Under the pieces are notes generated by a model. The model worked only from the letters and a program-made list of their open reading frames with translations. It searched no databases and was not told the origin of the DNA. Below are positions 1 to 64,000 of a DNA stretch of 64,000 bases, piece by piece; position 1 is the stretch's first letter, and each line of letters begins with the position of its first letter. Where the stretch lies: positions 366,903 to 430,902 of the forward strand of contig JBFMDH010000001.1 in assembly GCA_040754075.1 (NCBI GenBank). Reading direction: 5' to 3'. Source of the DNA: Acidobacteriota bacterium (GTDB lineage Bacteria; Acidobacteriota; Blastocatellia; UBA7656). Position numbers and translations under genes: made by a program.

Positions 1-1518
1 AAAAATCAGTTGTCTGCCATTTAATAAACAATATGACAAAACCCCTGCGATGAATGAAACCAAACCAATAGCCGCAACCGGCAGAAAATTTTCGGTGAGC
101 TTATTTAACGAATATCCGTGGGCGATAAACAACAGGATAACCATTAGGCTTACGACCCAGGGCATCAGTTTTTCCCACGGACTGAACTCGGCAAGCCGCG
201 CTCTGGCAGTAAACGCCAGCACCTGCATACATAAAAAGATTGACGCCAGTCCGATGACGATGTCGGCGCGGTAAGGCGGCACGTAACTCAAAAAAGTCAA
301 CCTGGCGATGATTTCCGGTAAACCGATAAACAGGAAAAAGAGCATCGTGAGCAGAAACCCGACCATCAACCAACCGATAATGCCCACACCTTTGCGTAAT
401 CGCCTGGAGAGCGCCAAGCCCAAAAAAACAACCGGAAAAAGATAATAAAAAGAAGATGACTCGGTCTGATTTAAGAGCGCCTGCGGCGCACCGTAAATGG
501 TTATCAGATTGTACAAGCCTTTAAACAGCAGGGCAAAAGTATAGTCGCCTCCCAAAGAGACACGCCGCCCCGGATAAACCGTTGCCGACATCACTTTCAT
601 ATCCGGCAAACAGGTATAAAGAAAAGCCCCGATGATTAAACCGGCTACAGCAGTAGCTCCCAGTAAAGCAAAAAGCCGGGGTTTGTAATTCGATTTAAAG
701 GAAAGGTCAAGCCGGTCGCGGATAAACAGTCCGGCAAAAACAAAGAGAAACAGATAACCCAGAGACACCTGCCAGGGGGGATATAAAATCATCACGAATC
801 CGGCAAAGCTGAGACCCAGAAGCAGGGCGCAGGTGATGAGGGTCGAACGTTTCTCTGTACGAAACAGATGATAGGCGGTTAAACATGCCAGGGCGATAAA
901 AAACGTCAGATGCGCAGGCCATAAAGACCAGCAGACCACATAAGCCGAAGCGCAAAACCAGAAGGCTCCGAAAGCCGCCAGTTTTTTATTCCCCTGCAAG
1001 AGAATTTCAAATAGCAGGTAAAGCGCCGTGTAGCAGGCAAAGATTTGAAACCACCAGTACCAGGCGAGTCCGCGTTGCGCGCCAAAGATGAAATATCCCC
1101 AGGTCGCCGGTCTCGCAAGCGTCGCAATATGCAAAACCGGCGCGTGTTGACTGAGCAGCATATTCTGCCCGTTGCCGATGTTGGTATTGATAACCGGAAA
1201 TTTTGGCTTGTGAGATAACTGACTGAGCGCCAGCGGTGTGGCAATGACCAATTCATCCCAACGAATCCAACGCGCCCGCGCCATCAACCAATCGCGTTTG
1301 GAATCGGATTCGCCATCTGTAATGGTTGAGGGTTGCGGATGCCAGAGGAGATAGCCATTGTAAGGGGTTTCCGGTGCCCACCAATCGGCGGTCACCCCGG
1401 TTGATGACCCGTGAATTCCCCACAAAACGAGGAGCAGAAAAAATGCCCACAAGCCTAATAATGCCCTGGTTCGCGCGTTGAGAGACATTACCGCTTTAAA
1501 AAAAAATTGCCTGTCCAT
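1..1518 (-). CDS. Multi-spanning membrane protein, partial (C-terminus beyond the window)
   Basis: The frame stays open from an ATG at 1518 to the window edge, giving 506 codons without a stop, so the C-terminus is missing. The N-terminus has a membrane segment followed by a large external-looking loop holding RDWLMARARWIRWDELV and PLALSQLSHKPKFP. Many hydrophobic helices follow, with NQTESSSFYYLFPVVFLG near the middle. The conserved loop after TM1 and the many helices resemble GT-C-fold glycosyltransferases and uncharacterised envelope membrane proteins of the DUF7657 kind. The assignment is by pattern only. Neighbouring glycosyltransferases suggest a role in surface glycan or lipid-linked sugar metabolism (inference). 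Confidence 0.75.
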   Translation of the reverse strand, partial: MDRQFFFKAVMSLNARTRALLGLWAFFLLLVLWGIHGSSTGVTADWWAPETPYNGYLLWHPQPSTITDGESDSKRDWLMARARWIRWDELVIATPLALSQLSHKPKFPVINTNIGNGQNMLLSQHAPVLHIATLARPATWGYFIFGAQRGLAWYWWFQIFACYTALYLLFEILLQGNKKLAAFGAFWFCASAYVVCWSLWPAHLTFFIALACLTAYHLFRTEKRSTLITCALLLGLSFAGFVMILYPPWQVSLGYLFLFVFAGLFIRDRLDLSFKSNYKPRLFALLGATAVAGLIIGAFLYTCLPDMKVMSATVYPGRRVSLGGDYTFALLFKGLYNLITIYGAPQALLNQTESSSFYYLFPVVFLGLALSRRLRKGVGIIGWLMVGFLLTMLFFLFIGLPEIIARLTFLSYVPPYRADIVIGLASIFLCMQVLAFTARARLAEFSPWEKLMPWVVSLMVILLFIAHGYSLNKLTENFLPVAAIGLVSFIAGVLSYCLLNGRQLIF

Positions 1519-1871
1519 ATTCACTAAAGATTAATTTGAGATTTAATAAAGACCCGCACGCATTTAACCTCAGCAAAGGTTCCGGATGATCTGCATAAGC
1601 CTCGCGAACCGGTTTTATCGTCAACGGTCTTTATGGAAAATCACTGTGCCACTTATCAAAGGTGGCTTCCCAGGGGAAATTCAATTTGGTTTAGCGAACC
1701 GTCTTTTTCCGTAAACCAATTGATGGTTTCATCAATTGGTTTTCGATGCCACTTAAACGAATCTCTAACAGCCGATCAAATTGGCATCATCCTTTTGCCG
1801 ATTTGAGGTTGTTGAAAAAAGCGCCCCGACAATCAAAAAATAGCTCATCGTAAAGCAAGCGAAATCCCGCT
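1519..1871. other. Intergenic region with a perfect 12-bp hairpin
   Basis: No convincing gene lies here. The visible structure is a perfect inverted repeat, AAACCAATTGAT at 1713-1724 and ATCAATTGGTTT at 1731-1742, with a 6-nt loop. It lies downstream of the 2807-1872 glycosyltransferase and upstream of the 1518-1 gene, both on the minus strand. It could end transcription of the former or act as an operator for the latter. The stem is AT-rich and no long T-run follows on the minus strand, so a classical intrinsic terminator is not well supported. Confidence 0.5.
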
Positions 1872-2807
1872 TTATTTGGGGGTTTCATTGATATCCAGAA
1901 CGATGGCTTGCAAAAGCAGTTGGAAACCGAGAATCAATGGCAACAACGCCAACATAATCGTTCCGGTAGGCGTCAAACGATTGGTTAGCATGGTTTCAAC
2001 CCACAAATACAATCCGAAAACCGTGCCCCAGGCAAATAGCAACAGCCCCAGGAATAAAAAGAGCGCAATCGGCGAAAAATCTCTTAAAACATATTTTTGA
2101 TACACCCGATAGAAAAACCGCCTGATTAACAGAAAGGGAAACGTCAAACCTATCTTGAATGGGTTGAGGTCGGATACCTCTTCGCCATAGTGCGCCGGGA
2201 TGGCAACGTCGATGACCCGTTTCCTGAAAAAGTTCAGGTGAACCAACATATCATTTTCAAAGAAGAAGCGTTGATGAACCGCATCAAGGTTTATCGTTCG
2301 CAGGGCTTCCGCTTTAATCGCCGTATAGCCGTTTTGCGGGTCGAATACCTGCCAGTAACCGGAAGCCAGTTTGGTTAAAAACGTGAGCGCCACATTACCT
2401 AAAAGCCTGTGTTTCGGCATAAAGGTCAAAGACTCGGCAAACAGGAAGCGATTGCCTTTGGCGTAATCGTAATTCTGTTCGATTAGCGGATCGAGTAAGA
2501 TAGGCAGATACTCAGGTGGCATCTGTCCATCGCCGTCCATCTTAACGATGATGGCGCATTGAAGCTCAACCGCTTTGCGATAGCCGGTGATGGTCGCGCC
2601 GCCGACGCCTTGATTCTCTGACGATTGCAAAACCATCAAGCGTTGATCTGCGATAGCCTTTGCGGCTTCATAAGTGTCATCCTTGCTGGCGTCATCAACG
2701 ACGATGATATGGTCAACAAAATCCGGCAGGCTGCGGATGACCTGACCAATATAATGCGCTTCGTTATAGGCGGGGATGACGATGGCAATACGATGGTCTT
2801 TATACAT
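1872..2807 (-). CDS. GT2 family glycosyltransferase, DPM1-like with C-terminal membrane anchor
   Basis: 311 aa. The GT-A fold starts at residue 6 (IAIVIPAYNEA). A nucleotide-binding VVDDAS lies at 36-41, and the DXD-type DGDGQ at 91-95 should bind metal and sugar nucleotide. Two hydrophobic helices at about 245-305 anchor the protein, as in polyprenyl-phosphate mannose/glucose synthases (DPM1/GtrB-like). The likely reaction is transfer of a sugar from a nucleotide donor to a polyprenyl phosphate at the inner membrane face. The donor cannot be read from the sequence. The GT-C-like membrane proteins on either side would be plausible users of a lipid-linked sugar. Confidence 0.88.
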   Translation of the reverse strand: MYKDHRIAIVIPAYNEAHYIGQVIRSLPDFVDHIIVVDDASKDDTYEAAKAIADQRLMVLQSSENQGVGGATITGYRKAVELQCAIIVKMDGDGQMPPEYLPILLDPLIEQNYDYAKGNRFLFAESLTFMPKHRLLGNVALTFLTKLASGYWQVFDPQNGYTAIKAEALRTINLDAVHQRFFFENDMLVHLNFFRKRVIDVAIPAHYGEEVSDLNPFKIGLTFPFLLIRRFFYRVYQKYVLRDFSPIALFLFLGLLLFAWGTVFGLYLWVETMLTNRLTPTGTIMLALLPLILGFQLLLQAIVLDINETPK

Positions 2808-3106
2808 TTCCCGATGAGTAACTCTTTAATTTGTTCGGGCAGCAAATGCCTCTTTAGATTAAGTGACGGACAGTTAATCGAGGATTAACTGAATTCCCAA
2901 ATGTACGATTCAAAGGCTTACGGATTTGCCTCAGCGCCATCACCCATAGCAACGGCGCATTCCCACTAGCGAAAATTTCGTCCTGCTATTATCCGATGGT
3001 CTTGTTGACTTGGCAACTGCGCAGCGCGAAACCCGCCTTTCTTTACAAGCCCCGGCAAAGCTGGTAATTTTTTTTGGCTTATTTCAGAAGTAATTAAAGG
3101 TTTAAA
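2808..3106. promoter_or_regulatory. Divergent intergenic region between two glycosyltransferase genes
   Basis: This 299-bp gap separates the minus-strand GT2 gene from the plus-strand GT2-methyltransferase gene, so it must hold both promoters. A TTGACT near 3005 could serve as a -35 element but no good -10 follows at the right spacing. AAAGG about 7 nt before the ATG at 3107 is a usable ribosome binding site. Nothing else stands out. Confidence 0.4.
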
Positions 3107-4552
3107 ATGCAGTCCAAACCCAAGCGTATCGGAATTTTTGTTATCGCTTATAATGCGGTCAACAAACTTGACTGGACGCTGGATCGAATCCCCAAAGAGG
3201 TGTGGAATAAAGTCGAAGAGGTCTTTCTATTCGACGATTGCTCTACCGATAACACCTATTACGCGGCGATTGGCTACAAGCAAGCCAGACAACTCGATAA
3301 ACTCACCGTCCACCGCAACGCGCAAAACCTGCGTTACGGCGGCAATCAAAAAGCCGGATATCAATATGCCATTGCGCGCGGTCTGGACATCGTCGTGATG
3401 CTGCACGCCGATGGACAATACGCGCCGGAAGTTTTAAATAATTTGCTCGAACCGCTGGAAACCGATGATGCCGATATGGTTTTCGGTTCGCGCATGGCAG
3501 CCGGTGGCGACCCGCTTGCCGGTGGCATGCCGCTTTATAAATTTGTCGGCAATAAAATTTTGACCTTTTTTGAAAATCGCATCGTCGGCATGAATTTATC
3601 GGAATTTCATTCCGGTTACCGGCTCTACAGTTGCGAGGCGCTCAAGCGCATTCCCTTCATGCTCAATTCCAACGAATGGCATTTTGATACTGACATTTTG
3701 ATTCAGTTCAAAGAAGCCGGTTTGCGTATCGCCGAACGCCCCATCCCGACTTACTACGGCGATGAAATCTGTTACGTCAATGGCATGGGCTATGCGTTCA
3801 ACTGTATCAAATCGGCGCTCAAATATCGCTTTCACAAAGCCGGAATGCTGCACGAGCCGAAATACGATATTGCCAAAGACCGCTACGTTTATAAAAGCGT
3901 TGACCCTTATAGCAGCCACGCGCAAATCATCAAATGGGTCGAGCAGACGCGCCCGGCTGAAGTTTTAGAGATTGGCACGGCGACCGGTTATCTGAGCGCC
4001 GAGATGACCAAGCTCGGCTGCCGGGTCACAGGCATCGAGCAGGATGCGCAGATGGCAGAACTTGCCGCCGAGCATTGCGACAACCTGCTGGTTGGGGATG
4101 TTGAGACGATGGATTTCAGCGACCTCGAAAGTTATGATGCCATCATTTTCGGCGACGTGTTGGAACATTTGCGCGACCCGCGCGCGGTGCTCGAAAAATT
4201 GAGCGGCAAGCTCAAACCGGGCGGCAAAATTTTAATGTCTCTACCCAACATCGCGAACATCTGGGTCAGGCTGAACCTGCTTTTCGGGCACTTCAATTAT
4301 CGTTCGGTTGGCATTCTCAATGAATCGCACCTGCGATTTTTCACCTGGAAAACCGCCAAACAACTGGTTGCCGATTCGGGATTGGATATTGTCACGACCA
4401 GTGTGACCCCGATTCCGCTTCCCATTCTGTTACCGGTTACCAGCAAAGGAAGGGGTTTCAGTTTTCTTCACCTGCTGAACTGGGGCGTCACCAAACTCCG
4501 AAAGACACTTTTCGGGTATCAATTTATTCTCATTTGTCAGCCGAAGTCCTGA
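3107..4552 (+). CDS. GT2 glycosyltransferase fused to a class I SAM methyltransferase
   Basis: 481 aa in two domains. Residues 1-240 form a GT2 domain with FDDCSTDN at 42-49 and an HADGQY DXD-like motif at 100-105. Residues 260-480 form a Rossmann methyltransferase with motif I VLEIGTATGY at 286-295, an acidic D before the GDVLEHL segment, and PGGKILMSLPN. The first domain probably transfers a sugar and the second methylates it or its lipid carrier (inference). The C-terminus has a short hydrophobic segment. An AAAGG site lies 7 nt before the ATG. The downstream membrane protein starts about 50 nt after the stop and is probably co-transcribed. Confidence 0.85.
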   Translation: MQSKPKRIGIFVIAYNAVNKLDWTLDRIPKEVWNKVEEVFLFDDCSTDNTYYAAIGYKQARQLDKLTVHRNAQNLRYGGNQKAGYQYAIARGLDIVVMLHADGQYAPEVLNNLLEPLETDDADMVFGSRMAAGGDPLAGGMPLYKFVGNKILTFFENRIVGMNLSEFHSGYRLYSCEALKRIPFMLNSNEWHFDTDILIQFKEAGLRIAERPIPTYYGDEICYVNGMGYAFNCIKSALKYRFHKAGMLHEPKYDIAKDRYVYKSVDPYSSHAQIIKWVEQTRPAEVLEIGTATGYLSAEMTKLGCRVTGIEQDAQMAELAAEHCDNLLVGDVETMDFSDLESYDAIIFGDVLEHLRDPRAVLEKLSGKLKPGGKILMSLPNIANIWVRLNLLFGHFNYRSVGILNESHLRFFTWKTAKQLVADSGLDIVTTSVTPIPLPILLPVTSKGRGFSFLHLLNWGVTKLRKTLFGYQFILICQPKS

Positions 4553-4603
4553 ATCGTTCGGCGCGCCTGAAACAAATTGGAAATTATGCAGAGCGAGGTA
4601 AGC

Positions 4604-6880
4604 ATGGAGGAAAGCTCTGAACTTACGAGTCCGGCTTCAATTCAAATTCAACGAATATTCAAACGCATTCCTTTTAACTGGCTTCTGGTGATGGTGCTGC
4701 TCGTTGTCGGCACCGTCATCGTTGCGCCGTTTTACTTTTCCCGCACTGCGCCGGGGGGAAACAATCAACCGGTCAGGGTCGTGCCCAACACCCACGATAT
4801 GGCGCAACACCTGGCAATTATGGAGCAGTTCGATAAAGTGCTTCGCTCAGGGACGCTCTACCCGCGCTGGTTGCCCGATGTCAATAACGGCTATGGGCTT
4901 GCCTGGACGAATTTTTATTCACCGGCGTTCTATTACTCAACCTCGGTTGTCAATGCCGCGTTGAATAATTGGCTCGATTCAATATTGGTCATTTCGGTGT
5001 TGAGCTTTCTGGCATCGGGCTTTGCTTTTTATATTCTGGCGCGTCAGTTTTACGGGCAAGTCGCAAGCGCCACAGCCGCGCTGTTTTATCTGATTTTGCC
5101 CTATCACACCATTGACCTTTACTGGCGCGGCGCATTGCCGGAACTGCAAGGCTTCATATTGGTGCCGTTGATTACCTATTTCGCCTATAAAGCAGGCAGT
5201 CGCGGCAAGCTACAGGACTATGCCGGGCTGGGACTGTGTCAGGGGATTTATTACATGACCCACTTTCCCGTAGCTTACCTGATGACCTACACCATCGCTT
5301 TTTATGGACTCATCTGGGCAATCAGTAAACGGGATTGGCGAATCACCTTTCGCATCGCGCTGGGGATGTTCCTGGCTTTGATTTTGAGCGCCATTTACTG
5401 GCTACCGGCGGTCGTCGAATCACGATACGTTCAGGAACATTTCACCACTATTTTTCCTTATCATAACAGCTATATCACTCTGCTTCCGGCTGCCGACCGA
5501 TTCGGTGAGCTGATCAACCAGTGCTTTGCGGTTCAGGCGCTCGCCTTGCTTATTGCGATTGCCATTTTGCGATTCGTCGCGCCTCGCGCCAGTCAATCAA
5601 TCAGTCAAGCAACGCGGGAGTTTGAAACATCCGGTCAGTTTCAAACCCGCTTATGGGTCATTGTGGGCGTGGCGACAACCTTCATGGTGACTTCGCTTTC
5701 CATTTACCTCTCGAAGCTGATTCCCAAAATCGAAGCGGTCTCTTTCGCCATGCGCTGGATGGTGATTACCAGTTTTTTCACGGCGCTCGTCGTCTGTGCA
5801 GCGATTGACCGATTGTGTAAGCATCGGGATTTTGCAATCGTAACATTATGGGCAGGACGCATCGCTGTAGTGTTGGTCATCGGGTTGAATCTCTGGATTA
5901 CCACGCGCCACATCATCAGAGAAGCGGTATTGCACCAACCGCTTCAGCCGCCTTTAATTCACTATGAACCGGCGTTTATTCCCAAAGGCGCGACCAATCC
6001 GCGAGAATTACCTGACACCCCTGATGTTTTGATTGAATCCGGTAGCGCCACGTATGAAATTCTGAGTTGGCAACCCAACCGCCGGGAGCTTGTCGTCAAT
6101 GCCCAAGCGCCGGTAAAGGTGCGCCTGAAAACTTATAATTCTTACGGCTGGACTGCGCGGTTAGATGGGCAAGGCGTGCCGATTTCAAGTGACCTGAATG
6201 GTATCCAACTCATAGAGGTTCCGCCGGGTGTACATCAACTCGAAGTCGCTTTTACGACCACACCGCCGCGCCTCATCGGCGCGATTTTATTCGGCTTGGG
6301 ATTATTGACGATTATTGGACTGACGGTGTTGTCGCGACGGCAACCCGGTCAAAATCAAATCAATGCCGGTGAGGGAATCGCGTCGCCTGGCGTTGATGTT
6401 GAAAGTCCATTAAACGAATTATCGAGGATTGACGCTGAGAAAATTCATTCTCAAGAAAGCGTGAAGCCGGTCGCTTCGGCGATAACCTTGAACAAGGTCA
6501 TCATCATCATTGCCATCGCTGCGACCATCCTGCTCTTGTTCTTTCTGCCCAGGTTTTTCAGCACTCCGGAGAACCCGACTGCACCTGTAACAAGCGAGGC
6601 GCTGACGTTAGGCGCTGAAACCCGGTTACGCATTCCAAGAGGAGATTGGGTTTGGGTTGCCACCACTGACCAGGCATTAAATGAATTGATGAATGCGTTA
6701 CCGGCAAATGATACTGCCAGGATAGAAATGCTGGTTCAATCCGGGCAAGTGTTGCGGGTTGCCAATCATACCAAAGTCCGCATTCTTGAATTCGACGCTG
6801 CAAAAACCAGAATCCGCATTCTCGAAGGCGACCACCTCACCCAAGAAGGCTGGGTGCCTGAACGTTGGTTAGGCAATTAA
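4604..6880 (+). CDS. Large polytopic membrane protein (PTPS-related / GT-C-like)
   Basis: About 758 aa from the ATG at 4604, which has GAGG 5 nt upstream; TTG at 4577 and ATG at 4586 are weaker in-frame alternatives. After a first helix at about 25-50, an external loop holds THDMAQHLAIMEQF and PRWLPDVNNGYGLAWTNFY. About ten helices follow, then a beta-rich region, a further helix near residue 660 and a C-terminal SH3-like tail ending EGWVPERWLGN. The loop and helix pattern match the membrane family Pfam calls 6-pyruvoyl-tetrahydropterin synthase related (PF10131), which looks like GT-C transferases despite its name. The reaction is unknown. It probably acts with the preceding glycosyltransferase. 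Confidence 0.75.
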   Translation: MEESSELTSPASIQIQRIFKRIPFNWLLVMVLLVVGTVIVAPFYFSRTAPGGNNQPVRVVPNTHDMAQHLAIMEQFDKVLRSGTLYPRWLPDVNNGYGLAWTNFYSPAFYYSTSVVNAALNNWLDSILVISVLSFLASGFAFYILARQFYGQVASATAALFYLILPYHTIDLYWRGALPELQGFILVPLITYFAYKAGSRGKLQDYAGLGLCQGIYYMTHFPVAYLMTYTIAFYGLIWAISKRDWRITFRIALGMFLALILSAIYWLPAVVESRYVQEHFTTIFPYHNSYITLLPAADRFGELINQCFAVQALALLIAIAILRFVAPRASQSISQATREFETSGQFQTRLWVIVGVATTFMVTSLSIYLSKLIPKIEAVSFAMRWMVITSFFTALVVCAAIDRLCKHRDFAIVTLWAGRIAVVLVIGLNLWITTRHIIREAVLHQPLQPPLIHYEPAFIPKGATNPRELPDTPDVLIESGSATYEILSWQPNRRELVVNAQAPVKVRLKTYNSYGWTARLDGQGVPISSDLNGIQLIEVPPGVHQLEVAFTTTPPRLIGAILFGLGLLTIIGLTVLSRRQPGQNQINAGEGIASPGVDVESPLNELSRIDAEKIHSQESVKPVASAITLNKVIIIIAIAATILLLFFLPRFFSTPENPTAPVTSEALTLGAETRLRIPRGDWVWVATTDQALNELMNALPANDTARIEMLVQSGQVLRVANHTKVRILEFDAAKTRIRILEGDHLTQEGWVPERWLGN

Positions 6881-7008
6881 ACGGTGTTTAGCTCAGGGAT
6901 TTCTATTGGAATATTGGGTGATGGGTTTGCGGAACTTGCTTCACCTCTTCACCGCTTCGATGCTATCTTAAATCCGCTTACCTAGAAGAAAATCACCTGG
7001 AGGAAACA

Positions 7009-7563
7009 ATGGTATTAACCAAAAAGGCTCAAGAGGTCGTGGATTACATGACTCGTGAGCGCGAAAAATTTTTAGCGACCGCTGAGGGGTTAAGCGATGC
7101 GCAGGTCAATTTCAAACCCGCAGAAGAGCAATGGTCAATCAGAGAAATTTTTCATCACATCTGGCTGGTCGAGGGGATGACCGCAAAACTCATGGCAAAT
7201 ATGTTGAAGCAGGCGACGGAAAATCATTTGCCTGCCGAAGCCGACCCCGACGGCTCTGTGCTGGGTAGTCTGGCAAACCACGCCGAAAAACTGGGAACGA
7301 AATTTCAAGCGCCCGAACGTGTCAGACCGATTGAGGCGCTGCCGCTTGCCGATTCCATCAATAAGATGACGGAGACGCGCGCGAAAATCCTGGAACCGCT
7401 CGATGCGCTCTGCCGCTATGATGTGAGCGATTTGCAATTCCCGCATCCGGCTTTGGGTCCGATTAACACCTATCAATGGTTGATGGTGATGGGCGGACAC
7501 GAAGCCCGCCACCGCAAACAGATCAACCGCATTAAAGAGAGCGAGAACTTTCCGGCGAGTTAA
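7009..7563 (+). CDS. DinB-like four-helix metalloprotein
   Basis: 184 aa with an ideal GGAGG Shine-Dalgarno 5 nt before the ATG. The layout is DinB/YfiT: an N-terminal helix with FLATAEGLSDAQVNFKP, then WSIREIFHHIW with His49-His50, and a C-terminal GGHEARHRKQ. These histidines form the usual metal triad. The family includes thiol-dependent S-transferases, some using bacillithiol. That is notable because this genome carries bshA and bshB1 at 35.7-38.2 kb, but a bacillithiol transferase role is only a possibility. The gene stands alone and converges on the cytochrome gene. Confidence 0.85.
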   Translation: MVLTKKAQEVVDYMTREREKFLATAEGLSDAQVNFKPAEEQWSIREIFHHIWLVEGMTAKLMANMLKQATENHLPAEADPDGSVLGSLANHAEKLGTKFQAPERVRPIEALPLADSINKMTETRAKILEPLDALCRYDVSDLQFPHPALGPINTYQWLMVMGGHEARHRKQINRIKESENFPAS

Positions 7564-7568
7564 TCAAA

Positions 7569-7687
7569 GTAAAAAGTAAAAAGGTAAAAGTTCGGCAAGC
7601 GGCATTAGCCCGCAGTCATATAAAAAAGGCAAAGGTAATTATCAAAAATCACTTTTGCCTTTTTACTTTTGCCTTTTTACTTTTTAC
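7569..7687. repeat. Inverted heptamer array / bidirectional terminator between convergent genes
   Basis: The left arm 7569-7590 is built of GTAAAAA-type 7-mers. The right arm 7652-7687 carries the reverse complement (units GCCTTTT and TACTTTT), with one mismatch over the outer 22 bp. The spacer is about 60 nt and contains a second stem (AAAAAAGGCAAA near 7622 with ACTTTTGCC at 7651). The element sits between two convergent genes and has T-runs on both strands, so it can act as a terminator in both directions. The right arm supplies the last codons and stop of the cytochrome gene. Confidence 0.75.
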
Positions 7688-8924
7688 TTACTTCAGGTTG
7701 TTGCAGGTTTTGATTGTCGAGGGTGAAGCCTACGAAACCAATCATCATCTCTTCCCAGGTCTGTTGTCCCCATCGCACCTCTTTCGTGGCATCGGGATTC
7801 CATTTATTTTTGGTCGAATTATCGAAGTGCGCGACGCATTCGATGCGGCTGCCTTTGGGCGCAGCAACCGGCTGGGCAAATTCATAGCGCGTCTGCCAGT
7901 TGAAATCATACCTCGGAACCGAAAGCAGAATTTTCGTCGTGCCATCGGGCAACACCAGACGATATAGAAAATCTTTGCCGCGCAGATGCATATGTGGCAT
8001 CAGGTCGGTGATGTGCGCATCCTCTTTGAAGCGAAAACGCGAAGTGACTTCATAACTATCCGCGCCTGCCGGAATCACAAAACGACTATTCAAAGCTGCG
8101 CCGCCCATGCGAATCTTCTGCACAGGCTTTTTCGCAAATATCAAACCAATCGAAGTCTTATCTTTTTGTGCGGTGCCGTTCGTGGTGTAGTGCATTTGCA
8201 GGACGAGCATCGAATTGGCTTTTACCAATTTCGCCTCGCCATCAGGAAGCGAGACTTCGCCTTCGCCGGGCGCGTAACCGACCAGACCCAATATGCCATC
8301 GCGCGCAAAAGCCGCGCGAAGTTGTCCGGGTTCAACCACAAAAGCGATGACGTGATGCACGACAGCGCGATTGCCCGGACGCACCTCTGCCGCCTGTACC
8401 CATTTATCCTCTTTGAAATTCGTCGGCACGATGAAATATTGATAATTGACCGTGCCGTTGGCGGGGACTTCAAATTCGCGCGCCGTCAACACCACATCGG
8501 GGGTGCCGATGTTCCAACCGGCTGTGAATTGCGGCGCGGGCGGCAACTCTTTGGCGTTGCCTTCTTTCATCCCCGTATCGACCCAGTTGATAATCGTCTC
8601 TTTTTCCTGTTTGGAAAGACGGCGGTCATTACTGAACGCGCCGTGCGCGGGGTCGGCGTGCCAGGGCGGCATTGCGCCTTCGGCAACTTTCTCGCGAATC
8701 GAACGCCCCCACGGGCGCGTCTCTTTGTAGGTCATCAATGAAAACGGGGCGATTTCGCCGGGTCTGTGACATTCGGCGCATTTACTGTAAAAAATCGGCG
8801 CAATGTCTTTGGTAAAGGTAAGCGGTTTGGTGTTTTTGGTGTCGGCATTGCCGGTTGATGCAATAATCATCGCGCACCCAAACAACAAGCCGACGCTTAC
8901 CGTGAACATTAAATTTCTTTTCAT
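7677..8924 (-). CDS. Secreted cytochrome c / copper monooxygenase-like protein
   Basis: 415 aa with a signal peptide (residues 1-27) and AGGAG 8 nt before the ATG. A haem c motif CAECH at 49-53 lies in a planctomycete-type cytochrome domain (FTKDIAPIFYSKCAECH, MPPWHAD). The C-terminal two thirds resemble the copper type II ascorbate-dependent monooxygenase fold, with candidate copper ligands His190-His191, Met244-His245 and His311/His313 (HMHLRG). It is probably a periplasmic redox protein; substrate and direct role are unknown. The final codons and stop come from a heptamer repeat array, so the C-terminal tail (EVSKK) is probably not ancestral. Confidence 0.85.
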   Translation of the reverse strand: MKRNLMFTVSVGLLFGCAMIIASTGNADTKNTKPLTFTKDIAPIFYSKCAECHRPGEIAPFSLMTYKETRPWGRSIREKVAEGAMPPWHADPAHGAFSNDRRLSKQEKETIINWVDTGMKEGNAKELPPAPQFTAGWNIGTPDVVLTAREFEVPANGTVNYQYFIVPTNFKEDKWVQAAEVRPGNRAVVHHVIAFVVEPGQLRAAFARDGILGLVGYAPGEGEVSLPDGEAKLVKANSMLVLQMHYTTNGTAQKDKTSIGLIFAKKPVQKIRMGGAALNSRFVIPAGADSYEVTSRFRFKEDAHITDLMPHMHLRGKDFLYRLVLPDGTTKILLSVPRYDFNWQTRYEFAQPVAAPKGSRIECVAHFDNSTKNKWNPDATKEVRWGQQTWEEMMIGFVGFTLDNQNLQQPEVSKK

Positions 8925-9078
8925 TGATCTACTCCTGAAAGGGTCTCACTCCACTGTTTGCTTAGACTATCACAGAAGCGAAATAGTTTCAGTTTTTTCT
9001 CCGCTTGATTCCCAGGCTTCGGGGCTGATAGAGTGACGGGCTTTCGCAAGCTTGGGCTTTCGTTACATTCGAGAGGGT

Positions 9079-10032
9079 ATGAAATCAATTGACAAAAAAA
9101 TCATCCACGTCATTGATTCACACACTGGCGGCGAGCCGACGCGAGTGGTGACCAGTGGCTTTCCCGATTTGGGAAAAGGTTCAATGGCTGAACGACTGGA
9201 AAAATTCAAAAACCAGTTTGACCATTATCGTTCGGCAATCGTCAATGAACCGCGTGGCAATGACGCAATCGTCGGCGCTTTGCTTTGCCAACCGGTTGAT
9301 GCCGGTAGCGCCGCCGGAGTGCTCTTTTTTAATAACGTCGGAGTCTTGGGAATGTGCGGACACGGCACCATCGGTTTGATGGTAACGCTTGCGTATCTTG
9401 GAAAAATCCAACCCGGCACTCATCGCATTGAAACCCCTGTCGGCACGGTCGAAGCCACTTTACACAATCCCAACGAAGTCTCGGTTGCCAATGTCGCGAG
9501 CTTTCGTCACGCCAAAGATGTCACCGTCGAAGTCGAAGGACACGGCAAACTGACAGGCGACATTGCCTGGGGAGGCAACTGGTTTTTTCTTATGAGTCAT
9601 CACGGACAAAATCTGTCGCTTGCCAATCTCGACGAATTGACCGAATTTTCGTGGCGCATTCGCCGGGCGTTGAATGAACAAGGCATCACCGGCGCAAACG
9701 GACAGGAAATTGACCACGTCGAACTGTTCGTGCCTTCCGATATTGCCGGTGTGCATAGCAAGAGTTTCGTTTTATGTCCGGGCAAAGCTTATGACCGTTC
9801 GCCCTGCGGTACGGGGACCAGCGCCAAACTGGCTTGCCTGTACGCCGACGGAAAATTAAAAGTTGGCGAGGTCTGGCGACAGGAGAGCATCGTCGGCAGC
9901 GTCTTTGAAGGCAGCGTTCGCGTCGAAGGTGAAAAAATTTATCCGACAATTAAAGGCTCGGCGTTCGTCAATGCCGAAATCGATTTGATTCTTGACGAAA
10001 ATGACTCGTTTTGCTGGGGAATTCGCAGATAA
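9079..10032 (+). CDS. 4-hydroxyproline 2-epimerase (proline racemase family)
   Basis: About 317 aa from the ATG at 9079. That start gives the family N-terminus [18 protein letters not shown]; a TTG at 9052 would add nine residues. The two-base pair of the family is intact: Cys93 in MCGHGTIG and Cys243 in [11 protein letters not shown] Cys at the first site distinguishes racemases/epimerases from trans-3-hydroxyproline dehydratases, which have Ser or Thr there. The next genes fit 4-hydroxyproline catabolism, so the likely reaction is trans-4-hydroxy-L-proline to cis-4-hydroxy-D-proline. The GAGAGGG just before the ATG is unusually close (1 nt). Confidence 0.92.
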
Positions 10033-10104
10033 AACCGCCAGGTCGCCAAACAAATTAATTCACCTTTCACACAGTTGCCGGAATAAATTTGCAGCGAATA
10101 AATA

Positions 10105-11226
10105 ATGACATTTGATGTTGCAGTAATCGGCGGGGGAATCGTTGGCGCAGCGTGCGCGCTCGAATGTGCGCGCTCAGGTATGGGTGTCGCCATCATTGAA
10201 AGTCAAATCATTGGTGGCGGCGCAACTGCACAAGGCATGGGGCACATCGTGGTAATGGATGATAGCGACGCGCAATTTGCCCTTACCAACTATTCGCAAA
10301 AATTATGGGAAGCCAAAGCCCGCGACCTCCCGGCAGATGTTGAATACCAACGTTGCGGGACAATTTGGGTCGCCGCAGACGAAGAAGAGATGGCGGAGGT
10401 TTATCGCAAACAACAATTTTATGAAGCGCGCAATGTTAAAGTCGAAGTGCTTGATGAACGAGCACTGGGTGATGCCGAACCGAACCTTCGTAAAAACCTT
10501 GCGGGCGGCTTACTGGTTAAAAATGACAGTGTGATTTATCCGCCCTGCGCTGCGAAGTATTTTATCGAACGCGCCAAAGATAAAAACGCCAGGCTTTTCA
10601 TTGGAAAACCGGTTGTGCAAATTTCAAATGAGCAAGTGCAGTTAAATGACGGTACGCGCATCGCCGCTAAATTTATCGTTAATGCGACGGGCAGTTGGTC
10701 GCCGGAACTGACGCCCGGCATCGAAGTGAAAAAACGCAAAGGTCATCTGCTCATCACCGACCGCTATCCCGATTTTGTCCGTCATCAACTGGTTGAACTC
10801 GGCTACCTGAAAAGCGCCCATTCACTCACCGCCGAATCCGTGGCTTTCAACGCCCAACCTCGCAAAACCGGACAAATCCTGATTGGCTCATCACGTCAAT
10901 TCGGAGTTGAACACTCGCAGGTCGAATCCGCAATGCTCAAGCGCATGCTCGCTCGCGCCGTTGAGTATTTGCCGCAACTCGGCGAACTTTCAGCGATTCG
11001 TTCGTGGACGGGATTTCGCGCCGCGACCCCCGATAAACTCCCTTTGATTGGTCAATCGGCAATTAGCGAAAGCCTCTGGCTTGCGACCGGGCACGAAGGC
11101 TTAGGCATCACCACTTCAACGGGAACCGCGAAACTTTTAGTTGACCAGCTGCTCAATCGTGCTTCTGAAATTCCGGTTGAACCCTATCTGCCGACGCGCC
11201 AGGTTACGGAGGCAACCCATGACTAA
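10105..11226 (+). CDS. D-hydroxyproline dehydrogenase, FAD subunit (DadA/HcnC-like)
   Basis: 373 aa. The FAD-binding Rossmann motif GGGIVG is at 9-14, followed by IIES at the end of beta-2 and the C-terminal DAO signature TPDKLPLIGQ with ATGHEGLGITTSTGT. This is the beta subunit type of three-part amino acid or cyanide-forming dehydrogenases (HcnC/OoxB-like). It should oxidise cis-4-hydroxy-D-proline to 1-pyrroline-4-hydroxy-2-carboxylate. The stop overlaps the start of the ferredoxin-like subunit by 8 nt, so the three subunits are probably translated together. Confidence 0.9.
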   Translation: MTFDVAVIGGGIVGAACALECARSGMGVAIIESQIIGGGATAQGMGHIVVMDDSDAQFALTNYSQKLWEAKARDLPADVEYQRCGTIWVAADEEEMAEVYRKQQFYEARNVKVEVLDERALGDAEPNLRKNLAGGLLVKNDSVIYPPCAAKYFIERAKDKNARLFIGKPVVQISNEQVQLNDGTRIAAKFIVNATGSWSPELTPGIEVKKRKGHLLITDRYPDFVRHQLVELGYLKSAHSLTAESVAFNAQPRKTGQILIGSSRQFGVEHSQVESAMLKRMLARAVEYLPQLGELSAIRSWTGFRAATPDKLPLIGQSAISESLWLATGHEGLGITTSTGTAKLLVDQLLNRASEIPVEPYLPTRQVTEATHD

Positions 11227-11467
11227 AGAGGTGATGGTCATCATCAATGGGGTTGCTGTTTCGATGCCCGAAGGCGCTACGGTTGCAGCGGCGATTATGC
11301 AAACCGGGGTCACAGGATTTCGCAAATCGGTGAGCGGCGAAAAGCGCGCGCCGCTTTGCGGAATGGGCATCTGTTTTGAATGCCGGGTGACGATTGACGG
11401 ACGACCGCAGGCGCGCAGTTGTCAAATCGTTTGCCGCAATGGCATGCAGGTTAGCACCGATGAATAG
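11219..11467 (+). CDS. D-hydroxyproline dehydrogenase, small [2Fe-2S] subunit
   Basis: 82 aa from ATG 11219, which has GGAGG 6 nt upstream. A longer upstream reading exists but lacks a site and overlaps the previous gene heavily. Cys47, Cys52, Cys55 and Cys68 form the plant-type ferredoxin pattern CxxxxCxxC...C (LCGMGICFEC). This is the gamma (HcnA-like) subunit that carries electrons between the flavin subunits. It overlaps both neighbours by 8 nt, a sign of tight stoichiometric translation. Confidence 0.92.
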   Translation: MTKEVMVIINGVAVSMPEGATVAAAIMQTGVTGFRKSVSGEKRAPLCGMGICFECRVTIDGRPQARSCQIVCRNGMQVSTDE

Positions 11468-12731
11468 ACAGGTTTACGAAAGCGAGGTGTTGATTGTTGG
11501 CGCAGGTCCCGCCGGGCTTGCGGCGGCATCGACAGCCGCCAAAAAAAATCAGCGCATCGCGATGGTTGATGATAATCCGGCAATTGGCGGGCAAATCTGG
11601 CGCGGCGCGAAACGCCAATCGGCATCAAGCGAAATTGCTGAGTGGTTCGATAAATTTCAATCGGCAAAAGTCGAATTGATTAATGGGGCGCGTATCGTGG
11701 CACAACCGGAAAAGAATTTTCTGCTTGCCGAGACCTTGGATGGGGTTTGCGAATTTCAGTTTGAAAAATTGATTCTCGCAACCGGGGCGCGTGAACGTTT
11801 CCTGCCGTTTCCGGGTTGGACGCTTCCTAATGTCGTGGGCGCGGGTGGGTTGCAGGCGTTGGTTAAATCCGGGTTGTCGGTTGCCGGAAAGCGCGTGGTG
11901 GTTGCCGGAAGCGGCGCGTTGTTGCTGGCGGTTGCGGCTTTCTTGAAAAAAGCGGACGCGGAAGTTTTACTCATCGCTGAGCAAGCGCCGCTTAAACGAC
12001 TCGCGAAATTTGCGTTTGGGTTGTTGGGTGACGCGCAAAAATTATTGCAGGCGATTGAACTCAAAAAATCGCTGCTCGGAGTTCGCTATTTGACCAATGC
12101 CTGGGTGACCAAAGCGCATGGCGAAGAGCAACTCACCCACGTCACTTTGCAAAAAGGTGAACGTCGCTGGGATGTCGAATGTGATTATCTTGCCTGCGGA
12201 TTTCATCTGCTACCGAACCTTGAACTTCCACAACTGCTGGGCTGTGAAATTGAAAACGGCGCGGTAAAAGTGGATGAATTTCAACAGACTTCACAGGAAA
12301 ATATTTTTTGCGCCGGTGAATCCACAGGCATCGGCGGATTGGATTTATCGCTCATCGAAGGGCAAATCGCAGGCTTTGCGGCAAGCGGAAATTACCACGA
12401 AGCGCGAGGGCTTTTGGCGGCGCGGAGCAAAGCCGGGGGTTTTGCAAATTTGTTGAATGCGACGTTCAGGCTGCGCGATGAATTAAAAGATTTATGTGAA
12501 TCGCAGACTTTTGTGTGTCGTTGTGAAGATGTAACCTTTGAGCGTTTGCGAAATCTCAATTCCTGGCGCGAAGCCAAATTGCATACACGTTGCGGAATGG
12601 GCGCGTGTCAGGGAAGAATCTGTGGCGGCGCAACCGAATTTTTATTCGACTGGAAAGTGGAATCTATTCGACCTCCGGCATTTCCGTGTCGCGTTGAAAC
12701 GCTTATAAAAAGCGATGAAGTAATTTTATGA
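11460..12731 (+). CDS. D-hydroxyproline dehydrogenase, NAD(P)/FAD-type subunit with C-terminal [2Fe-2S]
   Basis: 423 aa from ATG 11460. GAGPAG at 14-19 opens an FAD domain of the pyridine nucleotide-disulphide type, and ATGARERFLPFPGWTLPN is typical of HcnB/OoxA subunits. The C-terminal part carries CRCEDVTF and CGMGACQGRICGG, four cysteines for a BFD/SoxA_A3-type iron-sulphur cluster. With the two preceding genes it completes an alpha-beta-gamma dehydrogenase that likely passes electrons to the respiratory chain. The start overlaps the gamma subunit by 8 nt. Confidence 0.9.
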   Translation: MNRQVYESEVLIVGAGPAGLAAASTAAKKNQRIAMVDDNPAIGGQIWRGAKRQSASSEIAEWFDKFQSAKVELINGARIVAQPEKNFLLAETLDGVCEFQFEKLILATGARERFLPFPGWTLPNVVGAGGLQALVKSGLSVAGKRVVVAGSGALLLAVAAFLKKADAEVLLIAEQAPLKRLAKFAFGLLGDAQKLLQAIELKKSLLGVRYLTNAWVTKAHGEEQLTHVTLQKGERRWDVECDYLACGFHLLPNLELPQLLGCEIENGAVKVDEFQQTSQENIFCAGESTGIGGLDLSLIEGQIAGFAASGNYHEARGLLAARSKAGGFANLLNATFRLRDELKDLCESQTFVCRCEDVTFERLRNLNSWREAKLHTRCGMGACQGRICGGATEFLFDWKVESIRPPAFPCRVETLIKSDEVIL

Positions 12732-12763
12732 ATTTCAAATCCAGAGGATGAAAAAAGATTTTT

Positions 12764-12862
12764 ACCACAGAGACCTAGAGAAAGAGATGAAGAAGTGAAG
12801 AAGTGAAGAGGTGAAACAGGTAAATTTTCCCTTCGCCTATCCCTTTTATTTTTCTCTGTGGT
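12764..12862. repeat. Hairpin-bounded intergenic repeat with an 8-bp purine repeat
   Basis: ACCACAGAG at 12764-12772 is perfectly complementary to CTCTGTGGT at 12854-12862. Inside lies an 8-nt tandem run (GAAGAAGT, GAAGAAGT, GAAGAGGT) near 12790-12815. The sequence TTTTTACCACAGAGAC resembles a short repeat motif I remember from intergenic regions of several soil phyla; that is recollection, not a search. It separates the dehydrogenase genes from the deaminase gene of the same pathway. Confidence 0.55.
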
Positions 12863-12928
12863 TTTATTTCATTTCTCAATTTCCGAATATGGAAAATACA
12901 AAATCGAATGATTTAGCGAGGAATAATT

Positions 12929-13831
12929 ATGACGATGACCTGGAAGGGCGTGATGCCCGCAATTACTACCTGTTTTAATGAAGATTTGAGCATTGACCAC
13001 GAATTCGTGGCGCGGCATTGCAACTGGATGATTGATGCAGGATGCACGGGGATTGTCGCGCCGGGTTCGCTTGGCGAAGGCAATACCCTAACCTTTGATG
13101 AACGCATCGCGCTCTGGCAAACCATTATCAAGGCAGTCGGTGAGCGTGTGCCTGTGGTTGCGGCAATATCCGCGCTCAGCACTGCTGAAGCCGTCAAACA
13201 GGCGAAGACCGCCGCCGAAGTCGGATGCCTGGGCTTGATGGTGTTGCCGCCTTATGTGTACAAAGGCGACTGGCGCGAAATGAAATACCATGTTGCTGCA
13301 ACCATGCGGGCGACCAACCTATCGTGCATGCTTTACAACAACCCGGTTGCTTACGGCACGGATTTTTTGCCGGAACAGATTGAGGAACTCGCCGCCGAAC
13401 ATGAAAATTTTCATTCGGTAAAAGAATCGAGTACGGACGTGCGCCGCGTGACCGCAATTCGCGCGCTGGTCGGCAACCGGCTCGAAGTTTTCGTTGGCGT
13501 CGATGATGCGATTGTCGAAGCCATCGCGGTTGGCGCGACGGGATGGATTGCCGGGCTGGTAAATGCTTTTCCGAAAGAGTCGGTTGATTTATTCAACTAC
13601 GCGATGCAGGGCGAAACCGAAAAAGCGATGAAATTATACAACTGGTTTTTGCCTTTGCTCCGCCTGGACACGGTGCCGAAATTCGTGCAGTTGATTAAAC
13701 TTGTTCAAGCCGAAATCGGTATGGGCAATGCCCGCGTGCGTCCGCCAAGACTTGAAATCGTTGGCAAAGAATTGGAAGCGGCAAAAGCGGTGATTCATCA
13801 CGCGCTCAGTCATCATCCGAATTTAGATTGA
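12929..13831 (+). CDS. 1-pyrroline-4-hydroxy-2-carboxylate deaminase (DHDPS/NAL family)
   Basis: 300 aa, a class I aldolase-fold (beta/alpha)8 protein. Schiff-base Lys165 is in SVKESSTD and Tyr136 in MLYNNP; GSLGEGNTL is the phosphate/carboxylate-binding loop. Family members include dihydrodipicolinate synthase. The position between hydroxyproline dehydrogenase and semialdehyde dehydrogenase points to the deaminase that turns pyrroline-hydroxycarboxylate into 2-oxoglutarate semialdehyde plus ammonia (EC 3.5.4.22). AGGA lies 8 nt before the ATG. Confidence 0.9.
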   Translation: MTMTWKGVMPAITTCFNEDLSIDHEFVARHCNWMIDAGCTGIVAPGSLGEGNTLTFDERIALWQTIIKAVGERVPVVAAISALSTAEAVKQAKTAAEVGCLGLMVLPPYVYKGDWREMKYHVAATMRATNLSCMLYNNPVAYGTDFLPEQIEELAAEHENFHSVKESSTDVRRVTAIRALVGNRLEVFVGVDDAIVEAIAVGATGWIAGLVNAFPKESVDLFNYAMQGETEKAMKLYNWFLPLLRLDTVPKFVQLIKLVQAEIGMGNARVRPPRLEIVGKELEAAKAVIHHALSHHPNLD

Positions 13832-13902
13832 AGTGCTGGCAGTGGGATGAAGCGTCGTAGTTGAAATTAGCTGATGGAAGCCGTATTTATCACATTTGCA
13901 AT

Positions 13903-14026
13903 GCTGGTTTCCCAACGGATTTTGTGGATGCGGCGGATGAAGACGGATAATCCGCGTCTATCCGCCGAGTCCGCCGCATCCGCTGGGAAATTCAACTTGA
14001 TAGTGGAGTCGGTCTCTTTCCGTGAG
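13903..14026 (-). repeat. Interspersed box-linker-hairpin repeat, copy A
   Basis: On the minus strand this reads CTCACGGAAAGAGACC (14026-14011), a 20-nt linker, TTTCCCAGCGGAT, a run of CGGAT/GCGGA units, and the closing arm GTTGGGAAACCAGC (ends 13903). Arms TTTCCCAACGGAT 13908-13920 and ATCCGCTGGGAAA 13978-13990 pair with one mismatch, and the inner ATGCGGCGGA pairs with TCCGCCGCAT. Related copies are at 40110-40180 and 60717-60890. Confidence 0.8.
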
Positions 14027-14093
14027 TATTTTGAGATGAACGAATTGTTAGCAATGGCGGCTGAATGACCGGTTCTATTTGGGAGATCATCAA

Positions 14094-15680
14094 TTGACCT
14101 TAACAGGCGAGTCAATCATCGGATTCAAACGTGGCGCGCGTCACGACGAAACCTTTTATGGATTTAACCCGGCAACCGGCGAACCACTGGAACCGGTTTA
14201 CTGGGCGGCAAGCGCAGATGAAATCGAAAAGAGTGTGCAACTCGCGGCAAAGGCTTTTGCGGAGTATCGCTGCACATCCGGTACAAGGCGCGCGGCATTT
14301 CTCAGACAGATTGCCGCAAACATCGAAGCCCTCGGCGAACCATTAATCACCCGCGCCACCGCTGAAACCGCTTTGCCCGCAGGTCGCATTCAAATGGAGA
14401 TCGGGCGCACCTGCAATCAACTGCGAATGTTTGCCGCTTTGCTTGATGAAGGCTCGTGGGTTGATGCGCGTATTGATCGCGCCAACCCTCAGCGAACACC
14501 CGCGCCGAAACCCGATGTGCGTTCGATGCTAAGACCTTTGGGAGTGGTTGTGGTGTTTGGCGCAAGCAATTTTCCGCTGGCTTTTTCAACCGCGGGCGGT
14601 GACACAGCATCGGCTCTGGCAGCCGGTTGTACGGTTTTGGTCAAAGCTCACCCGGCGCACCCCGGCACTGCTGAACTCGTTGGCTTGGCAATTCAAGATG
14701 CGGTGAAGACCTGCAATTTGCCGGAAGGGGTTTTCTCTTTGTTGTATGGCGCAGGCAATCAATTGGGCGAGATGTTGGTTCAACATCCGCTGGTCAAAGC
14801 CGTAGGGTTTACCGGCTCACGCCAAGGCGGACTCGCGCTAATGCGACTGGCGCAGGCGCGACCCGAACCGATTCCGTTTTATGCGGAGATGAGCAGCGTC
14901 AACCCGGTGTTCATTTTGCCCGGCGCAATGCGCGAGCGGCGAGACCAATTGATAAACGGGCTGCATACTTCTGTCACATTGGGCGCGGGACAATTCTGCA
15001 CCAATCCCGGTTTGGTGTTTTTGGAAGATGATGCGAATGCGTCGGCATTTGCAGAAAAACTTGGCGAATTGATGAAAACTTCTATGCCCTTCACGATGCT
15101 CACCGAAGGCATTGCGACGGTTTATCAACAAAGCGTTACTGCGCGCGCAAGCCACGCCACCACGCTTGCGGTAAACCGCGAAACGACCGGCACAAGTTGT
15201 CAAACTACTGCGGCATTATTTCAAACCGAGGCGCAAAGGTTTTTGCAACAGGCGGAACTTGGCGAAGAGATTTTTGGTCCGACAACGCTGCTTATCAAAC
15301 ATTCGAGTCGCGATGAATTATTGAATGCGGCGCGCGCGCTTGAAGGGCAACTGACGGCAACCATTCACGGAACCGAGCAGGATTTAGCGGAGTTCAGCGA
15401 TTTGATTGCGATTTTGGAAACCAAAGCCGGGCGGTTGGTTTTTAATGGATTTCCGACCGGCGTTGAAGTTTGCCCGGCGATGGTTCACGGTGGTCCCTTT
15501 CCTGCGACTTCCGACGGACGTTCGACATCGGTTGGCACACGGGCGATTTTCCGCTTCACCCGCGAAGTCTGTTATCAGGATTTTCCTGACACGGCATTAC
15601 CTGAAGAACTGCGAAACGAAAACCCGCTCGGCATTTGGCGGATGATTGATGGCGGGCTTACGCGCGACGCTATCGCTTAA
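14094..15680 (+). CDS. 2-oxoglutarate semialdehyde dehydrogenase (2,5-dioxovalerate dehydrogenase)
   Basis: About 528 aa from TTG 14094, chosen because GGGAG lies 8 nt upstream; TTG 14079 would add five residues. The NAD(P)-binding stretch is [14 protein letters not shown], the catalytic Glu265 is in YAEMSSVNP and the catalytic Cys302 in [10 protein letters not shown]. The sequence style ([21 protein letters not shown], no usual FxNF block) is the AldH/KGSADH-III type that oxidises 2-oxoglutarate semialdehyde to 2-oxoglutarate. It ends the hydroxyproline pathway here and delivers carbon to the TCA cycle. Confidence 0.9.
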
Positions 15681-15709
15681 AATTAAAATGTGATAAAAAC
15701 CGCAGCGTG

Positions 15710-18700
15710 ATGAAAAGAGCCGCCGCGTTGCTGTTATGCATTTTTGCTTTTGCGATTTCCAGCCAAGCGCAAATTCGCAAATGGACAATCCAACTCGAAG
15801 AGCCGACAGGCATCGAACGTCGCGATAACGAAATCGTTCGCGTCGATTTAAAATTCGATTTTCAACTTTCATCCCTTGATGCCTTTCGCCTGCTTGACTT
15901 GCAAAGCCGCGAACTGCCTTTGCAAATCGCTCCTTTAGCTACCATATGTGGTGGGGGAATTTGTACGGTGCATGAGGCGAAGATAATGTTTCCTGCGTCA
16001 CTGATTCCCGGCGAACGACCTGTCTATACGCTCATCTATGCGCCGCAACTCGCCGGTAAAAAACCGGTCAATCAATTTGGCGGCGAATACAAAAGCGACC
16101 TCATCGCCAGGGCAATTGCCACTTCGCGTTTTGAAATCGCCAACAGCCGTTTTCAAATCATCATCAATCTCGGCAAAAATGGAACAACACCGGCAATCGT
16201 CGAAGCCTACAACAAAACCGCTGGCAACGAGCGCATGGTCAACCTCGTTGAAACCTCTCCTGATTTAACCGAACCGTTGGCGTTCGGTGAACGAAGCGCC
16301 GGTTGGGGAACAACTCTCGGTAGGGAACAGGGGACAAACCGGGAATCGGGAATCGAAAAACGCGCGTCGGGTTTTACCGATGTTGCAATTATTGAATCGG
16401 GACCGCTGCGCGCCCGCGTGCGAATGAGCGGCGCGCGATTGGGTGACGCAAAAGAGGTTTGGGAATTTGAATGGTACGCCGGTAGCCCTGTGCTCATCTG
16501 GCGCACCCGCATAGAAAAAATCGCAAATAAAGAACAACCGACTGCCGACCACCGACTAACGGCTACCGAAAACTATGGCTTTTTCTTTTCGGCGATTTCC
16601 GCCTCGCCTTACATTCCCTTTACCCATTGGATGGTCGGCAAAGAGATTGGCTTTCCCGACGGTTGGGAAACCGATAATCCGCCACACAAGTTGATTACCC
16701 AGGGGAATCCGTTTACGAGTCAGCCGATGATTGATGATATTCCCGGCGGGCATGTGCTCTATTACAATCCGAAAGCGAATTATGGCGCGCTCAGTTTTTA
16801 TGAATTGGATGGCGCGTTGAAATGGTCAGGTATCGGTGGGCGGCAATTTTATGCGACAAAAAATCTGCGCGATGAAATCACCTTAAAACAAACAGGCACT
16901 GCCGCAATCAAACGGCGCGAAGTGATGCGAACTGCCGGTTGGTCTTCGCAAATCGCTTTCGGATTTCCTGAGTGGAAAGGCACGGAGACCATTTTGAATG
17001 CCCGCGCCGATTATCGTCGTTTCGCGCAACCGCTACTCGCTCGCATAACCGACGCAGGGCAGCTTTCCGCTTTGCCAAAAATTTCCGGTGCTGAACGCGA
17101 AGCGGTTTATCGAATTGAAAACCTGGGAGCCGCGCCAAAACCTGCGCGAATCGCTACAGGTGATGAATCATCCGGCAAAAATCCGGCAGCAACAAACTCG
17201 GCTTTTTCGCTAAACGGCAACTGGCGATTGCAACACACGGAAAAGGGCGAAGGTGAAGCGCAGAAATTTTATGAAGTGAACCTCGATGATTCGCGCTGGC
17301 AAACCGTAAAGGTTCCCGGCAGCGTGCATACGCAAATTCTCAACTATCCCGCCTATTTTCGCCGCGAAGCCGAATGGATTAGTTTCAAAGAATGGTGGTA
17401 TCGAAAAAGTTTTCGCCCACCTGCGGCAATGAAAGGCAAACGCCTGCGGCTGCAATTTGACGCCACCGATTATTACGCGGACATCTGGCTCAATGGAAAA
17501 TTTTTAGGCAGACACGAAGGTTACATCGACCCTTATGCCTTTGAAATTTCCGACAAATTGAATTGGCAGGGCGACAATCAACTGACGGTTCGCGTATGGA
17601 CGCCGGTCGATTATTACTGGCGACATCGACCTTATACAATTAAAGGTTCGTATGGCGCGGTTGACCAGAAACCCGATGACATTACCCCTCTGGGCATCAC
17701 GCGCTCAGTGCGATTGATTGCCAACGATGCCGTGATGATTGATGCGGTGGTGACGCGACCAACTTTAAATAAAGATGGTTCGGCGGATTTGGATGTTGAA
17801 GTCGCGCTCGATAATCAATCAAACAACCCAGCGCAACTTGAACTCACGCTTGCGCCGCGCAATTTTACGGGCAATGAACGACTCAAAGCGACGGCGTTGA
17901 TTGATGCAGACACGGATAAAATAAAAGTGCGTTTTCATCTCGCTAAACCGGAACTCTGGTGGACGTGGGATCACGGCAAAGCGAATCTCTACACCCTGAC
18001 AACTCGGGTGAAACTCCTGCAAAATCGTGATCAAAGACCGCCGCTCGACTCGGAGCGCGAGTTTTCCGATGAACGCGAGCAGGCGGTTGGCATTCGTTCA
18101 ATCGAACACGTCAACTGGAATTTTTATCTCAACGGGCGGCGCATGTTTATTCGCGGGACGAATTCCTATTATCTCGAACTTTTTATGTCAGAGATGACGC
18201 GGCAGAAATACGAGCGCGACCTGGCGCTTATGAAAAGCCTGAACATCAACATGATTCGCCTGCATTGCCATTTTCAAAATCCTGAGTTTTATGAATTGTG
18301 CGATGAATTGGGGATACTCGTCTGGCAGGATTATCTCGAAGCCTGGTATCCCGAAGACACCGAGTTTGCTTTAAAAGCCGCGCGCCTTTACGACCCGCAC
18401 ATTCGCTATGTGCAAAATCATCCCTGCATTGCTATCTGGGCGACATCGGATGAAGAGAGTCTGGAAAATTATCGCGTACTCACCAAACATTTAGCGGGAC
18501 GGCTGGCGGCGCTCGATGTTGAACATCGTCCGGTGGCGCGTTCGACGGGACGTTTCGGCGATGCGCATGTTTACGAAGGCTGGTATGGCGGCACGATTTG
18601 GGAATATACCAAGACCCAAGAGAAATTCATTTCGGAACTCGGCGCAACTGCGCTGCCGAATATCGAAACCTTGAAAGAATTTTTGCCCAATCATTGGCCC

Positions 18701-19306
18701 ATTGAAAATCATCAGGACGATTGGGTGTTTCACAAATTGCAGATATTTGAAGCCCTGCGGGCGTGGGGTAAACCCGATGGCAAGACTCTGGAAGAATATA
18801 TTCCGCAAACGCAAGCCTATGTTGCGCGATTGCATCAACTGGCGATTGAACGCCTGCGGCGGCGCAAATATGATGCGGGCGGTATTCTGCATTTTCACGC
18901 CATCGATTTCTGGCATTCGGTGACGATGGCGGCGATTGATTATTTTCGTCGCCCGACGAAAAGTTACTATGCCGTGCAACGCGCCTTTCAAATGGTTTTG
19001 CCGAGCCTTGAATACGACAAAGATAAATGGCAAGTTGGCGAAGAGCTGGTTTGCGGTTTATGGATCATCAACGACCACTGGTTTTCGATACCTGAAGCGA
19101 AAATTCAATGGCGCATCATCGACGCGCAAGCCAATGTTTATGCAAACGGCGAACGCGCTTTAACCATTAGCGAAGATTCAAGCCTTAAACTCGAAGACCT
19201 CAAATGGAAAACCGAACGCGCTGGAAAGTACGAATTGCGCGCCGAAGTTTTCGATAAAGCGGGCACGCGCATTTCGGAAAATATCTACGAATTTGAAGTG
19301 CATTGA
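15710..19306 (+). CDS. Secreted GH2 family glycosidase with an extra N-terminal region
   Basis: About 1198 aa from ATG 15710 (GTG 15707 precedes it). A signal peptide ends near FAFAISSQA. Residues about 25-480 are an unassigned beta-rich region. The GH2 jelly roll starts near 500 ([34 protein letters not shown]), followed by Ig-like and TIM-barrel domains. The acid/base site is WATSDEES (Asp914/Glu915) and the nucleophile Glu976 in [18 protein letters not shown] rather than NE points to the beta-mannosidase / exo-glucosaminidase side of GH2. No good ribosome binding site is visible. Two heptamer-repeat insertions lie in the N-terminal region (about residues 203-216 and 277-288). Confidence 0.85.
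16318..16355. repeat. Heptamer repeat run inside the GH2 coding sequence (first)
   Basis: Degenerate 7-nt units (GGGAACA, GGGGACA, CGGGAAT, CGGGAAT) encode the low-complexity residues [14 protein letters not shown]. The surrounding sequence is normal beta-rich protein. Same style as the other heptamer arrays in the window. Confidence 0.6.
16538..16572. repeat. Heptamer repeat run inside the GH2 coding sequence (second)
   Basis: Five degenerate units (CCGACTG, CCGACCA, CCGACTA, ACGGCTA, CCGAAAA) encode [12 protein letters not shown]. The unit matches the CCGACTA/GGTAGTC family seen at 47031-47189 and 58029-58132. Confidence 0.65.
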
Positions 19307-19656
19307 TCTGCGAAAAAATCCACATACATTAATCAGAGAAGTTGGGGAATCATCCACATAAATGGGTCACATTTTGTGAAATGGTTCTGCTATCTGCCAT
19401 TTCCACACTGACTGATAATGGCTTGCGAATTGCGTCAATCAACTCAGGCACGATTTTTATGATTCGATAAGGCGTGTGCCAATGCTTACCGTCAACGACG
19501 CGGATTGTTCAGAAATTACTCCCTCCAAGGGGGCAAACTCTTTGCCTCAATGCCGGCGATTTGCGCAAATCGTTGAAAGTTTTAATGAGAAAGTTGCGGC
19601 AGTTTGCAGCGACGGAATGCCAGTTTTAAATTGCCGCAAAAGAAAGGAGTGAGGTT
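19307..19656. other. Intergenic region, no gene seen
   Basis: These 350 bp hold no supported coding frame; the longest ATG frame (from 19381, 29 codons) lacks a ribosome binding site. No strong hairpin or repeat is seen. AAAGGAGTGAGGTT just before 19657 is the ribosome binding site of the next gene. Confidence 0.5.
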
Positions 19657-20346
19657 ATGAAAACCATCACAAAAACCGCAATTGCCGGTGGTACGGGATT
19701 GCTTGCCGCTTATTTTCTGTTAATTCGTCCGCAACAATCAAAATGCAAAGCTGCTTTATTAAAGAGCGAAGAAGTTCAGGAAAAATTTAACCGGCTGCCG
19801 CTTAAAGCGCATCATTTTCTGGCGGGAATTCCCATGCATAGTCTCGATTACCTTCAACTAAAAGGCGGGCGCGAAAAGCTGACCATCGCAGAAATTTACA
19901 ACGCCACCGGTTTAAGCGATATGAGCAATGTCGAACTGGGATTCGGAACAAAAGCCCTGTTTGGACTGCGAACCTTGATTGGAAAAGTGATGCATTGGGA
20001 CGAGGTGCCTGAACTTGTCGAAACGAATTCTTATCTGTCGCGACTTGGCGAAGCAGAACGCGCGAAATCATTGATTCCGCCGGGTGAAATCAGGGGTATC
20101 AGCCGGGTTCTGTATTGCTATGAAAACGAGATGCTTCTGGAAATTATTAATCAAACGGTGCATTGTTTCTGGCTTTTGGCTTCGGAACCGACGGCAGATG
20201 GTTATGGGCTTTACAACGCGGTTTACGTCAAACATCTGAATTGGCGCACCCCGATTTATATGACGCTCATTTCGCCGATTCTGAAAGAGGTCATTTATCC
20301 GGCAATCGACAAAAGTATGCAGCAAAACTGGGAGCGATACAGCTGA
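19657..20346 (+). CDS. DUF2867-like membrane-anchored protein
   Basis: 229 aa with AAAGGAGTGAGGTT before the ATG. A single N-terminal hydrophobic segment at 6-24 may be an anchor. The body has LRTLIGKVMHWDE, ENEMLLEIINQTVHCFWLL and the C-terminal pattern NAVYVKHLNWRTPIYMTLI followed by YPAIDKS, which resembles DUF2867 proteins, some fused to NAD(P)-binding oxidoreductases. The function is not known. It probably forms an operon with the next two genes (16-nt and 58-nt gaps). Confidence 0.7.
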   Translation: MKTITKTAIAGGTGLLAAYFLLIRPQQSKCKAALLKSEEVQEKFNRLPLKAHHFLAGIPMHSLDYLQLKGGREKLTIAEIYNATGLSDMSNVELGFGTKALFGLRTLIGKVMHWDEVPELVETNSYLSRLGEAERAKSLIPPGEIRGISRVLYCYENEMLLEIINQTVHCFWLLASEPTADGYGLYNAVYVKHLNWRTPIYMTLISPILKEVIYPAIDKSMQQNWERYS

Positions 20347-20365
20347 AATAGTTTGAGGGGGAGTG

Positions 20366-21481
20366 ATGAAAAGAAGGAAATTTATTGGTCTTGTCGGCGG
20401 AGCCATTCCCGTAGCGGGCGCAACATTTTATTTGTTGAGCGATAAAAGTAACCTTTCGAGGGAGAACATAAAATCAGGTGACATCAGTAACGGAATTCTC
20501 GAATCGGATGAAAGAGAGATTTTGTTTCTCGCCTCGTTGGCTCCGAGTGGTCACAATACGCAACCGTGGTTTGTTCAATATCTTGAGCCTTACCATTGGC
20601 TTATTGGAAATGATAAAAGCCGATGGCTTCCCGCTGTTGACCCTAACCAAAGGGAAACGATTTTGTCTATCGGGGCTTTCGTTCAAAATCTGGAATACGC
20701 CGCTGCTGCCTTCGGTTATCGGTGCAATTGGAATTTATTAGCGAGGAATAATCAGGATGAACAGGTCATAAAAGTTCGACTCAACAAAACCCCAGCAAAA
20801 ATTGATTTTGACATCGCAAAAATACGCAACCGCCGAACGATGCGCTCAAACTTTTTGAACGAGGTATTGAAAAACGAAGACCTTGATTACCTTGTCAACA
20901 CAGAATCGGAATTCATTCACTATTTGCCAGTCACCGGCAAAGAGAGTCAATTCATCAGTGAGCAAACCATTGAAGCCAATCGTCTGCAAGCCTATCGTGA
21001 CCCGGCACAACACGAGTTAGCTGAGTGGATTAGATTTTCAAGCAAAGATGCCCAGGCGTACCGCGATGGATTGACCACCGCCGGTATGGAAATTGAAGGG
21101 ATATCGGGTTGGCTGGTAAGAAATTTTTATAACAAAAATGATGTGATGAAGATTGATTTCAGAGAGCGTGGTCTGGATAGAATCAGACAACAGGTCTCGA
21201 AATCGGCAGGTTGGATTCTGATTACCGCTAAAGATAATGCCGTAGAAACCCTGATTGAAACAGGAAGCAGAATGCAAAGACTTTTCCTGAACGTCAGGGA
21301 TAGAAATATCGCCATTCATCCGATGACCCAGATTCTGGAAGAAGCATCAACCGGGCAAACCCTCAATCAAGCCATCGGAATAAGCGATACGATTCATTTC
21401 ATCTTACGGACGGGGTATGTGAAAAATTACTTGCCACCGGTTTCGCTTCGTCGGCCTCCTGGCTGGTTTGTCAGGAAATAA
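20366..21481 (+). CDS. Acg-like nitroreductase family protein with Tat-type signal
   Basis: About 371 aa from ATG 20366; GAGGGGGAG lies just upstream and GTG 20363 is an alternative. The N-terminus MKRRKFIGLVGGA looks like a twin-arginine signal. APSGHNTQPW (about residue 70) matches the flavin-binding start of Acg-type nitroreductases, and a second half-domain contains NRRTMRSNF. Acg proteins are degenerate nitroreductases tied to stress and dormancy in actinobacteria; FMN binding here is plausible but not provable by reading. Confidence 0.75.
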   Translation: MKRRKFIGLVGGAIPVAGATFYLLSDKSNLSRENIKSGDISNGILESDEREILFLASLAPSGHNTQPWFVQYLEPYHWLIGNDKSRWLPAVDPNQRETILSIGAFVQNLEYAAAAFGYRCNWNLLARNNQDEQVIKVRLNKTPAKIDFDIAKIRNRRTMRSNFLNEVLKNEDLDYLVNTESEFIHYLPVTGKESQFISEQTIEANRLQAYRDPAQHELAEWIRFSSKDAQAYRDGLTTAGMEIEGISGWLVRNFYNKNDVMKIDFRERGLDRIRQQVSKSAGWILITAKDNAVETLIETGSRMQRLFLNVRDRNIAIHPMTQILEEASTGQTLNQAIGISDTIHFILRTGYVKNYLPPVSLRRPPGWFVRK

Positions 21482-21539
21482 AACAGGTGGTTCCAGATGC
21501 CGCAAATTAGGTAACCGTAAATCTGTGAAGGAGACAACA

Positions 21540-21881
21540 ATGATAGTTGCACTAAAAACTTTGTTTTCTCTAGTTGTCGCAATCCACGGATTAATCCATT
21601 GGATGGGTTTTGCAAAAGCCTTCAACTTTGCTGAGATGAGTCAATTAACGCAGCCGATCTCTCGATTTCAAGGGCTGATTTGGTTACTTGCCGCCGTGCT
21701 CTTTTTACTGACCATCCCGGTTTTTCTGCTGCGGCAGAATTGGTGGTGGCTGATTGCTTTGCCCGCAATCGCAATTTCGCAGTTCATAATTATTTGTTCA
21801 TGGCAGGATGCAAAATTCGGCACCATTGCCAATGTCATTGTTCTTGTTGTAATCGTGCTTAGTTGGAGTGTGAAGTTTTAA
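21540..21881 (+). CDS. Small three-helix membrane protein
   Basis: 113 aa from ATG 21540, set by AAGGAG 6 nt upstream. Three to four hydrophobic segments contain AIHGLIHWMGFAKAF and QLTQPISRFQGLIWLLA. A similar HGLIH...GFVKAF segment is familiar to me from the membrane half of larger DUF6544-type proteins; here it stands alone, perhaps a split form. Function unknown. It is the last gene of the 19.6-21.9 kb operon and converges on the 23147-21888 gene. Confidence 0.7.
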   Translation: MIVALKTLFSLVVAIHGLIHWMGFAKAFNFAEMSQLTQPISRFQGLIWLLAAVLFLLTIPVFLLRQNWWWLIALPAIAISQFIIICSWQDAKFGTIANVIVLVVIVLSWSVKF

Positions 21882-21887
21882 CCAAAC

Positions 21888-23147
21888 CTACTTCGCAAAT
21901 CGCAAACTGCGCCAGTTGGTTTCGCTCATTTGCTCTGCCGATTGATTGAAAGCCAGCACCCGCCAGCGCAATTTGCCATCCAGGGATTTTTCTTTTAACC
22001 ACGAAGGGGCGCGATAGCTGTTGATACCTGCCGGAAGCAATGCCGAATGAATCGTCTGTTCCTGCGCGTCAACCATTTCAAGGCGATAAAAAGCCGCGCC
22101 CGTCGCCTCCGCCCAAATAAACTCTAGCGCTTCATTTGAATTTTTTATTGCACCTTCACCGGGAAGCAATAAAGACAATGCGCCTTTTGTCACAACCGCT
22201 TCACCGCCGCCGATAAAATAACGCAAATAAGGCAGCGGGAAACCTGCAACCGCGCCGCTATGCACAATGCCTGTGCCTGCGCCGACCGCGGCTAAATTTG
22301 AATCGGCTTCTTTATCATCCACTGCTTCGATTCTGAGCAAAACCAGATACTGACCTTCGGCGAGATTCGGTAAATGTGATGCATCTGGTCCCGGTAAAAT
22401 ATATTTTCCAACCGGCGGCAGGAAAACATTAAAGGTGGCAAGTTGCGTATAGCGTCGCTGTTTGCCGCGTTCTTCTACAGGCAAAGTCGCTTCGGTGAGC
22501 AGGTCGCGATTATCGGGAATCTCTTCACCGGGTTTGACAACCTCCCAACGACCTTTGAGCCGTCCTGTGCCGTTGTAAGCGATTTGAGCCTGTATTTTCG
22601 GGGCTTTTTCACCGCTTTTTAAAAACGCTATCGGCTTGTCGGAATCAAAAACGAGTTTGACATCGGTCAAAGCAAACGGGCTGCGCGCCCCGCCCCCGGT
22701 CATGCGACAAGTCACCACGACATATTGATCGGGGCGTCCGGCGGTCAGGCTCACAAACCTGCGAACATAAAAAAACACCGAATCATTACCGGCAGCAGCA
22801 TTTTGATAGGCGCGGTGTGACACCGATGTCGGAATCGTCATGATGTCCGTGTAAGAATCGTTGGCGCTCAAAGTCGATTGATTGTAACGCACAGGCAAAC
22901 ACCCATAGACGGTTGCCGGATTGGGTTTGAACCCAAGGTCGGGCGCGGCAGCAATGAGTTCGCTGCTCCAACAGGCTTCAACCGGACGATAGCCCTGCAA
23001 ATTGCCGAAGGTTAAAAACACTGTGGTCGGCGCGTGGGCATTGACATTGACGCCCGTGGGATTGACTTTGATGGTTTGCGCCAAAGTGGTTTGGTGAATT
23101 GTGAGCATTGAGAAAAATACAAGCGTGTAAAGAAAATATTTTTTCAT
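21888..23147 (-). CDS. Secreted beta-rich protein, last gene of the barrel operon
   Basis: 419 aa with a clear signal peptide (about 1-23, ending TTLAQ). Not recognised as a named family. The first part (ValAsn-rich, with CWSSE and CRMTGGG) looks like an Ig-like beta sandwich. The last 100 residues (EFIWAEATGAAFYRLEMVD, LRWRVLAFN) look like a fibronectin-type domain with the W...A..YRLEV pattern. The start follows the stop of the barrel gene by 9 nt on the same strand, with GGAGGCAGC before the ATG. It is probably a periplasmic or surface partner of the barrel protein. Confidence 0.75.
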   Translation of the reverse strand: MKKYFLYTLVFFSMLTIHQTTLAQTIKVNPTGVNVNAHAPTTVFLTFGNLQGYRPVEACWSSELIAAAPDLGFKPNPATVYGCLPVRYNQSTLSANDSYTDIMTIPTSVSHRAYQNAAAGNDSVFFYVRRFVSLTAGRPDQYVVVTCRMTGGGARSPFALTDVKLVFDSDKPIAFLKSGEKAPKIQAQIAYNGTGRLKGRWEVVKPGEEIPDNRDLLTEATLPVEERGKQRRYTQLATFNVFLPPVGKYILPGPDASHLPNLAEGQYLVLLRIEAVDDKEADSNLAAVGAGTGIVHSGAVAGFPLPYLRYFIGGGEAVVTKGALSLLLPGEGAIKNSNEALEFIWAEATGAAFYRLEMVDAQEQTIHSALLPAGINSYRAPSWLKEKSLDGKLRWRVLAFNQSAEQMSETNWRSLRFAK

Positions 23148-23156
23148 TGCTGCCTC

Positions 23157-25367
23157 CTAAAAGAATGTGAAACTCAAGCCGGTGTTGAGGGTTTCGATTT
23201 TCGTCAGGTTGTTAAATCCAAACACGCGGTCAAAGGCGCTGGCATAACGATTGGCATAGCGAATAAAAAATTGCCCCTGCACTTTGCGATAACGGCTCTT
23301 TTCGGAAATGAACCGGTAAGCCATTTGTAAATCGAATTCCGCATTGCGATTGCGACTGGTTTGCGCAAGGTCGCCCGCGCCGCTTCCCGAAATATTTGCC
23401 GTAAATGTCAGGCTGTTGGTGACGCGCCAGTTGATTGCCGAAGTCAGTCGCAAGGTGCGGTCGGTGCGGTTGGCTTCAACATTAGTGGCGCGCTCAAAAT
23501 TCAAATCGAAAGTTAAATCAACTCTGCCAAGTGAAGGCAGCCCCAATAAAAAGCCGTTCACCAGATTTTTTAAATCGGCGCGCTCACGACCCGGTTGGCG
23601 ATTGTCTTGAAACGAACGATTAAAGCGATAGCCGAAACGCAGGGATTTCGCCTGCCACTCAGCAGTGAAATTTTGATTTGAGCTGAGTTGATTGGGAATT
23701 TGACTGGGGCTGTCAAAGCCTGCGCTGATTGGGGAATTTCCGCCGAATTGCTGCACGCGGTCAAAGGTGTAACCGAGGCGCGGCAACCACGCAGAAGGTT
23801 TATCGGGTTTGCCGATAAACGACGCCAGCGGCATGCCGATGACCAATGCGTTGCGCCGCGTGAGCGTCGTTAGTACCGATGGAATATTGGCGAGGTTATC
23901 GTTGAAACGTTGGTGGGTCACTACCGCATTTAATTCGCCGATTGTGCCAACCAATTCATATTGATTTTGCAAACGGTCGGCTTGGGTGAACGTGGCAACG
24001 CTGCGGAAAAGTGGCGCGACGCGCTCGTGTTTGAGATTAAAGATAAGCGAAGCTTGTTTGCTTTCGCTGAGTTTGCGGTTTTGCAATATGGCGTAACTTG
24101 CATCGATGTATTCGGCATTGCGCGCGGTTGATTGCACCGGTACGACAGCGCGGTCTTGATTGAGTAGATTGTCTGCCGGATTGGTAAAGCGGCTGCGGGC
24201 GAATCCGCCATCGAGTTTAAAGCGTTGCGCCGGGTCGCTGGCAATGACGCGAAAGCTCAAGCCTTTGCTCTGTTCGGCATCGGTTACATTGCCTTGATTG
24301 AAATTGCTCACAGGAAGCAGTGAACCGTGAAGAATGCCGGTTTCAACGCGAAAGCCGCCGGGTCGTTTGGGCGCGAGTTCAATGCCGAGCGTGCCGGTGA
24401 TGATTTGATGTTTGCGATTCGTAAGTCCTAAGAAATTGGCAAAGCCGACAATGCTTGAGCCGTTCATTGCCGCCACCGAAAAATCAGCTTTGGAAGTAAT
24501 TGGAATGGTTAGTGTAATGCCGCGACTTGAAAAACTGTTAATCAAATGGCGGTTGGTTCCAAATGCGATATGTCCGACCTGCGCTTTCATTTTGCCGACA
24601 TTGAATTGCATCAGGTAGCTTGCGAGGTCAAAGCGCGGGGCTTCATTGCCCAGTTGAGCGAAGCGCAGAGCTTCCTGTTGGAAACTCGAACCTGCAACAT
24701 CAAACTGGCTCTGGTAGCCGGTTTCGCCGTTTGTCATTTCGGATTTGAAAGAACCCTGGATGATGAAGTCGGTGAACTGAGAACGCGCTGGCGCATTGGT
24801 GTCGGGAAAGTGAAACTCCTGTAGTTGAGATTTAATCCCAACCGTTAAGGCAGGCGTGATGCCGACTTTTTCGACAAATCGCTTCTTCTTACTATTGGCG
24901 CTTTGCCCCGCATCCGCAGTTTCCACAGGTGCAGCGGACGGTTGCAGTTGTGTTTGTTGATTCGGTTCCGCAATTTTCAAAGTGAATTGTCCAATGGTTT
25001 TCCACTCGTTGGTTGCAGATACCAGGTAAACCGTAATCGCATTTTCGCCCACAGGAAGTTGCACCAGTTTAGGCGTGAAAGTGAATCTCTGCTCTGTGGC
25101 AACAAAAAAAGCGGTCATATCGGTTTTGCCGATAATCACTGCAAGGCGACCCTCCGCAGTGGTGAGCGGGCGATTTAACCGAAAGCTGATGGCTTCGGTT
25201 TTTAAGACCATCGGTTTATCCGCGAAATCGGCGGTGATAGCAATATCCTGAGCATAAATTTTCATCAACCAGCCGAGTAAACCCGAAAGCAGAACGATTT
25301 CGATGGTCAGCGCGGTCAGTTTGATTCGCCTGATTTTTTTCTTGGTTGAGATTTTTTTGCACATCAT
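23157..25367 (-). CDS. Predicted outer-membrane beta-barrel protein
   Basis: About 736 aa from ATG 25367 (GTGAGGG upstream; TTG 25370 is one codon earlier). A signal anchor at 15-40 is followed by an Ig-like domain (to about 130), a low-complexity QPSAAPVETADAGQ linker and some 550 residues of alternating polar/hydrophobic strands. It ends LNTGLSFTFF; the terminal Phe is typical of outer-membrane barrels. No plug or TonB box was recognised. The operon position suggests an outer-membrane component working with the secreted proteins encoded on each side. Confidence 0.75.
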   Translation of the reverse strand: MMCKKISTKKKIRRIKLTALTIEIVLLSGLLGWLMKIYAQDIAITADFADKPMVLKTEAISFRLNRPLTTAEGRLAVIIGKTDMTAFFVATEQRFTFTPKLVQLPVGENAITVYLVSATNEWKTIGQFTLKIAEPNQQTQLQPSAAPVETADAGQSANSKKKRFVEKVGITPALTVGIKSQLQEFHFPDTNAPARSQFTDFIIQGSFKSEMTNGETGYQSQFDVAGSSFQQEALRFAQLGNEAPRFDLASYLMQFNVGKMKAQVGHIAFGTNRHLINSFSSRGITLTIPITSKADFSVAAMNGSSIVGFANFLGLTNRKHQIITGTLGIELAPKRPGGFRVETGILHGSLLPVSNFNQGNVTDAEQSKGLSFRVIASDPAQRFKLDGGFARSRFTNPADNLLNQDRAVVPVQSTARNAEYIDASYAILQNRKLSESKQASLIFNLKHERVAPLFRSVATFTQADRLQNQYELVGTIGELNAVVTHQRFNDNLANIPSVLTTLTRRNALVIGMPLASFIGKPDKPSAWLPRLGYTFDRVQQFGGNSPISAGFDSPSQIPNQLSSNQNFTAEWQAKSLRFGYRFNRSFQDNRQPGRERADLKNLVNGFLLGLPSLGRVDLTFDLNFERATNVEANRTDRTLRLTSAINWRVTNSLTFTANISGSGAGDLAQTSRNRNAEFDLQMAYRFISEKSRYRKVQGQFFIRYANRYASAFDRVFGFNNLTKIETLNTGLSFTFF

Positions 25368-25468
25368 CAAGCCCTCACTTGTTGCGCCGCGGCGCAGTTA
25401 AAGACCGGAAGGAATAAAAAACGACCTTTGAAAAGTGTGTGAATGAATGTTGCGTCTGAAAATCTCGG

Positions 25469-26242
25469 TTAAAGACTCGGCGTGAAAATAATTTTCAGAC
25501 GACCTTTGATCTTTTGCTGGTTATCGTTTTGCACTCTGACCAGCCAGCGAATGCCGCTGTCCAATTCCTGTGAGGTAGCCAGGTGTTCGATTCGTAAAGG
25601 GCTTGCGCCTTGTTTGCGGGCAATGGTTCGCGAACTGCTTGAATGGATAAGGCTGAAGGTGAGCGGTACACTGGCGCTGGCATTGCTATCGGATTCCCAT
25701 TCGATTTCCACAATGACGCGCCCCGGAGCGATCAGGTTGAAAGGGATTTCCTGAGCGTTGCCGGAATCCGTCAGCGTGAATTGAGTATCTACAAAAGTGC
25801 GTGTGGCAGCCGGTATGGTGATTCGCAATTTTCCGTTTAATTCCTGAGCGTTCGTTGGTGTTGCACGAGAAAGTTTGATTGCCCATTTGGCAGCGCGCCG
25901 CGCATTGAATGAATCGACTTCCGGTTCACTGGCGCGATATTCCAGGCGCAAGCTGTTGTTGGCTTCGGCGACGGCTGCCTGACTGCCATCCGGTCTTGTC
26001 AGCGTGAGTTTGAGAGACACCAGAGCCGCTTGTTGATGAGGATTTTTCCAATTGGCGTCGACGATGATTTTGCCGCCACTGAGCACCGGAAACTGGGCGG
26101 TGAACTCGCTTCGGGCATCCGGCGATAATGCGAAAGGGAATTCGAGAATGCGAGTGTTCGCCAGCGCCGTCTGTAAGTTGATGGATGTCGGCAAGAGTAA
26201 AAGCGTCGTCGCAACAAGTATCCTGGTCAGCAAGCTTTTCAT
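25469..26242 (-). CDS. Secreted protein with two copies of a beta-sandwich (PPC-like) domain
   Basis: 257 aa, signal peptide 1-28. The rest is an internal duplication: residues 35-150 (GGKIIVDANWKN ... ELNGKLRITIP) and 155-257 (PGRVIVEIEWES ... KIKGRLKIIFTP) share the order hydrophobic strand, V-x-W, LxLTRPDG-like, LRLEY/LRIEH, W-x-(I/V)-x-(L/V), G-(K/R)-L-x-I. The fold resembles bacterial pre-peptidase C-terminal domains. A similar domain is in the next gene upstream. No catalytic motif is seen; it could bind carbohydrate or protein outside the cell. Confidence 0.72.
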   Translation of the reverse strand: MKSLLTRILVATTLLLLPTSINLQTALANTRILEFPFALSPDARSEFTAQFPVLSGGKIIVDANWKNPHQQAALVSLKLTLTRPDGSQAAVAEANNSLRLEYRASEPEVDSFNARRAAKWAIKLSRATPTNAQELNGKLRITIPAATRTFVDTQFTLTDSGNAQEIPFNLIAPGRVIVEIEWESDSNASASVPLTFSLIHSSSSRTIARKQGASPLRIEHLATSQELDSGIRWLVRVQNDNQQKIKGRLKIIFTPSL

Positions 26243-26297
26243 GGCTTTCCTCTCTTAGCGTTCGGGTGTTTCGGTTGAAAGTTTCAACAGGGAAATT

Positions 26298-26334
26298 GCA
26301 AGAGCAACGTCAAACGGAAGCGCGTTGCTCTCGC
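26298..26334 (-). terminator. Strong intra-operon hairpin
   Basis: GCAAGAGCAACG at 26298-26309 pairs with CGTTGCTCTCGC at 26323-26334 with one mismatch and a 13-nt loop. It lies between two secreted-protein genes on the minus strand. No T-run follows, so it may be a processing or partial attenuation site that lets the upstream gene be made in excess. Confidence 0.55.
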
Positions 26335-26344
26335 AAAAACTTGT

Positions 26345-27205
26345 TTAGTTGCAATCGGGCGTAAAGGTGACTTTCGGGTCAATGTTCATGGTGTCATCGT
26401 TGGTGTTGTTGGTAATTTTCAATTTCCATTGTCCCGGTTTGCAGGTTGGCACATTGTAAATCAGTCGCAATTTTGGTGTCTTATCGGCGCGAATTTCATT
26501 AGTGGAGTAGGCGATTTGATAAGCGACACTGGAGTTGGTTGAGGGATCAATCAAATCAAATCTCAACCTGACCGGAAGCGGGCCAGGCATCGGGCCAATC
26601 GCATGATTCCAGTTAGCGGTGATGACGATTTTGCCCTGTTTCAATCCTGATGAACCGCCAAGATTTTTAATCACCGAGTTGCCTTTATTGAGCGAAATCA
26701 ATCCGCCTTCAACATTGAGGCTCGAAGAACTGCTGCTGTAGTTCAGGGTGATGTTTCCGGTTACGGCATTTTCCGGCGCGCCGGGTGCGCGACGAACTCT
26801 GACTCTCCAGGGGTTGGAACAAGGTTGATTGCTGGCGGCACCGGCTAAACTGATAGTCTTTTCCGGGATGGTCACAGTAACGGTTTTGGTATCGACGACG
26901 GGACCTTCCTGACCTTGGGAAGCGCCCGGCTGGCGAAGTTCGATGAGCACCGGAACATCATTTTGGGTGCCGGGGTCGCCGAGTCGTTTTAATCTCACGG
27001 AGACGGTGACGCCTTGACCGCAGGGCACAGAAAAGGTTCTGAAATGGGAAGTGCTTTGTCCGGTTCCGGGACCAACTTCAAAAGCTTTGGTGGTGGTTTC
27101 AGCGGCGGCTTTCGGGGTCAGTGCGCCAAAGAGACTGAATACGGTCAGTGCCATTACGGTTGCCAGGGTGCTGGCGATGCTTTTTTTCGCTAAATTGATT
27201 TTCAT
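26345..27205 (-). CDS. Secreted protein sharing the beta-sandwich domain of its neighbour
   Basis: 286 aa with AGGAG 8 nt before the ATG and a signal peptide ending near KAAAE. The C-terminal half (QGKIVITANWNHA ... PVRLRFDLIDPS ... PGQWKLKITNN ... VTFTP) matches the duplicated domain of the following gene. The N-terminal half (GQGVTVSVRLKRL ... PWRVRVRRAPG ... VTGNITLNY) looks like a further divergent copy. Cysteines C62, C132 and the pair near the C-terminus could form disulphides. Its own promoter region carries the motif shared with the TPR-CHAT gene. Role unknown. Confidence 0.72.
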   Translation of the reverse strand: MKINLAKKSIASTLATVMALTVFSLFGALTPKAAAETTTKAFEVGPGTGQSTSHFRTFSVPCGQGVTVSVRLKRLGDPGTQNDVPVLIELRQPGASQGQEGPVVDTKTVTVTIPEKTISLAGAASNQPCSNPWRVRVRRAPGAPENAVTGNITLNYSSSSSSLNVEGGLISLNKGNSVIKNLGGSSGLKQGKIVITANWNHAIGPMPGPLPVRLRFDLIDPSTNSSVAYQIAYSTNEIRADKTPKLRLIYNVPTCKPGQWKLKITNNTNDDTMNIDPKVTFTPDCN

Positions 27206-27304
27206 TTGGTTTCTCCTTTTTCAGATACGCTTGGTGAATTGCTAAAGCATATCGGGTTTCAATTAATTTTTATTGAAGGCTGTTTCTTGCGCCTTCAATC
27301 CATA

Positions 27305-27339
27305 CTGGCGGGTTTGAAAAAAACATTTCAGGTTTTTTG
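27305..27339 (-). promoter_or_regulatory. Shared upstream motif, copy 2 (secreted-protein operon)
   Basis: On the minus strand the site reads CTGAAATG, 14 nt, GCCAG, flanked by A/T runs; plus-strand CTGGC is at 27305 and CATTTCAG at 27324-27331. The same blocks with the same 14-nt spacing occur at 32645-32671 before the TPR-CHAT gene. It lies about 120 nt before the ATG at 27205. It is a good candidate for the promoter or operator used by the ECF sigma factor in between. Confidence 0.55.
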
Positions 27340-27400
27340 AAGGGAAGGAAATTTTTTTAAGAGCGTGAGAAATAGTCATCCAATAACCCTTCGGAGCAAT

Positions 27401-27547
27401 GGCATGAAGTTAAGCGGCGCGGAGGTAACGCAGGTTGCCTAACCTGCGGCGGTCTTGGTCGAAGACCCCTTGAAATTTCGAGGATGGACTTTTCTAAATC
27501 GGCGCAGACTCGACCGTCTGCGCTACCGTTTTCCTTAACTTCATGCC
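27401..27547. mobile_element. MITE-like element with 14-bp terminal inverted repeats and three hairpins
   Basis: GGCATGAAGTTAAG (27401-27414) and CTTAACTTCATGCC (27534-27547) are perfect inverted termini. Inside are three stems: CGCAGGTT/AACCTGCG at 27429-27448, GGTCTT/AAGACC at 27451-27467, and GCGCAGAC/GTCTGCGC at 27502-27523. No coding frame fits. The layout is that of a small non-autonomous or REP-type element. It lies between the anti-sigma-like gene and the secreted-protein operon. Confidence 0.65.
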
Positions 27548-27578
27548 CTTGCCTGAAAGGGCGCAATTCAATGTACAA

Positions 27579-27633
27579 ATTCAACAGGCGATGCGGAGTT
27601 GATGTTATCTTCAATCCACATCGCCTGTTGAAT
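27579..27633 (-). terminator. 15-bp perfect hairpin after the anti-sigma-like gene
   Basis: ATTCAACAGGCGATG (27579-27593) pairs perfectly with CATCGCCTGTTGAAT (27619-27633), loop 25 nt. It lies 36 nt past the stop of the 28707-27670 gene, so it may end the sigma/anti-sigma transcript. There is no long T-run. Confidence 0.6.
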
Positions 27634-27669
27634 GGATGTTTTAAATTGTTTCAGTACCTGTTGCCGGTT

Positions 27670-28707
27670 TTATTGCTTTTCGGTTTTGAAGTAATAAAAA
27701 CCTGCGTCTTGAAATTTGCCCTTTCCGACGGCGCGTTTTAAGGTCAATTCATATTCGCCATTCGTGAAAATTGCAGCGGGCACGACGAGGTTCACCGCTT
27801 TACCCCAACTCGCTGAACTTGCCGCCAGCGCGTCTTTGCTCCACACCAGTGCGCCGCCGAAGGTTTTCACTTCAACACGGTATAAGCCTTTGCCATCGTC
27901 GCTTCCCAAATCGAGTTGCAGTTGAATGTGGCGGGCATTGCGCGGCAGCCGCAGCCGTTGCGGTTCATCGCTTTCATCGCGGGTTCTGCCGGATTCGAGC
28001 GCAAAAGAAATTACCGAATCGGCAATGCCGGTTTCACTTGCCGGACGAGTTTGCAGGGTTTTCTGTAAACGCTCTTTTTCAGCCTGCAACTCGGCGCGCT
28101 CTTTTTCCAATGCCTCACGGGTTTGCTGTTCGCGTTGTAGCTGTTCGTTCAATTGCTGATTGCGGTCTTGCAAATCATTGGATTGTTTTTTGGTCGCTTG
28201 ATAATCCTGTTCTATTTGACGTTGTCGGGCTTGGGCAATGTCAACCTGTGATTTGAGTCGCGAGGTTTGTGACCAAAGCCAAACTCCTGCCACGGCAAAC
28301 AGCAGCATTGCCGCTGCCATTGCTGTTTGCAAAACCAGGGCGCGCCCGCTGAGTAATCCGATTAAGCTTTGCCAAAACGATGGGCGTTCTTCTTGGCTTG
28401 AGCGATGCGCAACCGGAAGTGTTGCGGCTTCAGTGGCATTCACGGCTTCCGCCATCAAGGCTTTGACGACGGCGACCTTTTCGCGACGGGTTGAAGATTT
28501 ATCGAGTTGCGCTTCAAATAATTTTCGCTCACGCGAACTTAAAGCGCCGCGCAAATAGTTGTAAATGAGTTCATCTTCGGCGATCAGTAAATTTTGATAA
28601 AACTCATCATCTTTAAAAAAGCGTTCTTCGATTTCCAGCCGTTCGGTTTCGGATAATTCGCCGAGCAGGTATTGATTGATTAATTTTTCCTGATTTTTCA
28701 GTGTCAT
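27670..28707 (-). CDS. Membrane anti-sigma-like protein with coiled coil
   Basis: 345 aa from ATG 28707, which overlaps the sigma-factor stop as ATGA; an upstream in-frame extension is ruled out by that coupling. The N-terminal cytoplasmic part (EKLINQYLLGELSETERLEI, AEDELIYNYLRGALSSRER) resembles acidobacterial anti-sigma domains without the zinc-binding CxxC. One membrane helix is at 124-145, a long Gln/Glu-rich coiled coil at about 148-230, and a beta domain at the C-terminus (ARHIQLQLDLG, YRVEVKT, YELTLKR). It probably holds the ECF factor inactive until an envelope signal arrives (inference from family and context). Confidence 0.8.
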   Translation of the reverse strand: MTLKNQEKLINQYLLGELSETERLEIEERFFKDDEFYQNLLIAEDELIYNYLRGALSSRERKLFEAQLDKSSTRREKVAVVKALMAEAVNATEAATLPVAHRSSQEERPSFWQSLIGLLSGRALVLQTAMAAAMLLFAVAGVWLWSQTSRLKSQVDIAQARQRQIEQDYQATKKQSNDLQDRNQQLNEQLQREQQTREALEKERAELQAEKERLQKTLQTRPASETGIADSVISFALESGRTRDESDEPQRLRLPRNARHIQLQLDLGSDDGKGLYRVEVKTFGGALVWSKDALAASSASWGKAVNLVVPAAIFTNGEYELTLKRAVGKGKFQDAGFYYFKTEKQ

Positions 28708-29339
28708 TTTCGTTCCAATCGGTAAAGATTGCCTCCACGATTGCGCCCCGCAATCATCTGTTTTTGACAATGGGTAATGCATTTTTCGAGTTTTTCGCGC
28801 ACTCTGAGGGCGCGAATCCGTAAAGCATTCAGGGGCAATTTTAATCGCTCTGCAAGCCGTTTGCGGTTTTCGATCTTCGCGCCTTTCTCTTGGGTGTAAT
28901 AAGCCAAAATCATGTCGCGATTTTCCTCTGTGAGATTTTGCAAACACTGTTTCAAACAGGCGATGCGGATTTGTGCGTCTTCATCTTCATCACGGTTTTC
29001 TTCAACCGGTGGCGGCAATTCATTCAATGCAGCGTTGTGTTTTTCACGCTCTTTTAAAAGTTCAAGGGTGAGCATTCGCGCGACGCCGAAAACATAGGTT
29101 GAAACGTCGCGAATCTCGTCGCCGTGATCGATTTTGCGAACCACACGGTTGATGGTTTCATCCGCATGGTCTTCGGCAAAATGAAAACCGCGCCAGGCAA
29201 AAAAACTGATGAGTTTGCTGCGCACCCGTTCGTAAGCTTCGCCGGCGAGCACTCTATCGGCATCGAGGCAAACCAGAAATTTATCGAACGCTTCCTGCGT
29301 AATCGTCCACCCGACTCTGTTTAAGGCTGCGTCTTCCAT
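28704..29339 (-). CDS. ECF-type RNA polymerase sigma factor
   Basis: 211 aa from ATG 29339, which gives the natural N-terminus MEDAALNRVGWTITQEAFD. Region 2 is AYERVRSKLISFFAWRGF through DETINRVVRKI and VSTYVFGVARMLTLELLKE. Region 4 is LTEENRDMILAYY with ERLKLPLNALRIRALRVREKLEKC. It should direct RNA polymerase to a small regulon; the motif shared before the TPR-CHAT gene and the secreted-protein operon is the obvious candidate target. The 3' end is coupled by ATGA to the anti-sigma-like gene. Confidence 0.85.
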   Translation of the reverse strand: MEDAALNRVGWTITQEAFDKFLVCLDADRVLAGEAYERVRSKLISFFAWRGFHFAEDHADETINRVVRKIDHGDEIRDVSTYVFGVARMLTLELLKEREKHNAALNELPPPVEENRDEDEDAQIRIACLKQCLQNLTEENRDMILAYYTQEKGAKIENRKRLAERLKLPLNALRIRALRVREKLEKCITHCQKQMIAGRNRGGNLYRLERK

Positions 29340-29415
29340 AGAGAATTTCTCTTTTGCGTACTCAATCAGTTGTCTTGCAAATCCACATTGAAATTTCCGC
29401 GCGAAAACTGTCGGC

Positions 29416-32400
29416 TTACCGCCATTCACCCTGCAAGGTAAAAGCCGCCCAGTAATAGGGGGCTTTTTTCGCCTTAATCATTTCCACCTGCGCGGCTCTC
29501 AAGGCGGCGGCAGTGGTCAATTGGTTACCGAGATAGGCTTTATAAAATTGTTTCATCAACTCAGCGGTGGCGCGGTCTTCGACGCTCCAGAGACTGGCGA
29601 CGACGCTTCGCGCTCCCGCATACATAAAGCCGCGCGTCAACCCGATGAGACCTTCGCCTTTCACGTCTTTACCGAGCGCCGTTTTACAACCGCTCAAGAC
29701 GACGAGGTCGGCGTTTAATTGCAAATTGTAAATTTCGTGCAAGCGCAAAAAACCATCCACAGATTTGCCCGCTTCGTCGGTTAAAGATAAAACGATGCCC
29801 GATAGTTCCGGCGTTTTGCCGTTTAACAACGCATGCGTTGCAAAATGGATGATGCGATATTGCGTCAACGATTCACTCAAGGCGAGCGGTTTATTTGCCG
29901 CAAAATCGAGCGCGGCGAGTCGTTGACTCTGCGGCACGACTTCAATAATCGCTTCGGCTTCCTGGCGGCTCGACGGCAGGCGATAAAAATTGCTCAAGCC
30001 TGCGTCATTGCCTGACCGTAGAGCGAGCGTATTGGTGAGCGTCTCCGCCGAGGCTTTTTTGGCTGCCAGTTGTTTGACCCGCATATCTTCGGTTGAAAAA
30101 ACCGGGTCAGCAAAAATCGCCAGAGTTTTTCGCGTTGCCGTTGTCTCTGCGCTGTCGCGTCGCATGGCGGTGAGTACCGATGACGAAGGCAAAGTGACGA
30201 TTTCATTTTCGACAATCAACGGGTTTTGACTTGTTGGTTTCGGTAACGCCGCAAACGGCAGATACTGTAGCCAGCCTTCGCCAACAATCAGCAGACGTTT
30301 GTTGGCGAAAAGCGATGCAGCGGGCGCTAAAATCATTCGGCTCAACTCTGCCGCTTCTTTGCGAAACGCTTCGTCGGCGAGTTTCACGCGCATCAGTTTT
30401 TGTTCAATCGATTCATTCGCGATATTGCGATTTCTGGCGGTCAGCAGTTCATAAATCCGTTTGGCTTTGCTCTCGATTTCAAAGCGCGATGGTAAGGTGA
30501 AACTTCTGATTGAATTCGTCGTCACCGCCCACAGGTAACTGCGGTCTTTGCCGAGACTGTATTCCAACAGCAATGTGTCTTTATCCAATACCTGTTGTTG
30601 AATCTCTGCAAGCGTCAACGGTTGGGGTTGCATCATCGCCGCATAACGCGGATTGGTGGCGCGGATTTTAGCGCGCACTTCCTGAAAATCGCCTAACAGT
30701 TGTCGGAGTTCTTTTTCAACGATTTCAACTTGCGTGTTGGTGTGTTTCCCTGCAAGCAGGCGTATGCGGTATTGCTCTTTGGCATTGAGTTCTTTTTGAA
30801 TCGCGGCGCGGCGAGTGATGAGCGTCGCATCAACCCCTTGGGTGAACTGCACACGCGCTTCCGTGAGCATATCCAACAGCCCGCGCGCTTTGCCGCGTTC
30901 ACTGGTTTGTAGCGCCGCCGCTTGATAATTATTCGCGGGTTCTGCCGTGTGCATCTGCATCAGGATGTCGGTCAGGGTTTCGTAAAATTCGCGTTTCGAT
31001 GAGAAGAAAGCCGTTTGTATATCCTGATTGTTGATGCGACTGCGCACCGATTCGATGATTTCAATTGCCGATTCCATCGCCAAACGCGCGGCGCTCAGAT
31101 TGCCCAGGCTTCGTTCAACCTCGGCGATGCCTTTCAGGGTGAACGCTTCATCGGTTCGGCTTTTTATGGTTTGTTGGATCGTGAGCGCCTGACGCAACGT
31201 TTTTAACGCCTCGTCAGGTTTGCCCTGCGCGGCATAAATCAGCCCGAGATTGGCGAGCGCCTTGGCATCACCGAGCGCATCCTGCGAGGCGACCGACAAT
31301 TGATGAGCTTTATCAAACGCTTCTTGAGCTTTTTGATAATCATTCATTTGCAGGTAAATCAGACCGAGATTGTTTAAGGCGATGATTTCCAAACGGCGGT
31401 CAATGACGGTTGCGTAAATGTCGAGCGCCTGCTGGCAACTCTGCAATGCCTGTTGATACTGTCCTGCCTCTTTATAGACGACCGCAAGATTATTGAAGAT
31501 GGCAGCTTCCAACCGGCGGTCATTGACTTTTCTGGCAAGCGGCAATGCCTGTTGCAGATATTCTTCGGTTTTGGCGTAGTCGCTTGACGCGCCATAGGCT
31601 TGTCCCAGAGCGTTGACGGTATTGGCTTCACCTCTTACATCCCCGGCAGCGCGACGAATCGCCAGCGCCTGTTCGAGACTTGTAAAGGCTTTTTCGATTT
31701 CGCCGATTTGCAGATAGACGCCGCCGAGATTATGCAGCAATGAGGATTCCTGAAGTTTTGCGCCCAATTGATGAAGCAGGGCGATTGCTTGCAGGTAGTA
31801 ATCGACGCTTTTTGGCGCGTCGCCCTGAAAAGCGTACAGGTTGCCGATGCTGTTCAAAATTCCGGCTTCAATCATGCGATTTGAGGTTGAGCGAATCAAA
31901 GGCAGCGAGAGATTCAAATGCTCCAGGGCGTTTGCGCTATCGCCGAGCAGACGATAAACGATGGAAATCATTTGATGGGTTGAGGCTTGCGCCTGCGCGT
32001 CGCCAAGTTCCCGTGCGAGCGCAAGGTATTGTTGATATTTTTCCAATGCATTGCCGAGGCTTGCAGCATCGCCTTTAACGCGCAATCGTTCGGCTTCTTC
32101 GTAGAGACGTTCGGCGGTAACGAATTTCAGGTCGGTAGCGGTTGCCGGATGAATGTCTGCGACCGTGATTTCAAAAGCGCCCTTTGCGCTTGCCCCTTTG
32201 GCAGTGCGGATTTCCAGTTGATAAACCCCTGCGGTTTGGGTGACCACAGCGATGCGTTCGACTTCGACCAAGCCGGCGGCGACATCGGATTGCAACACGA
32301 CGTTGCCTTGCGGGTCGCGCAGGGTGACGACCAAATCAATTTTTAATTGTTTGACGGTGACGCGCAGATATTGATTGGCTTCAAGCGGCAGACGATAGGC

Positions 32401-32523
32401 ATAAATTTCATTTTCGGCAATATCGTGTTTGACGACCGCGCCGTTTTCCAGGGTTCCCAACTCCTGAACCGATTGCTGCGGTAAGAGCAAGAAGAAAAGC
32501 AAGGTGATGATGGTTATTTTCAT
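29416..32523 (-). CDS. Secreted TPR-CHAT (caspase-like) protein
   Basis: About 1035 aa from ATG 32523, set by GGAGG 5 nt upstream and a following signal peptide (ITIITLLFFLLLP). A PPC-like beta sandwich (about 20-130) precedes eight to nine TPR repeats (to about 480) and a helical linker. The C-terminal CHAT domain has catalytic His897 in HFATHALL and Cys946 in VLSGCKTALG. CHAT proteases cleave partner proteins; with the TPR array binding a target. An extracytoplasmic CHAT beside a sigma/anti-sigma pair raises the idea that it acts on the anti-sigma C-terminal domain, but no data here prove this. Confidence 0.88.
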   Translation of the reverse strand: MKITIITLLFFLLLPQQSVQELGTLENGAVVKHDIAENEIYAYRLPLEANQYLRVTVKQLKIDLVVTLRDPQGNVVLQSDVAAGLVEVERIAVVTQTAGVYQLEIRTAKGASAKGAFEITVADIHPATATDLKFVTAERLYEEAERLRVKGDAASLGNALEKYQQYLALARELGDAQAQASTHQMISIVYRLLGDSANALEHLNLSLPLIRSTSNRMIEAGILNSIGNLYAFQGDAPKSVDYYLQAIALLHQLGAKLQESSLLHNLGGVYLQIGEIEKAFTSLEQALAIRRAAGDVRGEANTVNALGQAYGASSDYAKTEEYLQQALPLARKVNDRRLEAAIFNNLAVVYKEAGQYQQALQSCQQALDIYATVIDRRLEIIALNNLGLIYLQMNDYQKAQEAFDKAHQLSVASQDALGDAKALANLGLIYAAQGKPDEALKTLRQALTIQQTIKSRTDEAFTLKGIAEVERSLGNLSAARLAMESAIEIIESVRSRINNQDIQTAFFSSKREFYETLTDILMQMHTAEPANNYQAAALQTSERGKARGLLDMLTEARVQFTQGVDATLITRRAAIQKELNAKEQYRIRLLAGKHTNTQVEIVEKELRQLLGDFQEVRAKIRATNPRYAAMMQPQPLTLAEIQQQVLDKDTLLLEYSLGKDRSYLWAVTTNSIRSFTLPSRFEIESKAKRIYELLTARNRNIANESIEQKLMRVKLADEAFRKEAAELSRMILAPAASLFANKRLLIVGEGWLQYLPFAALPKPTSQNPLIVENEIVTLPSSSVLTAMRRDSAETTATRKTLAIFADPVFSTEDMRVKQLAAKKASAETLTNTLALRSGNDAGLSNFYRLPSSRQEAEAIIEVVPQSQRLAALDFAANKPLALSESLTQYRIIHFATHALLNGKTPELSGIVLSLTDEAGKSVDGFLRLHEIYNLQLNADLVVLSGCKTALGKDVKGEGLIGLTRGFMYAGARSVVASLWSVEDRATAELMKQFYKAYLGNQLTTAAALRAAQVEMIKAKKAPYYWAAFTLQGEWR

Positions 32524-32644
32524 TCGTACCTCCGCATGAAAATTTGCAATGCCGGACAAATCAAATCGCGGATCAATCAAAACCTTTATTTAACCAGAGG
32601 GAGGTTTTTCATTTTGCATTGAAAATACGCTCCTACATTCTTAT

Positions 32645-32681
32645 CTGGCAACTTCTGAAAAAACATTTCAGATTTTTTTGG
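32645..32681 (-). promoter_or_regulatory. Shared upstream motif, copy 1 (TPR-CHAT gene)
   Basis: On the minus strand it reads CTGAAATG, 14 nt, GCCAG, with A/T runs before it; plus-strand CTGGC is at 32645 and CATTTCAG at 32664-32671. It lies about 140 nt before the ATG at 32523. The match to 27305-27339 covers two blocks with identical spacing and extends into an upstream AAATTT-rich stretch. It also contains a small palindrome TGAAA/TTTCA. Confidence 0.55.
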
Positions 32682-32755
32682 TTCAGAGAAATTTTAATTT
32701 TTACCGATTGGCTTTGCGCCTTTTGATTCCCAAAGGGTAGTCTTCGCCTGTTGAA

Positions 32756-33865
32756 ATGATGAAAAAAATTTTTGCCACTGCGGATATTGGAACCCCTGCG
32801 CTCAACCGTTTGCGCGAACTCGGTTATGCGGTCGAAGTTTACACGGAAATCGAACCGCCTCCACAAGCTTTAATCATCGAAAAAATTCAAAGCGGGATTG
32901 ACGGGCTGATTACCACGTTGCGCGACAAACTCGATGAAACGGTTTTTGCGACGGGCGCAGGAACCCTCAAGGTTATCGGGCAAATGGCGGTCGGCATTGA
33001 TAACATCGACCGCGAGGCGGCAAACCGCTACGGCATTCCGTTTACCAACACGCCGGATGTACTCACCGAAGCCACCGCCGAATTTGCGTTGTTTATGATG
33101 GGCGCAGTGTCGCGCAAACTCTATCCATCGGAAAAACTCGTGGAAGAAAACCGTTGGGGTTGCTGGCACCCTTACCATCCGTTTCTCGGTGATGAAGTCA
33201 CAGGCAAAACGGTTGCGGTCATTGGCGCGGGACGCATTGGCAAAGCCTTTGCCAAAAAGTGCATCGGGTTGGATATGGACGTGCTGCTCTATAATGCGCA
33301 TTCACGCGATGAGCGATTCGTTGAATTTGCGGCGCGTGAAATGCAACTCCGGTTCGATGCGGGCTTTTCGCGTCGTTTGCATCGTATCGCTTATGTTTCG
33401 TTTGAGACGGCGTTGCGAGATGCCGATTATGTGAGCCTGCATCTGCCGCTCAAAATGCCCGGTCAATCCGATACCCCGACCTTTCAGTTAATCAATCAGG
33501 GGGCGCTTGAGTTAATGAAGCCGACGGCTTATTTGATTAATACCTCGCGTGGCGCGGTTGTCGATGAGCGCGCGTTATATGAAGCGTTGCTCAACAAAAA
33601 AATTGCCGGGGCGGCTCTCGATGTTTTTGAAAAAGAGCCGTTACCGAAGGATAGTTTTTTACGCGATGGGCGATTAAAAGACCGTTTGCGCCTTTTTCAT
33701 CATTTCGCGTCGGGGACGCAGGAAACCCGGCTTTCACCCGACCCGGATACCGGAATGGCAGGTCGCGCCGTGCAGGGGGTGATTGATGTTCTGGAAAATC
33801 ATTACCAAGGCGATTTGACGGCAATGCCTTTTGTGGTCAACAAAGAAGCGTTTGGCGAAAAGTAA
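32756..33865 (+). CDS. D-isomer specific 2-hydroxyacid dehydrogenase
   Basis: 369 aa. The NAD-binding motif GAGRIGKAFAKK (about 159-170) lies in the middle of two lobes. Catalytic Arg is in INTSRGAVVDE, Glu in DVFEKEP and His in LFHHFASGTQETR. The N-terminal lobe with IGQMAVGIDNID matches glyoxylate/hydroxypyruvate reductases. An insertion of about 25 residues (around EMQLRFDAGFSRRLH) follows the cofactor Asp/Asn position and is unusual. The substrate is not determinable. No strong ribosome binding site is seen before ATG 32756. Confidence 0.85.
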   Translation: MMKKIFATADIGTPALNRLRELGYAVEVYTEIEPPPQALIIEKIQSGIDGLITTLRDKLDETVFATGAGTLKVIGQMAVGIDNIDREAANRYGIPFTNTPDVLTEATAEFALFMMGAVSRKLYPSEKLVEENRWGCWHPYHPFLGDEVTGKTVAVIGAGRIGKAFAKKCIGLDMDVLLYNAHSRDERFVEFAAREMQLRFDAGFSRRLHRIAYVSFETALRDADYVSLHLPLKMPGQSDTPTFQLINQGALELMKPTAYLINTSRGAVVDERALYEALLNKKIAGAALDVFEKEPLPKDSFLRDGRLKDRLRLFHHFASGTQETRLSPDPDTGMAGRAVQGVIDVLENHYQGDLTAMPFVVNKEAFGEK

Positions 33866-33946
33866 TCATCCGGCTTTTGCCACCTGATGCCGAAAGTCAT
33901 TGGGGGATTTTCACTTGAATTAACCAACCGGTATTGGGGAGCTAAT

Positions 33947-34546
33947 ATGGTTCAACCAAATCCAAAACGCAATCGGTTGTTGCGCTTTTTGAAGCGACTG
34001 CTCACCGCGCCGCTGGTTTTTATAGCGGCAATATTCATTCTGCTTGAAGACTGGTTATGGGACGATCTGGCGCGTTTGGCTGCGGCTATCGGGCGGTTGC
34101 CGATTTTTCACCAGATTGAAAATCTGATTTTGAAACTGCCGCCTTACGCGGCGCTTTTCATGTTTGCCGCACCCTCCCTTTTGCTGTTCCCGATTAAACT
34201 GCTGGCGCTCTATTTTATTTCGCATGGACAGGCGACGCTCGGCATGGCAACTGTCATCGGCGCGAAGTTCGCAGGCACGGCGCTGGTAGCGCGCATCTTT
34301 ACGCTCACCAAACCTAAGTTGATGCGCATCAAATGGTTTGCCCGCCTGCACGATTGGTTCATCGCTTTCAAACATCGTATCTATGGTGCCATCAAAGCGA
34401 CCGTTCTTTATCGGTTCACGCATCGCAAACTGGCGGCTTTGCGCCTGGTTTTGAAAGCCTGGATGGGCAAACGCCGCAGTTTTTTGCGCAGGCGTTGGCA
34501 GGCGGCAGTCAAATTGTTTCGCAGACAAAAACAATTGCAGGATTGA
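33947..34546 (+). CDS. Conserved membrane protein of unknown function
   Basis: 199 aa from ATG 33947, set by GGGGAG 6 nt upstream; an upstream frame opening at 33887 lacks a site. A basic N-terminus leads to a helix (LVFIAAIFILLEDWLWDDLA), a second hydrophobic hairpin (LPPYAALFMFAAPSLLLFPIK, LLALYFISHG) and a highly basic C-terminal tail. The ALxYFISxG...TALVARIFTLTKP pattern looks like a conserved but uncharacterised proteobacterial-type family. Function unknown. A terminator-like hairpin follows directly. Confidence 0.7.
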   Translation: MVQPNPKRNRLLRFLKRLLTAPLVFIAAIFILLEDWLWDDLARLAAAIGRLPIFHQIENLILKLPPYAALFMFAAPSLLLFPIKLLALYFISHGQATLGMATVIGAKFAGTALVARIFTLTKPKLMRIKWFARLHDWFIAFKHRIYGAIKATVLYRFTHRKLAALRLVLKAWMGKRRSFLRRRWQAAVKLFRRQKQLQD

Positions 34547-34577
34547 GGCAATCGCTTATTGCCCAGTCAATTTTTTT
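34547..34577 (+). terminator. Intrinsic terminator after the membrane protein gene
   Basis: GGCAAT and ATTGCC (34547-34563) form a short stem with a 5-nt loop, followed six bases later by TTTTTTT. It starts immediately after the TGA at 34544. Confidence 0.6.
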
Positions 34578-34649
34578 ATAAAAAATATTCGGCATGTTTT
34601 TACAGATTTTGTCACTAAGGTTGTAGAGATGAATCGGAGGTGACGGAAG

Positions 34650-35570
34650 ATGGCGATTAACTGGCTGGACGCTGAAACCTGGACACACAGTCCGCAACGC
34701 GGGTGCGTTTTTGAAGAACGATACAAGGGCAAATTATTCGATTCGGTTTTATCGCGCAATATCCACCCGACACAAAATCACTTTTTAGCTTTGCATTTGC
34801 GCGTCTTTTTGAAACCGGTTACCGGACAAACAACACAGCGCGATTTCAATAATCGCAGTTTCCCGATTAAAGAATGGACGCCCCAGGAATGGAGCAGTTT
34901 TACCAGTCAGTTTACCCGCCAGAGCTATCTTTGGAACAACCGCTTCTGGTTGATTCCGCCGAAATATTTCTCTCTGCTGGACGACAAATACGGCGGACGC
35001 GCCGTGCGCCCGAATATCAAGTGTCATTTAGCCGTAGAGGTGACCAATGCGGCGGGAAATGCTCATCGCACCATTGAAGTGGTCAACCTTGACCTTGCCG
35101 CCTTAGCCAGCCAGACCGGTAATAAAAATTTTGGCAGCGGGACGTTTCGCTCCTCGGATCGTCATTATGATTCATTGGATATCAAACCGCGTGACACACA
35201 TTACACAGATGACCGGGGAGTCGAACACACCATTGAAAATTACTACACCATTGCCCACGAAATCGGACATGCCATTGGCTTGGGGCATGTCGGGGTTTTG
35301 AAATCCACGCCTCAGTGCGTCTTTGCGGTGGCTTTACGCAAGAACGGCGCTAGAAATGTCAGCAGCCATTTGAGCAACGGTTCCAATTCGCCAGTCTGTT
35401 ACGGGCGATTCGATTCGCAAGGGCTTGCTGAAAACATCATGGGACTCGGCACCAAATTTGAAGAAGTCAACGCCGAGCCTTGGGTGAAACGTATCGGAAT
35501 GCACACCAACACATCACTTCGGGATTGGAAAATTTCGCTGTCACACACTTCGCCGCAATCGGTGCGGTAG
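34650..35570 (+). CDS. Metzincin-type zinc metalloprotease without signal peptide
   Basis: 306 aa with GGAGGTGA before the ATG. The zinc motif HEIGHAIGLGH spans 203-213 (HExxHxxGxxH, Glu204 as base), and a Met in ENIMGLG about 50 residues later could be the Met-turn. The N-terminal 190 residues (NHFLALHLRVFLKPV, WNNRFWLIPPKYF) match no family I recognise. There is no N-terminal signal or membrane segment, so it is either cytoplasmic, exported by a dedicated system, or released. Neighbours give no clear functional link. Confidence 0.78.
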   Translation: MAINWLDAETWTHSPQRGCVFEERYKGKLFDSVLSRNIHPTQNHFLALHLRVFLKPVTGQTTQRDFNNRSFPIKEWTPQEWSSFTSQFTRQSYLWNNRFWLIPPKYFSLLDDKYGGRAVRPNIKCHLAVEVTNAAGNAHRTIEVVNLDLAALASQTGNKNFGSGTFRSSDRHYDSLDIKPRDTHYTDDRGVEHTIENYYTIAHEIGHAIGLGHVGVLKSTPQCVFAVALRKNGARNVSSHLSNGSNSPVCYGRFDSQGLAENIMGLGTKFEEVNAEPWVKRIGMHTNTSLRDWKISLSHTSPQSVR

Positions 35571-35733
35571 CTTTGATAATGGTTAGCGCCCCGTCGAGCC
35601 ACCGAGTGAAATTGGCAAAATTGCAAACCCAAAGGGACACCGGTAAAACTTCAACGGCTCATTCTGACCCTCAGCCGCTAATCGCGTCTGCCCGAGTGTG
35701 AAAAGCTTCGCGCATCGGTTAAAATCTCCAGTG

Positions 35734-36477
35734 ATGAATGATCAATTACACCTCGATGTTTTAGCTGTAGGCGCACACCCTGATGATGTCGAACTCGGAT
35801 GCGGGGGAACGCTTGCGAAACTCGCAGCAATGGGCTACCGCGTTGGCATACTCGATATGACACGCGGCGAAACCGGAACCCGCGGCACTCCCGAAATTCG
35901 CGCTCAGGAAGCCGAAGCCGCCGCCAAAGTTTTAAACCTCGCCATTCGTGATAATCTCGAACTCCCGGACGCGCACGTCTGTTTAAATGATGAATCGCGC
36001 GTCCGCATGGTGAGAAAAATTCGCCGGTATCGCCCGCGCATCATGTTTACCCACTTCTGGGAAGACCCGCACCCCGACCACGTCAACACCTGCCGGATTG
36101 TCCGTGAAGCGGCGCATCTGGCGGGGCTTGCCAAATATGACGACGCCTCAAATCAATTGCGCCATCGCCCGAACACCGTAGCGCATTTCATGTTTCCACA
36201 CACCATCACGCCAACTTTTATGGTCGATATTTCCGAGTACGCCGAACAGAAACGGCAGGCGGTTTGCTGCTATCGCTCGCAACTCTTTGACGCCAGCAGC
36301 AAAGAACCGCAAACCTATCTGAGCGATGAAAAATTTGTTCAGCGGCTGGAATCAAAAGACCTCTTTTTCGGTTATACCATTGGATGCGATCAAGCCGAAG
36401 GTTTCGTCGTACGCGAAGCCCTGAACGTCCACGACCCGGTCGATTTACTCACCCGAAAGATGAGCATGTACTCATGA
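35734..36477 (+). CDS. bshB1: Bacillithiol biosynthesis deacetylase BshB1 (PIG-L family)
   Basis: 247 aa from ATG 35734; GTG 35698 upstream would add 12 residues. The LmbE/PIG-L zinc motif AHPDD is at 14-18, with a second ligand set in HFWEDPHPDH. The protein removes the acetyl group from N-acetylglucosaminyl-malate in bacillithiol synthesis. The partner gene bshA lies just downstream, separated only by a repeat-flanked four-helix-bundle cassette. The stop codon TGA (36475-36477) abuts the first repeat array. The cysteine-adding bshC gene is not in the window. Confidence 0.92.
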   Translation: MNDQLHLDVLAVGAHPDDVELGCGGTLAKLAAMGYRVGILDMTRGETGTRGTPEIRAQEAEAAAKVLNLAIRDNLELPDAHVCLNDESRVRMVRKIRRYRPRIMFTHFWEDPHPDHVNTCRIVREAAHLAGLAKYDDASNQLRHRPNTVAHFMFPHTITPTFMVDISEYAEQKRQAVCCYRSQLFDASSKEPQTYLSDEKFVQRLESKDLFFGYTIGCDQAEGFVVREALNVHDPVDLLTRKMSMYS

Positions 36478-36479
36478 AA

Positions 36480-37009
36480 GTCGAGAGTCTGGAGTCTGGA
36501 GTCCTGAGTCTCAGGATCACCGGCATACATTCGATTAACCTTAAAGTGTAAAGCGGGGGAACAAAGCAGGAGAAAATGCATGGCTACGTTCACGAAATTT
36601 GAAGACATTAAAGCCTGGCAGAAAGCCCGCGAAGTTACGCGAACGATTTATGAGTTGACCGCTAACGACCGCTTTGCAAGAGACTTTGGTTTGCGCGATC
36701 AAATTCGCCGCGCAGCGGTTTCAATTATGGCAAACATCGCTGAAGGGTTTGGCAGGCATTCCGATAAAGAGTTTTCCTATTTTTTAAGCATGTCTCATGG
36801 CTCGATTGCCGAAGTGCAATCACATTTATATATTGCCCTAGACCTGCGATACATTGAGCAAAAAGATTTCTCAATGCTTTATCGTTCACTTGATGAAACT
36901 TCACGCATGACACTCGCATTGGCTCAACATCTGAGAAAGCCTAAACCTTAATTCGGAAATAAATTTTGAAAGGACAGACTCCAGACTCTCGACTCTCGAC
37001 TCCAGACTT
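36480..37009. mobile_element. Candidate cassette: inverted heptamer arrays flanking a four-helix-bundle gene
   Basis: Five 7-nt units at 36480-36514 (GTCGAGA, GTCTGGA, GTCTGGA, GTCCTGA, GTCTCAG) are mirrored by five units at 36975-37009 (CAGACTC, CAGACTC, TCGACTC, TCGACTC, CAGACTT). Both arms are 35 nt. The enclosed segment carries one gene (36580-36951). The pair fills the whole space between the bshB1 stop and the bshA ATG. AAAGGA at 36969-36974, a likely ribosome binding site for bshA, is pushed about 37 nt from the ATG by the right arm. The layout suggests insertion at the gene junction. Confidence 0.6.
36580..36951 (+). CDS. Four-helix-bundle protein (23S rRNA IVP / S23 family)
   Basis: 123 aa with AGGAG 9 nt before the ATG. 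The family pattern is complete: FEDIKAWQKAREVTRTIYEL, LRDQIRRAAVSIMANIAEGFGR, EFSYFLSMSHGSIAEVQSHL and the last helix. This fold was named for intervening sequences in 23S rRNA genes and is also used by Avd accessory proteins of diversity-generating retroelements; neither an rRNA gene nor a reverse transcriptase is near. Function here is unknown. It is bracketed by inverted heptamer arrays inside the bacillithiol operon. Confidence 0.88.
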   Translation: MATFTKFEDIKAWQKAREVTRTIYELTANDRFARDFGLRDQIRRAAVSIMANIAEGFGRHSDKEFSYFLSMSHGSIAEVQSHLYIALDLRYIEQKDFSMLYRSLDETSRMTLALAQHLRKPKP

Positions 37010-37011
37010 TT

Positions 37012-38172
37012 ATGAAAATCGGTATTACTTGCTACCCATCATACGGCGGCAGCGGCATCGTTGGCGCGGAACTCGGAGTTGAACTCGCCAAGCGCGGTCA
37101 TTCGGTGCATTTCGTCAGCTACGCGCCGCCCATGCGACTTGGCAACGAAGAACGCGAAGGCGTGCAGTTTCATCCGGTGGATATGTTCACCTATCCGCTG
37201 TTTGAATATCCGCCGTACACCGATGCGCTTGCCTCGAAATTGAAAGAGGTGGCGGTTCAGGAAAAACTCGATGTGCTGCACATGCATTATGCGATTCCGC
37301 ATTCGATTAGCGCCTACCTGGCGCGAGAGATGTTAAAACCCGAACGTTACCTGCCGACGGTGACCACTTTGCATGGCACAGACATTACCCTTGTCGGACG
37401 CGACCCGTCGTTTCTGTCCATCACGCAATTTGGCATCGAGCAATCGGACGGGGTTACGGCGATTTCAAAATATTTGCGCGCGGCGACCTGGGAGACCTTT
37501 TGTATGGGGTGCGATATTCAGGTGATTTACAATTTTATTGACGCTGATTATTACCATCGCGAGCCGCACGAAGCGTTAAAAAAACAGATTGCGCCGAAGG
37601 GCGAAAAAATCATTTTACATATTTCGACCTTTAGACCGGTGAAACGCATCGGTGATTGTATAGAAGTGCTGGCGCGTATGCGTGAACTTGAAAACGGCTC
37701 TGGTAGCCGCTTTGGAGTCAAACTGGTGATGTGCGGCGATGGTCCTGAGCGTGATGATGCCGAAGCGTTAGCCGATAGTTTGGGCATCAGCGAATGCGTG
37801 ATTTTTGCCGGCAAACAACCGCAATCGGTGATTCGCGATTACTTGTCGATTGCCGATTTGTTATTGCTGCCAAGTCTCACGGAATCATTTGGATTGGTGG
37901 CGCTGGAAGCAATGGCTTGCGAAGTGCCGGTGATTGCCACGCGCGTTGGCGGCATTCCCGAAGTGGTTGTCGAAAACGAAACCGGCTTTATGTTCGAGGT
38001 CGGCGATATTCAGGGAATGGCAGAAGCCGCTTTGAAAATTTTAAATGACCAAGCCTTGCAGGAGCGCTTAGGACGACGCGGTCACGACCTTGCGGTTTCC
38101 GAGTTCACCACCGATAAAATCATCCCGCAATACGAAGCGCTTTATGAAAAACTGGTGCGCGAACATGCATAA
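37012..38172 (+). CDS. bshA: N-acetyl-alpha-D-glucosaminyl L-malate synthase BshA
   Basis: 386 aa GT4 glycosyltransferase. The BshA N-terminus is clear (KIGITCYPSYGGSGIVGAEL), with LHMHYAIPHSISAYLAR, HGTDITLVGRDPSF and the donor-site ESFGLVALEAMACEVPVI. It joins UDP-GlcNAc to L-malate, the first step of bacillithiol synthesis. The ATG lies 2 nt after a heptamer repeat array and has no ribosome binding site at normal distance; AAAGGA is about 37 nt upstream. Translation may therefore be weak, leader-structure dependent or S1-assisted. Confidence 0.95.
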   Translation: MKIGITCYPSYGGSGIVGAELGVELAKRGHSVHFVSYAPPMRLGNEEREGVQFHPVDMFTYPLFEYPPYTDALASKLKEVAVQEKLDVLHMHYAIPHSISAYLAREMLKPERYLPTVTTLHGTDITLVGRDPSFLSITQFGIEQSDGVTAISKYLRAATWETFCMGCDIQVIYNFIDADYYHREPHEALKKQIAPKGEKIILHISTFRPVKRIGDCIEVLARMRELENGSGSRFGVKLVMCGDGPERDDAEALADSLGISECVIFAGKQPQSVIRDYLSIADLLLLPSLTESFGLVALEAMACEVPVIATRVGGIPEVVVENETGFMFEVGDIQGMAEAALKILNDQALQERLGRRGHDLAVSEFTTDKIIPQYEALYEKLVREHA

Positions 38173-38220
38173 TCGCTGGTGGTTTAAATTCTGAATAGAG
38201 CGTGAGCAGGTAAAATCTGC

Positions 38221-38347
38221 TTAGAGCAATTTGCAAAAGAGTTTACTCAGCCTCTGTTGAGAGAGCGAGCTTTGACCGCGACTGCCTGACGACGCGGTCA
38301 AAGCTCGCTTGTTCAACCTCAGTAAATCGTATTGCAAACGGCTCTAA
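38221..38347. repeat. 127-bp near-palindromic element (cruciform)
   Basis: A perfect 17-bp inner stem (AGCGAGCTTTGACCGCG, 38264-38280, with CGCGGTCAAAGCTCGCT, 38293-38309) has a 12-nt loop. Outer matched blocks are symmetric: TTAGAGC/GCTCTAA, TTGCAA/TTGCAA, TTTACT/AGTAAA and GTTGA/TCAAC. A partial relative (TGTTGAGA...TTTGACCGCGAC) is at 57421-57446. It lies between the convergent bshA and P-loop genes and could terminate both, but its size and the second copy suggest a MITE-like repeat. Confidence 0.7.
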
Positions 38348-38387
38348 ACTCGATCATCGGCGAGTTCCGCTGACGGTTGAAGAAAGG

Positions 38388-38900
38388 TTAAGCCTGTTTT
38401 GCGCCTTCGAGAAATTTTTCTACCTCTCTGGTGGAGCGCAACCACAATACATTTTTGTCAACTGCCTTCTCTTGAAGCACCTTGATAACTTTCGGGCGGG
38501 TTCGATTCCGGTAATTCAATATCCAAACGATAAATTCAAAACTGAGCTTTTCCAGGCAGCCTTCAGCCATATCCGGGCGACGCTGATTTCGGTATCGCGC
38601 CCAGCGTTTGAAAATCCGCCATAGACAAATCAGCGGCGCAATATCCAAAAAGATGATGGTGTCGCAAGCCTCAATGCGTAATTCAAGCGTCCCTGAATAA
38701 TTGCCATCCATAATCCAGGCGTCGCGCATCAACAATTCTGCAAGTAAGCGTTTCCATTCGGGCTTGGGCATTTCAACCCATCCCGCTTGCCAATACAGCG
38801 AATCCAGATGAATGACTTCAATTTGGAGAATCTTGCTTAATTGCCTGGCAAAAGTTGATTTGCCCGCCCCGCCCGAACCAATAATCAAAATCTTGTTCAT
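38388..38900 (-). CDS. P-loop kinase-like protein (FlaR / topology modulation family)
   Basis: 170 aa. The Walker A motif GSGGAGKST is at 8-16; HLDSLYW and WIMDGNYSGTLELRIEACDTIIFLD are the family signature of adenylate-kinase-like FlaR/topology-modulation proteins. They are probably small-molecule kinases; the historical name is not a proven function. The gene converges on bshA and ends shortly after the palindromic element. Confidence 0.85.
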   Translation of the reverse strand: MNKILIIGSGGAGKSTFARQLSKILQIEVIHLDSLYWQAGWVEMPKPEWKRLLAELLMRDAWIMDGNYSGTLELRIEACDTIIFLDIAPLICLWRIFKRWARYRNQRRPDMAEGCLEKLSFEFIVWILNYRNRTRPKVIKVLQEKAVDKNVLWLRSTREVEKFLEGAKQA

Positions 38901-38946
38901 GATTTCTTAACCGGTGATTATTTCTTGCTGTGTTCTAAGGTCGCCC

Positions 38947-40062
38947 TTATTCAAACCCGATGAAAACCGGTTCAGGCGTGAGTTCAACGCCGAAGCTATC
39001 GAGGACGCGGGATTTGATGTGGTCGGCAAATGCGATGACTTCGCGGGCAGTGCCGCCGCCGCGATTAATAATCGCAAGCGCGTGTTTGCTTGAGGTGCCG
39101 ACGTTGCCAAAAATTGTACCGCGCCGGATGCCTGCGCGTTCGATTAACCACGCGGCTGAAAGCTTCACTTCGCGACCAGCGCCGGCAAAAGCGGGCATCT
39201 GCTCGCCCGCTTGTAAAAATTTTTCAGCACGTTTGCGGATTTGTGCAAGCGCCTCCTGGCTGACAACCGGATTTACAAAGAATGACCCCACACTTTGCGA
39301 ATCGGGGTCATCCGATAGCACCATCGCTTTGCGTTTGCGAATCTCGTAAACCGCCTGGCTCACCTGCGCAAGACTCGGTTCGCGCATTCCCTGTTCATCA
39401 ATAAATTTTTTCAACTCTGCATAATGAATCTGCGGTTTGCCGCCATGCAATAATTTATAGGTCACTTTGGTAACCATGAAACGATGGCGGTCGCGATGTT
39501 TGAAACGGCTGGCGCGATAACCGAATTCGCAGTCTGCGGCGCTGAGTTCAACAAGCGCGTTGGTCTGTAAATCAAACGCTTCGACCGTAACAATCGTTTC
39601 GCTGACATCCTGCCCGTAAGCGCCGACGTTTTGAATCGGGGTTGAGCCGACATTGCCGGGGATACCCGATAGACATTCAACTCCGGCTAGATTTTTGGCG
39701 ACGACCAACTCGACAAACGCGCTCCAGTTTTCTCCCGCGCCAACCGTCACCAAAGTTTCAGGCGAAGGCGAATTGGCGAACTCAGTGGGGGTTGGCGAAA
39801 ATGCAATGCCGCGAATGCGATTATGAATCACCAATCCTTGAAAGCCCGCATCGGCAACCACGATGTTGCTGCCGCCGCCGAGGACGAATACCGGCAAATT
39901 TTTCGCGCCCGCCCAGCGCACTGCCTCAATTAAATTTTCGGTCGTGTTGGCTTCGATGAAATACTGCGCCGCCCCGCCGATTTTTAAAGTCGTGAAAGGG
40001 GCAAGCGAAATATTTTGTTGGATGTTTGATTCAACGAATGACAAAGGTTTTTCCTGATTCAA
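38947..40062 (-). CDS. murB: UDP-N-acetylenolpyruvoylglucosamine reductase MurB
   Basis: 371 aa. FAD-binding segments FTTLKIGGAAQYF, LGGGSNIVVADAGF and CLSGIPGNVGSTPIQNVGAYGQ are followed by catalytic Arg in YRASRFK, the proton donor Ser in SVGSFFVNP and Glu in TPEPVFIG. The S-FFVNP loop and length fit type I MurB. It makes UDP-MurNAc for peptidoglycan. It stands apart from other mur genes in this window. Confidence 0.95.
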   Translation of the reverse strand: MNQEKPLSFVESNIQQNISLAPFTTLKIGGAAQYFIEANTTENLIEAVRWAGAKNLPVFVLGGGSNIVVADAGFQGLVIHNRIRGIAFSPTPTEFANSPSPETLVTVGAGENWSAFVELVVAKNLAGVECLSGIPGNVGSTPIQNVGAYGQDVSETIVTVEAFDLQTNALVELSAADCEFGYRASRFKHRDRHRFMVTKVTYKLLHGGKPQIHYAELKKFIDEQGMREPSLAQVSQAVYEIRKRKAMVLSDDPDSQSVGSFFVNPVVSQEALAQIRKRAEKFLQAGEQMPAFAGAGREVKLSAAWLIERAGIRRGTIFGNVGTSSKHALAIINRGGGTAREVIAFADHIKSRVLDSFGVELTPEPVFIGFE

Positions 40063-40109
40063 ATTTTCGCTCCGGGTTTTAATAGCTGCTGCAATGTCAG
40101 TTTAATGCG

Positions 40110-40180
40110 CTCACGGAAAACTACCAGGTTCGCTGTGCACATTGATTTCCCCTCGGATGCGGCGGATGCGGACAGATGAT
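40110..40180 (+). repeat. Interspersed box-linker-hairpin repeat, copy B (truncated)
   Basis: CTCACGGAAAACTACC at 40110-40125 is followed by a 20-nt linker and TTTCCCCTCGGAT at 40146-40158 with GCGGCGGATGCGGA. The right arm seen in copies A (13903-14026) and C (60717-60890) is absent. It lies in the 275-bp gap upstream of murB, which otherwise shows no gene. Confidence 0.65.
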
Positions 40181-40336
40181 TCGCCAATATCCAGGTCTTT
40201 CACTCAATTCAAAAACAAGGGATTCAACTTCACCAAGCGAGTCGCTCATATTTTTGTACGCCATCTCGCGCCAACCCTGATTTTTATTCAGACTACATTG
40301 CCTATTCGCATTCAGTCCAGATATTATTGCGCCGCT

Positions 40337-40471
40337 ATGACAGAAGAAACGACAGCAAAAAAAGATACCAGAGATAAAATTATCGGCGTGGTTTTCACCT
40401 TGGTGTTGTTCGTCGTGTTAGTGTGGTTGATTTTGTACCTCACGATTGAGCCGGTTGCTGAAACTCAATGA
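40337..40471 (+). CDS. Small single-helix membrane protein
   Basis: 44 aa from ATG 40337. A charged start (MTEETTAKKDTRDK) leads to one membrane helix (IIGVVFTLVLFVVLVWLILYL). The stop overlaps the start of the hydrolase gene as ATGA, which supports real translation despite the small size. No strong ribosome binding site is visible. Function unknown. Confidence 0.65.
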   Translation: MTEETTAKKDTRDKIIGVVFTLVLFVVLVWLILYLTIEPVAETQ

Positions 40472-41127
40472 AGGTTAAACTGAGCGACACGGAATCCGTC
40501 ACCGCCGTCACTTACAAAGCCAATCGACGAAATCAATTTGGCATCACTTTGCTTTTGGGACACGGCGCGGGCGCTGACCAAAACAGCGAGTTTATGGTCA
40601 CTTTTGCCAAAGGCTTGGCGGCGCGTGGCGTCGATACCGTGACATTTAATTTTCTCTACACCGAGATGGGACGCAAAGCGCCCGATAGACCCGATAAACT
40701 CGAAGCCTGTTACCGAGCCGTCATTGATGCGGTGTTGAAAAAATCAACCGGCAACCGCTTATTCATCGGCGGCAAATCAATGGGTGGGCGCATCGCTTCG
40801 CAGGTCGCGGCGCAATCGATTGAACCGGTGAGCGGTCTCATCTTTCTCGGCTACCCCTTACATCCGCCCGGTAAACCTGAACAGTTGCGCGCGGCGCATC
40901 TTCCCAACATCGGCAAACCTCTGCTGTTTGTGCAGGGCGAACGCGATGCCTTTGGCACACCCGCAGAACTCGCGCCGGTACTGAAAAAACTGAAACCGGC
41001 GGCAACCGTTTTTCCTATCCCGAAAGGCGACCATTCCTTTGGCGTTCCGAAAAAAAATCCGATTCCGCAGGCGGAAATTTATTCAATGGCAATGGATGAA
41101 ATTGTCGGTTGGTTAATCAGCGTGTGA
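40468..41127 (+). CDS. Alpha/beta hydrolase of the TEX30/KANL3 type
   Basis: 219 aa. Oxyanion segment LLLGHGAGADQNSEFM, nucleophile elbow GGKSMGGR (Ser), Asp in QGERDAFG and His in KGDHSF form the triad. The compact form without a lid matches the TEX30-like dienelactone-hydrolase-related group. Substrate unknown. It is translationally coupled (ATGA) to the small membrane protein gene and converges on the TPR gene. Confidence 0.88.
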   Translation: MKVKLSDTESVTAVTYKANRRNQFGITLLLGHGAGADQNSEFMVTFAKGLAARGVDTVTFNFLYTEMGRKAPDRPDKLEACYRAVIDAVLKKSTGNRLFIGGKSMGGRIASQVAAQSIEPVSGLIFLGYPLHPPGKPEQLRAAHLPNIGKPLLFVQGERDAFGTPAELAPVLKKLKPAATVFPIPKGDHSFGVPKKNPIPQAEIYSMAMDEIVGWLISV

Positions 41128-41128
41128 G

Positions 41129-42226
41129 TTATCTGTAAATTTCGTTGAAGAGTTTTTCGGCAAGCGGGGAATTGAGATTTTGCAGCATTTTATATTCATT
41201 CAAAGCTGCCGCGTGGTCGCCCACCAGTAAATGAATCTGTCCGAGTTTATAGTGCGCATCGCGAAATTCCGGGTTGATGCGAATCGCCTGCTTGCAGGAT
41301 TCAATGGCATCTTTATAACGTCTGAGCTTTCGGTAAGTGACGCCCAGTTGCAAATACGCATCGGCAAAATCAGGGTCAATGCGAATGGCTTCTTTATACG
41401 AACGCACTGCGTCTTCGTGAAAGAGCAAATTGGTATAAGCAATCGCCAGATTGTAATGCGCGTCGGTGAAATTGGCATTGGCGCGAATCGCCTGCCTGTA
41501 TAGCGTGATGGCTTCTTCAAAATGTCCCTGCCGATGATAAATCACCCCCAGGTTGTAATATGCCTCCGAATAATCGGGATTGCGTTCAATCGCGTCTTCA
41601 TAGGCTTCGATGGCTTTTTCGGTCTCCTGCATTTTGCTGTAGATGATGCCCATTTTGTAATAGGCTTCGGCAAAATCGGGATGAATGTTGACGGCTTCCT
41701 GAAATGACTGCAAAGCATTTTCAAGGCGTTCGAGCCGGTAATAAAGTGTGCCGATTTGAAATTGAATTTGCGGCGAAGGAATGCCATAAACCTGGGACTT
41801 TTCATAAGCCGCGATGGCTTCTTCGGCGTGTTCAAGATGTTCGTAAGCGACGCCCATATCGTGGTACAAACGCCCGTCACCGTTTTGAATCGCCACTGCC
41901 CGTTTATATGCGCCGATGGCTTCTTGATAACGCCCGGTTTGCAGGTAGATTTCTCCAAGCCCTTTATGCGAAGCGTGGTCGTCAGGTCTCAAGGACAAAA
42001 CTTTTCGGTAAGCTTCGATAGCCTGTTGATAATTGTTGATGGAGGTATACAGTTTGCCGAGTTTTTGAAAAGCATAGGGGTCATCGGGCGCAAGTTTTGC
42101 AGCCTGTGTGAACTGTTGAATCGCGCCTTCATATTCGTCTTTTTCAAATAGGCGGTCGCCAAGCTCGATTGCTTCCTGCAAGAGCTTCTTTTCTTTACGA
42201 CCTTTGATGAAGCCGAAAATTTCCAT
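41129..42226 (-). CDS. TPR repeat protein (about ten repeats)
   Basis: 365 aa from ATG 42226; a longer frame to 42310 lacks support. After a basic leader (EIFGFIKGRKEKKLLQEA) come ten or so canonical 34-residue TPRs (for example AYYNLGVIYHRQGHFEEAI). No signal peptide, so probably a cytoplasmic scaffold. Partner unknown. The ribosome binding site is weak. Confidence 0.82.
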   Translation of the reverse strand: MEIFGFIKGRKEKKLLQEAIELGDRLFEKDEYEGAIQQFTQAAKLAPDDPYAFQKLGKLYTSINNYQQAIEAYRKVLSLRPDDHASHKGLGEIYLQTGRYQEAIGAYKRAVAIQNGDGRLYHDMGVAYEHLEHAEEAIAAYEKSQVYGIPSPQIQFQIGTLYYRLERLENALQSFQEAVNIHPDFAEAYYKMGIIYSKMQETEKAIEAYEDAIERNPDYSEAYYNLGVIYHRQGHFEEAITLYRQAIRANANFTDAHYNLAIAYTNLLFHEDAVRSYKEAIRIDPDFADAYLQLGVTYRKLRRYKDAIESCKQAIRINPEFRDAHYKLGQIHLLVGDHAAALNEYKMLQNLNSPLAEKLFNEIYR

Positions 42227-42436
42227 ATGCAATAAAAATTCTGGCTGAAACCTCTTACTGTGTTGTTGATTGATCTCGGTGAGGGCGAGCAACCTACATT
42301 GCCAATACATCCGGGGATAATACGATTGCTTCCGAGTTTAATTTATTCCGTAACGCGGGCAATGTCGAGAGTAATTAACGAAAAAATGTAAGGGGCTTGC
42401 GAGGTCGTAGGTTAGCGAAAATCACCCGGATTTTTT

Positions 42437-42934
42437 CTATTTTTCCGCTAGAAACGGTTTGATGTGTGGATAGGCTTCATCAACCGCCGAGGACAATTGC
42501 CCGATCATATATTTAAATTCCGGCAAATCAACAAGACGGTCATGCGCTTCGATGCGCGCGTAAAGCGATTTATCCGAAAGCGCGAATTTTACCGTATCCA
42601 TCTGATCGTTCAGTTCCAATAATCTGGTGGTGAGTTCCTGAGAGAGACTTAATTCCTGACGACTCGCCAAGTCAACGAACATAAACAGCGATTCGCCGAT
42701 GGAACTGATATTGACGGTGAAAGTTTTCAGGTTTTGCCCTTCAAATTGAATCTGCCAGATGCCTTCCTGAAGTTTGGCGTATTTGTACCCGGATTTATTG
42801 AGCAAATCGACAATTTTTGCGATGCCCGTAAGCGCAGGCGGCGCGGCGGGCTTGCGGTTTTGTTGCGCAAAAGTTGAAAAAGTGAGTGCCAGGCTGAATA
42901 CAATAATCAAAAAACCTTGAAGAAACTGTTTCAT
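42437..42934 (-). CDS. Secreted YbjN-like protein
   Basis: 165 aa with a signal peptide (FLIIVFSLALTFSTFAQ). The mature part (LNKSGYKYAKLQEGIWQIQFEG, VNISSIGESLFMFVDL, LLELNDQMDTVKFAL, YARIEAHDR) has the order of YbjN / type III chaperone-like folds, though these are usually cytoplasmic. Function unknown. It lies 61 bp after the AttH-like gene on the same strand. Confidence 0.65.
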   Translation of the reverse strand: MKQFLQGFLIIVFSLALTFSTFAQQNRKPAAPPALTGIAKIVDLLNKSGYKYAKLQEGIWQIQFEGQNLKTFTVNISSIGESLFMFVDLASRQELSLSQELTTRLLELNDQMDTVKFALSDKSLYARIEAHDRLVDLPEFKYMIGQLSSAVDEAYPHIKPFLAEK

Positions 42935-42995
42935 CCTTATGTCCTTTTATTCGCAAAGCCTTTGCGAACATTCCAATTTCAATATTCTGCAAACC

Positions 42996-44224
<1,229 letters not shown>

Positions 44225-44228
<4 letters not shown>

Positions 44229-47026
44229 TCGTAATTCAATACCTCGACCCGCGAGGCGCGCGCCGCCGGATAAAGACCGGCGATTGCCGTGACCAGTAAA
44301 ATCGCGACAGCCGATTGCAACAAAAACAGTAATGGAAAACTGAATTGAATCGTCCAGCCGAACGATTGCACATTGATGACGTAAATCAACACCAGCGACA
44401 TTAATGTGCCAATGATTGCGCCGATAGCTTCGCTTACGACTCCTATCAACAACGCTTCGATGACAATCATGCGGCGAATTTGCGAACGCGATGAACCTAA
44501 GAAAGTGAGCATCGCAAGCTCTGCCCGGCGCTCCAAAATCAAGGTTATCAACGTTGAAATTACGCCAAGCCCGGCAACCACAATGGCAATTAATTCCAGC
44601 GCATAAGTGATTGCAAAGGTGCTGTTGAAAATTCGCATGACTTCGTTGCGAATCGTTGCATTCGTGGTGATGATGAGTTGAAATCGCAATCCAACGGTTT
44701 GCGCCAGACGGTCGCGCGCGGCTTCCGTGTCTTCACCGGGTTTTAAATAAATCGACAGACTCACCGGACGAACCGGCGTGAAATATTTATCGTGGGTTTG
44801 TTTGTCCATCGCGATGGTTCCGCGATTGCTCGAATAGTCGAAATAGATGCCGATGATTTTAAATTGTTGTGTTCCCTGGTTGGTTGCGAGTTCGACCGTG
44901 TCACCTACCGCTTTTTTAAACTTCAAGGCAAAACTTTCGGTAACGATGATTTCATCTTTGCCCACCGCATCAATCATTCGTTCGCGCCCGTTTGCAGGCG
45001 ATTTGAAAAGCAACCGCCCATGTCGCGCAAAGATGGAAAAATCGCTTGAACCCAGTGAAATCAGATTGCCCTGATAGGTTAAAGATTGCGAAGCGTAAGC
45101 ATGCACTGCATCAACCGCCGCGTCTGCCTTTATCATTGCCAACGCCTGGTCATTGATTTCGCTGTCAACGGTTGTTGAACTGCGTATGATGGGGCGCGCG
45201 AAAATATCCGCGACCAGCGATTGGTCAACCCAGTAGGTGACGGTTTCGCGGAAACTGCCAATCATAATCGAAATCGCCACCATCATCGCGAGACTTACGG
45301 ACAAAGCGGCTACGGAAATCGAGACCCGCGGAATTGCCCCGCGCAGGTTGGCGCTTGCAAGTTTGGCTTCGACGGCAAACCTGCGAAAAAGTTTGCCAAT
45401 CCCTCGTCCGAGGAATTTGCAGGCAGCCAGCAAAGTTTGCGGCACCAGGAATGCGCCGCCAAACATTAATGAGACGGCTGCCAGATAACCGAAAAGCGGC
45501 AACCCATTCACGGCATCCAAACGACTGAATACAAAACCTGCGATGAATAAAATTGCCGCGATAATCAAGGTTTTGGGCGAAGGATTGAAACTTGCTGCCA
45601 GGCGTTTTGCGCCGCGCAGGGCTTCAACGACGCGCACCCGCGAGGCTTCCATTGCAGGCATCAATGCTGCAACCAGCGCGAGGGCTAAAGCGATAACGAA
45701 CGCCAACAGCGCGTCCATCCAGGTCAAACTGTTGTGCGCCGCGGATTCGGTTGCCGCCGATGCGATATAAAAGGTGTCAACCGTAGTGGCAGTCGCGCGC
45801 ACCGCAAAATTCGCCATTAACCTGCCGATGCCAAGACCGATAATGGTTCCAACGATGGCAAGCAAAATGGCTTCACCGAGAAAGAGCGCAAGAATCGCGC
45901 GGCGAGAGGCGCCGATGGCGCGCAGCGTGCCAATCTCTTCGCGGCGCGCGAGTACCGAAATCGCAATCGTGTTGTAGATTAAAAACAATCCAACAAACAG
46001 CGCGATTGAACCAAGCGCATTCAAATTGAAATGAAATGCGGCAATCATTTTTTCAATCTGATTGTAGGTTGCGGACGGTCGCGTGACCTGCAAACCTTGT
46101 GGCAAACGACCGGCAATTGCCGATTCCGCCTGTTCAATCGTTATCTTGTTTTTCAATTTCACGTCAACGCGGTCAAGATAGCCCAGGCGATTAAATGCGA
46201 GTTGTGCGGCGGCAATATCCATCAAAATGAAATTGCCATCCAACGTCTTCGCGGGACCTTCATCGCGCAGCATGCCGCGAATCACAAACTCGCGCTGCGT
46301 ATCACCGATGGTAAGCCGGAGTTTGTCGGCGATTTTTAAATGATGTTTTCGGGCAAATTTTTCGGTGATGATGATGGATTGCGCGTCTGTGAGTAAAAAC
46401 AGAAAATCGCGGGTGGTAATCTCTGTTTCATTCGCGCCGATGTCGAGTAATTGATAACGCCTGAGCGAACGATCACGCAAAATATCTACGCCAAGAATAT
46501 GCACAAATTCGGAGAAGTCAGGAGTCCGGAGTCTGGCGTCTGGAGTCGCGATGCCGGAAGTTGAGGACTGAGTTTCTGTTGTTGGAATGGATGATGCCTC
46601 AGCAGTGATGAGCGGGTTGTTACTATTCTGACTTCTGACTTCTGACTTCTGACTTCCTGTTTGTGACTCCAGACTCCTGACTCCTGACTCGTGACTTCCT
46701 GTTTCTGAATCCTGAATCCTTGTCGAAGCGAGCGCGTAACCTTCGATGACCGGGCTGATGTCGCCGTACTGGCGCAGCCAGTCGAGTTCGTTCAATTGGG
46801 TTTCATCGAACCTGCCGGCGGTGCCGCTGATTTGAATGGAAGTTTCTCCGGCGATGGACTGAGTAGCGGTTTTGAATGAATCAAGCGCGCTCATATTCGC
46901 AAGCCGAATGGCGATCATCACGCCAACACCCAGGCTGATGCCGAGCGCCGTAAAACTCGAACGCAATTTTTCACGCGCGAGGGCGCGAATGATGAACCGC
47001 TTAAACAGGCTGAAGTAGACTTTCAT
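44225..47026 (-). CDS. FtsX/LolC-type ABC transporter permease with repeat-derived insertion
   Basis: 933 aa with two FtsX units: helix 1 near 20-45, a MacB-like periplasmic domain, three helices (ALGSIALFVGLFLIYNTIAI onward), then a second set ending in three helices at the C-terminus. It would work with the ATPase at 47167-47865 as a lipoprotein/lipid extraction system. Residues about 103-171 are a low-complexity stretch (for example GSHESGVRSLESQTGSQKS) encoded by an inverted heptamer array inserted in frame. The ATG lies 4 nt after another heptamer array and has no visible ribosome binding site. Confidence 0.88.
46514..46720. repeat. In-frame inverted heptamer array inside the FtsX permease gene
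   Basis: The left arm 46514-46548 has units GAAGTCA, GGAGTCC, GGAGTCT, GGCGTCT, GGAGTCG. The right arm 46629-46720 has inverse units (TTCTGAC x4, CTCCAGA, CTCCTGA x2). The total length of 207 bp is a multiple of three, so the reading frame is kept. The spacer is about 80 nt. Confidence 0.7.
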
Positions 47027-47030
47027 AATC

Positions 47031-47189
47031 GGTAGCCGGTAGCCAGTAGTCGGTAGCCAGTGGTCGGTAGCCGGTGGTCGGTTTTAATCAATCGAAAATT
47101 CTTTCTATGATGGGATTCATAAATTTCACTTTCGCTGACTGCCAGTTTCTGATGACCGGCTACCGGCTACCGATTACCGACCACCGATT
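47031..47189. repeat. Inverted heptamer array at the ATPase/permease junction
   Basis: The left arm 47031-47082 has seven units of type RGTRGYC (GGTAGCC, GGTAGCC, AGTAGTC and so on). The right arm 47154-47189 has five inverse units (GACCGGC, TACCGGC, TACCGAT, TACCGAC, CACCGAT). The right arm encodes the last residues and the stop of the ATPase; the left arm ends 4 nt before the permease ATG. The spacer is 71 nt with no gene. Confidence 0.75.
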
Positions 47190-47865
47190 CAATCAATCCA
47201 TCGCGCAGGCGAATTACCCGTTTAGCAAAGCGCGCGGCTTCTTCCGAATGCGTTGCCAGAATAAAAGTTACCTTGAGGTCGCGATTGATTTCCGCGAGCA
47301 ATTGCATGACCTGTTCGCTGTTTTTGCTGTCGAGGTTGCCGGTCGGTTCATCTGCCAGAACAATTTGGGGATTGGCAATCAGGGCGCGGGCAATTGCCGC
47401 GCGCTGCATCTCGCCACCCGATAATTCTGCGGGATAATGCGTAGCGCGCTGCGCCATACCGACACGGGTGAGCAATTCTTGAGCGCGCCGGTTGGCGTCG
47501 CCTTCGTTTGCGCCATCGAGCATCAATGGCAAGGCGATGTTTTCCAGGACGGTCAAGGTCGGTAACAGATTGAAGAATTGAAAGACAAAGCCGATTTTTT
47601 TGCGGCGAATGGCGGTCATCGCTTCTTCGTTTAATGAATCGAGTTGGATGCCATCAAGCGACACGGTGCCGCGAGTCGGGCGGTCGATGCCGCCGAGTAT
47701 GTGCAGCAAGGTCGATTTACCGCAACCCGATGGTCCCATCAAGGCGATAAAATCGCCGACTTCGGCTGTGAGACTCACGCCTTTCAGCGCCGCTACTCCA
47801 CCGCGCGCCCCTTCATATATTTTTTCTATATTCGAGACCGTTAAAATAACCAAGTCGATTCTCAC
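47167..47865 (-). CDS. LolD/MacB-type ABC transporter ATPase
   Basis: 232 aa from GTG 47865 (a TTG about 11 nt further in is a possible alternative). Walker A GPSGCGKST, Q-loop FQFFNLLPTLTV, signature LSGGEMQR, Walker B IVLADEPTGNLDS and switch His in ATHSEEAA are intact. The family powers lipoprotein or lipid release and MacB-like export. The C-terminal SVVGNR and stop come from a heptamer array, so the native end was probably near RDGLIE. The permease gene follows on the same strand after the array. Confidence 0.92.
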   Translation of the reverse strand: MRIDLVILTVSNIEKIYEGARGGVAALKGVSLTAEVGDFIALMGPSGCGKSTLLHILGGIDRPTRGTVSLDGIQLDSLNEEAMTAIRRKKIGFVFQFFNLLPTLTVLENIALPLMLDGANEGDANRRAQELLTRVGMAQRATHYPAELSGGEMQRAAIARALIANPQIVLADEPTGNLDSKNSEQVMQLLAEINRDLKVTFILATHSEEAARFAKRVIRLRDGLIESVVGNR

Positions 47866-48172
47866 CTGCTTTGAATTAAAAACGAAGTATTACGTCCGTT
47901 ACGACAACAGGCAAGGCAAGGTGAGAAACCAGGCTGAATGGTTTGTTTTAGCAATGAGATTGATTGCCCATCGATGTGCATACACCGGGCGCGACAAGGA
48001 TGTCCCGGTGATCTGAAAAGACTATCGTAAATGCGCGATTTGTAGTTGAATCGGCTGGTGAAATGCAATGGATATTCACGAGAAAGTTTTTCCGGTATTT
48101 AGGTTTTACATCTCGGCGGCGTCAGATTAAAATAGCCGCCGCTTCAGAAATCACCTCAAGGCAGAAACCACC
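47866..48172. other. Divergent intergenic region, no gene seen
   Basis: 307 bp between the minus-strand ABC operon and the plus-strand acyl-CoA synthetase gene must hold both promoters. No clear -35/-10 pair, hairpin or repeat was found. AAGGCAG about 8 nt before ATG 48173 is a weak ribosome binding site. Confidence 0.4.
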
Positions 48173-49987
48173 ATGGAACATGCAACGCCAAAGACACTGA
48201 TTGAATTGTTGAAACAGGCGACCAAAGCGCAATCGAAAAAAGCGGTTCTTCGTTACAAACAGGATAAAAAATGGATTGGCATAACCGGCGAAGAGATGTT
48301 CGAGCGGGTTCGCGATCTGGCGCTTGGTCTTTATGACCTCGGCATTCGCAAATGGGATAGAGTGGCGGTGCTTGCCGAAAGCGGCCCGATGTGGACGATG
48401 AGCGATTATGCGATTTTATCAACCGGCGCGATTAATGTGCCGATTTACCCGACCCAACCGGTTCATCAAGTCGAATACATCCTCCGCGAATCGCAACCCA
48501 AATTGATGTTCATCTCGAACTTGAAACAGATGAAGCGCGTCGCTGCAGCCTTAAAGAAATTTCCTGACCTGCGCATTGTGCCGTTTCAACCCATAGATGA
48601 TGGCGAACACATCATTCCGGTTGAAAGCGTCGAAGCCGCTGGCGCAAAACTCCGACAAGAAAAGCCCGGACTGTTTGATGCCATTTCAACTGACGTGCAG
48701 GGCAAAGACCTGGCTTCGATTATTTATACTTCGGGAACCACAGGTGAACCCAAAGGCGCATTGCTTACGCACACCAACATCGTTTTCAATGCGATTACCG
48801 CAGGAAAATTATTTAACCTGAAAAACGATGATGTGATGCTGTCATTTTTACCGCTTTCGCATATTTTTGAGCGCACGGTTTTGTACCTGTGTTTGTATTA
48901 TGGGGTACAGATAAATTATGCAGGGGGGATTGAAACGGTGGCGAATGACATCAAAGAAGTGCGACCGACGTTGATGTCAACGGTGCCGCGATTGATGGAA
49001 AAAATCTTTGCGCGAATGCAAAAGACGGCAGCCGATGCCGGTGGTTTCAAAAAGAAAACCTTTGACTGGGCGATGGCAATCGCCAAAGATTCTGCGCCCT
49101 ACCTGGCTGAAAATAAATCGCTGCCACTCACGCTTTCATTAAAACGCAAAATCGCGGATAAACTGGTCTTCAAAAAATTGCGCGATGCGCTTGGTGGACG
49201 CATGCATCAACTGGTGTCGGGCGGTGCGGCATTGCCGCCGGACATCGCGCAGGTCTTTATCGGCGCGGGGGTTCCGGTTTTACAGGGCTATGGACTCACG
49301 GAAACCTCGCCGGTCATTGCGGTCAATTCGCTCAAGCATAATCGCATCGGTTCGGTCGGGCATCCGTTGCCGAATGTTGAAGTGAAGATTGCCGAAGATG
49401 GCGAAATCCTGACGCGCGGCGACCTGGTGTTTCAAGGCTATTTCAACAAACCCGAAGAGAGCGCCGCCGTTTTCACTGAAGGCGCGGAGAGCCAACGCTG
49501 GTTTAAAACCGGCGACATCGGCAAACTCGATAAAGACGGATTTCTTTACATCACCGACCGCAAAAAGGATTTGATTAAAACTTCGGCGGGCAAATACGTC
49601 GCGCCGCAAATGATTGAAGGACTGTTTGCGCAAAGCGAATATATCGAACAATCAATCGTGATTGGCGACAAACGCAAATATGTTGCAGCGTTGATTGTCC
49701 CTGAATTTGAACGCCTGAAAGATTGGGCGAAAGAGCAGGGCATTGATACCAAAAACAAAGAAACGTTGATTGAAGACAAGCGCATCGTTGATTTAGTGAA
49801 GCAGGAAGTCAACCGTTTAACCAGAGGACTCGCGGATTACGAAAAGGTCAAACGCATCGCGCTACTTGCCAAAGAGTTCACCATTGATGGCGGCGAATTG
49901 ACGGCGACTTTAAAAGTGCGCCGCCGCTTTGTCGAAGATAAATATCAACATGTTATCGAAACGCTCTACCCGACGGGCAGTGAATAA
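48173..49987 (+). CDS. Long-chain fatty acid-CoA ligase (AMP-binding)
   Basis: 604 aa. The P-loop-like A3 motif is YTSGTTGEPKGALLTH; also seen are FLPLSHIFERT, the A5 motif QGYGLTETSPV, A7 WFKTGDIG and A8 ITDRKKDLIKTSAGKYV. Length and motifs fit the FadD15-like long-chain ligases, which activate fatty acids to acyl-CoA through acyl-AMP. It is monocistronic, with convergent neighbour downstream. Confidence 0.92.
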   Translation: MEHATPKTLIELLKQATKAQSKKAVLRYKQDKKWIGITGEEMFERVRDLALGLYDLGIRKWDRVAVLAESGPMWTMSDYAILSTGAINVPIYPTQPVHQVEYILRESQPKLMFISNLKQMKRVAAALKKFPDLRIVPFQPIDDGEHIIPVESVEAAGAKLRQEKPGLFDAISTDVQGKDLASIIYTSGTTGEPKGALLTHTNIVFNAITAGKLFNLKNDDVMLSFLPLSHIFERTVLYLCLYYGVQINYAGGIETVANDIKEVRPTLMSTVPRLMEKIFARMQKTAADAGGFKKKTFDWAMAIAKDSAPYLAENKSLPLTLSLKRKIADKLVFKKLRDALGGRMHQLVSGGAALPPDIAQVFIGAGVPVLQGYGLTETSPVIAVNSLKHNRIGSVGHPLPNVEVKIAEDGEILTRGDLVFQGYFNKPEESAAVFTEGAESQRWFKTGDIGKLDKDGFLYITDRKKDLIKTSAGKYVAPQMIEGLFAQSEYIEQSIVIGDKRKYVAALIVPEFERLKDWAKEQGIDTKNKETLIEDKRIVDLVKQEVNRLTRGLADYEKVKRIALLAKEFTIDGGELTATLKVRRRFVEDKYQHVIETLYPTGSE

Positions 49988-50196
49988 ATCTGCCTGGAAG
50001 GATAAAGGGCTTTTGTCCTGTCCAACTAATCAAGGTTGATTCCGGGTTATGCCGGTTCCAACTTTGACCTGTGCTTTTCGCCACCAACCTTTTGTGGCAG
50101 ACAATCCGGGCTGTCCCCGCAATTGCTCAATAGTTCTTGCCATCTGGACTGTCAATATTGCCTGCCAGGTTCCGCGCACCGGACAGCTTGATAAAG

Positions 50197-50658
50197 CTAA
50201 GGCGTGGCAATAACCATGGGAAAATCTCTTTCCAAACCTTCTTGAACGGTTATCAGTGATGAAGCAAGCAGCGGCGCTTTCTTTTTCAGGTAGGTGATTG
50301 CCGTATCAGATGAACGGAGCGCAGCGAGCAACAGGTTCATATGGGAATCTAATGCCCATATAGTAGATTTCTCCTTGTTCTTTCCGACGGCTCTGTCAAT
50401 AAACCCCTGGGGTTTGGCGCGTTTCAAAACGATTTTCTGATAGTGGGCAATCAGGATAGACGTATCGCGTGCAGGTCTGCCGGTCACTGTGATGGGACCT
50501 TTGATGGGCTTACTTTTCTTTAATCTGTTGTCGTTCGTATAAACGAACTCAAGCATCAATTGGACGGTTAAAAGGTCGTCCCAATCGCCGCTCTTACCGA
50601 CTCGATGGGTTACATTGACGAAACGGTCGCCGCTGTTATCTTGGTCAACAAATGCCAT
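50197..50658 (-). CDS. Small protein with a peptidoglycan-binding-like helical pattern
   Basis: 153 aa with AAGGAG 7 nt before the ATG. Not firmly recognised. The part VGKSGDWDDLLTVQLMLEFV ... PITVTGRPARDTSILIAHYQ ... PQGFIDRAVG has the order V(Q/T)xLL, xLxVDGxxGPxT, Ixx(F/Y)Q, DGxV seen in PG_binding_1-type repeats and related tail-associated proteins. There is no signal peptide. It may be a cargo or effector accessory or a solitary phage-derived protein; nothing nearby supports either. Confidence 0.6.
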   Translation of the reverse strand: MAFVDQDNSGDRFVNVTHRVGKSGDWDDLLTVQLMLEFVYTNDNRLKKSKPIKGPITVTGRPARDTSILIAHYQKIVLKRAKPQGFIDRAVGKNKEKSTIWALDSHMNLLLAALRSSDTAITYLKKKAPLLASSLITVQEGLERDFPMVIATP

Positions 50659-50883
50659 ACTAAATCTCCTTCTGGGTTATTAGTGCAACCCACTTGGTAA
50701 ATTTTTATTGAATCGCTCAAAGTCATAGCCGCTAGTTATTTCTCCATCGGGCGAGATGGCACTCGCCTGATTACTTAACAAAGCCTCACCAACTGTTGGT
50801 TTATGGCTCAGCTATTGCGCCACCAACGCGCATAGACTAGGAAATTTTTTCAGGCAATGTAACTGGGTATTTACACAGGTCGG

Positions 50884-51639
50884 TTAAACTAACTTATTGC
50901 GAAGCGCCTTAGCGACGGCTTCGGTTTTCGAGTGGACTTGCAGTTTGCTGTAGATGTTTTGCAGATGAAAAGAGACGGTGCTGACGCTGATGTTAAGTTT
51001 TGCGGCAGCCGTTTTATAACTGTGACCTTCAATGATGAGTTTTAATAATTCGCTCTCTTGCGGGGTCAATTGATGCGAAGCTTTTTCAGGAGGCCGGAAT
51101 TCGCGAAACAGTTTGACGACGCGCCGCGCAATATCGGGTGACATCGGCGCGCCACCCGATGCCACTTCTTTCAAACTTTCCAGCAAGCGTGCCGGTGGCG
51201 TATTTTTTAACAAATAACCCGAAGCCCCCGCGCAAAGCGCATCGAATACCTTTTCGTCATTGTCATAAACCGTAAGCGCCACGATGGGCAAATCGGCAAA
51301 GCGATTTTTCAAAATGCGAATGCCTTCAATGCCGCTCATACCCGGAAGTCCTATATCGGTTAGCACCACATCGGGCGGACTGTTTTTAATCGACCGCAAA
51401 GCCTCTTCCATGGTGCGAAAGGACGCCGTACAACGAAGTCCCGGCGAGCCGTTGATTAACATTGCCAAGCCTTCGCGCACATCGCGCAGGTCTTCGATGA
51501 GTATGACATTGATGTCAGATTCGCTTGGCAACAATCGGATTTTCCTCTTTTCAGGAGTTATCGTTTGCAGTGTATATCGAAATCCTGACTTCGTCACCTG
51601 TGTGTTTAGATAGGTCGGATAAAATATTTTCACCGGCAT
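50884..51639 (-). CDS. NarL/FixJ-type response regulator
   Basis: 251 aa from ATG 51639. The receiver domain starts near residue 42 (NVILIEDLRDVREGL), with phosphoacceptor Asp in DVVLTDIGLPGMSG, Thr in ALTVYD and Lys in YLLKNTPP. The LuxR helix-turn-helix is LTPQESELLKLIIEGHSYKTAAAKLNISVSTVSFHLQNIYSKL (about 190-235). The first 35 residues are unusual; a TTG at about 51534 with AGAGG upstream would give a typical N-terminus. It follows the histidine kinase gene by 3 nt and is its obvious partner. Confidence 0.88.
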   Translation of the reverse strand: MPVKIFYPTYLNTQVTKSGFRYTLQTITPEKRKIRLLPSESDINVILIEDLRDVREGLAMLINGSPGLRCTASFRTMEEALRSIKNSPPDVVLTDIGLPGMSGIEGIRILKNRFADLPIVALTVYDNDEKVFDALCAGASGYLLKNTPPARLLESLKEVASGGAPMSPDIARRVVKLFREFRPPEKASHQLTPQESELLKLIIEGHSYKTAAAKLNISVSTVSFHLQNIYSKLQVHSKTEAVAKALRNKLV

Positions 51640-51642
51640 GGA

Positions 51643-54600
51643 TTAACGCGGAATGGTTAGCGTGATGGTGGTTCCTTTGCCACAGGTTGAAGCGATGTGG
51701 AGATTGCCGCCTAAACTTTCGGCGCGACGACGCATATTGATCAGTCCGTGCCCATCGCTTGATTCATTGATTGCAAAGCCTCGCCCATCATCTTCAAGGA
51801 TTAAAACAAATTGATGGCGTTCGCTGCGAAAGTTGATGTTGATACGCTGACAAGCGGAATGGCGCACCGCATTATTGAGCGCCTCTTTAAAAATCAAAAA
51901 TAGATCACGGCGAATCTCTGACCCCAGTTTGATGTTAGCTTCACTTTCGGGAGCTTGAAAATTACAAGCGATGCCACGCGAAGGCAACAGGTCTTCTGCG
52001 AGTCGCCGCATTCGTCCGATTAAATCAAACAGGCTGTCTTTTCTGGGATTGATTGCCCAGACGATGTCGCTCATTGAGGAAACCGATTCGCGCGAAATGT
52101 GGGCGATAGCAGAGAGCGGATTTTCCAAAGCCCTTGCTCCGGGGCTTAACTGCGCGTTGGCGACTTCGCTCAAAATCGCAATCCGGGTTAAGTTCGCGCC
52201 GATGTCGTCGTGTAAATCGGCGGCGATGCGCGTGCGCACACGTTCTAACTCCAGCAGCCGATTGACGCGATAACGGATGAGCGTGTAAATCAATAGACCG
52301 AGCATCAATGCCGCAAGCGTCAAAAACCACCAGCGTTGCCAGACGGGCGAAAGCACACGAAATTCAATCGTGGCGGGCGTTGGGCTAACCAGACCATCAG
52401 AGTTGATGGCGCGCACCAGAAAGCGATAATCGCCTGGTTTAAGGCTCGCATAATTTACTGTGCGTTGGGTGGTGAGGGGTTGCCAATCGTTATTTGCGCC
52501 TTCGAGTTTGTATTGATACTGAACCAAATCGCCCGCTGCAAAGGTGAGACTGCCGAATCCGATTTCAAGTTGATTGCGATTGGGAGCAAGTTCAAGCCCG
52601 CTCATCGCCGTTTCGCCGATTTCTGAAATCCGCCGTACTTCTCCAAAAACCTTAATTTCATTGATAAAAATCGGCGGAACGGTTTGCGCAGACGGGGATT
52701 GCGGCAACAAACGTGATACCCCCGTGCTTGTGCCGAACCAAAATGCGCCGCTGCGGTCACGGTAGATCATATTGACCTGGTCGTTTGCCAAACCATCACT
52801 TGAGGTAAAGCGTTTTACATTGCCGGTATCGAAATTGATGTAATTCAAGCCGCGATTGGTCGCCACATAAAATTGATTGGGTCGGTCTTCGGCAAGACAA
52901 AGCACCGTATCGCTTGCCAGTCCGTTTGCGGTTGTGTAGCGAGTGATTTGCAGAATGTCTGCCGAAGGATTTTCAATTTTGCTTAACCCACTTTCAGTGC
53001 CGACTACCCAGAGCCGCCCTTGCGAGTCGGAAAGGAGTTGGCGGATTTCGCCTGAAGGCAGGCCATCTGCTGCCGTAAATGAGGTGAACCGCCCGTTGGC
53101 ATAGCGCGCAATGCCGCCCAGAACAAAGCCTACCCACAGGTTGCCTGCATGGTCTTCGCGCATCGTTACAGGGAAATTTCCGGCAGGTAAGCCATCTGCT
53201 TCCGAGAAAATTTGGAATTTGCCGCTGGTTCGTTGCCAGCGGGCGATTTGCGTTTTACCGCCAATGGCTATCCATAAATCTCCGCTCTTGTCTTCGTAAG
53301 CGCTGACCAGATAATTGACCGGCAATCCGTCTTTGACGGTGTAATGCGCGATAGGCGGTGTATTGAATAGTTCTTCCAATCGAGCGGTTTTGGCGAAACG
53401 ATACAGTCCGTTTAGCGTCGGCCACCACCATTCGCCTTGATGGTCTTGAAAGGGCAGTTGTCGAAGGTATTCAAAAGAAGATACGCCATAAGGGCGCGGC
53501 TTTACCTGTCGCGACACAAACCGGCGACCATCGAATTTGTCAAAAAACATGGTCTGCGAATTCAGCAGGGTACAGACACCGATTTCACCGCTATGGGTTT
53601 CGCTGATGAAATGGACATCGCGAAAACCCAAACCATCGGCTTCCGTATAGGTGGTAAAACCGTTATGCGCCAGTTGAACGGCTCCATGCGCCGTGCCAAT
53701 CCACAAATTGCCGCTGCGGTCTTCATTGAAAGACCAGACGCGCAAATCGCGCAGATTTTCGGAACCAAGCCATTTGCGAAAACGCTTTTCCCCTTTGAGA
53801 AATTCATAAACGCCGCAATCGGCTCCCGTCCACAATCTGCCGTCTTGTCCTGTAAACACGGCATTCAATGGCGCGCAAGCGATTCCGTCTGTCACTCCAA
53901 AATGTTTGATAACCGGCGAAGACGTTGAAGCGGAGGTTTGCGAAATTTGCCAAAGCCCTGAACGCGCGCCTGCCCAAATGTGTTGTTGACTGTCAATGGT
54001 TATTGCCATCGAATTCTGAATCGATAGATATCCATTGCCAATCAATGTCTCGGTTCGACCATCAGCAAAGAGGCGAAAAATATGGTTGCGCGAGGCTATC
54101 CACAATGTGCCCGCTTGATCTGCAAGAATGCCGCGAATCCGATGGTCTTCCGGGTCAGAGCTACGAATACCAAGATCAATCGGTCGAAACGTCAGTTGTC
54201 GATTGCTGATTTCGATGCGGTATAACCCGCGACGCGTGCCGCACCAGATGCGCCCAGCCGGGTCTTCATATAAAACTTTGATGGTTGCTGCGCGTTCATC
54301 CACATTCGGGCGATAGACTGAAAACATTGGTCGGGTATTTGCAAAGTCGGTGATTTTCTCCTGTGGCAAAGGGACGCCTTGCGGGTCAAACAGACAAAGC
54401 CCTGCGCCGGTAGCGACCAAAAAAACTCCCTCACGAGTTTCCAGAAAATCGTCTACCCAGTTGATTGGCAAACCTTGTTGAGTGGTGTAATTGGTAAAGC
54501 GGTAGCCATCGAAACGCGAGAGTCCATCTTCCGTACAGAACCACATAAAGCCTCGCGAGTCGCGAACGATACGGCTGATTTTATTGCTGACCAATCCTTC

Positions 54601-54720
54601 GGCGGTGGTGTAAACCCTGATAGGTAATTGTTCGGCGCGGGTTTCAATGACAAGCAACAACAGTAAACCGATTAGCAAAATGAAAAAGCGGTAACCGACT
54701 GTTTTCTCTCTGGTTCTCAA
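51643..54720 (-). CDS. Two-component propeller histidine kinase
   Basis: About 1025 aa if started at TTG 54720 (GAGG upstream, giving a normal signal anchor); the frame opens further to TTG 54774. A periplasmic sensor of some 14 two-component-propeller repeats (LWIGTAHGAVQLA, LWVGFVLGGIARY and similar) forms two seven-bladed propellers. A Y_Y_Y domain (FAAGDLVQYQYKLEG), one membrane helix (WWFLTLAALMLGLLIYTLI) and a HisKA_3 domain with phospho-His in ADLHDDIGANL follow, then an HATPase (DDGRGF, GHGLINM, GKGTTITL). This architecture often senses polysaccharide breakdown products, but it has no attached regulator; the NarL-type protein next door fills that role. Confidence 0.92.
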   Translation of the reverse strand: MRTREKTVGYRFFILLIGLLLLLVIETRAEQLPIRVYTTAEGLVSNKISRIVRDSRGFMWFCTEDGLSRFDGYRFTNYTTQQGLPINWVDDFLETREGVFLVATGAGLCLFDPQGVPLPQEKITDFANTRPMFSVYRPNVDERAATIKVLYEDPAGRIWCGTRRGLYRIEISNRQLTFRPIDLGIRSSDPEDHRIRGILADQAGTLWIASRNHIFRLFADGRTETLIGNGYLSIQNSMAITIDSQQHIWAGARSGLWQISQTSASTSSPVIKHFGVTDGIACAPLNAVFTGQDGRLWTGADCGVYEFLKGEKRFRKWLGSENLRDLRVWSFNEDRSGNLWIGTAHGAVQLAHNGFTTYTEADGLGFRDVHFISETHSGEIGVCTLLNSQTMFFDKFDGRRFVSRQVKPRPYGVSSFEYLRQLPFQDHQGEWWWPTLNGLYRFAKTARLEELFNTPPIAHYTVKDGLPVNYLVSAYEDKSGDLWIAIGGKTQIARWQRTSGKFQIFSEADGLPAGNFPVTMREDHAGNLWVGFVLGGIARYANGRFTSFTAADGLPSGEIRQLLSDSQGRLWVVGTESGLSKIENPSADILQITRYTTANGLASDTVLCLAEDRPNQFYVATNRGLNYINFDTGNVKRFTSSDGLANDQVNMIYRDRSGAFWFGTSTGVSRLLPQSPSAQTVPPIFINEIKVFGEVRRISEIGETAMSGLELAPNRNQLEIGFGSLTFAAGDLVQYQYKLEGANNDWQPLTTQRTVNYASLKPGDYRFLVRAINSDGLVSPTPATIEFRVLSPVWQRWWFLTLAALMLGLLIYTLIRYRVNRLLELERVRTRIAADLHDDIGANLTRIAILSEVANAQLSPGARALENPLSAIAHISRESVSSMSDIVWAINPRKDSLFDLIGRMRRLAEDLLPSRGIACNFQAPESEANIKLGSEIRRDLFLIFKEALNNAVRHSACQRININFRSERHQFVLILEDDGRGFAINESSDGHGLINMRRRAESLGGNLHIASTCGKGTTITLTIPR

Positions 54721-54774
54721 ACTTTTCCGTACCTCAACAATTATTATCGAGTTTAGCAGAATATGATAATGCAA

Positions 54775-55145
54775 CGATTCTAAAGGTAACTGTGCGGGGA
54801 TTCAATTGACCGCCTTACGAATAAAAAATCCGCACTTTGTTATTAACGTCATCACCGTAAGCCGGGTGATTTAACATCAATACTTCAAACAATCGAAATC
54901 GCCCTCATCATCTTTCCCCTCAATATAGCAATAGACAATTCACCGGTCTGTATCTGTTCAGATGAAGATTATTTTTTGTTTTGTGGCGTATCGGCTGAAT
55001 TTATTGAATGCAAACGGACACCCTGGAAAGTGACGTTGCATTCTCTGCTTTTCATTCCTGAAATCTCTTGCTACCTTTTGTCAGTACAGATTCAAATCGG
55101 TCGTCGCTGGGGCGACAATTGAATCCCATTTTCGGAGCGCTTTGA
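54775..55145. other. Divergent intergenic region between kinase genes
   Basis: 371 bp with no supported gene. It must hold promoters for the histidine kinase (minus) and the Ser/Thr kinase (plus). Only weak promoter-like hexamers (TTGACC near 54806) were found. A short stem GTCG/CGAC lies near 55102-55115. CGGAG 9 nt before ATG 55146 is the ribosome binding site. Confidence 0.4.
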
Positions 55146-57356
55146 ATGAAGTTATCGACGCTGATCGGGCAGACGCTCGACGAAAAATATTTTATTGATA
55201 AACAGCTTGGCAAAGGCGGTATGGGCGCGGTGTTTCTCGCTACCCACATCGGCACAGGTCGTCCGGTCGCCGTCAAAGTCATTGCGCCGCAGTTTATGAC
55301 CAACGATGAATTCGTCGAACGGTTTAAACGTGAAGCCAAAGCCGCAGGTCGTTTGCGTCATCCCAATGTGGTCAATGTTACCGATTTCGGGTTCGCTTCG
55401 CTTTCTGCAAATCGCCTGGCTTATCTGGTGATGGAATATTTAGATGGCTGTTCGCTCGGCGATATTCTCGCAGAAGAGCGCCGCTTGCCGGTTGAATGGG
55501 TGGTCGATATTTTGGAACAGGTCTGTTCGGCAGTTGACGAAGCGCATAAACAGGGCATCGTCCATCGCGATTTGAAACCCGATAACATCTGGCTTGAACC
55601 CAATCGTCGTGGCGGGTATACGATTAAGGTTCTGGATTTCGGGCTGGCGAAACTTGGCGACCCGACATCTCCCGACACCGCATCGCAAACGAACGCGGGC
55701 GAATCTCTCTCCGCCAATTCTCTGCCACCGCAAACCGGACAGGAAACCCAGGTCGGATTAAACGACCAAGCCAACACCATCGCCCAGAGTAAACAGACTC
55801 AGGTGATGGAGGTGAACACGGTTTTTCAACCCGTAAACGATGAAGAAGCGCAAACCCGCATCAGGCATCAGGAAGCGCAAACTCATCTGTTGGAAAATGC
55901 CGAAACCCTTGCAGGTGAAGAAGCGGTTACTCAGTTGCATCAGGATTTCGGCGGCGCGGCAACCCGTTTGCAACAGGTTTCAGCCGATGAGACCGAAACC
56001 CGGATTTTTTCACCCTCCGGTGATGAAGATGCGGAGACCCGAATTATGCCAACCCCTGGCGAGCGCGGCAGCACCACCAACAGCCTGAATAACGCGGCTT
56101 CAGTGAAATCCGGCGGCTTGCACAGTGATTGGTACGTCAGTTCACTTGCGGATTCGACCGATGGCTTAACGCGGGTTGGGTCGGTGCTCGGCACGCCGCT
56201 TTATATGTCGCCCGAACAATGCGCGGGGATGCCACTTGATGCGCGAACCGATGTGTATAGCCTCGGCGTGATTGCTTATCAAATGCTCACCGGCACGACC
56301 CCTTTTGAAGGCGATATGGTGACGGTGATGAAACATCATTCGGAAACCAACCCGCCACCATTCAAGGAAAAGCAGATAAAGACCACCCGCAAGCGCAAGT
56401 ATCAGATTCCCAAACGCACGGAAAAACTGGTGCTTTCGGCGCTTGCGAAAAATCCTGACGAACGACCGCAATCGGCTATGGCATTTGCCGATATGCTCAG
56501 AACCAGCGCCGAAGGCGCAGGCGCGCTGTTTCGTCGGGCAGTGGCGCTTTACGGCGAATACTTCAATAAATTCTTCATTGTCTCTCTGCTGGTAAATATT
56601 CCGGGCGTGATTCTTCTCGGACTGCAAGTGCTGTCAACGATTTTGCTGAGAAGTTATGATGTTCAACACTGGAAAGTCATCACCACGGAAAGCGCCTTTT
56701 CGCTGGTTAAAATTGTGTTGAGCTTTTTTTCCACGTCGGTGCTTGCAGGGGTGACGGTCTGGCTGGTTACGCAATTGATGCTTGCGCCGCTTCGCCCGAT
56801 TCGCATTCGCAAAGCCTTTGCAGCGGTTAAGAAAAAAGCCCGTCCGTTTTTTAAGACCTCGGCAATGGTCAGTTTGCTCTCGATGCTCGGTTTGATTTTG
56901 TGTCTGGTGCCGGGATTTATTTTGATGACCTTTTATGTGCTCACCTTGCCGGTCGTGATGATGGAAAATGTATCGGGACGCGCGGCGATGCGGCGGTCAA
57001 AAGAATTGGCGAAACGTTCACTGGGCACGGTTATTTTCGTCGTCCTGATTCAGTTTGGTATTCCGTTTATCTATTCAGCCGTCATCAATTCAATGATTGT
57101 CACGATTGGCAAAACCGCGCAAATTGATCGCATCATTCAACAACGCGCCATCGATATTTTCCGGCTTCCGGTTGATATTCTGCTCATTCCATTGGTGGCG
57201 ATTATGACCGCTTTGTTGTATTTGAAAATGCGGCAGGCAGGCGGCGAAAACGTCAATGAATCGCTCAGCCGTTTTGAAGAAGAGGACGCGCCGCAAACCA
57301 AATGGCAGAAACGCATGCGCGACCGCGTGAGCATTTCAACCCAACCGAGTAAGTGA
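55146..57356 (+). CDS. Ser/Thr protein kinase with giant activation loop and membrane domain
   Basis: 736 aa. Glycine loop GKGGMGAVF, Lys in VAVKVI, HRDLKPDN, DFG at 164-166 and SPEQ with Glu357 make an active Hanks-type kinase. The segment between DFG and SPE is about 190 residues instead of 20-35. It holds an acidic, Thr-rich insert (about 172-340) with repeated TRI/TRL motifs (AQTRIR, AATRLQ, TETRIF, AETRIM). After the kinase (about residue 460) come six membrane helices resembling the GPDPase/DUF975 membrane domain (SKELAKRSLGTVIFVVL). Substrate unknown. Confidence 0.9.
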   Translation: MKLSTLIGQTLDEKYFIDKQLGKGGMGAVFLATHIGTGRPVAVKVIAPQFMTNDEFVERFKREAKAAGRLRHPNVVNVTDFGFASLSANRLAYLVMEYLDGCSLGDILAEERRLPVEWVVDILEQVCSAVDEAHKQGIVHRDLKPDNIWLEPNRRGGYTIKVLDFGLAKLGDPTSPDTASQTNAGESLSANSLPPQTGQETQVGLNDQANTIAQSKQTQVMEVNTVFQPVNDEEAQTRIRHQEAQTHLLENAETLAGEEAVTQLHQDFGGAATRLQQVSADETETRIFSPSGDEDAETRIMPTPGERGSTTNSLNNAASVKSGGLHSDWYVSSLADSTDGLTRVGSVLGTPLYMSPEQCAGMPLDARTDVYSLGVIAYQMLTGTTPFEGDMVTVMKHHSETNPPPFKEKQIKTTRKRKYQIPKRTEKLVLSALAKNPDERPQSAMAFADMLRTSAEGAGALFRRAVALYGEYFNKFFIVSLLVNIPGVILLGLQVLSTILLRSYDVQHWKVITTESAFSLVKIVLSFFSTSVLAGVTVWLVTQLMLAPLRPIRIRKAFAAVKKKARPFFKTSAMVSLLSMLGLILCLVPGFILMTFYVLTLPVVMMENVSGRAAMRRSKELAKRSLGTVIFVVLIQFGIPFIYSAVINSMIVTIGKTAQIDRIIQQRAIDIFRLPVDILLIPLVAIMTALLYLKMRQAGGENVNESLSRFEEEDAPQTKWQKRMRDRVSISTQPSK

Positions 57357-57365
57357 AAATAACCG

Positions 57366-57522
57366 GCAGTAAGCAGCAGGCAGTAGGCAGTCACAACTAT
57401 CGCAAATCAATTTTTTCCTTTGTTGAGAAGCGGCATTTGACCGCGACCATAAACTCGTTGACTGAATGTCATTGGTCACTCGCAACTTGCCAATGACGAA
57501 CGACCAATGACCGATGACAACT
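57366..57522. repeat. Two heptamer arrays between kinase and permease genes
   Basis: The first array 57366-57393 has units CAGTAAG, CAGCAGG, CAGTAGG, CAGTCAC. The second array 57491-57518 has CAATGAC, GAACGAC, CAATGAC, CGATGAC, with an inverse arm GTCATTGGTC at 57468-57477 pairing with GACCAATGAC at 57502-57511. The permease start codon lies inside the second array. Between them, 57421-57446 resembles the palindromic element at 38221-38347. Confidence 0.65.
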
Positions 57523-58875
57523 GAAAAACTCGCGCGTCGTTTGGGACTTTTTGATGCGACCATGATTGTGATGGGCGGCATCATCGGTTCCGGTATCTTC
57601 ATCAATCCGCACGTTGTCGCTAAAGAGGTTCATACTACCGTAGCGATTTTAGGCGCGTGGGCAGTTGGCGGACTCATCGCGCTGGCAGGCGCCTTCATCT
57701 ATGCGGAACTCGCCGCCACACAAACCGACACCGGCGGGCAATATGCCTATCTTCGCGAAGCCTTTCACCCGTCGGTGGCTTTCATTTACGGTTGGGGATT
57801 GTTGCTGGTTACGCAGACCGGCGGCATGGCTGCGGTCGCCATCACCTTTGCCAAATACTTTCTCCAACTCACAGGGAAAAATTCATCTGACACGAATGCG
57901 GCTCTGGTAGCCACTTTGACGCTGGCGCTGCTTACGATTATCAATTGCTTTGGAGTTCGCACCGGCAGCACCACGCAAAACATTCTGATGATTTTGAAAA
58001 TTGCCGCTATCGTCGCTTTAGTGGTCGTCGGTATCCGGTATTCGGTAGTCGGTAGTCAGATGCCTGATATGAATATTTCACCGCCGCTCAACGATTCTTC
58101 ACCGACTACCGAATACCGACCACTGGCTACCGCCTTTGGCGCGGCGTTGATTCCCGTAATGTTCGCGTATGGCGGCTGGCAGACTTCGAGTTTTATTGCA
58201 GGCGAAATGCGCGCCCCGCAACGGGATTTGCCTCGTGGATTATTGTATGGCGTGCTCGGTGTGATTGCGGTTTATTTAGCGGTGAATTTCGTTTGCGTAA
58301 GTGTGCTTGGCACAAGCGGGCTAGCGGCAACCGATACGCCCGCATCGGAAGTGATGCGGCTGGCGCTTGGCGAACGCGGCGCGAAATTCATTGCCATCGG
58401 GATTGCAATTTCGACGCTTGGCTTTTTAAGTCAAGGGATGCTCACCGCGCCCCGCGTCTATTTCGCGATGGCTGAAGATGGCGTGTTTTTCAAAAGCGTA
58501 GCGAAATTAAATCAAGCCCGTGTGCCGGTCGTTGCCATTGCTTTGCAAGGCATCTGGGCAGCGGTCATCGCCATGTCGGGCAGGTACGAACAGATTCTCA
58601 ATTATGTGGTGTCGGTCGATTTCATGTTTTTCGGCGTCACCGCGCTTTGTGTCTTCGTCTTTCGTCATCGCGCGAAAAGTGCCAACGCGGGATTTAAAAT
58701 TCCCGGTCATCCCTTCACCACAGCTTTTTTCGTTATCGCCTGTTTCGTGGTGGTGGTGAGCACGGTGAATAAAGATTTAAAAAACAGCTTGATCGGTTAC
58801 GCCATTTTGCTTTCGGGATTGCCGGTCTATTTTTTATGGAAAATTTTTAAACAAAAGGCAGATAACGAAGAATAA
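57514..58875 (+). CDS. APC family amino acid permease with repeat-derived loop
   Basis: 453 aa, twelve predicted helices. The LeuT-fold start VMGGIIGSGIFINPHVVAKE and the LIALAGAFIYAEL, FAYGGWQTSSFIAGEM segments fit the basic/neutral amino acid APC group. Residues about 172-207 (YSVVGSQMPDMNIS ... SPTTEYRPLAT) are encoded by an inverted heptamer array inserted in the loop between two helices. The ATG is embedded in another heptamer array and has no ribosome binding site at the usual distance. Substrate cannot be stated; a role in hydroxyproline uptake is only a guess given the distance from that cluster. Confidence 0.88.
   Translation: MTTEKLARRLGLFDATMIVMGGIIGSGIFINPHVVAKEVHTTVAILGAWAVGGLIALAGAFIYAELAATQTDTGGQYAYLREAFHPSVAFIYGWGLLLVTQTGGMAAVAITFAKYFLQLTGKNSSDTNAALVATLTLALLTIINCFGVRTGSTTQNILMILKIAAIVALVVVGIRYSVVGSQMPDMNISPPLNDSSPTTEYRPLATAFGAALIPVMFAYGGWQTSSFIAGEMRAPQRDLPRGLLYGVLGVIAVYLAVNFVCVSVLGTSGLAATDTPASEVMRLALGERGAKFIAIGIAISTLGFLSQGMLTAPRVYFAMAEDGVFFKSVAKLNQARVPVVAIALQGIWAAVIAMSGRYEQILNYVVSVDFMFFGVTALCVFVFRHRAKSANAGFKIPGHPFTTAFFVIACFVVVVSTVNKDLKNSLIGYAILLSGLPVYFLWKIFKQKADNEE
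58029..58132. repeat. In-frame inverted heptamer array inside the permease gene
   Basis: The left arm 58029-58058 has units CGGTATC, CGGTATT, CGGTAGT, CGGTAGT. The right arm 58101-58132 carries the inverse (ACCGACTACCGAATACCGAC onward). The spacer is about 42 nt. The array encodes a hydrophilic loop between membrane helices. Confidence 0.75.
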
Positions 58876-58920
58876 AAGCTAAACTGCAACTTTTAACTTT
58901 TGTTGTATGGAGGAACGATT

Positions 58921-59532
58921 ATGCACAAGCGTGTTTTGTTTACCTTGTTGATAATTAGCTTTCTGACACAAAGCAACTTGAGTCGAATCCCGCTGATTCA
59001 ATCAAATACTATTCCTGCTGATGAGTATGAATTTTATTCTATGCTCATTCGTCATCTTGCTGGCGATTCCCGGTTGGTGGTCATCACCGATAAAACCAGT
59101 GGAGTGGGAGGCGATGATGAGCTTGGCGCGCTTTTTTTTGGTGAGAAATTTGAAAACCTAAAAAAATCAAATGGCTTTTCTGAAATCACTGAAGATACCA
59201 TTGGCAATTATTTAAATAAGCCGAAGAAACCTATTAAGTTGACGCGGTCATTCAATCTTCCTAATGAGTATATTTTAATTAGTGAGAGTTCTATCGATGC
59301 CTTTTTTAAAAAGAAGGGTATTGGTGGTTGGGATGATTTTTATGCAAAGTATCCGAACTCGCGCGGGTATATTGGCTTTTCGAGAGTTGGATTCAACCAG
59401 CAAAAGAGTCAAGCGCTTGTCTACGCAATTGTAGCTTGTGGCTCGCGGTGTATGTATGGTGGTTACTATTTTTTTGTGAAGCAGCAAAATAAGTGGGTGC
59501 TTAAAGGAAAAAATATATTACTTCAAGCTTGA
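58921..59532 (+). CDS. Secreted protein of unknown function, AT-rich gene
   Basis: 203 aa from ATG 58921, set by GGAGG 8 nt upstream. A signal peptide (VLFTLLIISFLTQSNL) precedes a domain with EYEFYSMLIRHLAG, FSRVGFNQQKSQALVYAI and CGSRCMYGGYYFFVKQQNKWVL. The VGFN...ALVY...GGYYxxxK..N.W pattern is one I have seen in acidobacterial secreted proteins of unknown role. The gene is visibly richer in A/T and in AAA/TTT codons than its neighbours, which suggests separate acquisition. Confidence 0.7.
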   Translation: MHKRVLFTLLIISFLTQSNLSRIPLIQSNTIPADEYEFYSMLIRHLAGDSRLVVITDKTSGVGGDDELGALFFGEKFENLKKSNGFSEITEDTIGNYLNKPKKPIKLTRSFNLPNEYILISESSIDAFFKKKGIGGWDDFYAKYPNSRGYIGFSRVGFNQQKSQALVYAIVACGSRCMYGGYYFFVKQQNKWVLKGKNILLQA

Positions 59533-59571
59533 TTGTTTATTGATAGATAAACAAATTTGGAAAGAAAACTA

Positions 59572-60648
59572 ATGACAAAAAATTCTCCATACATTGAATG
59601 GGCGAAAACCAAATCCGCAGCAAAATACAACCTCGCACTGAGCGGCGTATTGACCTATCCACTGAATGAACTCGACATCCCTATCGAAGAGGTTGCAACC
59701 GCCGCGACCTCTTCGTATGGATACGAACCGTTGATTGACGCGCTTGCCGCGAAATTTCAGGTCGCGCCCGAATGTGTGGTTCACGCAAACGGCACTTCGT
59801 TTGCCAATCATCTGGCGATGGCGACGATTTTAGAACGCGGCGATGAAGTGTTAATCGAATATCCCGCCTATGACCCGTTGCTTCGCGTTCCCGAATATCT
59901 CGGCGCGAAAATCAATCGCTTCACGCGCCGCTTTGAAGATGACTTTCGCATCGACCTCGACGAAATCAAATGCCATCTTACGCCGCAGACAAAATTAATC
60001 GTCATCACCAATCTGCATAATCCGAGCGGCGTGCTCACCGATAACCACACGCTTCAACAAATCGGTGAACTGGCTGAGAGCCTCGGGGCGCGCGTCCTGG
60101 TTGATGAAGTCTATCTCGAAGCGATGTTCGAGCGCGCGCAACCTACGGCTTTTCATCTCGGCAATCAATTCGTTGTGACCAGCAGTTTGACGAAAGCTTA
60201 TGGTCTGAGCGGTCTGCGTTGCGGGTGGATTCTCGCAGAAAGGGAACTCGCGCATCGAATGTGGCGACTCAATGATATTTTCGGAGTGGTTCCGCCGCAT
60301 CCGGCAGAGCGTTTAAGCGTCGTCGCGCTGGCGAATTTGGACAAAGTGATTGCCCGCGCTAAAACCCTGCTTGAGCCGAATCGCGCCGCGCTTAAACAAT
60401 TTTTGAATTCGCGACAGGATTTGCCCTGCGTGCAAACAGAATTTGGAACCACCGTCTTTCCCCGCTTGTTAAATGACAATGTTGAATCGTTTTGCGCTCA
60501 CCTGCGAGAAAAATATGAAACCGCAGTGGTGCCCGGCAAATTTTTTGAAATGCCTGAGCACTTTCGTATAGGCATTTGCGCGGAGCCGGAAATCGTTGCC
60601 GAAGGGCTTAAACGGTTAGGCGCGGCACTTGATGAGTTGAATCGTTGA
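59572..60648 (+). CDS. PLP-dependent class I/II aminotransferase
   Basis: 358 aa from ATG 59572 (TTG 59557 upstream is less likely). PLP Lys208 is in SSLTKAYGLSGLRCGW; NLHNPSGV and VDEVYLEA provide the Asn and Asp/Tyr ligands, and the C-terminal substrate-binding Arg is in FRIGI. Fold type I aspartate-aminotransferase-like; the amino donor is not evident. It is followed by copy C of the box-linker-hairpin repeat. Confidence 0.9.
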   Translation: MTKNSPYIEWAKTKSAAKYNLALSGVLTYPLNELDIPIEEVATAATSSYGYEPLIDALAAKFQVAPECVVHANGTSFANHLAMATILERGDEVLIEYPAYDPLLRVPEYLGAKINRFTRRFEDDFRIDLDEIKCHLTPQTKLIVITNLHNPSGVLTDNHTLQQIGELAESLGARVLVDEVYLEAMFERAQPTAFHLGNQFVVTSSLTKAYGLSGLRCGWILAERELAHRMWRLNDIFGVVPPHPAERLSVVALANLDKVIARAKTLLEPNRAALKQFLNSRQDLPCVQTEFGTTVFPRLLNDNVESFCAHLREKYETAVVPGKFFEMPEHFRIGICAEPEIVAEGLKRLGAALDELNR

Positions 60649-60716
60649 TTGATAGCGATTGTTGATTCTCGCCCGGATATTTGGCAACAAATTTAACTCA
60701 GCCTGATTTAAAAGTT

Positions 60717-60890
60717 CTCACGGAAAAAGACCAGGCATTGATTAGAAGTAAATTTCCCAGCGGATAACGCGGATGCGGCGGATGAGGACGGATAAATTGA
60801 TTCGGGATTATCAACGAGGAATCAAGTTTATCGATTTTCAAAAAACCCGCGTTAATCCGCGCGATCCGCTGCATCCGCTGGGAAACCAGC
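60717..60890 (+). repeat. Interspersed box-linker-hairpin repeat, copy C (most complete)
   Basis: CTCACGGAAAAAGACC (60717-60732), a 20-nt linker, then TTTCCCAGCGGAT (60753-60765) pairing perfectly with ATCCGCTGGGAAA (60873-60885) and ending CCAGC. The interior has GCGGAT-type units and AACGCGGAT / ATCCGCG complements. It occupies most of the 439-bp gap between the aminotransferase and VWA genes (60649-61087), where no gene is supported. GGGAGAGGAG before 61088 is the VWA ribosome binding site. Confidence 0.8.
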
Positions 60891-61087
60891 TTGAAAATCA
60901 GAGCCGATGGAATTCCGTTAGAAGTTTGAAATATTTTTCTGCAAAGGTGTTTAGCAAGGTCGTTCATCAATTAGCTTCGCAACCCACACAATACCAAGCC
61001 TAAATTATACGTGCATTTGACCAAATCAATTTTGGTATTCCTTGCAGACTGAAAAAAAATTTAAGAACTGCCGGGAGAGGAGAACCT

Positions 61088-62713
61088 ATGTCTGAACGAA
61101 TAACAAGAATAATCAAACACGGATGTGTTTATTTACTCGCCGTTGCCATGCTTAGTGCTTGCGCTCGCGACGCGAAACGAACCTCATCGGAAATTGCCGA
61201 TGCGAGTAAACCTAGCCCCTACATACCCGCTACATCTAACGCTCAGGAAGCGCTACAGCCTGAATATAAAGTTCAAAAAGGCGAATTCAATACCGAAGAT
61301 TATAAAAAAATCGATGAGAATGAATTTCTCGCGGTAAATGAAAACCCGCTCTCGACCTTTTCGATTGATGTGGATACGGCTTCTTATAGCAATGTCCGTC
61401 GCTTTATCAACAATGGACAGTTGCCGCCGAAAGATGCGGTGCGTATCGAAGAGTTGATTAACTATTTCAAATATAATTATCCGCAACCGGAAGGCGATGC
61501 GCCGTTTTCAATTTCGACCGAACTCGCCGATTGCCCCTGGGAAACTTCACATAAACTGGTGCAAATCGGCTTGCAGGGCAAAAACCTCGACATCTCGAAA
61601 GCCCCGCCGAGCAACCTCGTCTTTTTACTGGATACTTCAGGGTCGATGAATTCGCCCGATAAATTGCCGCTGCTCAAACAGGCGTTCAAATTACTCGTCA
61701 ATCAACTGCGCGAAAAAGACCATATTTCAATTGTTGCTTATGCGGGTTCGGCTGGACTGGTATTGGAACCGACATCAGGCAGCAACAAAGAGAAAATTCT
61801 AGCGGCAATCGAACGCCTCGAAGCCGGTGGTTCGACTGCGGGTGGCGCAGGCATTCAACTCGCTTACAATGTAGCGAAGGAAAATTTCATTGCATCGGGC
61901 AACAATCGCGTCATTCTTGCGACCGATGGTGATTTCAATGTCGGCGTTTCAAGCGAAGGCGAACTGGTGCGCTTGATTGAAGAGAAACGCCAAGACGGCA
62001 TTTTCTTAACCGTCGTGGGATTTGGCACAGGCAATCTGAAGGACTCAAAGATGGAACAACTCGCCGACAAAGGCAACGGCAATTATGCTTATATCGATTC
62101 GGTGCAGGAGGCGCGCAAAGTGTTCATCAACGAAATGGGCGGCACGTTGTTTACTATCGCCAAAGACGTAAAGATTCAAGTCGAATTCAACCCGACGCGG
62201 GTGCAGGCGTATCGGTTGATTGGCTATGAAAACCGTCTGTTGAAAGCTGAAGATTTCAACGATGACAGAAAAGATGCCGGTGAACTCGGCGCAGGGCATT
62301 CGGTGACGGCGCTCTATGAAATCGTGCCAGCGGGCGCGAATGCCAAACTGCCGAAAGTCGACGCGCTCAAGTATCAGGAAAAAATGACCAAACTGGAAGC
62401 TTACGCGAGCAATGAAGTGATGATGATCAAACTGCGTTACAAAGCGCCGCAGGAAAGCGACAGCAAATTGCTTTCGCGCGCGGTAGTTGATGACCGGAAA
62501 AATATCGAATCGGCTTCGGTGAATTTCAAATTCGCCGCGGCGGTTGCCGAATTCGGATTGTTGCTGAGAGATTCACGTTTCAAAGCCAATGCCTCGCATG
62601 AGCGTTGCCTGGAGTTGGCAAATCAGTCGCGTGGCGAAGATGAAGAAGGCTATCGCAGGGAATTCATCAGCCTGGTTGAAAAGAGCAAAGATTTGTTAAG
62701 GAAAAATGGTTAA
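61088..62713 (+). CDS. VWA-domain lipoprotein (YfbK-like)
   Basis: 541 aa. A lipobox LSAC puts the acylated Cys at 25. A YfbK-type N-terminal region (FSIDVDTASYSNVRRFI, PKDAVRIEELINYF) leads to a VWA domain with the MIDAS motif DTSGS at 182-186, the Thr in GGSTAG and Asp in LATDGDFN. The C-terminal DUF3520-like region ends LLRDSRFKANAS. The protein probably sits in the envelope and binds a partner through a metal at MIDAS. Known relatives have no settled function. Monocistronic. Confidence 0.9.
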   Translation: MSERITRIIKHGCVYLLAVAMLSACARDAKRTSSEIADASKPSPYIPATSNAQEALQPEYKVQKGEFNTEDYKKIDENEFLAVNENPLSTFSIDVDTASYSNVRRFINNGQLPPKDAVRIEELINYFKYNYPQPEGDAPFSISTELADCPWETSHKLVQIGLQGKNLDISKAPPSNLVFLLDTSGSMNSPDKLPLLKQAFKLLVNQLREKDHISIVAYAGSAGLVLEPTSGSNKEKILAAIERLEAGGSTAGGAGIQLAYNVAKENFIASGNNRVILATDGDFNVGVSSEGELVRLIEEKRQDGIFLTVVGFGTGNLKDSKMEQLADKGNGNYAYIDSVQEARKVFINEMGGTLFTIAKDVKIQVEFNPTRVQAYRLIGYENRLLKAEDFNDDRKDAGELGAGHSVTALYEIVPAGANAKLPKVDALKYQEKMTKLEAYASNEVMMIKLRYKAPQESDSKLLSRAVVDDRKNIESASVNFKFAAAVAEFGLLLRDSRFKANASHERCLELANQSRGEDEEGYRREFISLVEKSKDLLRKNG

Positions 62714-62818
62714 AGAGAGGTTTGGACAGGAAACCTTGCGGGGCTTTTCAAAAACTGCCGGGGGATTATGGGAAACCGCTTGATCGAGGAGCAATTGATG
62801 GGAAGGCGGTTGATTGAA

Positions 62819-64000
62819 TTACCGTGTCGGATGAGATGCCAATATATGCTGGCACATTTCGATGCCGCGTCGGGCGCGTGATTGATAACTTTCGGGCGGG
62901 TTCATTTTCAAAGCATTCTCGAAAAGTTTCAACGCCCGGCTTCTATCATAAGCCGAAAGCGCCGCTTCGCCGCCCTGCACACAGGCTCTCGCGGCAAGCG
63001 CGTCCTGCGTGTTGGTATCAGCCAATCGTTCGTATTCGATGGCGGCTTCGCGGTTTCTCCCGGTAGCGCGCAGGTAATCGCAAATCATCATCCAGTTGCT
63101 CGTGGTGATTTGCGGTTGCAACTGGGCTGATGAAAGCACGCTGAGTAAATCCATGTAAACCAGAAGCGCCGCATTTTTATCGCCCGCTAACAGATATTGA
63201 TTAATCAGTCTGTCTGAACAGTAGTTGAATTGCTGAAAATCACCGATCAGTTTGCTGGTGTGCGCCAGCAATTTGATCGCTTCGCTGTCGTAAGGATTGG
63301 TGACGACATAGTATTTTAATTTGTACTGCGCTTTGAGAGCTTCGCCGCGTTGTAACATCTCCATTGCCTGAACCACCACAGGGCTGGCGATGGTTTCGCC
63401 ATCATCATTTTTTACCACAGGTTGCAGGGCATAATTGCGCACCTCCAGTTTTTTCTTGATCGGGTTGAACGATTCATAAATCAAGGCAAAGAAAACCCCG
63501 AAGAAAAATCCCGAAACGTGCGCAAGATAAGCCACGCCACCCATCGCCTCTTTATCGATTCTTGAGGTAATCAATGACGAGTAATCGGCGATGAAATATA
63601 AACCTAAAACGATATAAGCCGGGATGCGAATGATGCCGAAGGGTTTCTTTTTCATCAGCAGAAAAAAGATGGCAAGCGGTATCGAGAGCCAGCCGACTTT
63701 GATTCGGGTTTTCGACATTGACGCGGCAAACGCCCCCATCACGCCGCTGATTGCCCCCGATGCGCCGATCAATGGCAGGTGGTCGGGTTTGATTAAATAA
63801 GGCAAACAGGCGCACCAACCGATGAAGATATAAAAAACGATAAACAGTCCGCGTCCCCAGCGTTCTTCCAACGCGCCGCCCAGCGCAAAAAAGAAAAGCA
63901 TATTGCCGACCAGATGCATGATGCCGCCATGCATGAACATATGGGTGATGAGTTGCGGGAATTTCCATTTTCCATTTGGCGCAAGTCCGAATTGGTAATA
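62819..64000 (-). CDS. Rhomboid intramembrane protease with TPR-like tail, partial
   Basis: The frame continues past the window edge, so the N-terminus is missing; 393 residues are visible. MFMHGGIMHLVGNMLFF, the catalytic Ser in GASGAISG and the catalytic His in YLAHVSGFFFG mark an active rhomboid. Residues after about 190 form a soluble tail of TPR-like helices (LKLFENALKMNPPESYQSRAR). Rhomboids cleave membrane helices of other proteins; the tail may select them. The substrate is unknown. Confidence 0.92.
   Translation of the reverse strand, partial: YYQFGLAPNGKWKFPQLITHMFMHGGIMHLVGNMLFFFALGGALEERWGRGLFIVFYIFIGWCACLPYLIKPDHLPLIGASGAISGVMGAFAASMSKTRIKVGWLSIPLAIFFLLMKKKPFGIIRIPAYIVLGLYFIADYSSLITSRIDKEAMGGVAYLAHVSGFFFGVFFALIYESFNPIKKKLEVRNYALQPVVKNDDGETIASPVVVQAMEMLQRGEALKAQYKLKYYVVTNPYDSEAIKLLAHTSKLIGDFQQFNYCSDRLINQYLLAGDKNAALLVYMDLLSVLSSAQLQPQITTSNWMMICDYLRATGRNREAAIEYERLADTNTQDALAARACVQGGEAALSAYDRSRALKLFENALKMNPPESYQSRARRGIEMCQHILASHPTR

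What the first reader, a model, noticed from the sequence alone, without database searches (positions are those of the whole stretch)
36480..37009. Four-helix-bundle gene carried between inverted heptamer arrays inside the bacillithiol operon
The segment between bshB1 and bshA is bounded by two inverted arrays, each exactly five 7-nt units (35 nt). It begins 2 nt after the bshB1 stop and ends 2 nt before the bshA ATG, and it encodes only an IVP/S23-type four-helix protein. The arrays match in style several gene-less inverted arrays in the window. This looks like an autonomous/non-autonomous pair: a cassette with the gene, and short derivatives without it. Established: the protein family is found in 23S rRNA intervening sequences and as Avd. 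Inference: here the protein or its RNA helps the cassette move or be removed.
Basis: partly seen in the sequence, partly recalled or inferred. Interest (0 to 1): 0.75.

Follow-up and report, generated by a model that had tools for sequence, protein, structure and literature searches.

The report
One-gene mobile element with heptamer-array ends
A small gene of unknown function, known mainly from odd inserts in ribosomal RNA genes, is here the single gene of a tiny mobile DNA element whose two ends are mirrored runs of a short repeat; such elements occur in many bacterial phyla and at least one archaeon, and each version of the gene tends to go with its own version of the repeat.

Summary
Observation confirmed: an IVP/S23 four-helix-bundle gene sits between inverted 7-nt arrays in the bshB1-bshA gap. 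12 of 13 IVP genes of the genome have such ends, as do 53 of 62 class loci (random segments 11 of 1500), 61 of 80 loci of a cross-phylum scan (control 0 of 189) and 24 of 29 viral-contig loci. The unit differs between copies but follows the protein: IVP pairs at least 60% identical share units across genomes and phyla (0 of 5000 and 0 of 2000 permutations reach it). In this genome 14 of 22 gene-less inverted arrays carry a resident IVP gene's unit; elsewhere, with incomplete IVP sets, the fit was not significant. Movement is shown by two copies alike from arm to arm in unrelated flanks and by seven filled/empty plasmid sites (six with the gene). Ends abut stop codons (18 of 20; random intergenic points 9%), mostly within operons, gene in sense. 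Eight of 11 relatives have gene-less arrays at bsh; two have tiny empty gaps. No general target duplication and no recombinase was found. Best reading: a one-gene mobile element whose protein probably recognises its own repeat; the catalytic step is unknown.

The parts
35698..36477 (+).
36474..36479 (+). ATGAAA, also at 37012-37017; possible target duplication, not significant by itself
36476..36514 (+). left array, unit about AGTCTGG / AGTCGAG (core AGTC plus 3 variable nt)
36580..36951 (+). IVP / S23 four-helix-bundle gene, 123 aa
   Evidence: PF05635 124.5 bits, cut-off 33.8; TIGR02436 117.4 bits, cut-off 24; AlphaFold2 model pLDDT 94.8, nearest 2GSC
36975..37009 (+). right array, inverted complement of the left
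7566..7689 (.). gene-less inverted array, unit like AAAGTAA (cosine 0.66 to own IVP locus L012), 2 nt after a stop codon
46513..46720 (.). gene-less inverted array, AGTCTGG family (cosine 0.79 to the window element) with an AGAAGTC-type array inside, in frame inside the ORF 44225-47026 (-)
47030..47187 (.). gene-less inverted array, unit CGGTAGC (cosine 0.94 to own IVP locus L002), between two ORFs on the - strand, overlapping the 3' end of the upstream one
58029..58119 (.). gene-less inverted array, CGGTAGT family (cosine 0.58 to L002), in frame inside the APC permease-like ORF 57514-58875

Best explanation
The segment is one copy of a one-gene mobile element. SHOWN: the element is [array - IVP gene - inverted array], it moves as a unit, it lands at or within a few nt of stop codons, mostly inside operons and with its gene in the sense of the upstream gene, and the repeat unit goes with the protein across genomes and phyla. 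SHOWN for this genome only: many gene-less inverted arrays carry the unit of a resident IVP gene. INFERRED: the IVP protein (a ring of five in the solved Xanthomonas relative, by PMC4990558) binds the 4-5 nt core repeated in each arm, on DNA or RNA, and so marks its own element and, in trans, gene-less arrays of the same unit for copying; arms of like unit also recombine and swap the loop between them. UNKNOWN: which enzyme cuts and joins. The element lands beside a stop codon or brings its own, so the operon stays readable.
For: 12 of 13 own IVP genes with paired arms; 53 of 62 in the class sample vs 11 of 1500 random segments; 61 of 80 in a cross-phylum scan, one of them archaeal, control 0 of 189; 24 of 29 viral-contig loci, some of these near-identical. 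L049/L059, two loci of one genome: 94.9% identical over 447 nt, arm to arm, flanks unrelated. Seven filled/empty sites on plasmids, six with the gene and one gene-less. Unit follows protein: 26 cross-genome pairs at >=60% identity, mean 4-mer cosine 0.47 vs 0.10 permuted, 0 of 5000; 87 pairs in the set with cross-phylum loci, 0.40 vs 0.12, 0 of 2000. Own-genome fit of gene-less arrays 14 of 22. Three-unit pattern of the Bosea/G000 unit in 3 of 12 genomes, of the Pseudoxanthomonas unit in 3 of 12 (see the report for what is unresolved). Inverted pairs in samples of 15 of 21 genomes with three or more IVP matches and 0 of 18 with fewer. Stop-codon abutment 18 of 20 vs 9%. Gene in sense with the upstream ORF 62 of 67. 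Uneven variation within units (core and spacer) in 37 of 70 arrays at p<0.05.
Against: No general target duplication: direct repeats of >=5 nt at the ends of 17 of 111 IVP and 6 of 44 gene-less elements, null 13% and 15%. IVP domains have median net charge 0 (n=114, range -5 to 7), not what a generic nucleic-acid binder shows. No catalytic motif was identified. Unit-protein coupling would also arise from mere co-inheritance. The own-genome fit was not significant for unpaired arrays (14 of 29 at cosine 0.5, p=0.11) nor in other genomes, where only part of the IVP loci was held (own above random in 8 of 21, p=0.76). 8 of 22 gene-less pairs of this genome fit no resident IVP unit. In Nostoc G040 the GGGGACN pattern has 5 hits and its reversed control 88. 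G011 has 7-mer arrays (10 per 100 kb) but no IVP match; G036 and five other genomes with three or more IVP matches gave no inverted pair; Y1 transposase counts correlate with 7-mer array density almost as well as IVP counts (0.72 vs 0.75; with inverted pairs 0.47 vs 0.67). Nine of 62 class loci and 19 of 80 cross-phylum loci lack paired arms. Other cargo inside arms was not searched for.
Confidence: 0.7

Rival explanations
1. The arrays are the mobile or self-copying thing (slippage, template switching, recombination or another transposase); the IVP gene is a passenger that was captured and stays linked to its unit by descent.
For: Gene-less pairs outnumber gene-bearing ones (22 to 2 in 464 kb); loops of gene-less arrays are unrelated and differ between two plasmids that share the outer edge of what looks like one insertion (L352/L368); no general target duplication; Y1_Tnp numbers correlate with arrays.
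Against: The same gene family lies inside the arms in many phyla; samples of 18 genomes with 0-2 IVP matches show no inverted pair, although G021 and G025 with one IVP gene each have dispersed array matches; Y1 genes are not themselves in such arms (2 of 21 with paired arms, periods 6 and 9); many arrays keep a core and vary in a spacer, which slippage alone does not predict.
Confidence: 0.2
2. RNA-level role: the inverted arrays form a processing stem in the transcript and IVP binds that RNA; the element is tolerated because it is cut out or shielded, as in 23S rRNA intervening sequences, and movement is incidental or by rare reverse copying.
For: Gene in sense with the upstream ORF 62 of 67; ends at stop codons; RNase III removes the Coxiella IVS (PMC4990558, passages); fold like Avd, which is solved within a DGR ribonucleoprotein; arms match in register slightly better than permuted (53 of 77 above the permuted mean, p=2e-5).
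Against: The register signal is weak: only 3 of 77 loci exceed all 60 permutations. Nine of 19 genomes with four or more IVP matches have no RVT_1 match, so a resident reverse transcriptase of that family is not required.
Confidence: 0.25
3. IVP genes are functional partners of the operons they sit in (bacillithiol, CRISPR, conjugation), with arrays as regulators.
For: 18 IVP genes reported in cas loci and described among functions associated with CRISPR-Cas (PMC3936711, passages); IVP named in a figure legend of CRISPR-linked candidates (PMC10910872, one passage).
Against: Host operons differ from locus to locus; related operons exist without the element, including cmr (PCC 7003 vs PCC 7002) and bsh.
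Confidence: 0.03

Closest known systems
23S rRNA intervening sequences (IVS) with S23p ORF (PMC4990558, passages read)
   Same: same protein family; ORF in an insert with inverted repeats; heptamer repeats (GACAGAT) of variable number directly upstream of the Coxiella S23p ORF; called selfish there, and a mobile origin was proposed
   Different: here in protein operons, not in rRNA (no rRNA match by Rfam in the 80 cross-phylum loci, the window or the other 12 own loci); both ends are arrays with a lineage-specific unit; gene-less arrays of like unit dispersed in the genome
G-rich heptamer repeats of Xanthomonas and Nostoc (PMC4692102, passages read)
   Same: 7-nt units, many in convergent pairs (70 cases in Xcc), between aligned ORFs, G-rich strand mostly within 50 bp of the stop codon
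   Different: studied there as quadruplex-forming repeats, generally not found with mobile elements; the words S23 and four helix do not occur in that text
TAACTGA repeats of Beggiatoaceae and others (PMC4679880, passages read)
   Same: intergenic heptamer arrays in distant phyla, horizontal transfer suspected, no mechanism evident
   Different: nearly all direct sets of one unit; S23 and four helix do not occur in that text
Avd of diversity-generating retroelements
   Same: fold: Avd chains follow 2GSC and 2RLD (8ub8_C Z 14.4, 1.9 A over 109 residues)
   Different: 8-9% identity; no reverse transcriptase beside the gene; unrelated helical proteins reach Z 13.4, so the likeness is not decisive
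REP/REPIN elements with RAYT (Y1) transposases (recalled)
   Same: short inverted repeats in intergenic space, non-autonomous copies served in trans
   Different: no Y1 gene in the element; ends are arrays whose unit varies by element

Membership tests
23S_rRNA_IVP / S23 protein family (PF05635, TIGR02436) | profile score over the curated cut-off | tested here: met
   124.5 bits vs 33.8; 117.4 vs 24
23S_rRNA_IVP / S23 protein family (PF05635, TIGR02436) | four-helix bundle like 2GSC | tested here: met
   model pLDDT 94.8, four helices; 2GSC Z 19.1, 1.5 A over 113 residues
23S_rRNA_IVP / S23 protein family (PF05635, TIGR02436) | homopentameric ring | not testable with these tools
   stated for the Xanthomonas protein in PMC4990558 (passage); only a monomer was predicted here
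23S rRNA intervening sequence | lies in a 23S rRNA gene | tested here: not met
   between two protein ORFs; no Rfam match in the window at gathering threshold
23S rRNA intervening sequence | S23p ORF between inverted repeats | tested here: met
23S rRNA intervening sequence | removed from the RNA by RNase III | not testable with these tools
   needs RNA data
Diversity-generating retroelement (Avd) | reverse transcriptase beside the avd gene | tested here: not met
   neighbours are the PIG-L and glycosyltransferase ORFs; the two RVT_1 matches of the genome lie on contigs C12 and C14, the window on C1
Classic terminal-inverted-repeat transposon / MITE | constant target-site duplication | tested here: not met
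   17 of 111 IVP and 6 of 44 gene-less elements with >=5 nt, at null level; only plasmid site A shows a likely one
Classic terminal-inverted-repeat transposon / MITE | encodes a known recombinase (autonomous form) | tested here: inconclusive
   the IVP ORF is the only one between the arms that was scanned, and it matches no recombinase; two mechanical ORFs of 72 and 64 aa on the other strand were not scanned
REP/RAYT system | Y1 transposase gene flanked by its repeats | tested here: not met
   2 of 21 Y1 loci with paired arms, periods 6 and 9, not of this kind
G-rich heptamer repeats (PMC4692102) | G-rich 7-nt units near stop codons, convergent pairs | tested here: met
   arms read inward G 0.36 vs C 0.14 in 48 sampled pairs; stop distances

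The most novel reading that the evidence does not exclude
IVP elements are a class of mobile element of their own, in which a ring protein of about 120 aa, with no known catalytic motif, reads a tandem repeat that is private to its lineage and directs, alone or with host enzymes acting on operon RNA or DNA at stop codons, the copying of its own element and of gene-less arrays in trans. 23S rRNA intervening sequences would be members that landed in rRNA, and the unexplained heptamer arrays of Xanthomonas, Nostoc, Beggiatoaceae and others would be its non-autonomous copies.
Probability: 0.4. Interest if true: 0.95.

Novelty: categorically new. Interest (0 to 1): 0.88.

Why it matters
It gives a context, and so a test, to a widespread small protein family without a known function (IVP/S23), ties together three loose ends (23S rRNA intervening sequences, intergenic heptamer arrays of several phyla, IVP genes reported in cas loci), and offers an element whose end sequence changes with its protein, open to direct binding and movement assays. 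If the protein is the mobility factor, it would be one of the smallest such systems. It also warns against reading operon neighbours of IVP genes as functional partners.

Tried and rejected
Reverse transcriptase as a needed partner: RVT_1 absent in 9 of 19 genomes with four or more IVP matches (G001, G006, G008, G010, G024, G027, G028, G032, G036). Y1 transposase as cargo: 2 of 21 loci with paired arms (21 of the 30 Y1 loci that cut were tested), although its counts correlate with arrays. Target duplication as a general feature: looked convincing at plasmid site A (GTAAT) and at bsh (ATGAAA), but the 111-element test was at null level; at site B the apparent repeat is part of the array unit; sites D, E and F look as if a few target bases were lost; C and G are unclear. 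Perfect hairpin kept by selection: only weak register. Gene-less arrays as plain deletion copies: no loop homology apart from further arrays. Clean empty site for the array inside the APC permease ORF: the loop varies in length in relatives, not decisive. Same period in related proteins: not significant (588 of 5000). The first Mantel run had two proteins on the wrong strand (L118, L125); redone. The detector misses the L018 array because the arms touch; it is plain by eye. Folds not listed by VIA-align are not excluded.

Full report
What is there. The ORF belongs to the 23S_rRNA_IVP / S23 four-helix-bundle family. Its AlphaFold2 model (pLDDT 94.8) is nearest to XCC0516 (2GSC, Z 19.1) and BT_0352 (2RLD, Z 17.3); the DGR protein Avd follows at Z 14.4, but unrelated helical proteins reach 13.4, so the likeness to Avd is suggestive only.

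Is it a rule? The genome (G000) has 13 IVP matches. Twelve of the 13 lie between inverted arrays with differing units: nine have 7-mers, two 8-mers, one a 9-mer; L011 has no such pair. In a class sample the tools cut loci for 62 of 173 IVP matches in 39 genomes; 53 of 62 have paired arms at a score that 11 of 1500 random segments from samples of the same genomes reach. 61 of 80 have paired arms, most of 7 nt, some of 8-10 nt; of the two archaeal loci one has them. 0 of 189 control segments from the same loci do, and 24 of 29 loci of a viral-contig scan do, several of these being near-copies of each other. The 80 lean towards relatives of the first query row (L049), and L273 is the same locus as L114 of the class sample. 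No rRNA was matched by Rfam in the 80, in the window or in the other 12 own loci; the one match was a 6S RNA in L304.

The unit follows the protein. Among 55 class loci with arms, 26 cross-genome pairs of proteins at 60% identity or more have a mean 4-mer cosine between arms of 0.47; permuted labels give 0.10, and 0 of 5000 permutations reach it (pairs on a list of eleven syntenic ones were left out). In the set of 114 loci with the cross-phylum ones, 87 pairs at 60% or more have 0.40 against 0.12 (0 of 2000). Examples: GAAGTGA-type arms with G017, a Poribacteria and a Rhodanobacter protein; AGAAGTCAG-type arms with Acidobacteria, Nitrospiraceae, Nostoc and Ignavibacteria proteins. Below 60% identity arms are usually unlike (62 of 4858 pairs above cosine 0.5), so the unit changes in time. 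Within arrays of 7-mers, variation is uneven in 37 of 70 at p<0.05, by eye as a conserved core of about 4-5 nt and a variable spacer; whole-unit duplication makes these p values optimistic. Read inward, arms are G-rich (G 0.36, C 0.14; AGT 15.7 times ACT in 48 sampled pairs).

Gene-less arrays. In 464 kb of G000 there are 24 inverted pairs within 700 nt, two of them with an IVP gene. Of the 22 others, 14 match the unit of a resident IVP gene at cosine 0.5 or more and 13 fit better than with any of 43 foreign IVP loci; own fit exceeds random sets of 12 in 15 of 22 (Wilcoxon p=0.010). The eight misfits include two units seen at IVP genes of other genomes (GGATTCA, ATTGCGG) and an AGTCCGT family without a known gene. 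Unpaired arrays (14 of 29 at cosine 0.5, p=0.11) and pairs of other genomes, of which only some IVP loci were held (own above random in 8 of 21, p=0.76), gave no significant result. Two exact three-unit patterns were counted in 12 genomes: GGCAGTN in G000 (13), Bosea (22) and Rudanella (13), 0 in the other nine; GGGGACN in Pseudoxanthomonas (85), Sphaerospermopsis (268) and Nostoc (5), 0 in the other nine. The reversed-pattern control is 0 in all but Nostoc (7 and 88) and Sphaerospermopsis (0 and 6), so Nostoc shows nothing for GGGGACN itself. For G000, Bosea and Pseudoxanthomonas an IVP gene lies between arms of that unit; in Sphaerospermopsis a GGGGACT array lies upstream of one IVP gene but not as a pair; for Rudanella the cognate gene is not known. 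Across 39 genomes, samples of 13-464 kb show inverted pairs in 15 of 21 genomes with three or more IVP matches and in 0 of 18 with fewer; sampling is thin, a few pairs may be other repeats, and G021/G025 (Chloracidobacterium by recollection), with one IVP gene each, do have 84 and 73 matches to a 3.3-kb IVP locus, most at its array stretches (units not read one by one). G002, without an IVP match, has one 7-mer array in the first 200 kb sampled and no inverted pair; its congener G005 has both.

Movement. L049 and L059 (G003) are two elements 94.9% identical over 447 nt, arm to arm, with unrelated flanks. On cyanobacterial plasmids seven sites were compared with natural empty sites: A, Trichormus and Scytonema filled, Nostoc linckia, Aulosira and N. 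carneum empty (97-98% identical); B and C, Nostoc pNsp-type plasmids; D, a gene-less array absent from L353, L367 and L370; E, between cas10 and cmr3 in PCC 7003, empty in PCC 7002 (91%); F and G, Aulosira and Calothrix plasmids. Brasilonema carries a gene-less element at site A. At site A a 5-nt duplication is likely; at B the apparent repeat belongs to the array; D, E and F look as if a few target bases were lost; C and G are unclear. Over 111 IVP and 44 gene-less elements, direct repeats at the ends are at null level, so the ATGAAA repeat at bsh (36474-36479, 37012-37017) is no proof of a duplication. Two plasmids (L352, L368) share the left outer edge of one nested gene-less element but differ in its loop, which suggests exchange between arms of like unit.

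Where it lands. In G000 (22 gene-less and 2 IVP pairs) 18 of 20 arm ends that face an ORF's stop codon lie within 15 nt of it or overlap it by up to 22 nt; random intergenic points are within 15 nt in 9%. For IVP elements 93 of 121 such distances are between -25 and +15 nt. The IVP gene runs with its upstream neighbour in 62 of 67 elements with both neighbours assigned, and with both in 52 (44 more could not be assigned). Two of 24 G000 pairs lie inside ORFs, both in the window. These counts rest on simple ORF calls.

The bsh gap itself. Of 29 relatives' loci cut, 11 have the two genes adjacent; eight of these carry a gene-less inverted array there, with differing units (L015-L019, L021, L023, L025), two have gaps of 5 and 7 nt without array (L042; L020 of G002) and one is unclear (L024); only the window genome has the IVP gene there. 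In G001 the bsh unit fits that of an IVP gene elsewhere in G001 (cosine 0.79), and in G003 likewise by eye (AGTCTGG, L018 and L045).

Mechanism. The element has one recognised gene and no known recombinase. Because the unit changes with the protein, the protein is the best candidate for the factor that recognises the ends; a ring of subunits over a tandem of short cores would fit, but this is inference, and the near-neutral charge does not help it. Plain co-inheritance of gene and arms would give the same coupling; the gene-less arrays of like unit in this genome are what argues for action in trans. The joining step is open. Stop-codon abutment, sense orientation and the rRNA cousins point to life in transcripts; selection against harmful insertions could give the same picture. 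The lack of RVT_1 in 9 of 19 genomes with four or more IVP matches speaks against a resident reverse transcriptase of that family.

Prior knowledge. Seen as passages: heptamer repeats upstream of S23p in the Coxiella IVS and the older proposal that IVS are mobile (PMC4990558); GGGAATC arrays with 70 convergent pairs in Xanthomonas, near stop codons, generally not found with mobile elements (PMC4692102); TAACTGA arrays with no mechanism evident (PMC4679880); 18 IVP genes in cas loci (PMC3936711); IVP in a figure legend of CRISPR-linked candidates (PMC10910872). In the listings of searches (two returned nothing) I saw no paper that links IVP genes with repeat arrays outside rRNA; only the papers named were opened, listings were capped, and subscription papers and bioRxiv are not held. 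I rate the kind as new because I know of no class with ends made of lineage-specific arrays around only this gene; one may also call it a wide extension of the 23S IVS idea.

Noticed in passing
L355 1480-1836 (Picosynechococcus PCC 7003 plasmid) vs L372: An IVP element sits between cas10 and cmr3 of a type III-B operon and is absent in PCC 7002; reported IVP-cas associations may be insertions of this kind.
   Followed up: yes
G011 (samples L149, L150): Genome without an IVP match but with 10 seven-mer arrays per 100 kb and ten Y1 matches: gene lost, missed, or another driver.
   Followed up: partly
L069:10704, L070:5389, L084:442, L086:13116 (G000): A dispersed AGTCCGT array family with no resident IVP gene of that unit found.
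   Followed up: partly
L254, L257, L261, L289: Bacteroidota IVP loci share a GAAGTTA-like core at spacings of 8, 9 and 10 nt, so the core is kept while the period changes.
   Followed up: partly
window 60760-60880: A 9-nt inverted repeat pair (GCGGAT) that fits no own IVP unit; perhaps a different repeat.
   Followed up: no
L368, within 455-746: The loop of a nested gene-less element holds a further palindrome and sequence unlike that of L352, while the left outer edge equals that of L352.
   Followed up: partly
   Followed up: partly
G040 (Nostoc mirabile): The backwards-read control pattern (CAGGGGN units) has 88 hits, against 5 for the pattern itself: another array family in that genome.
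   Followed up: no
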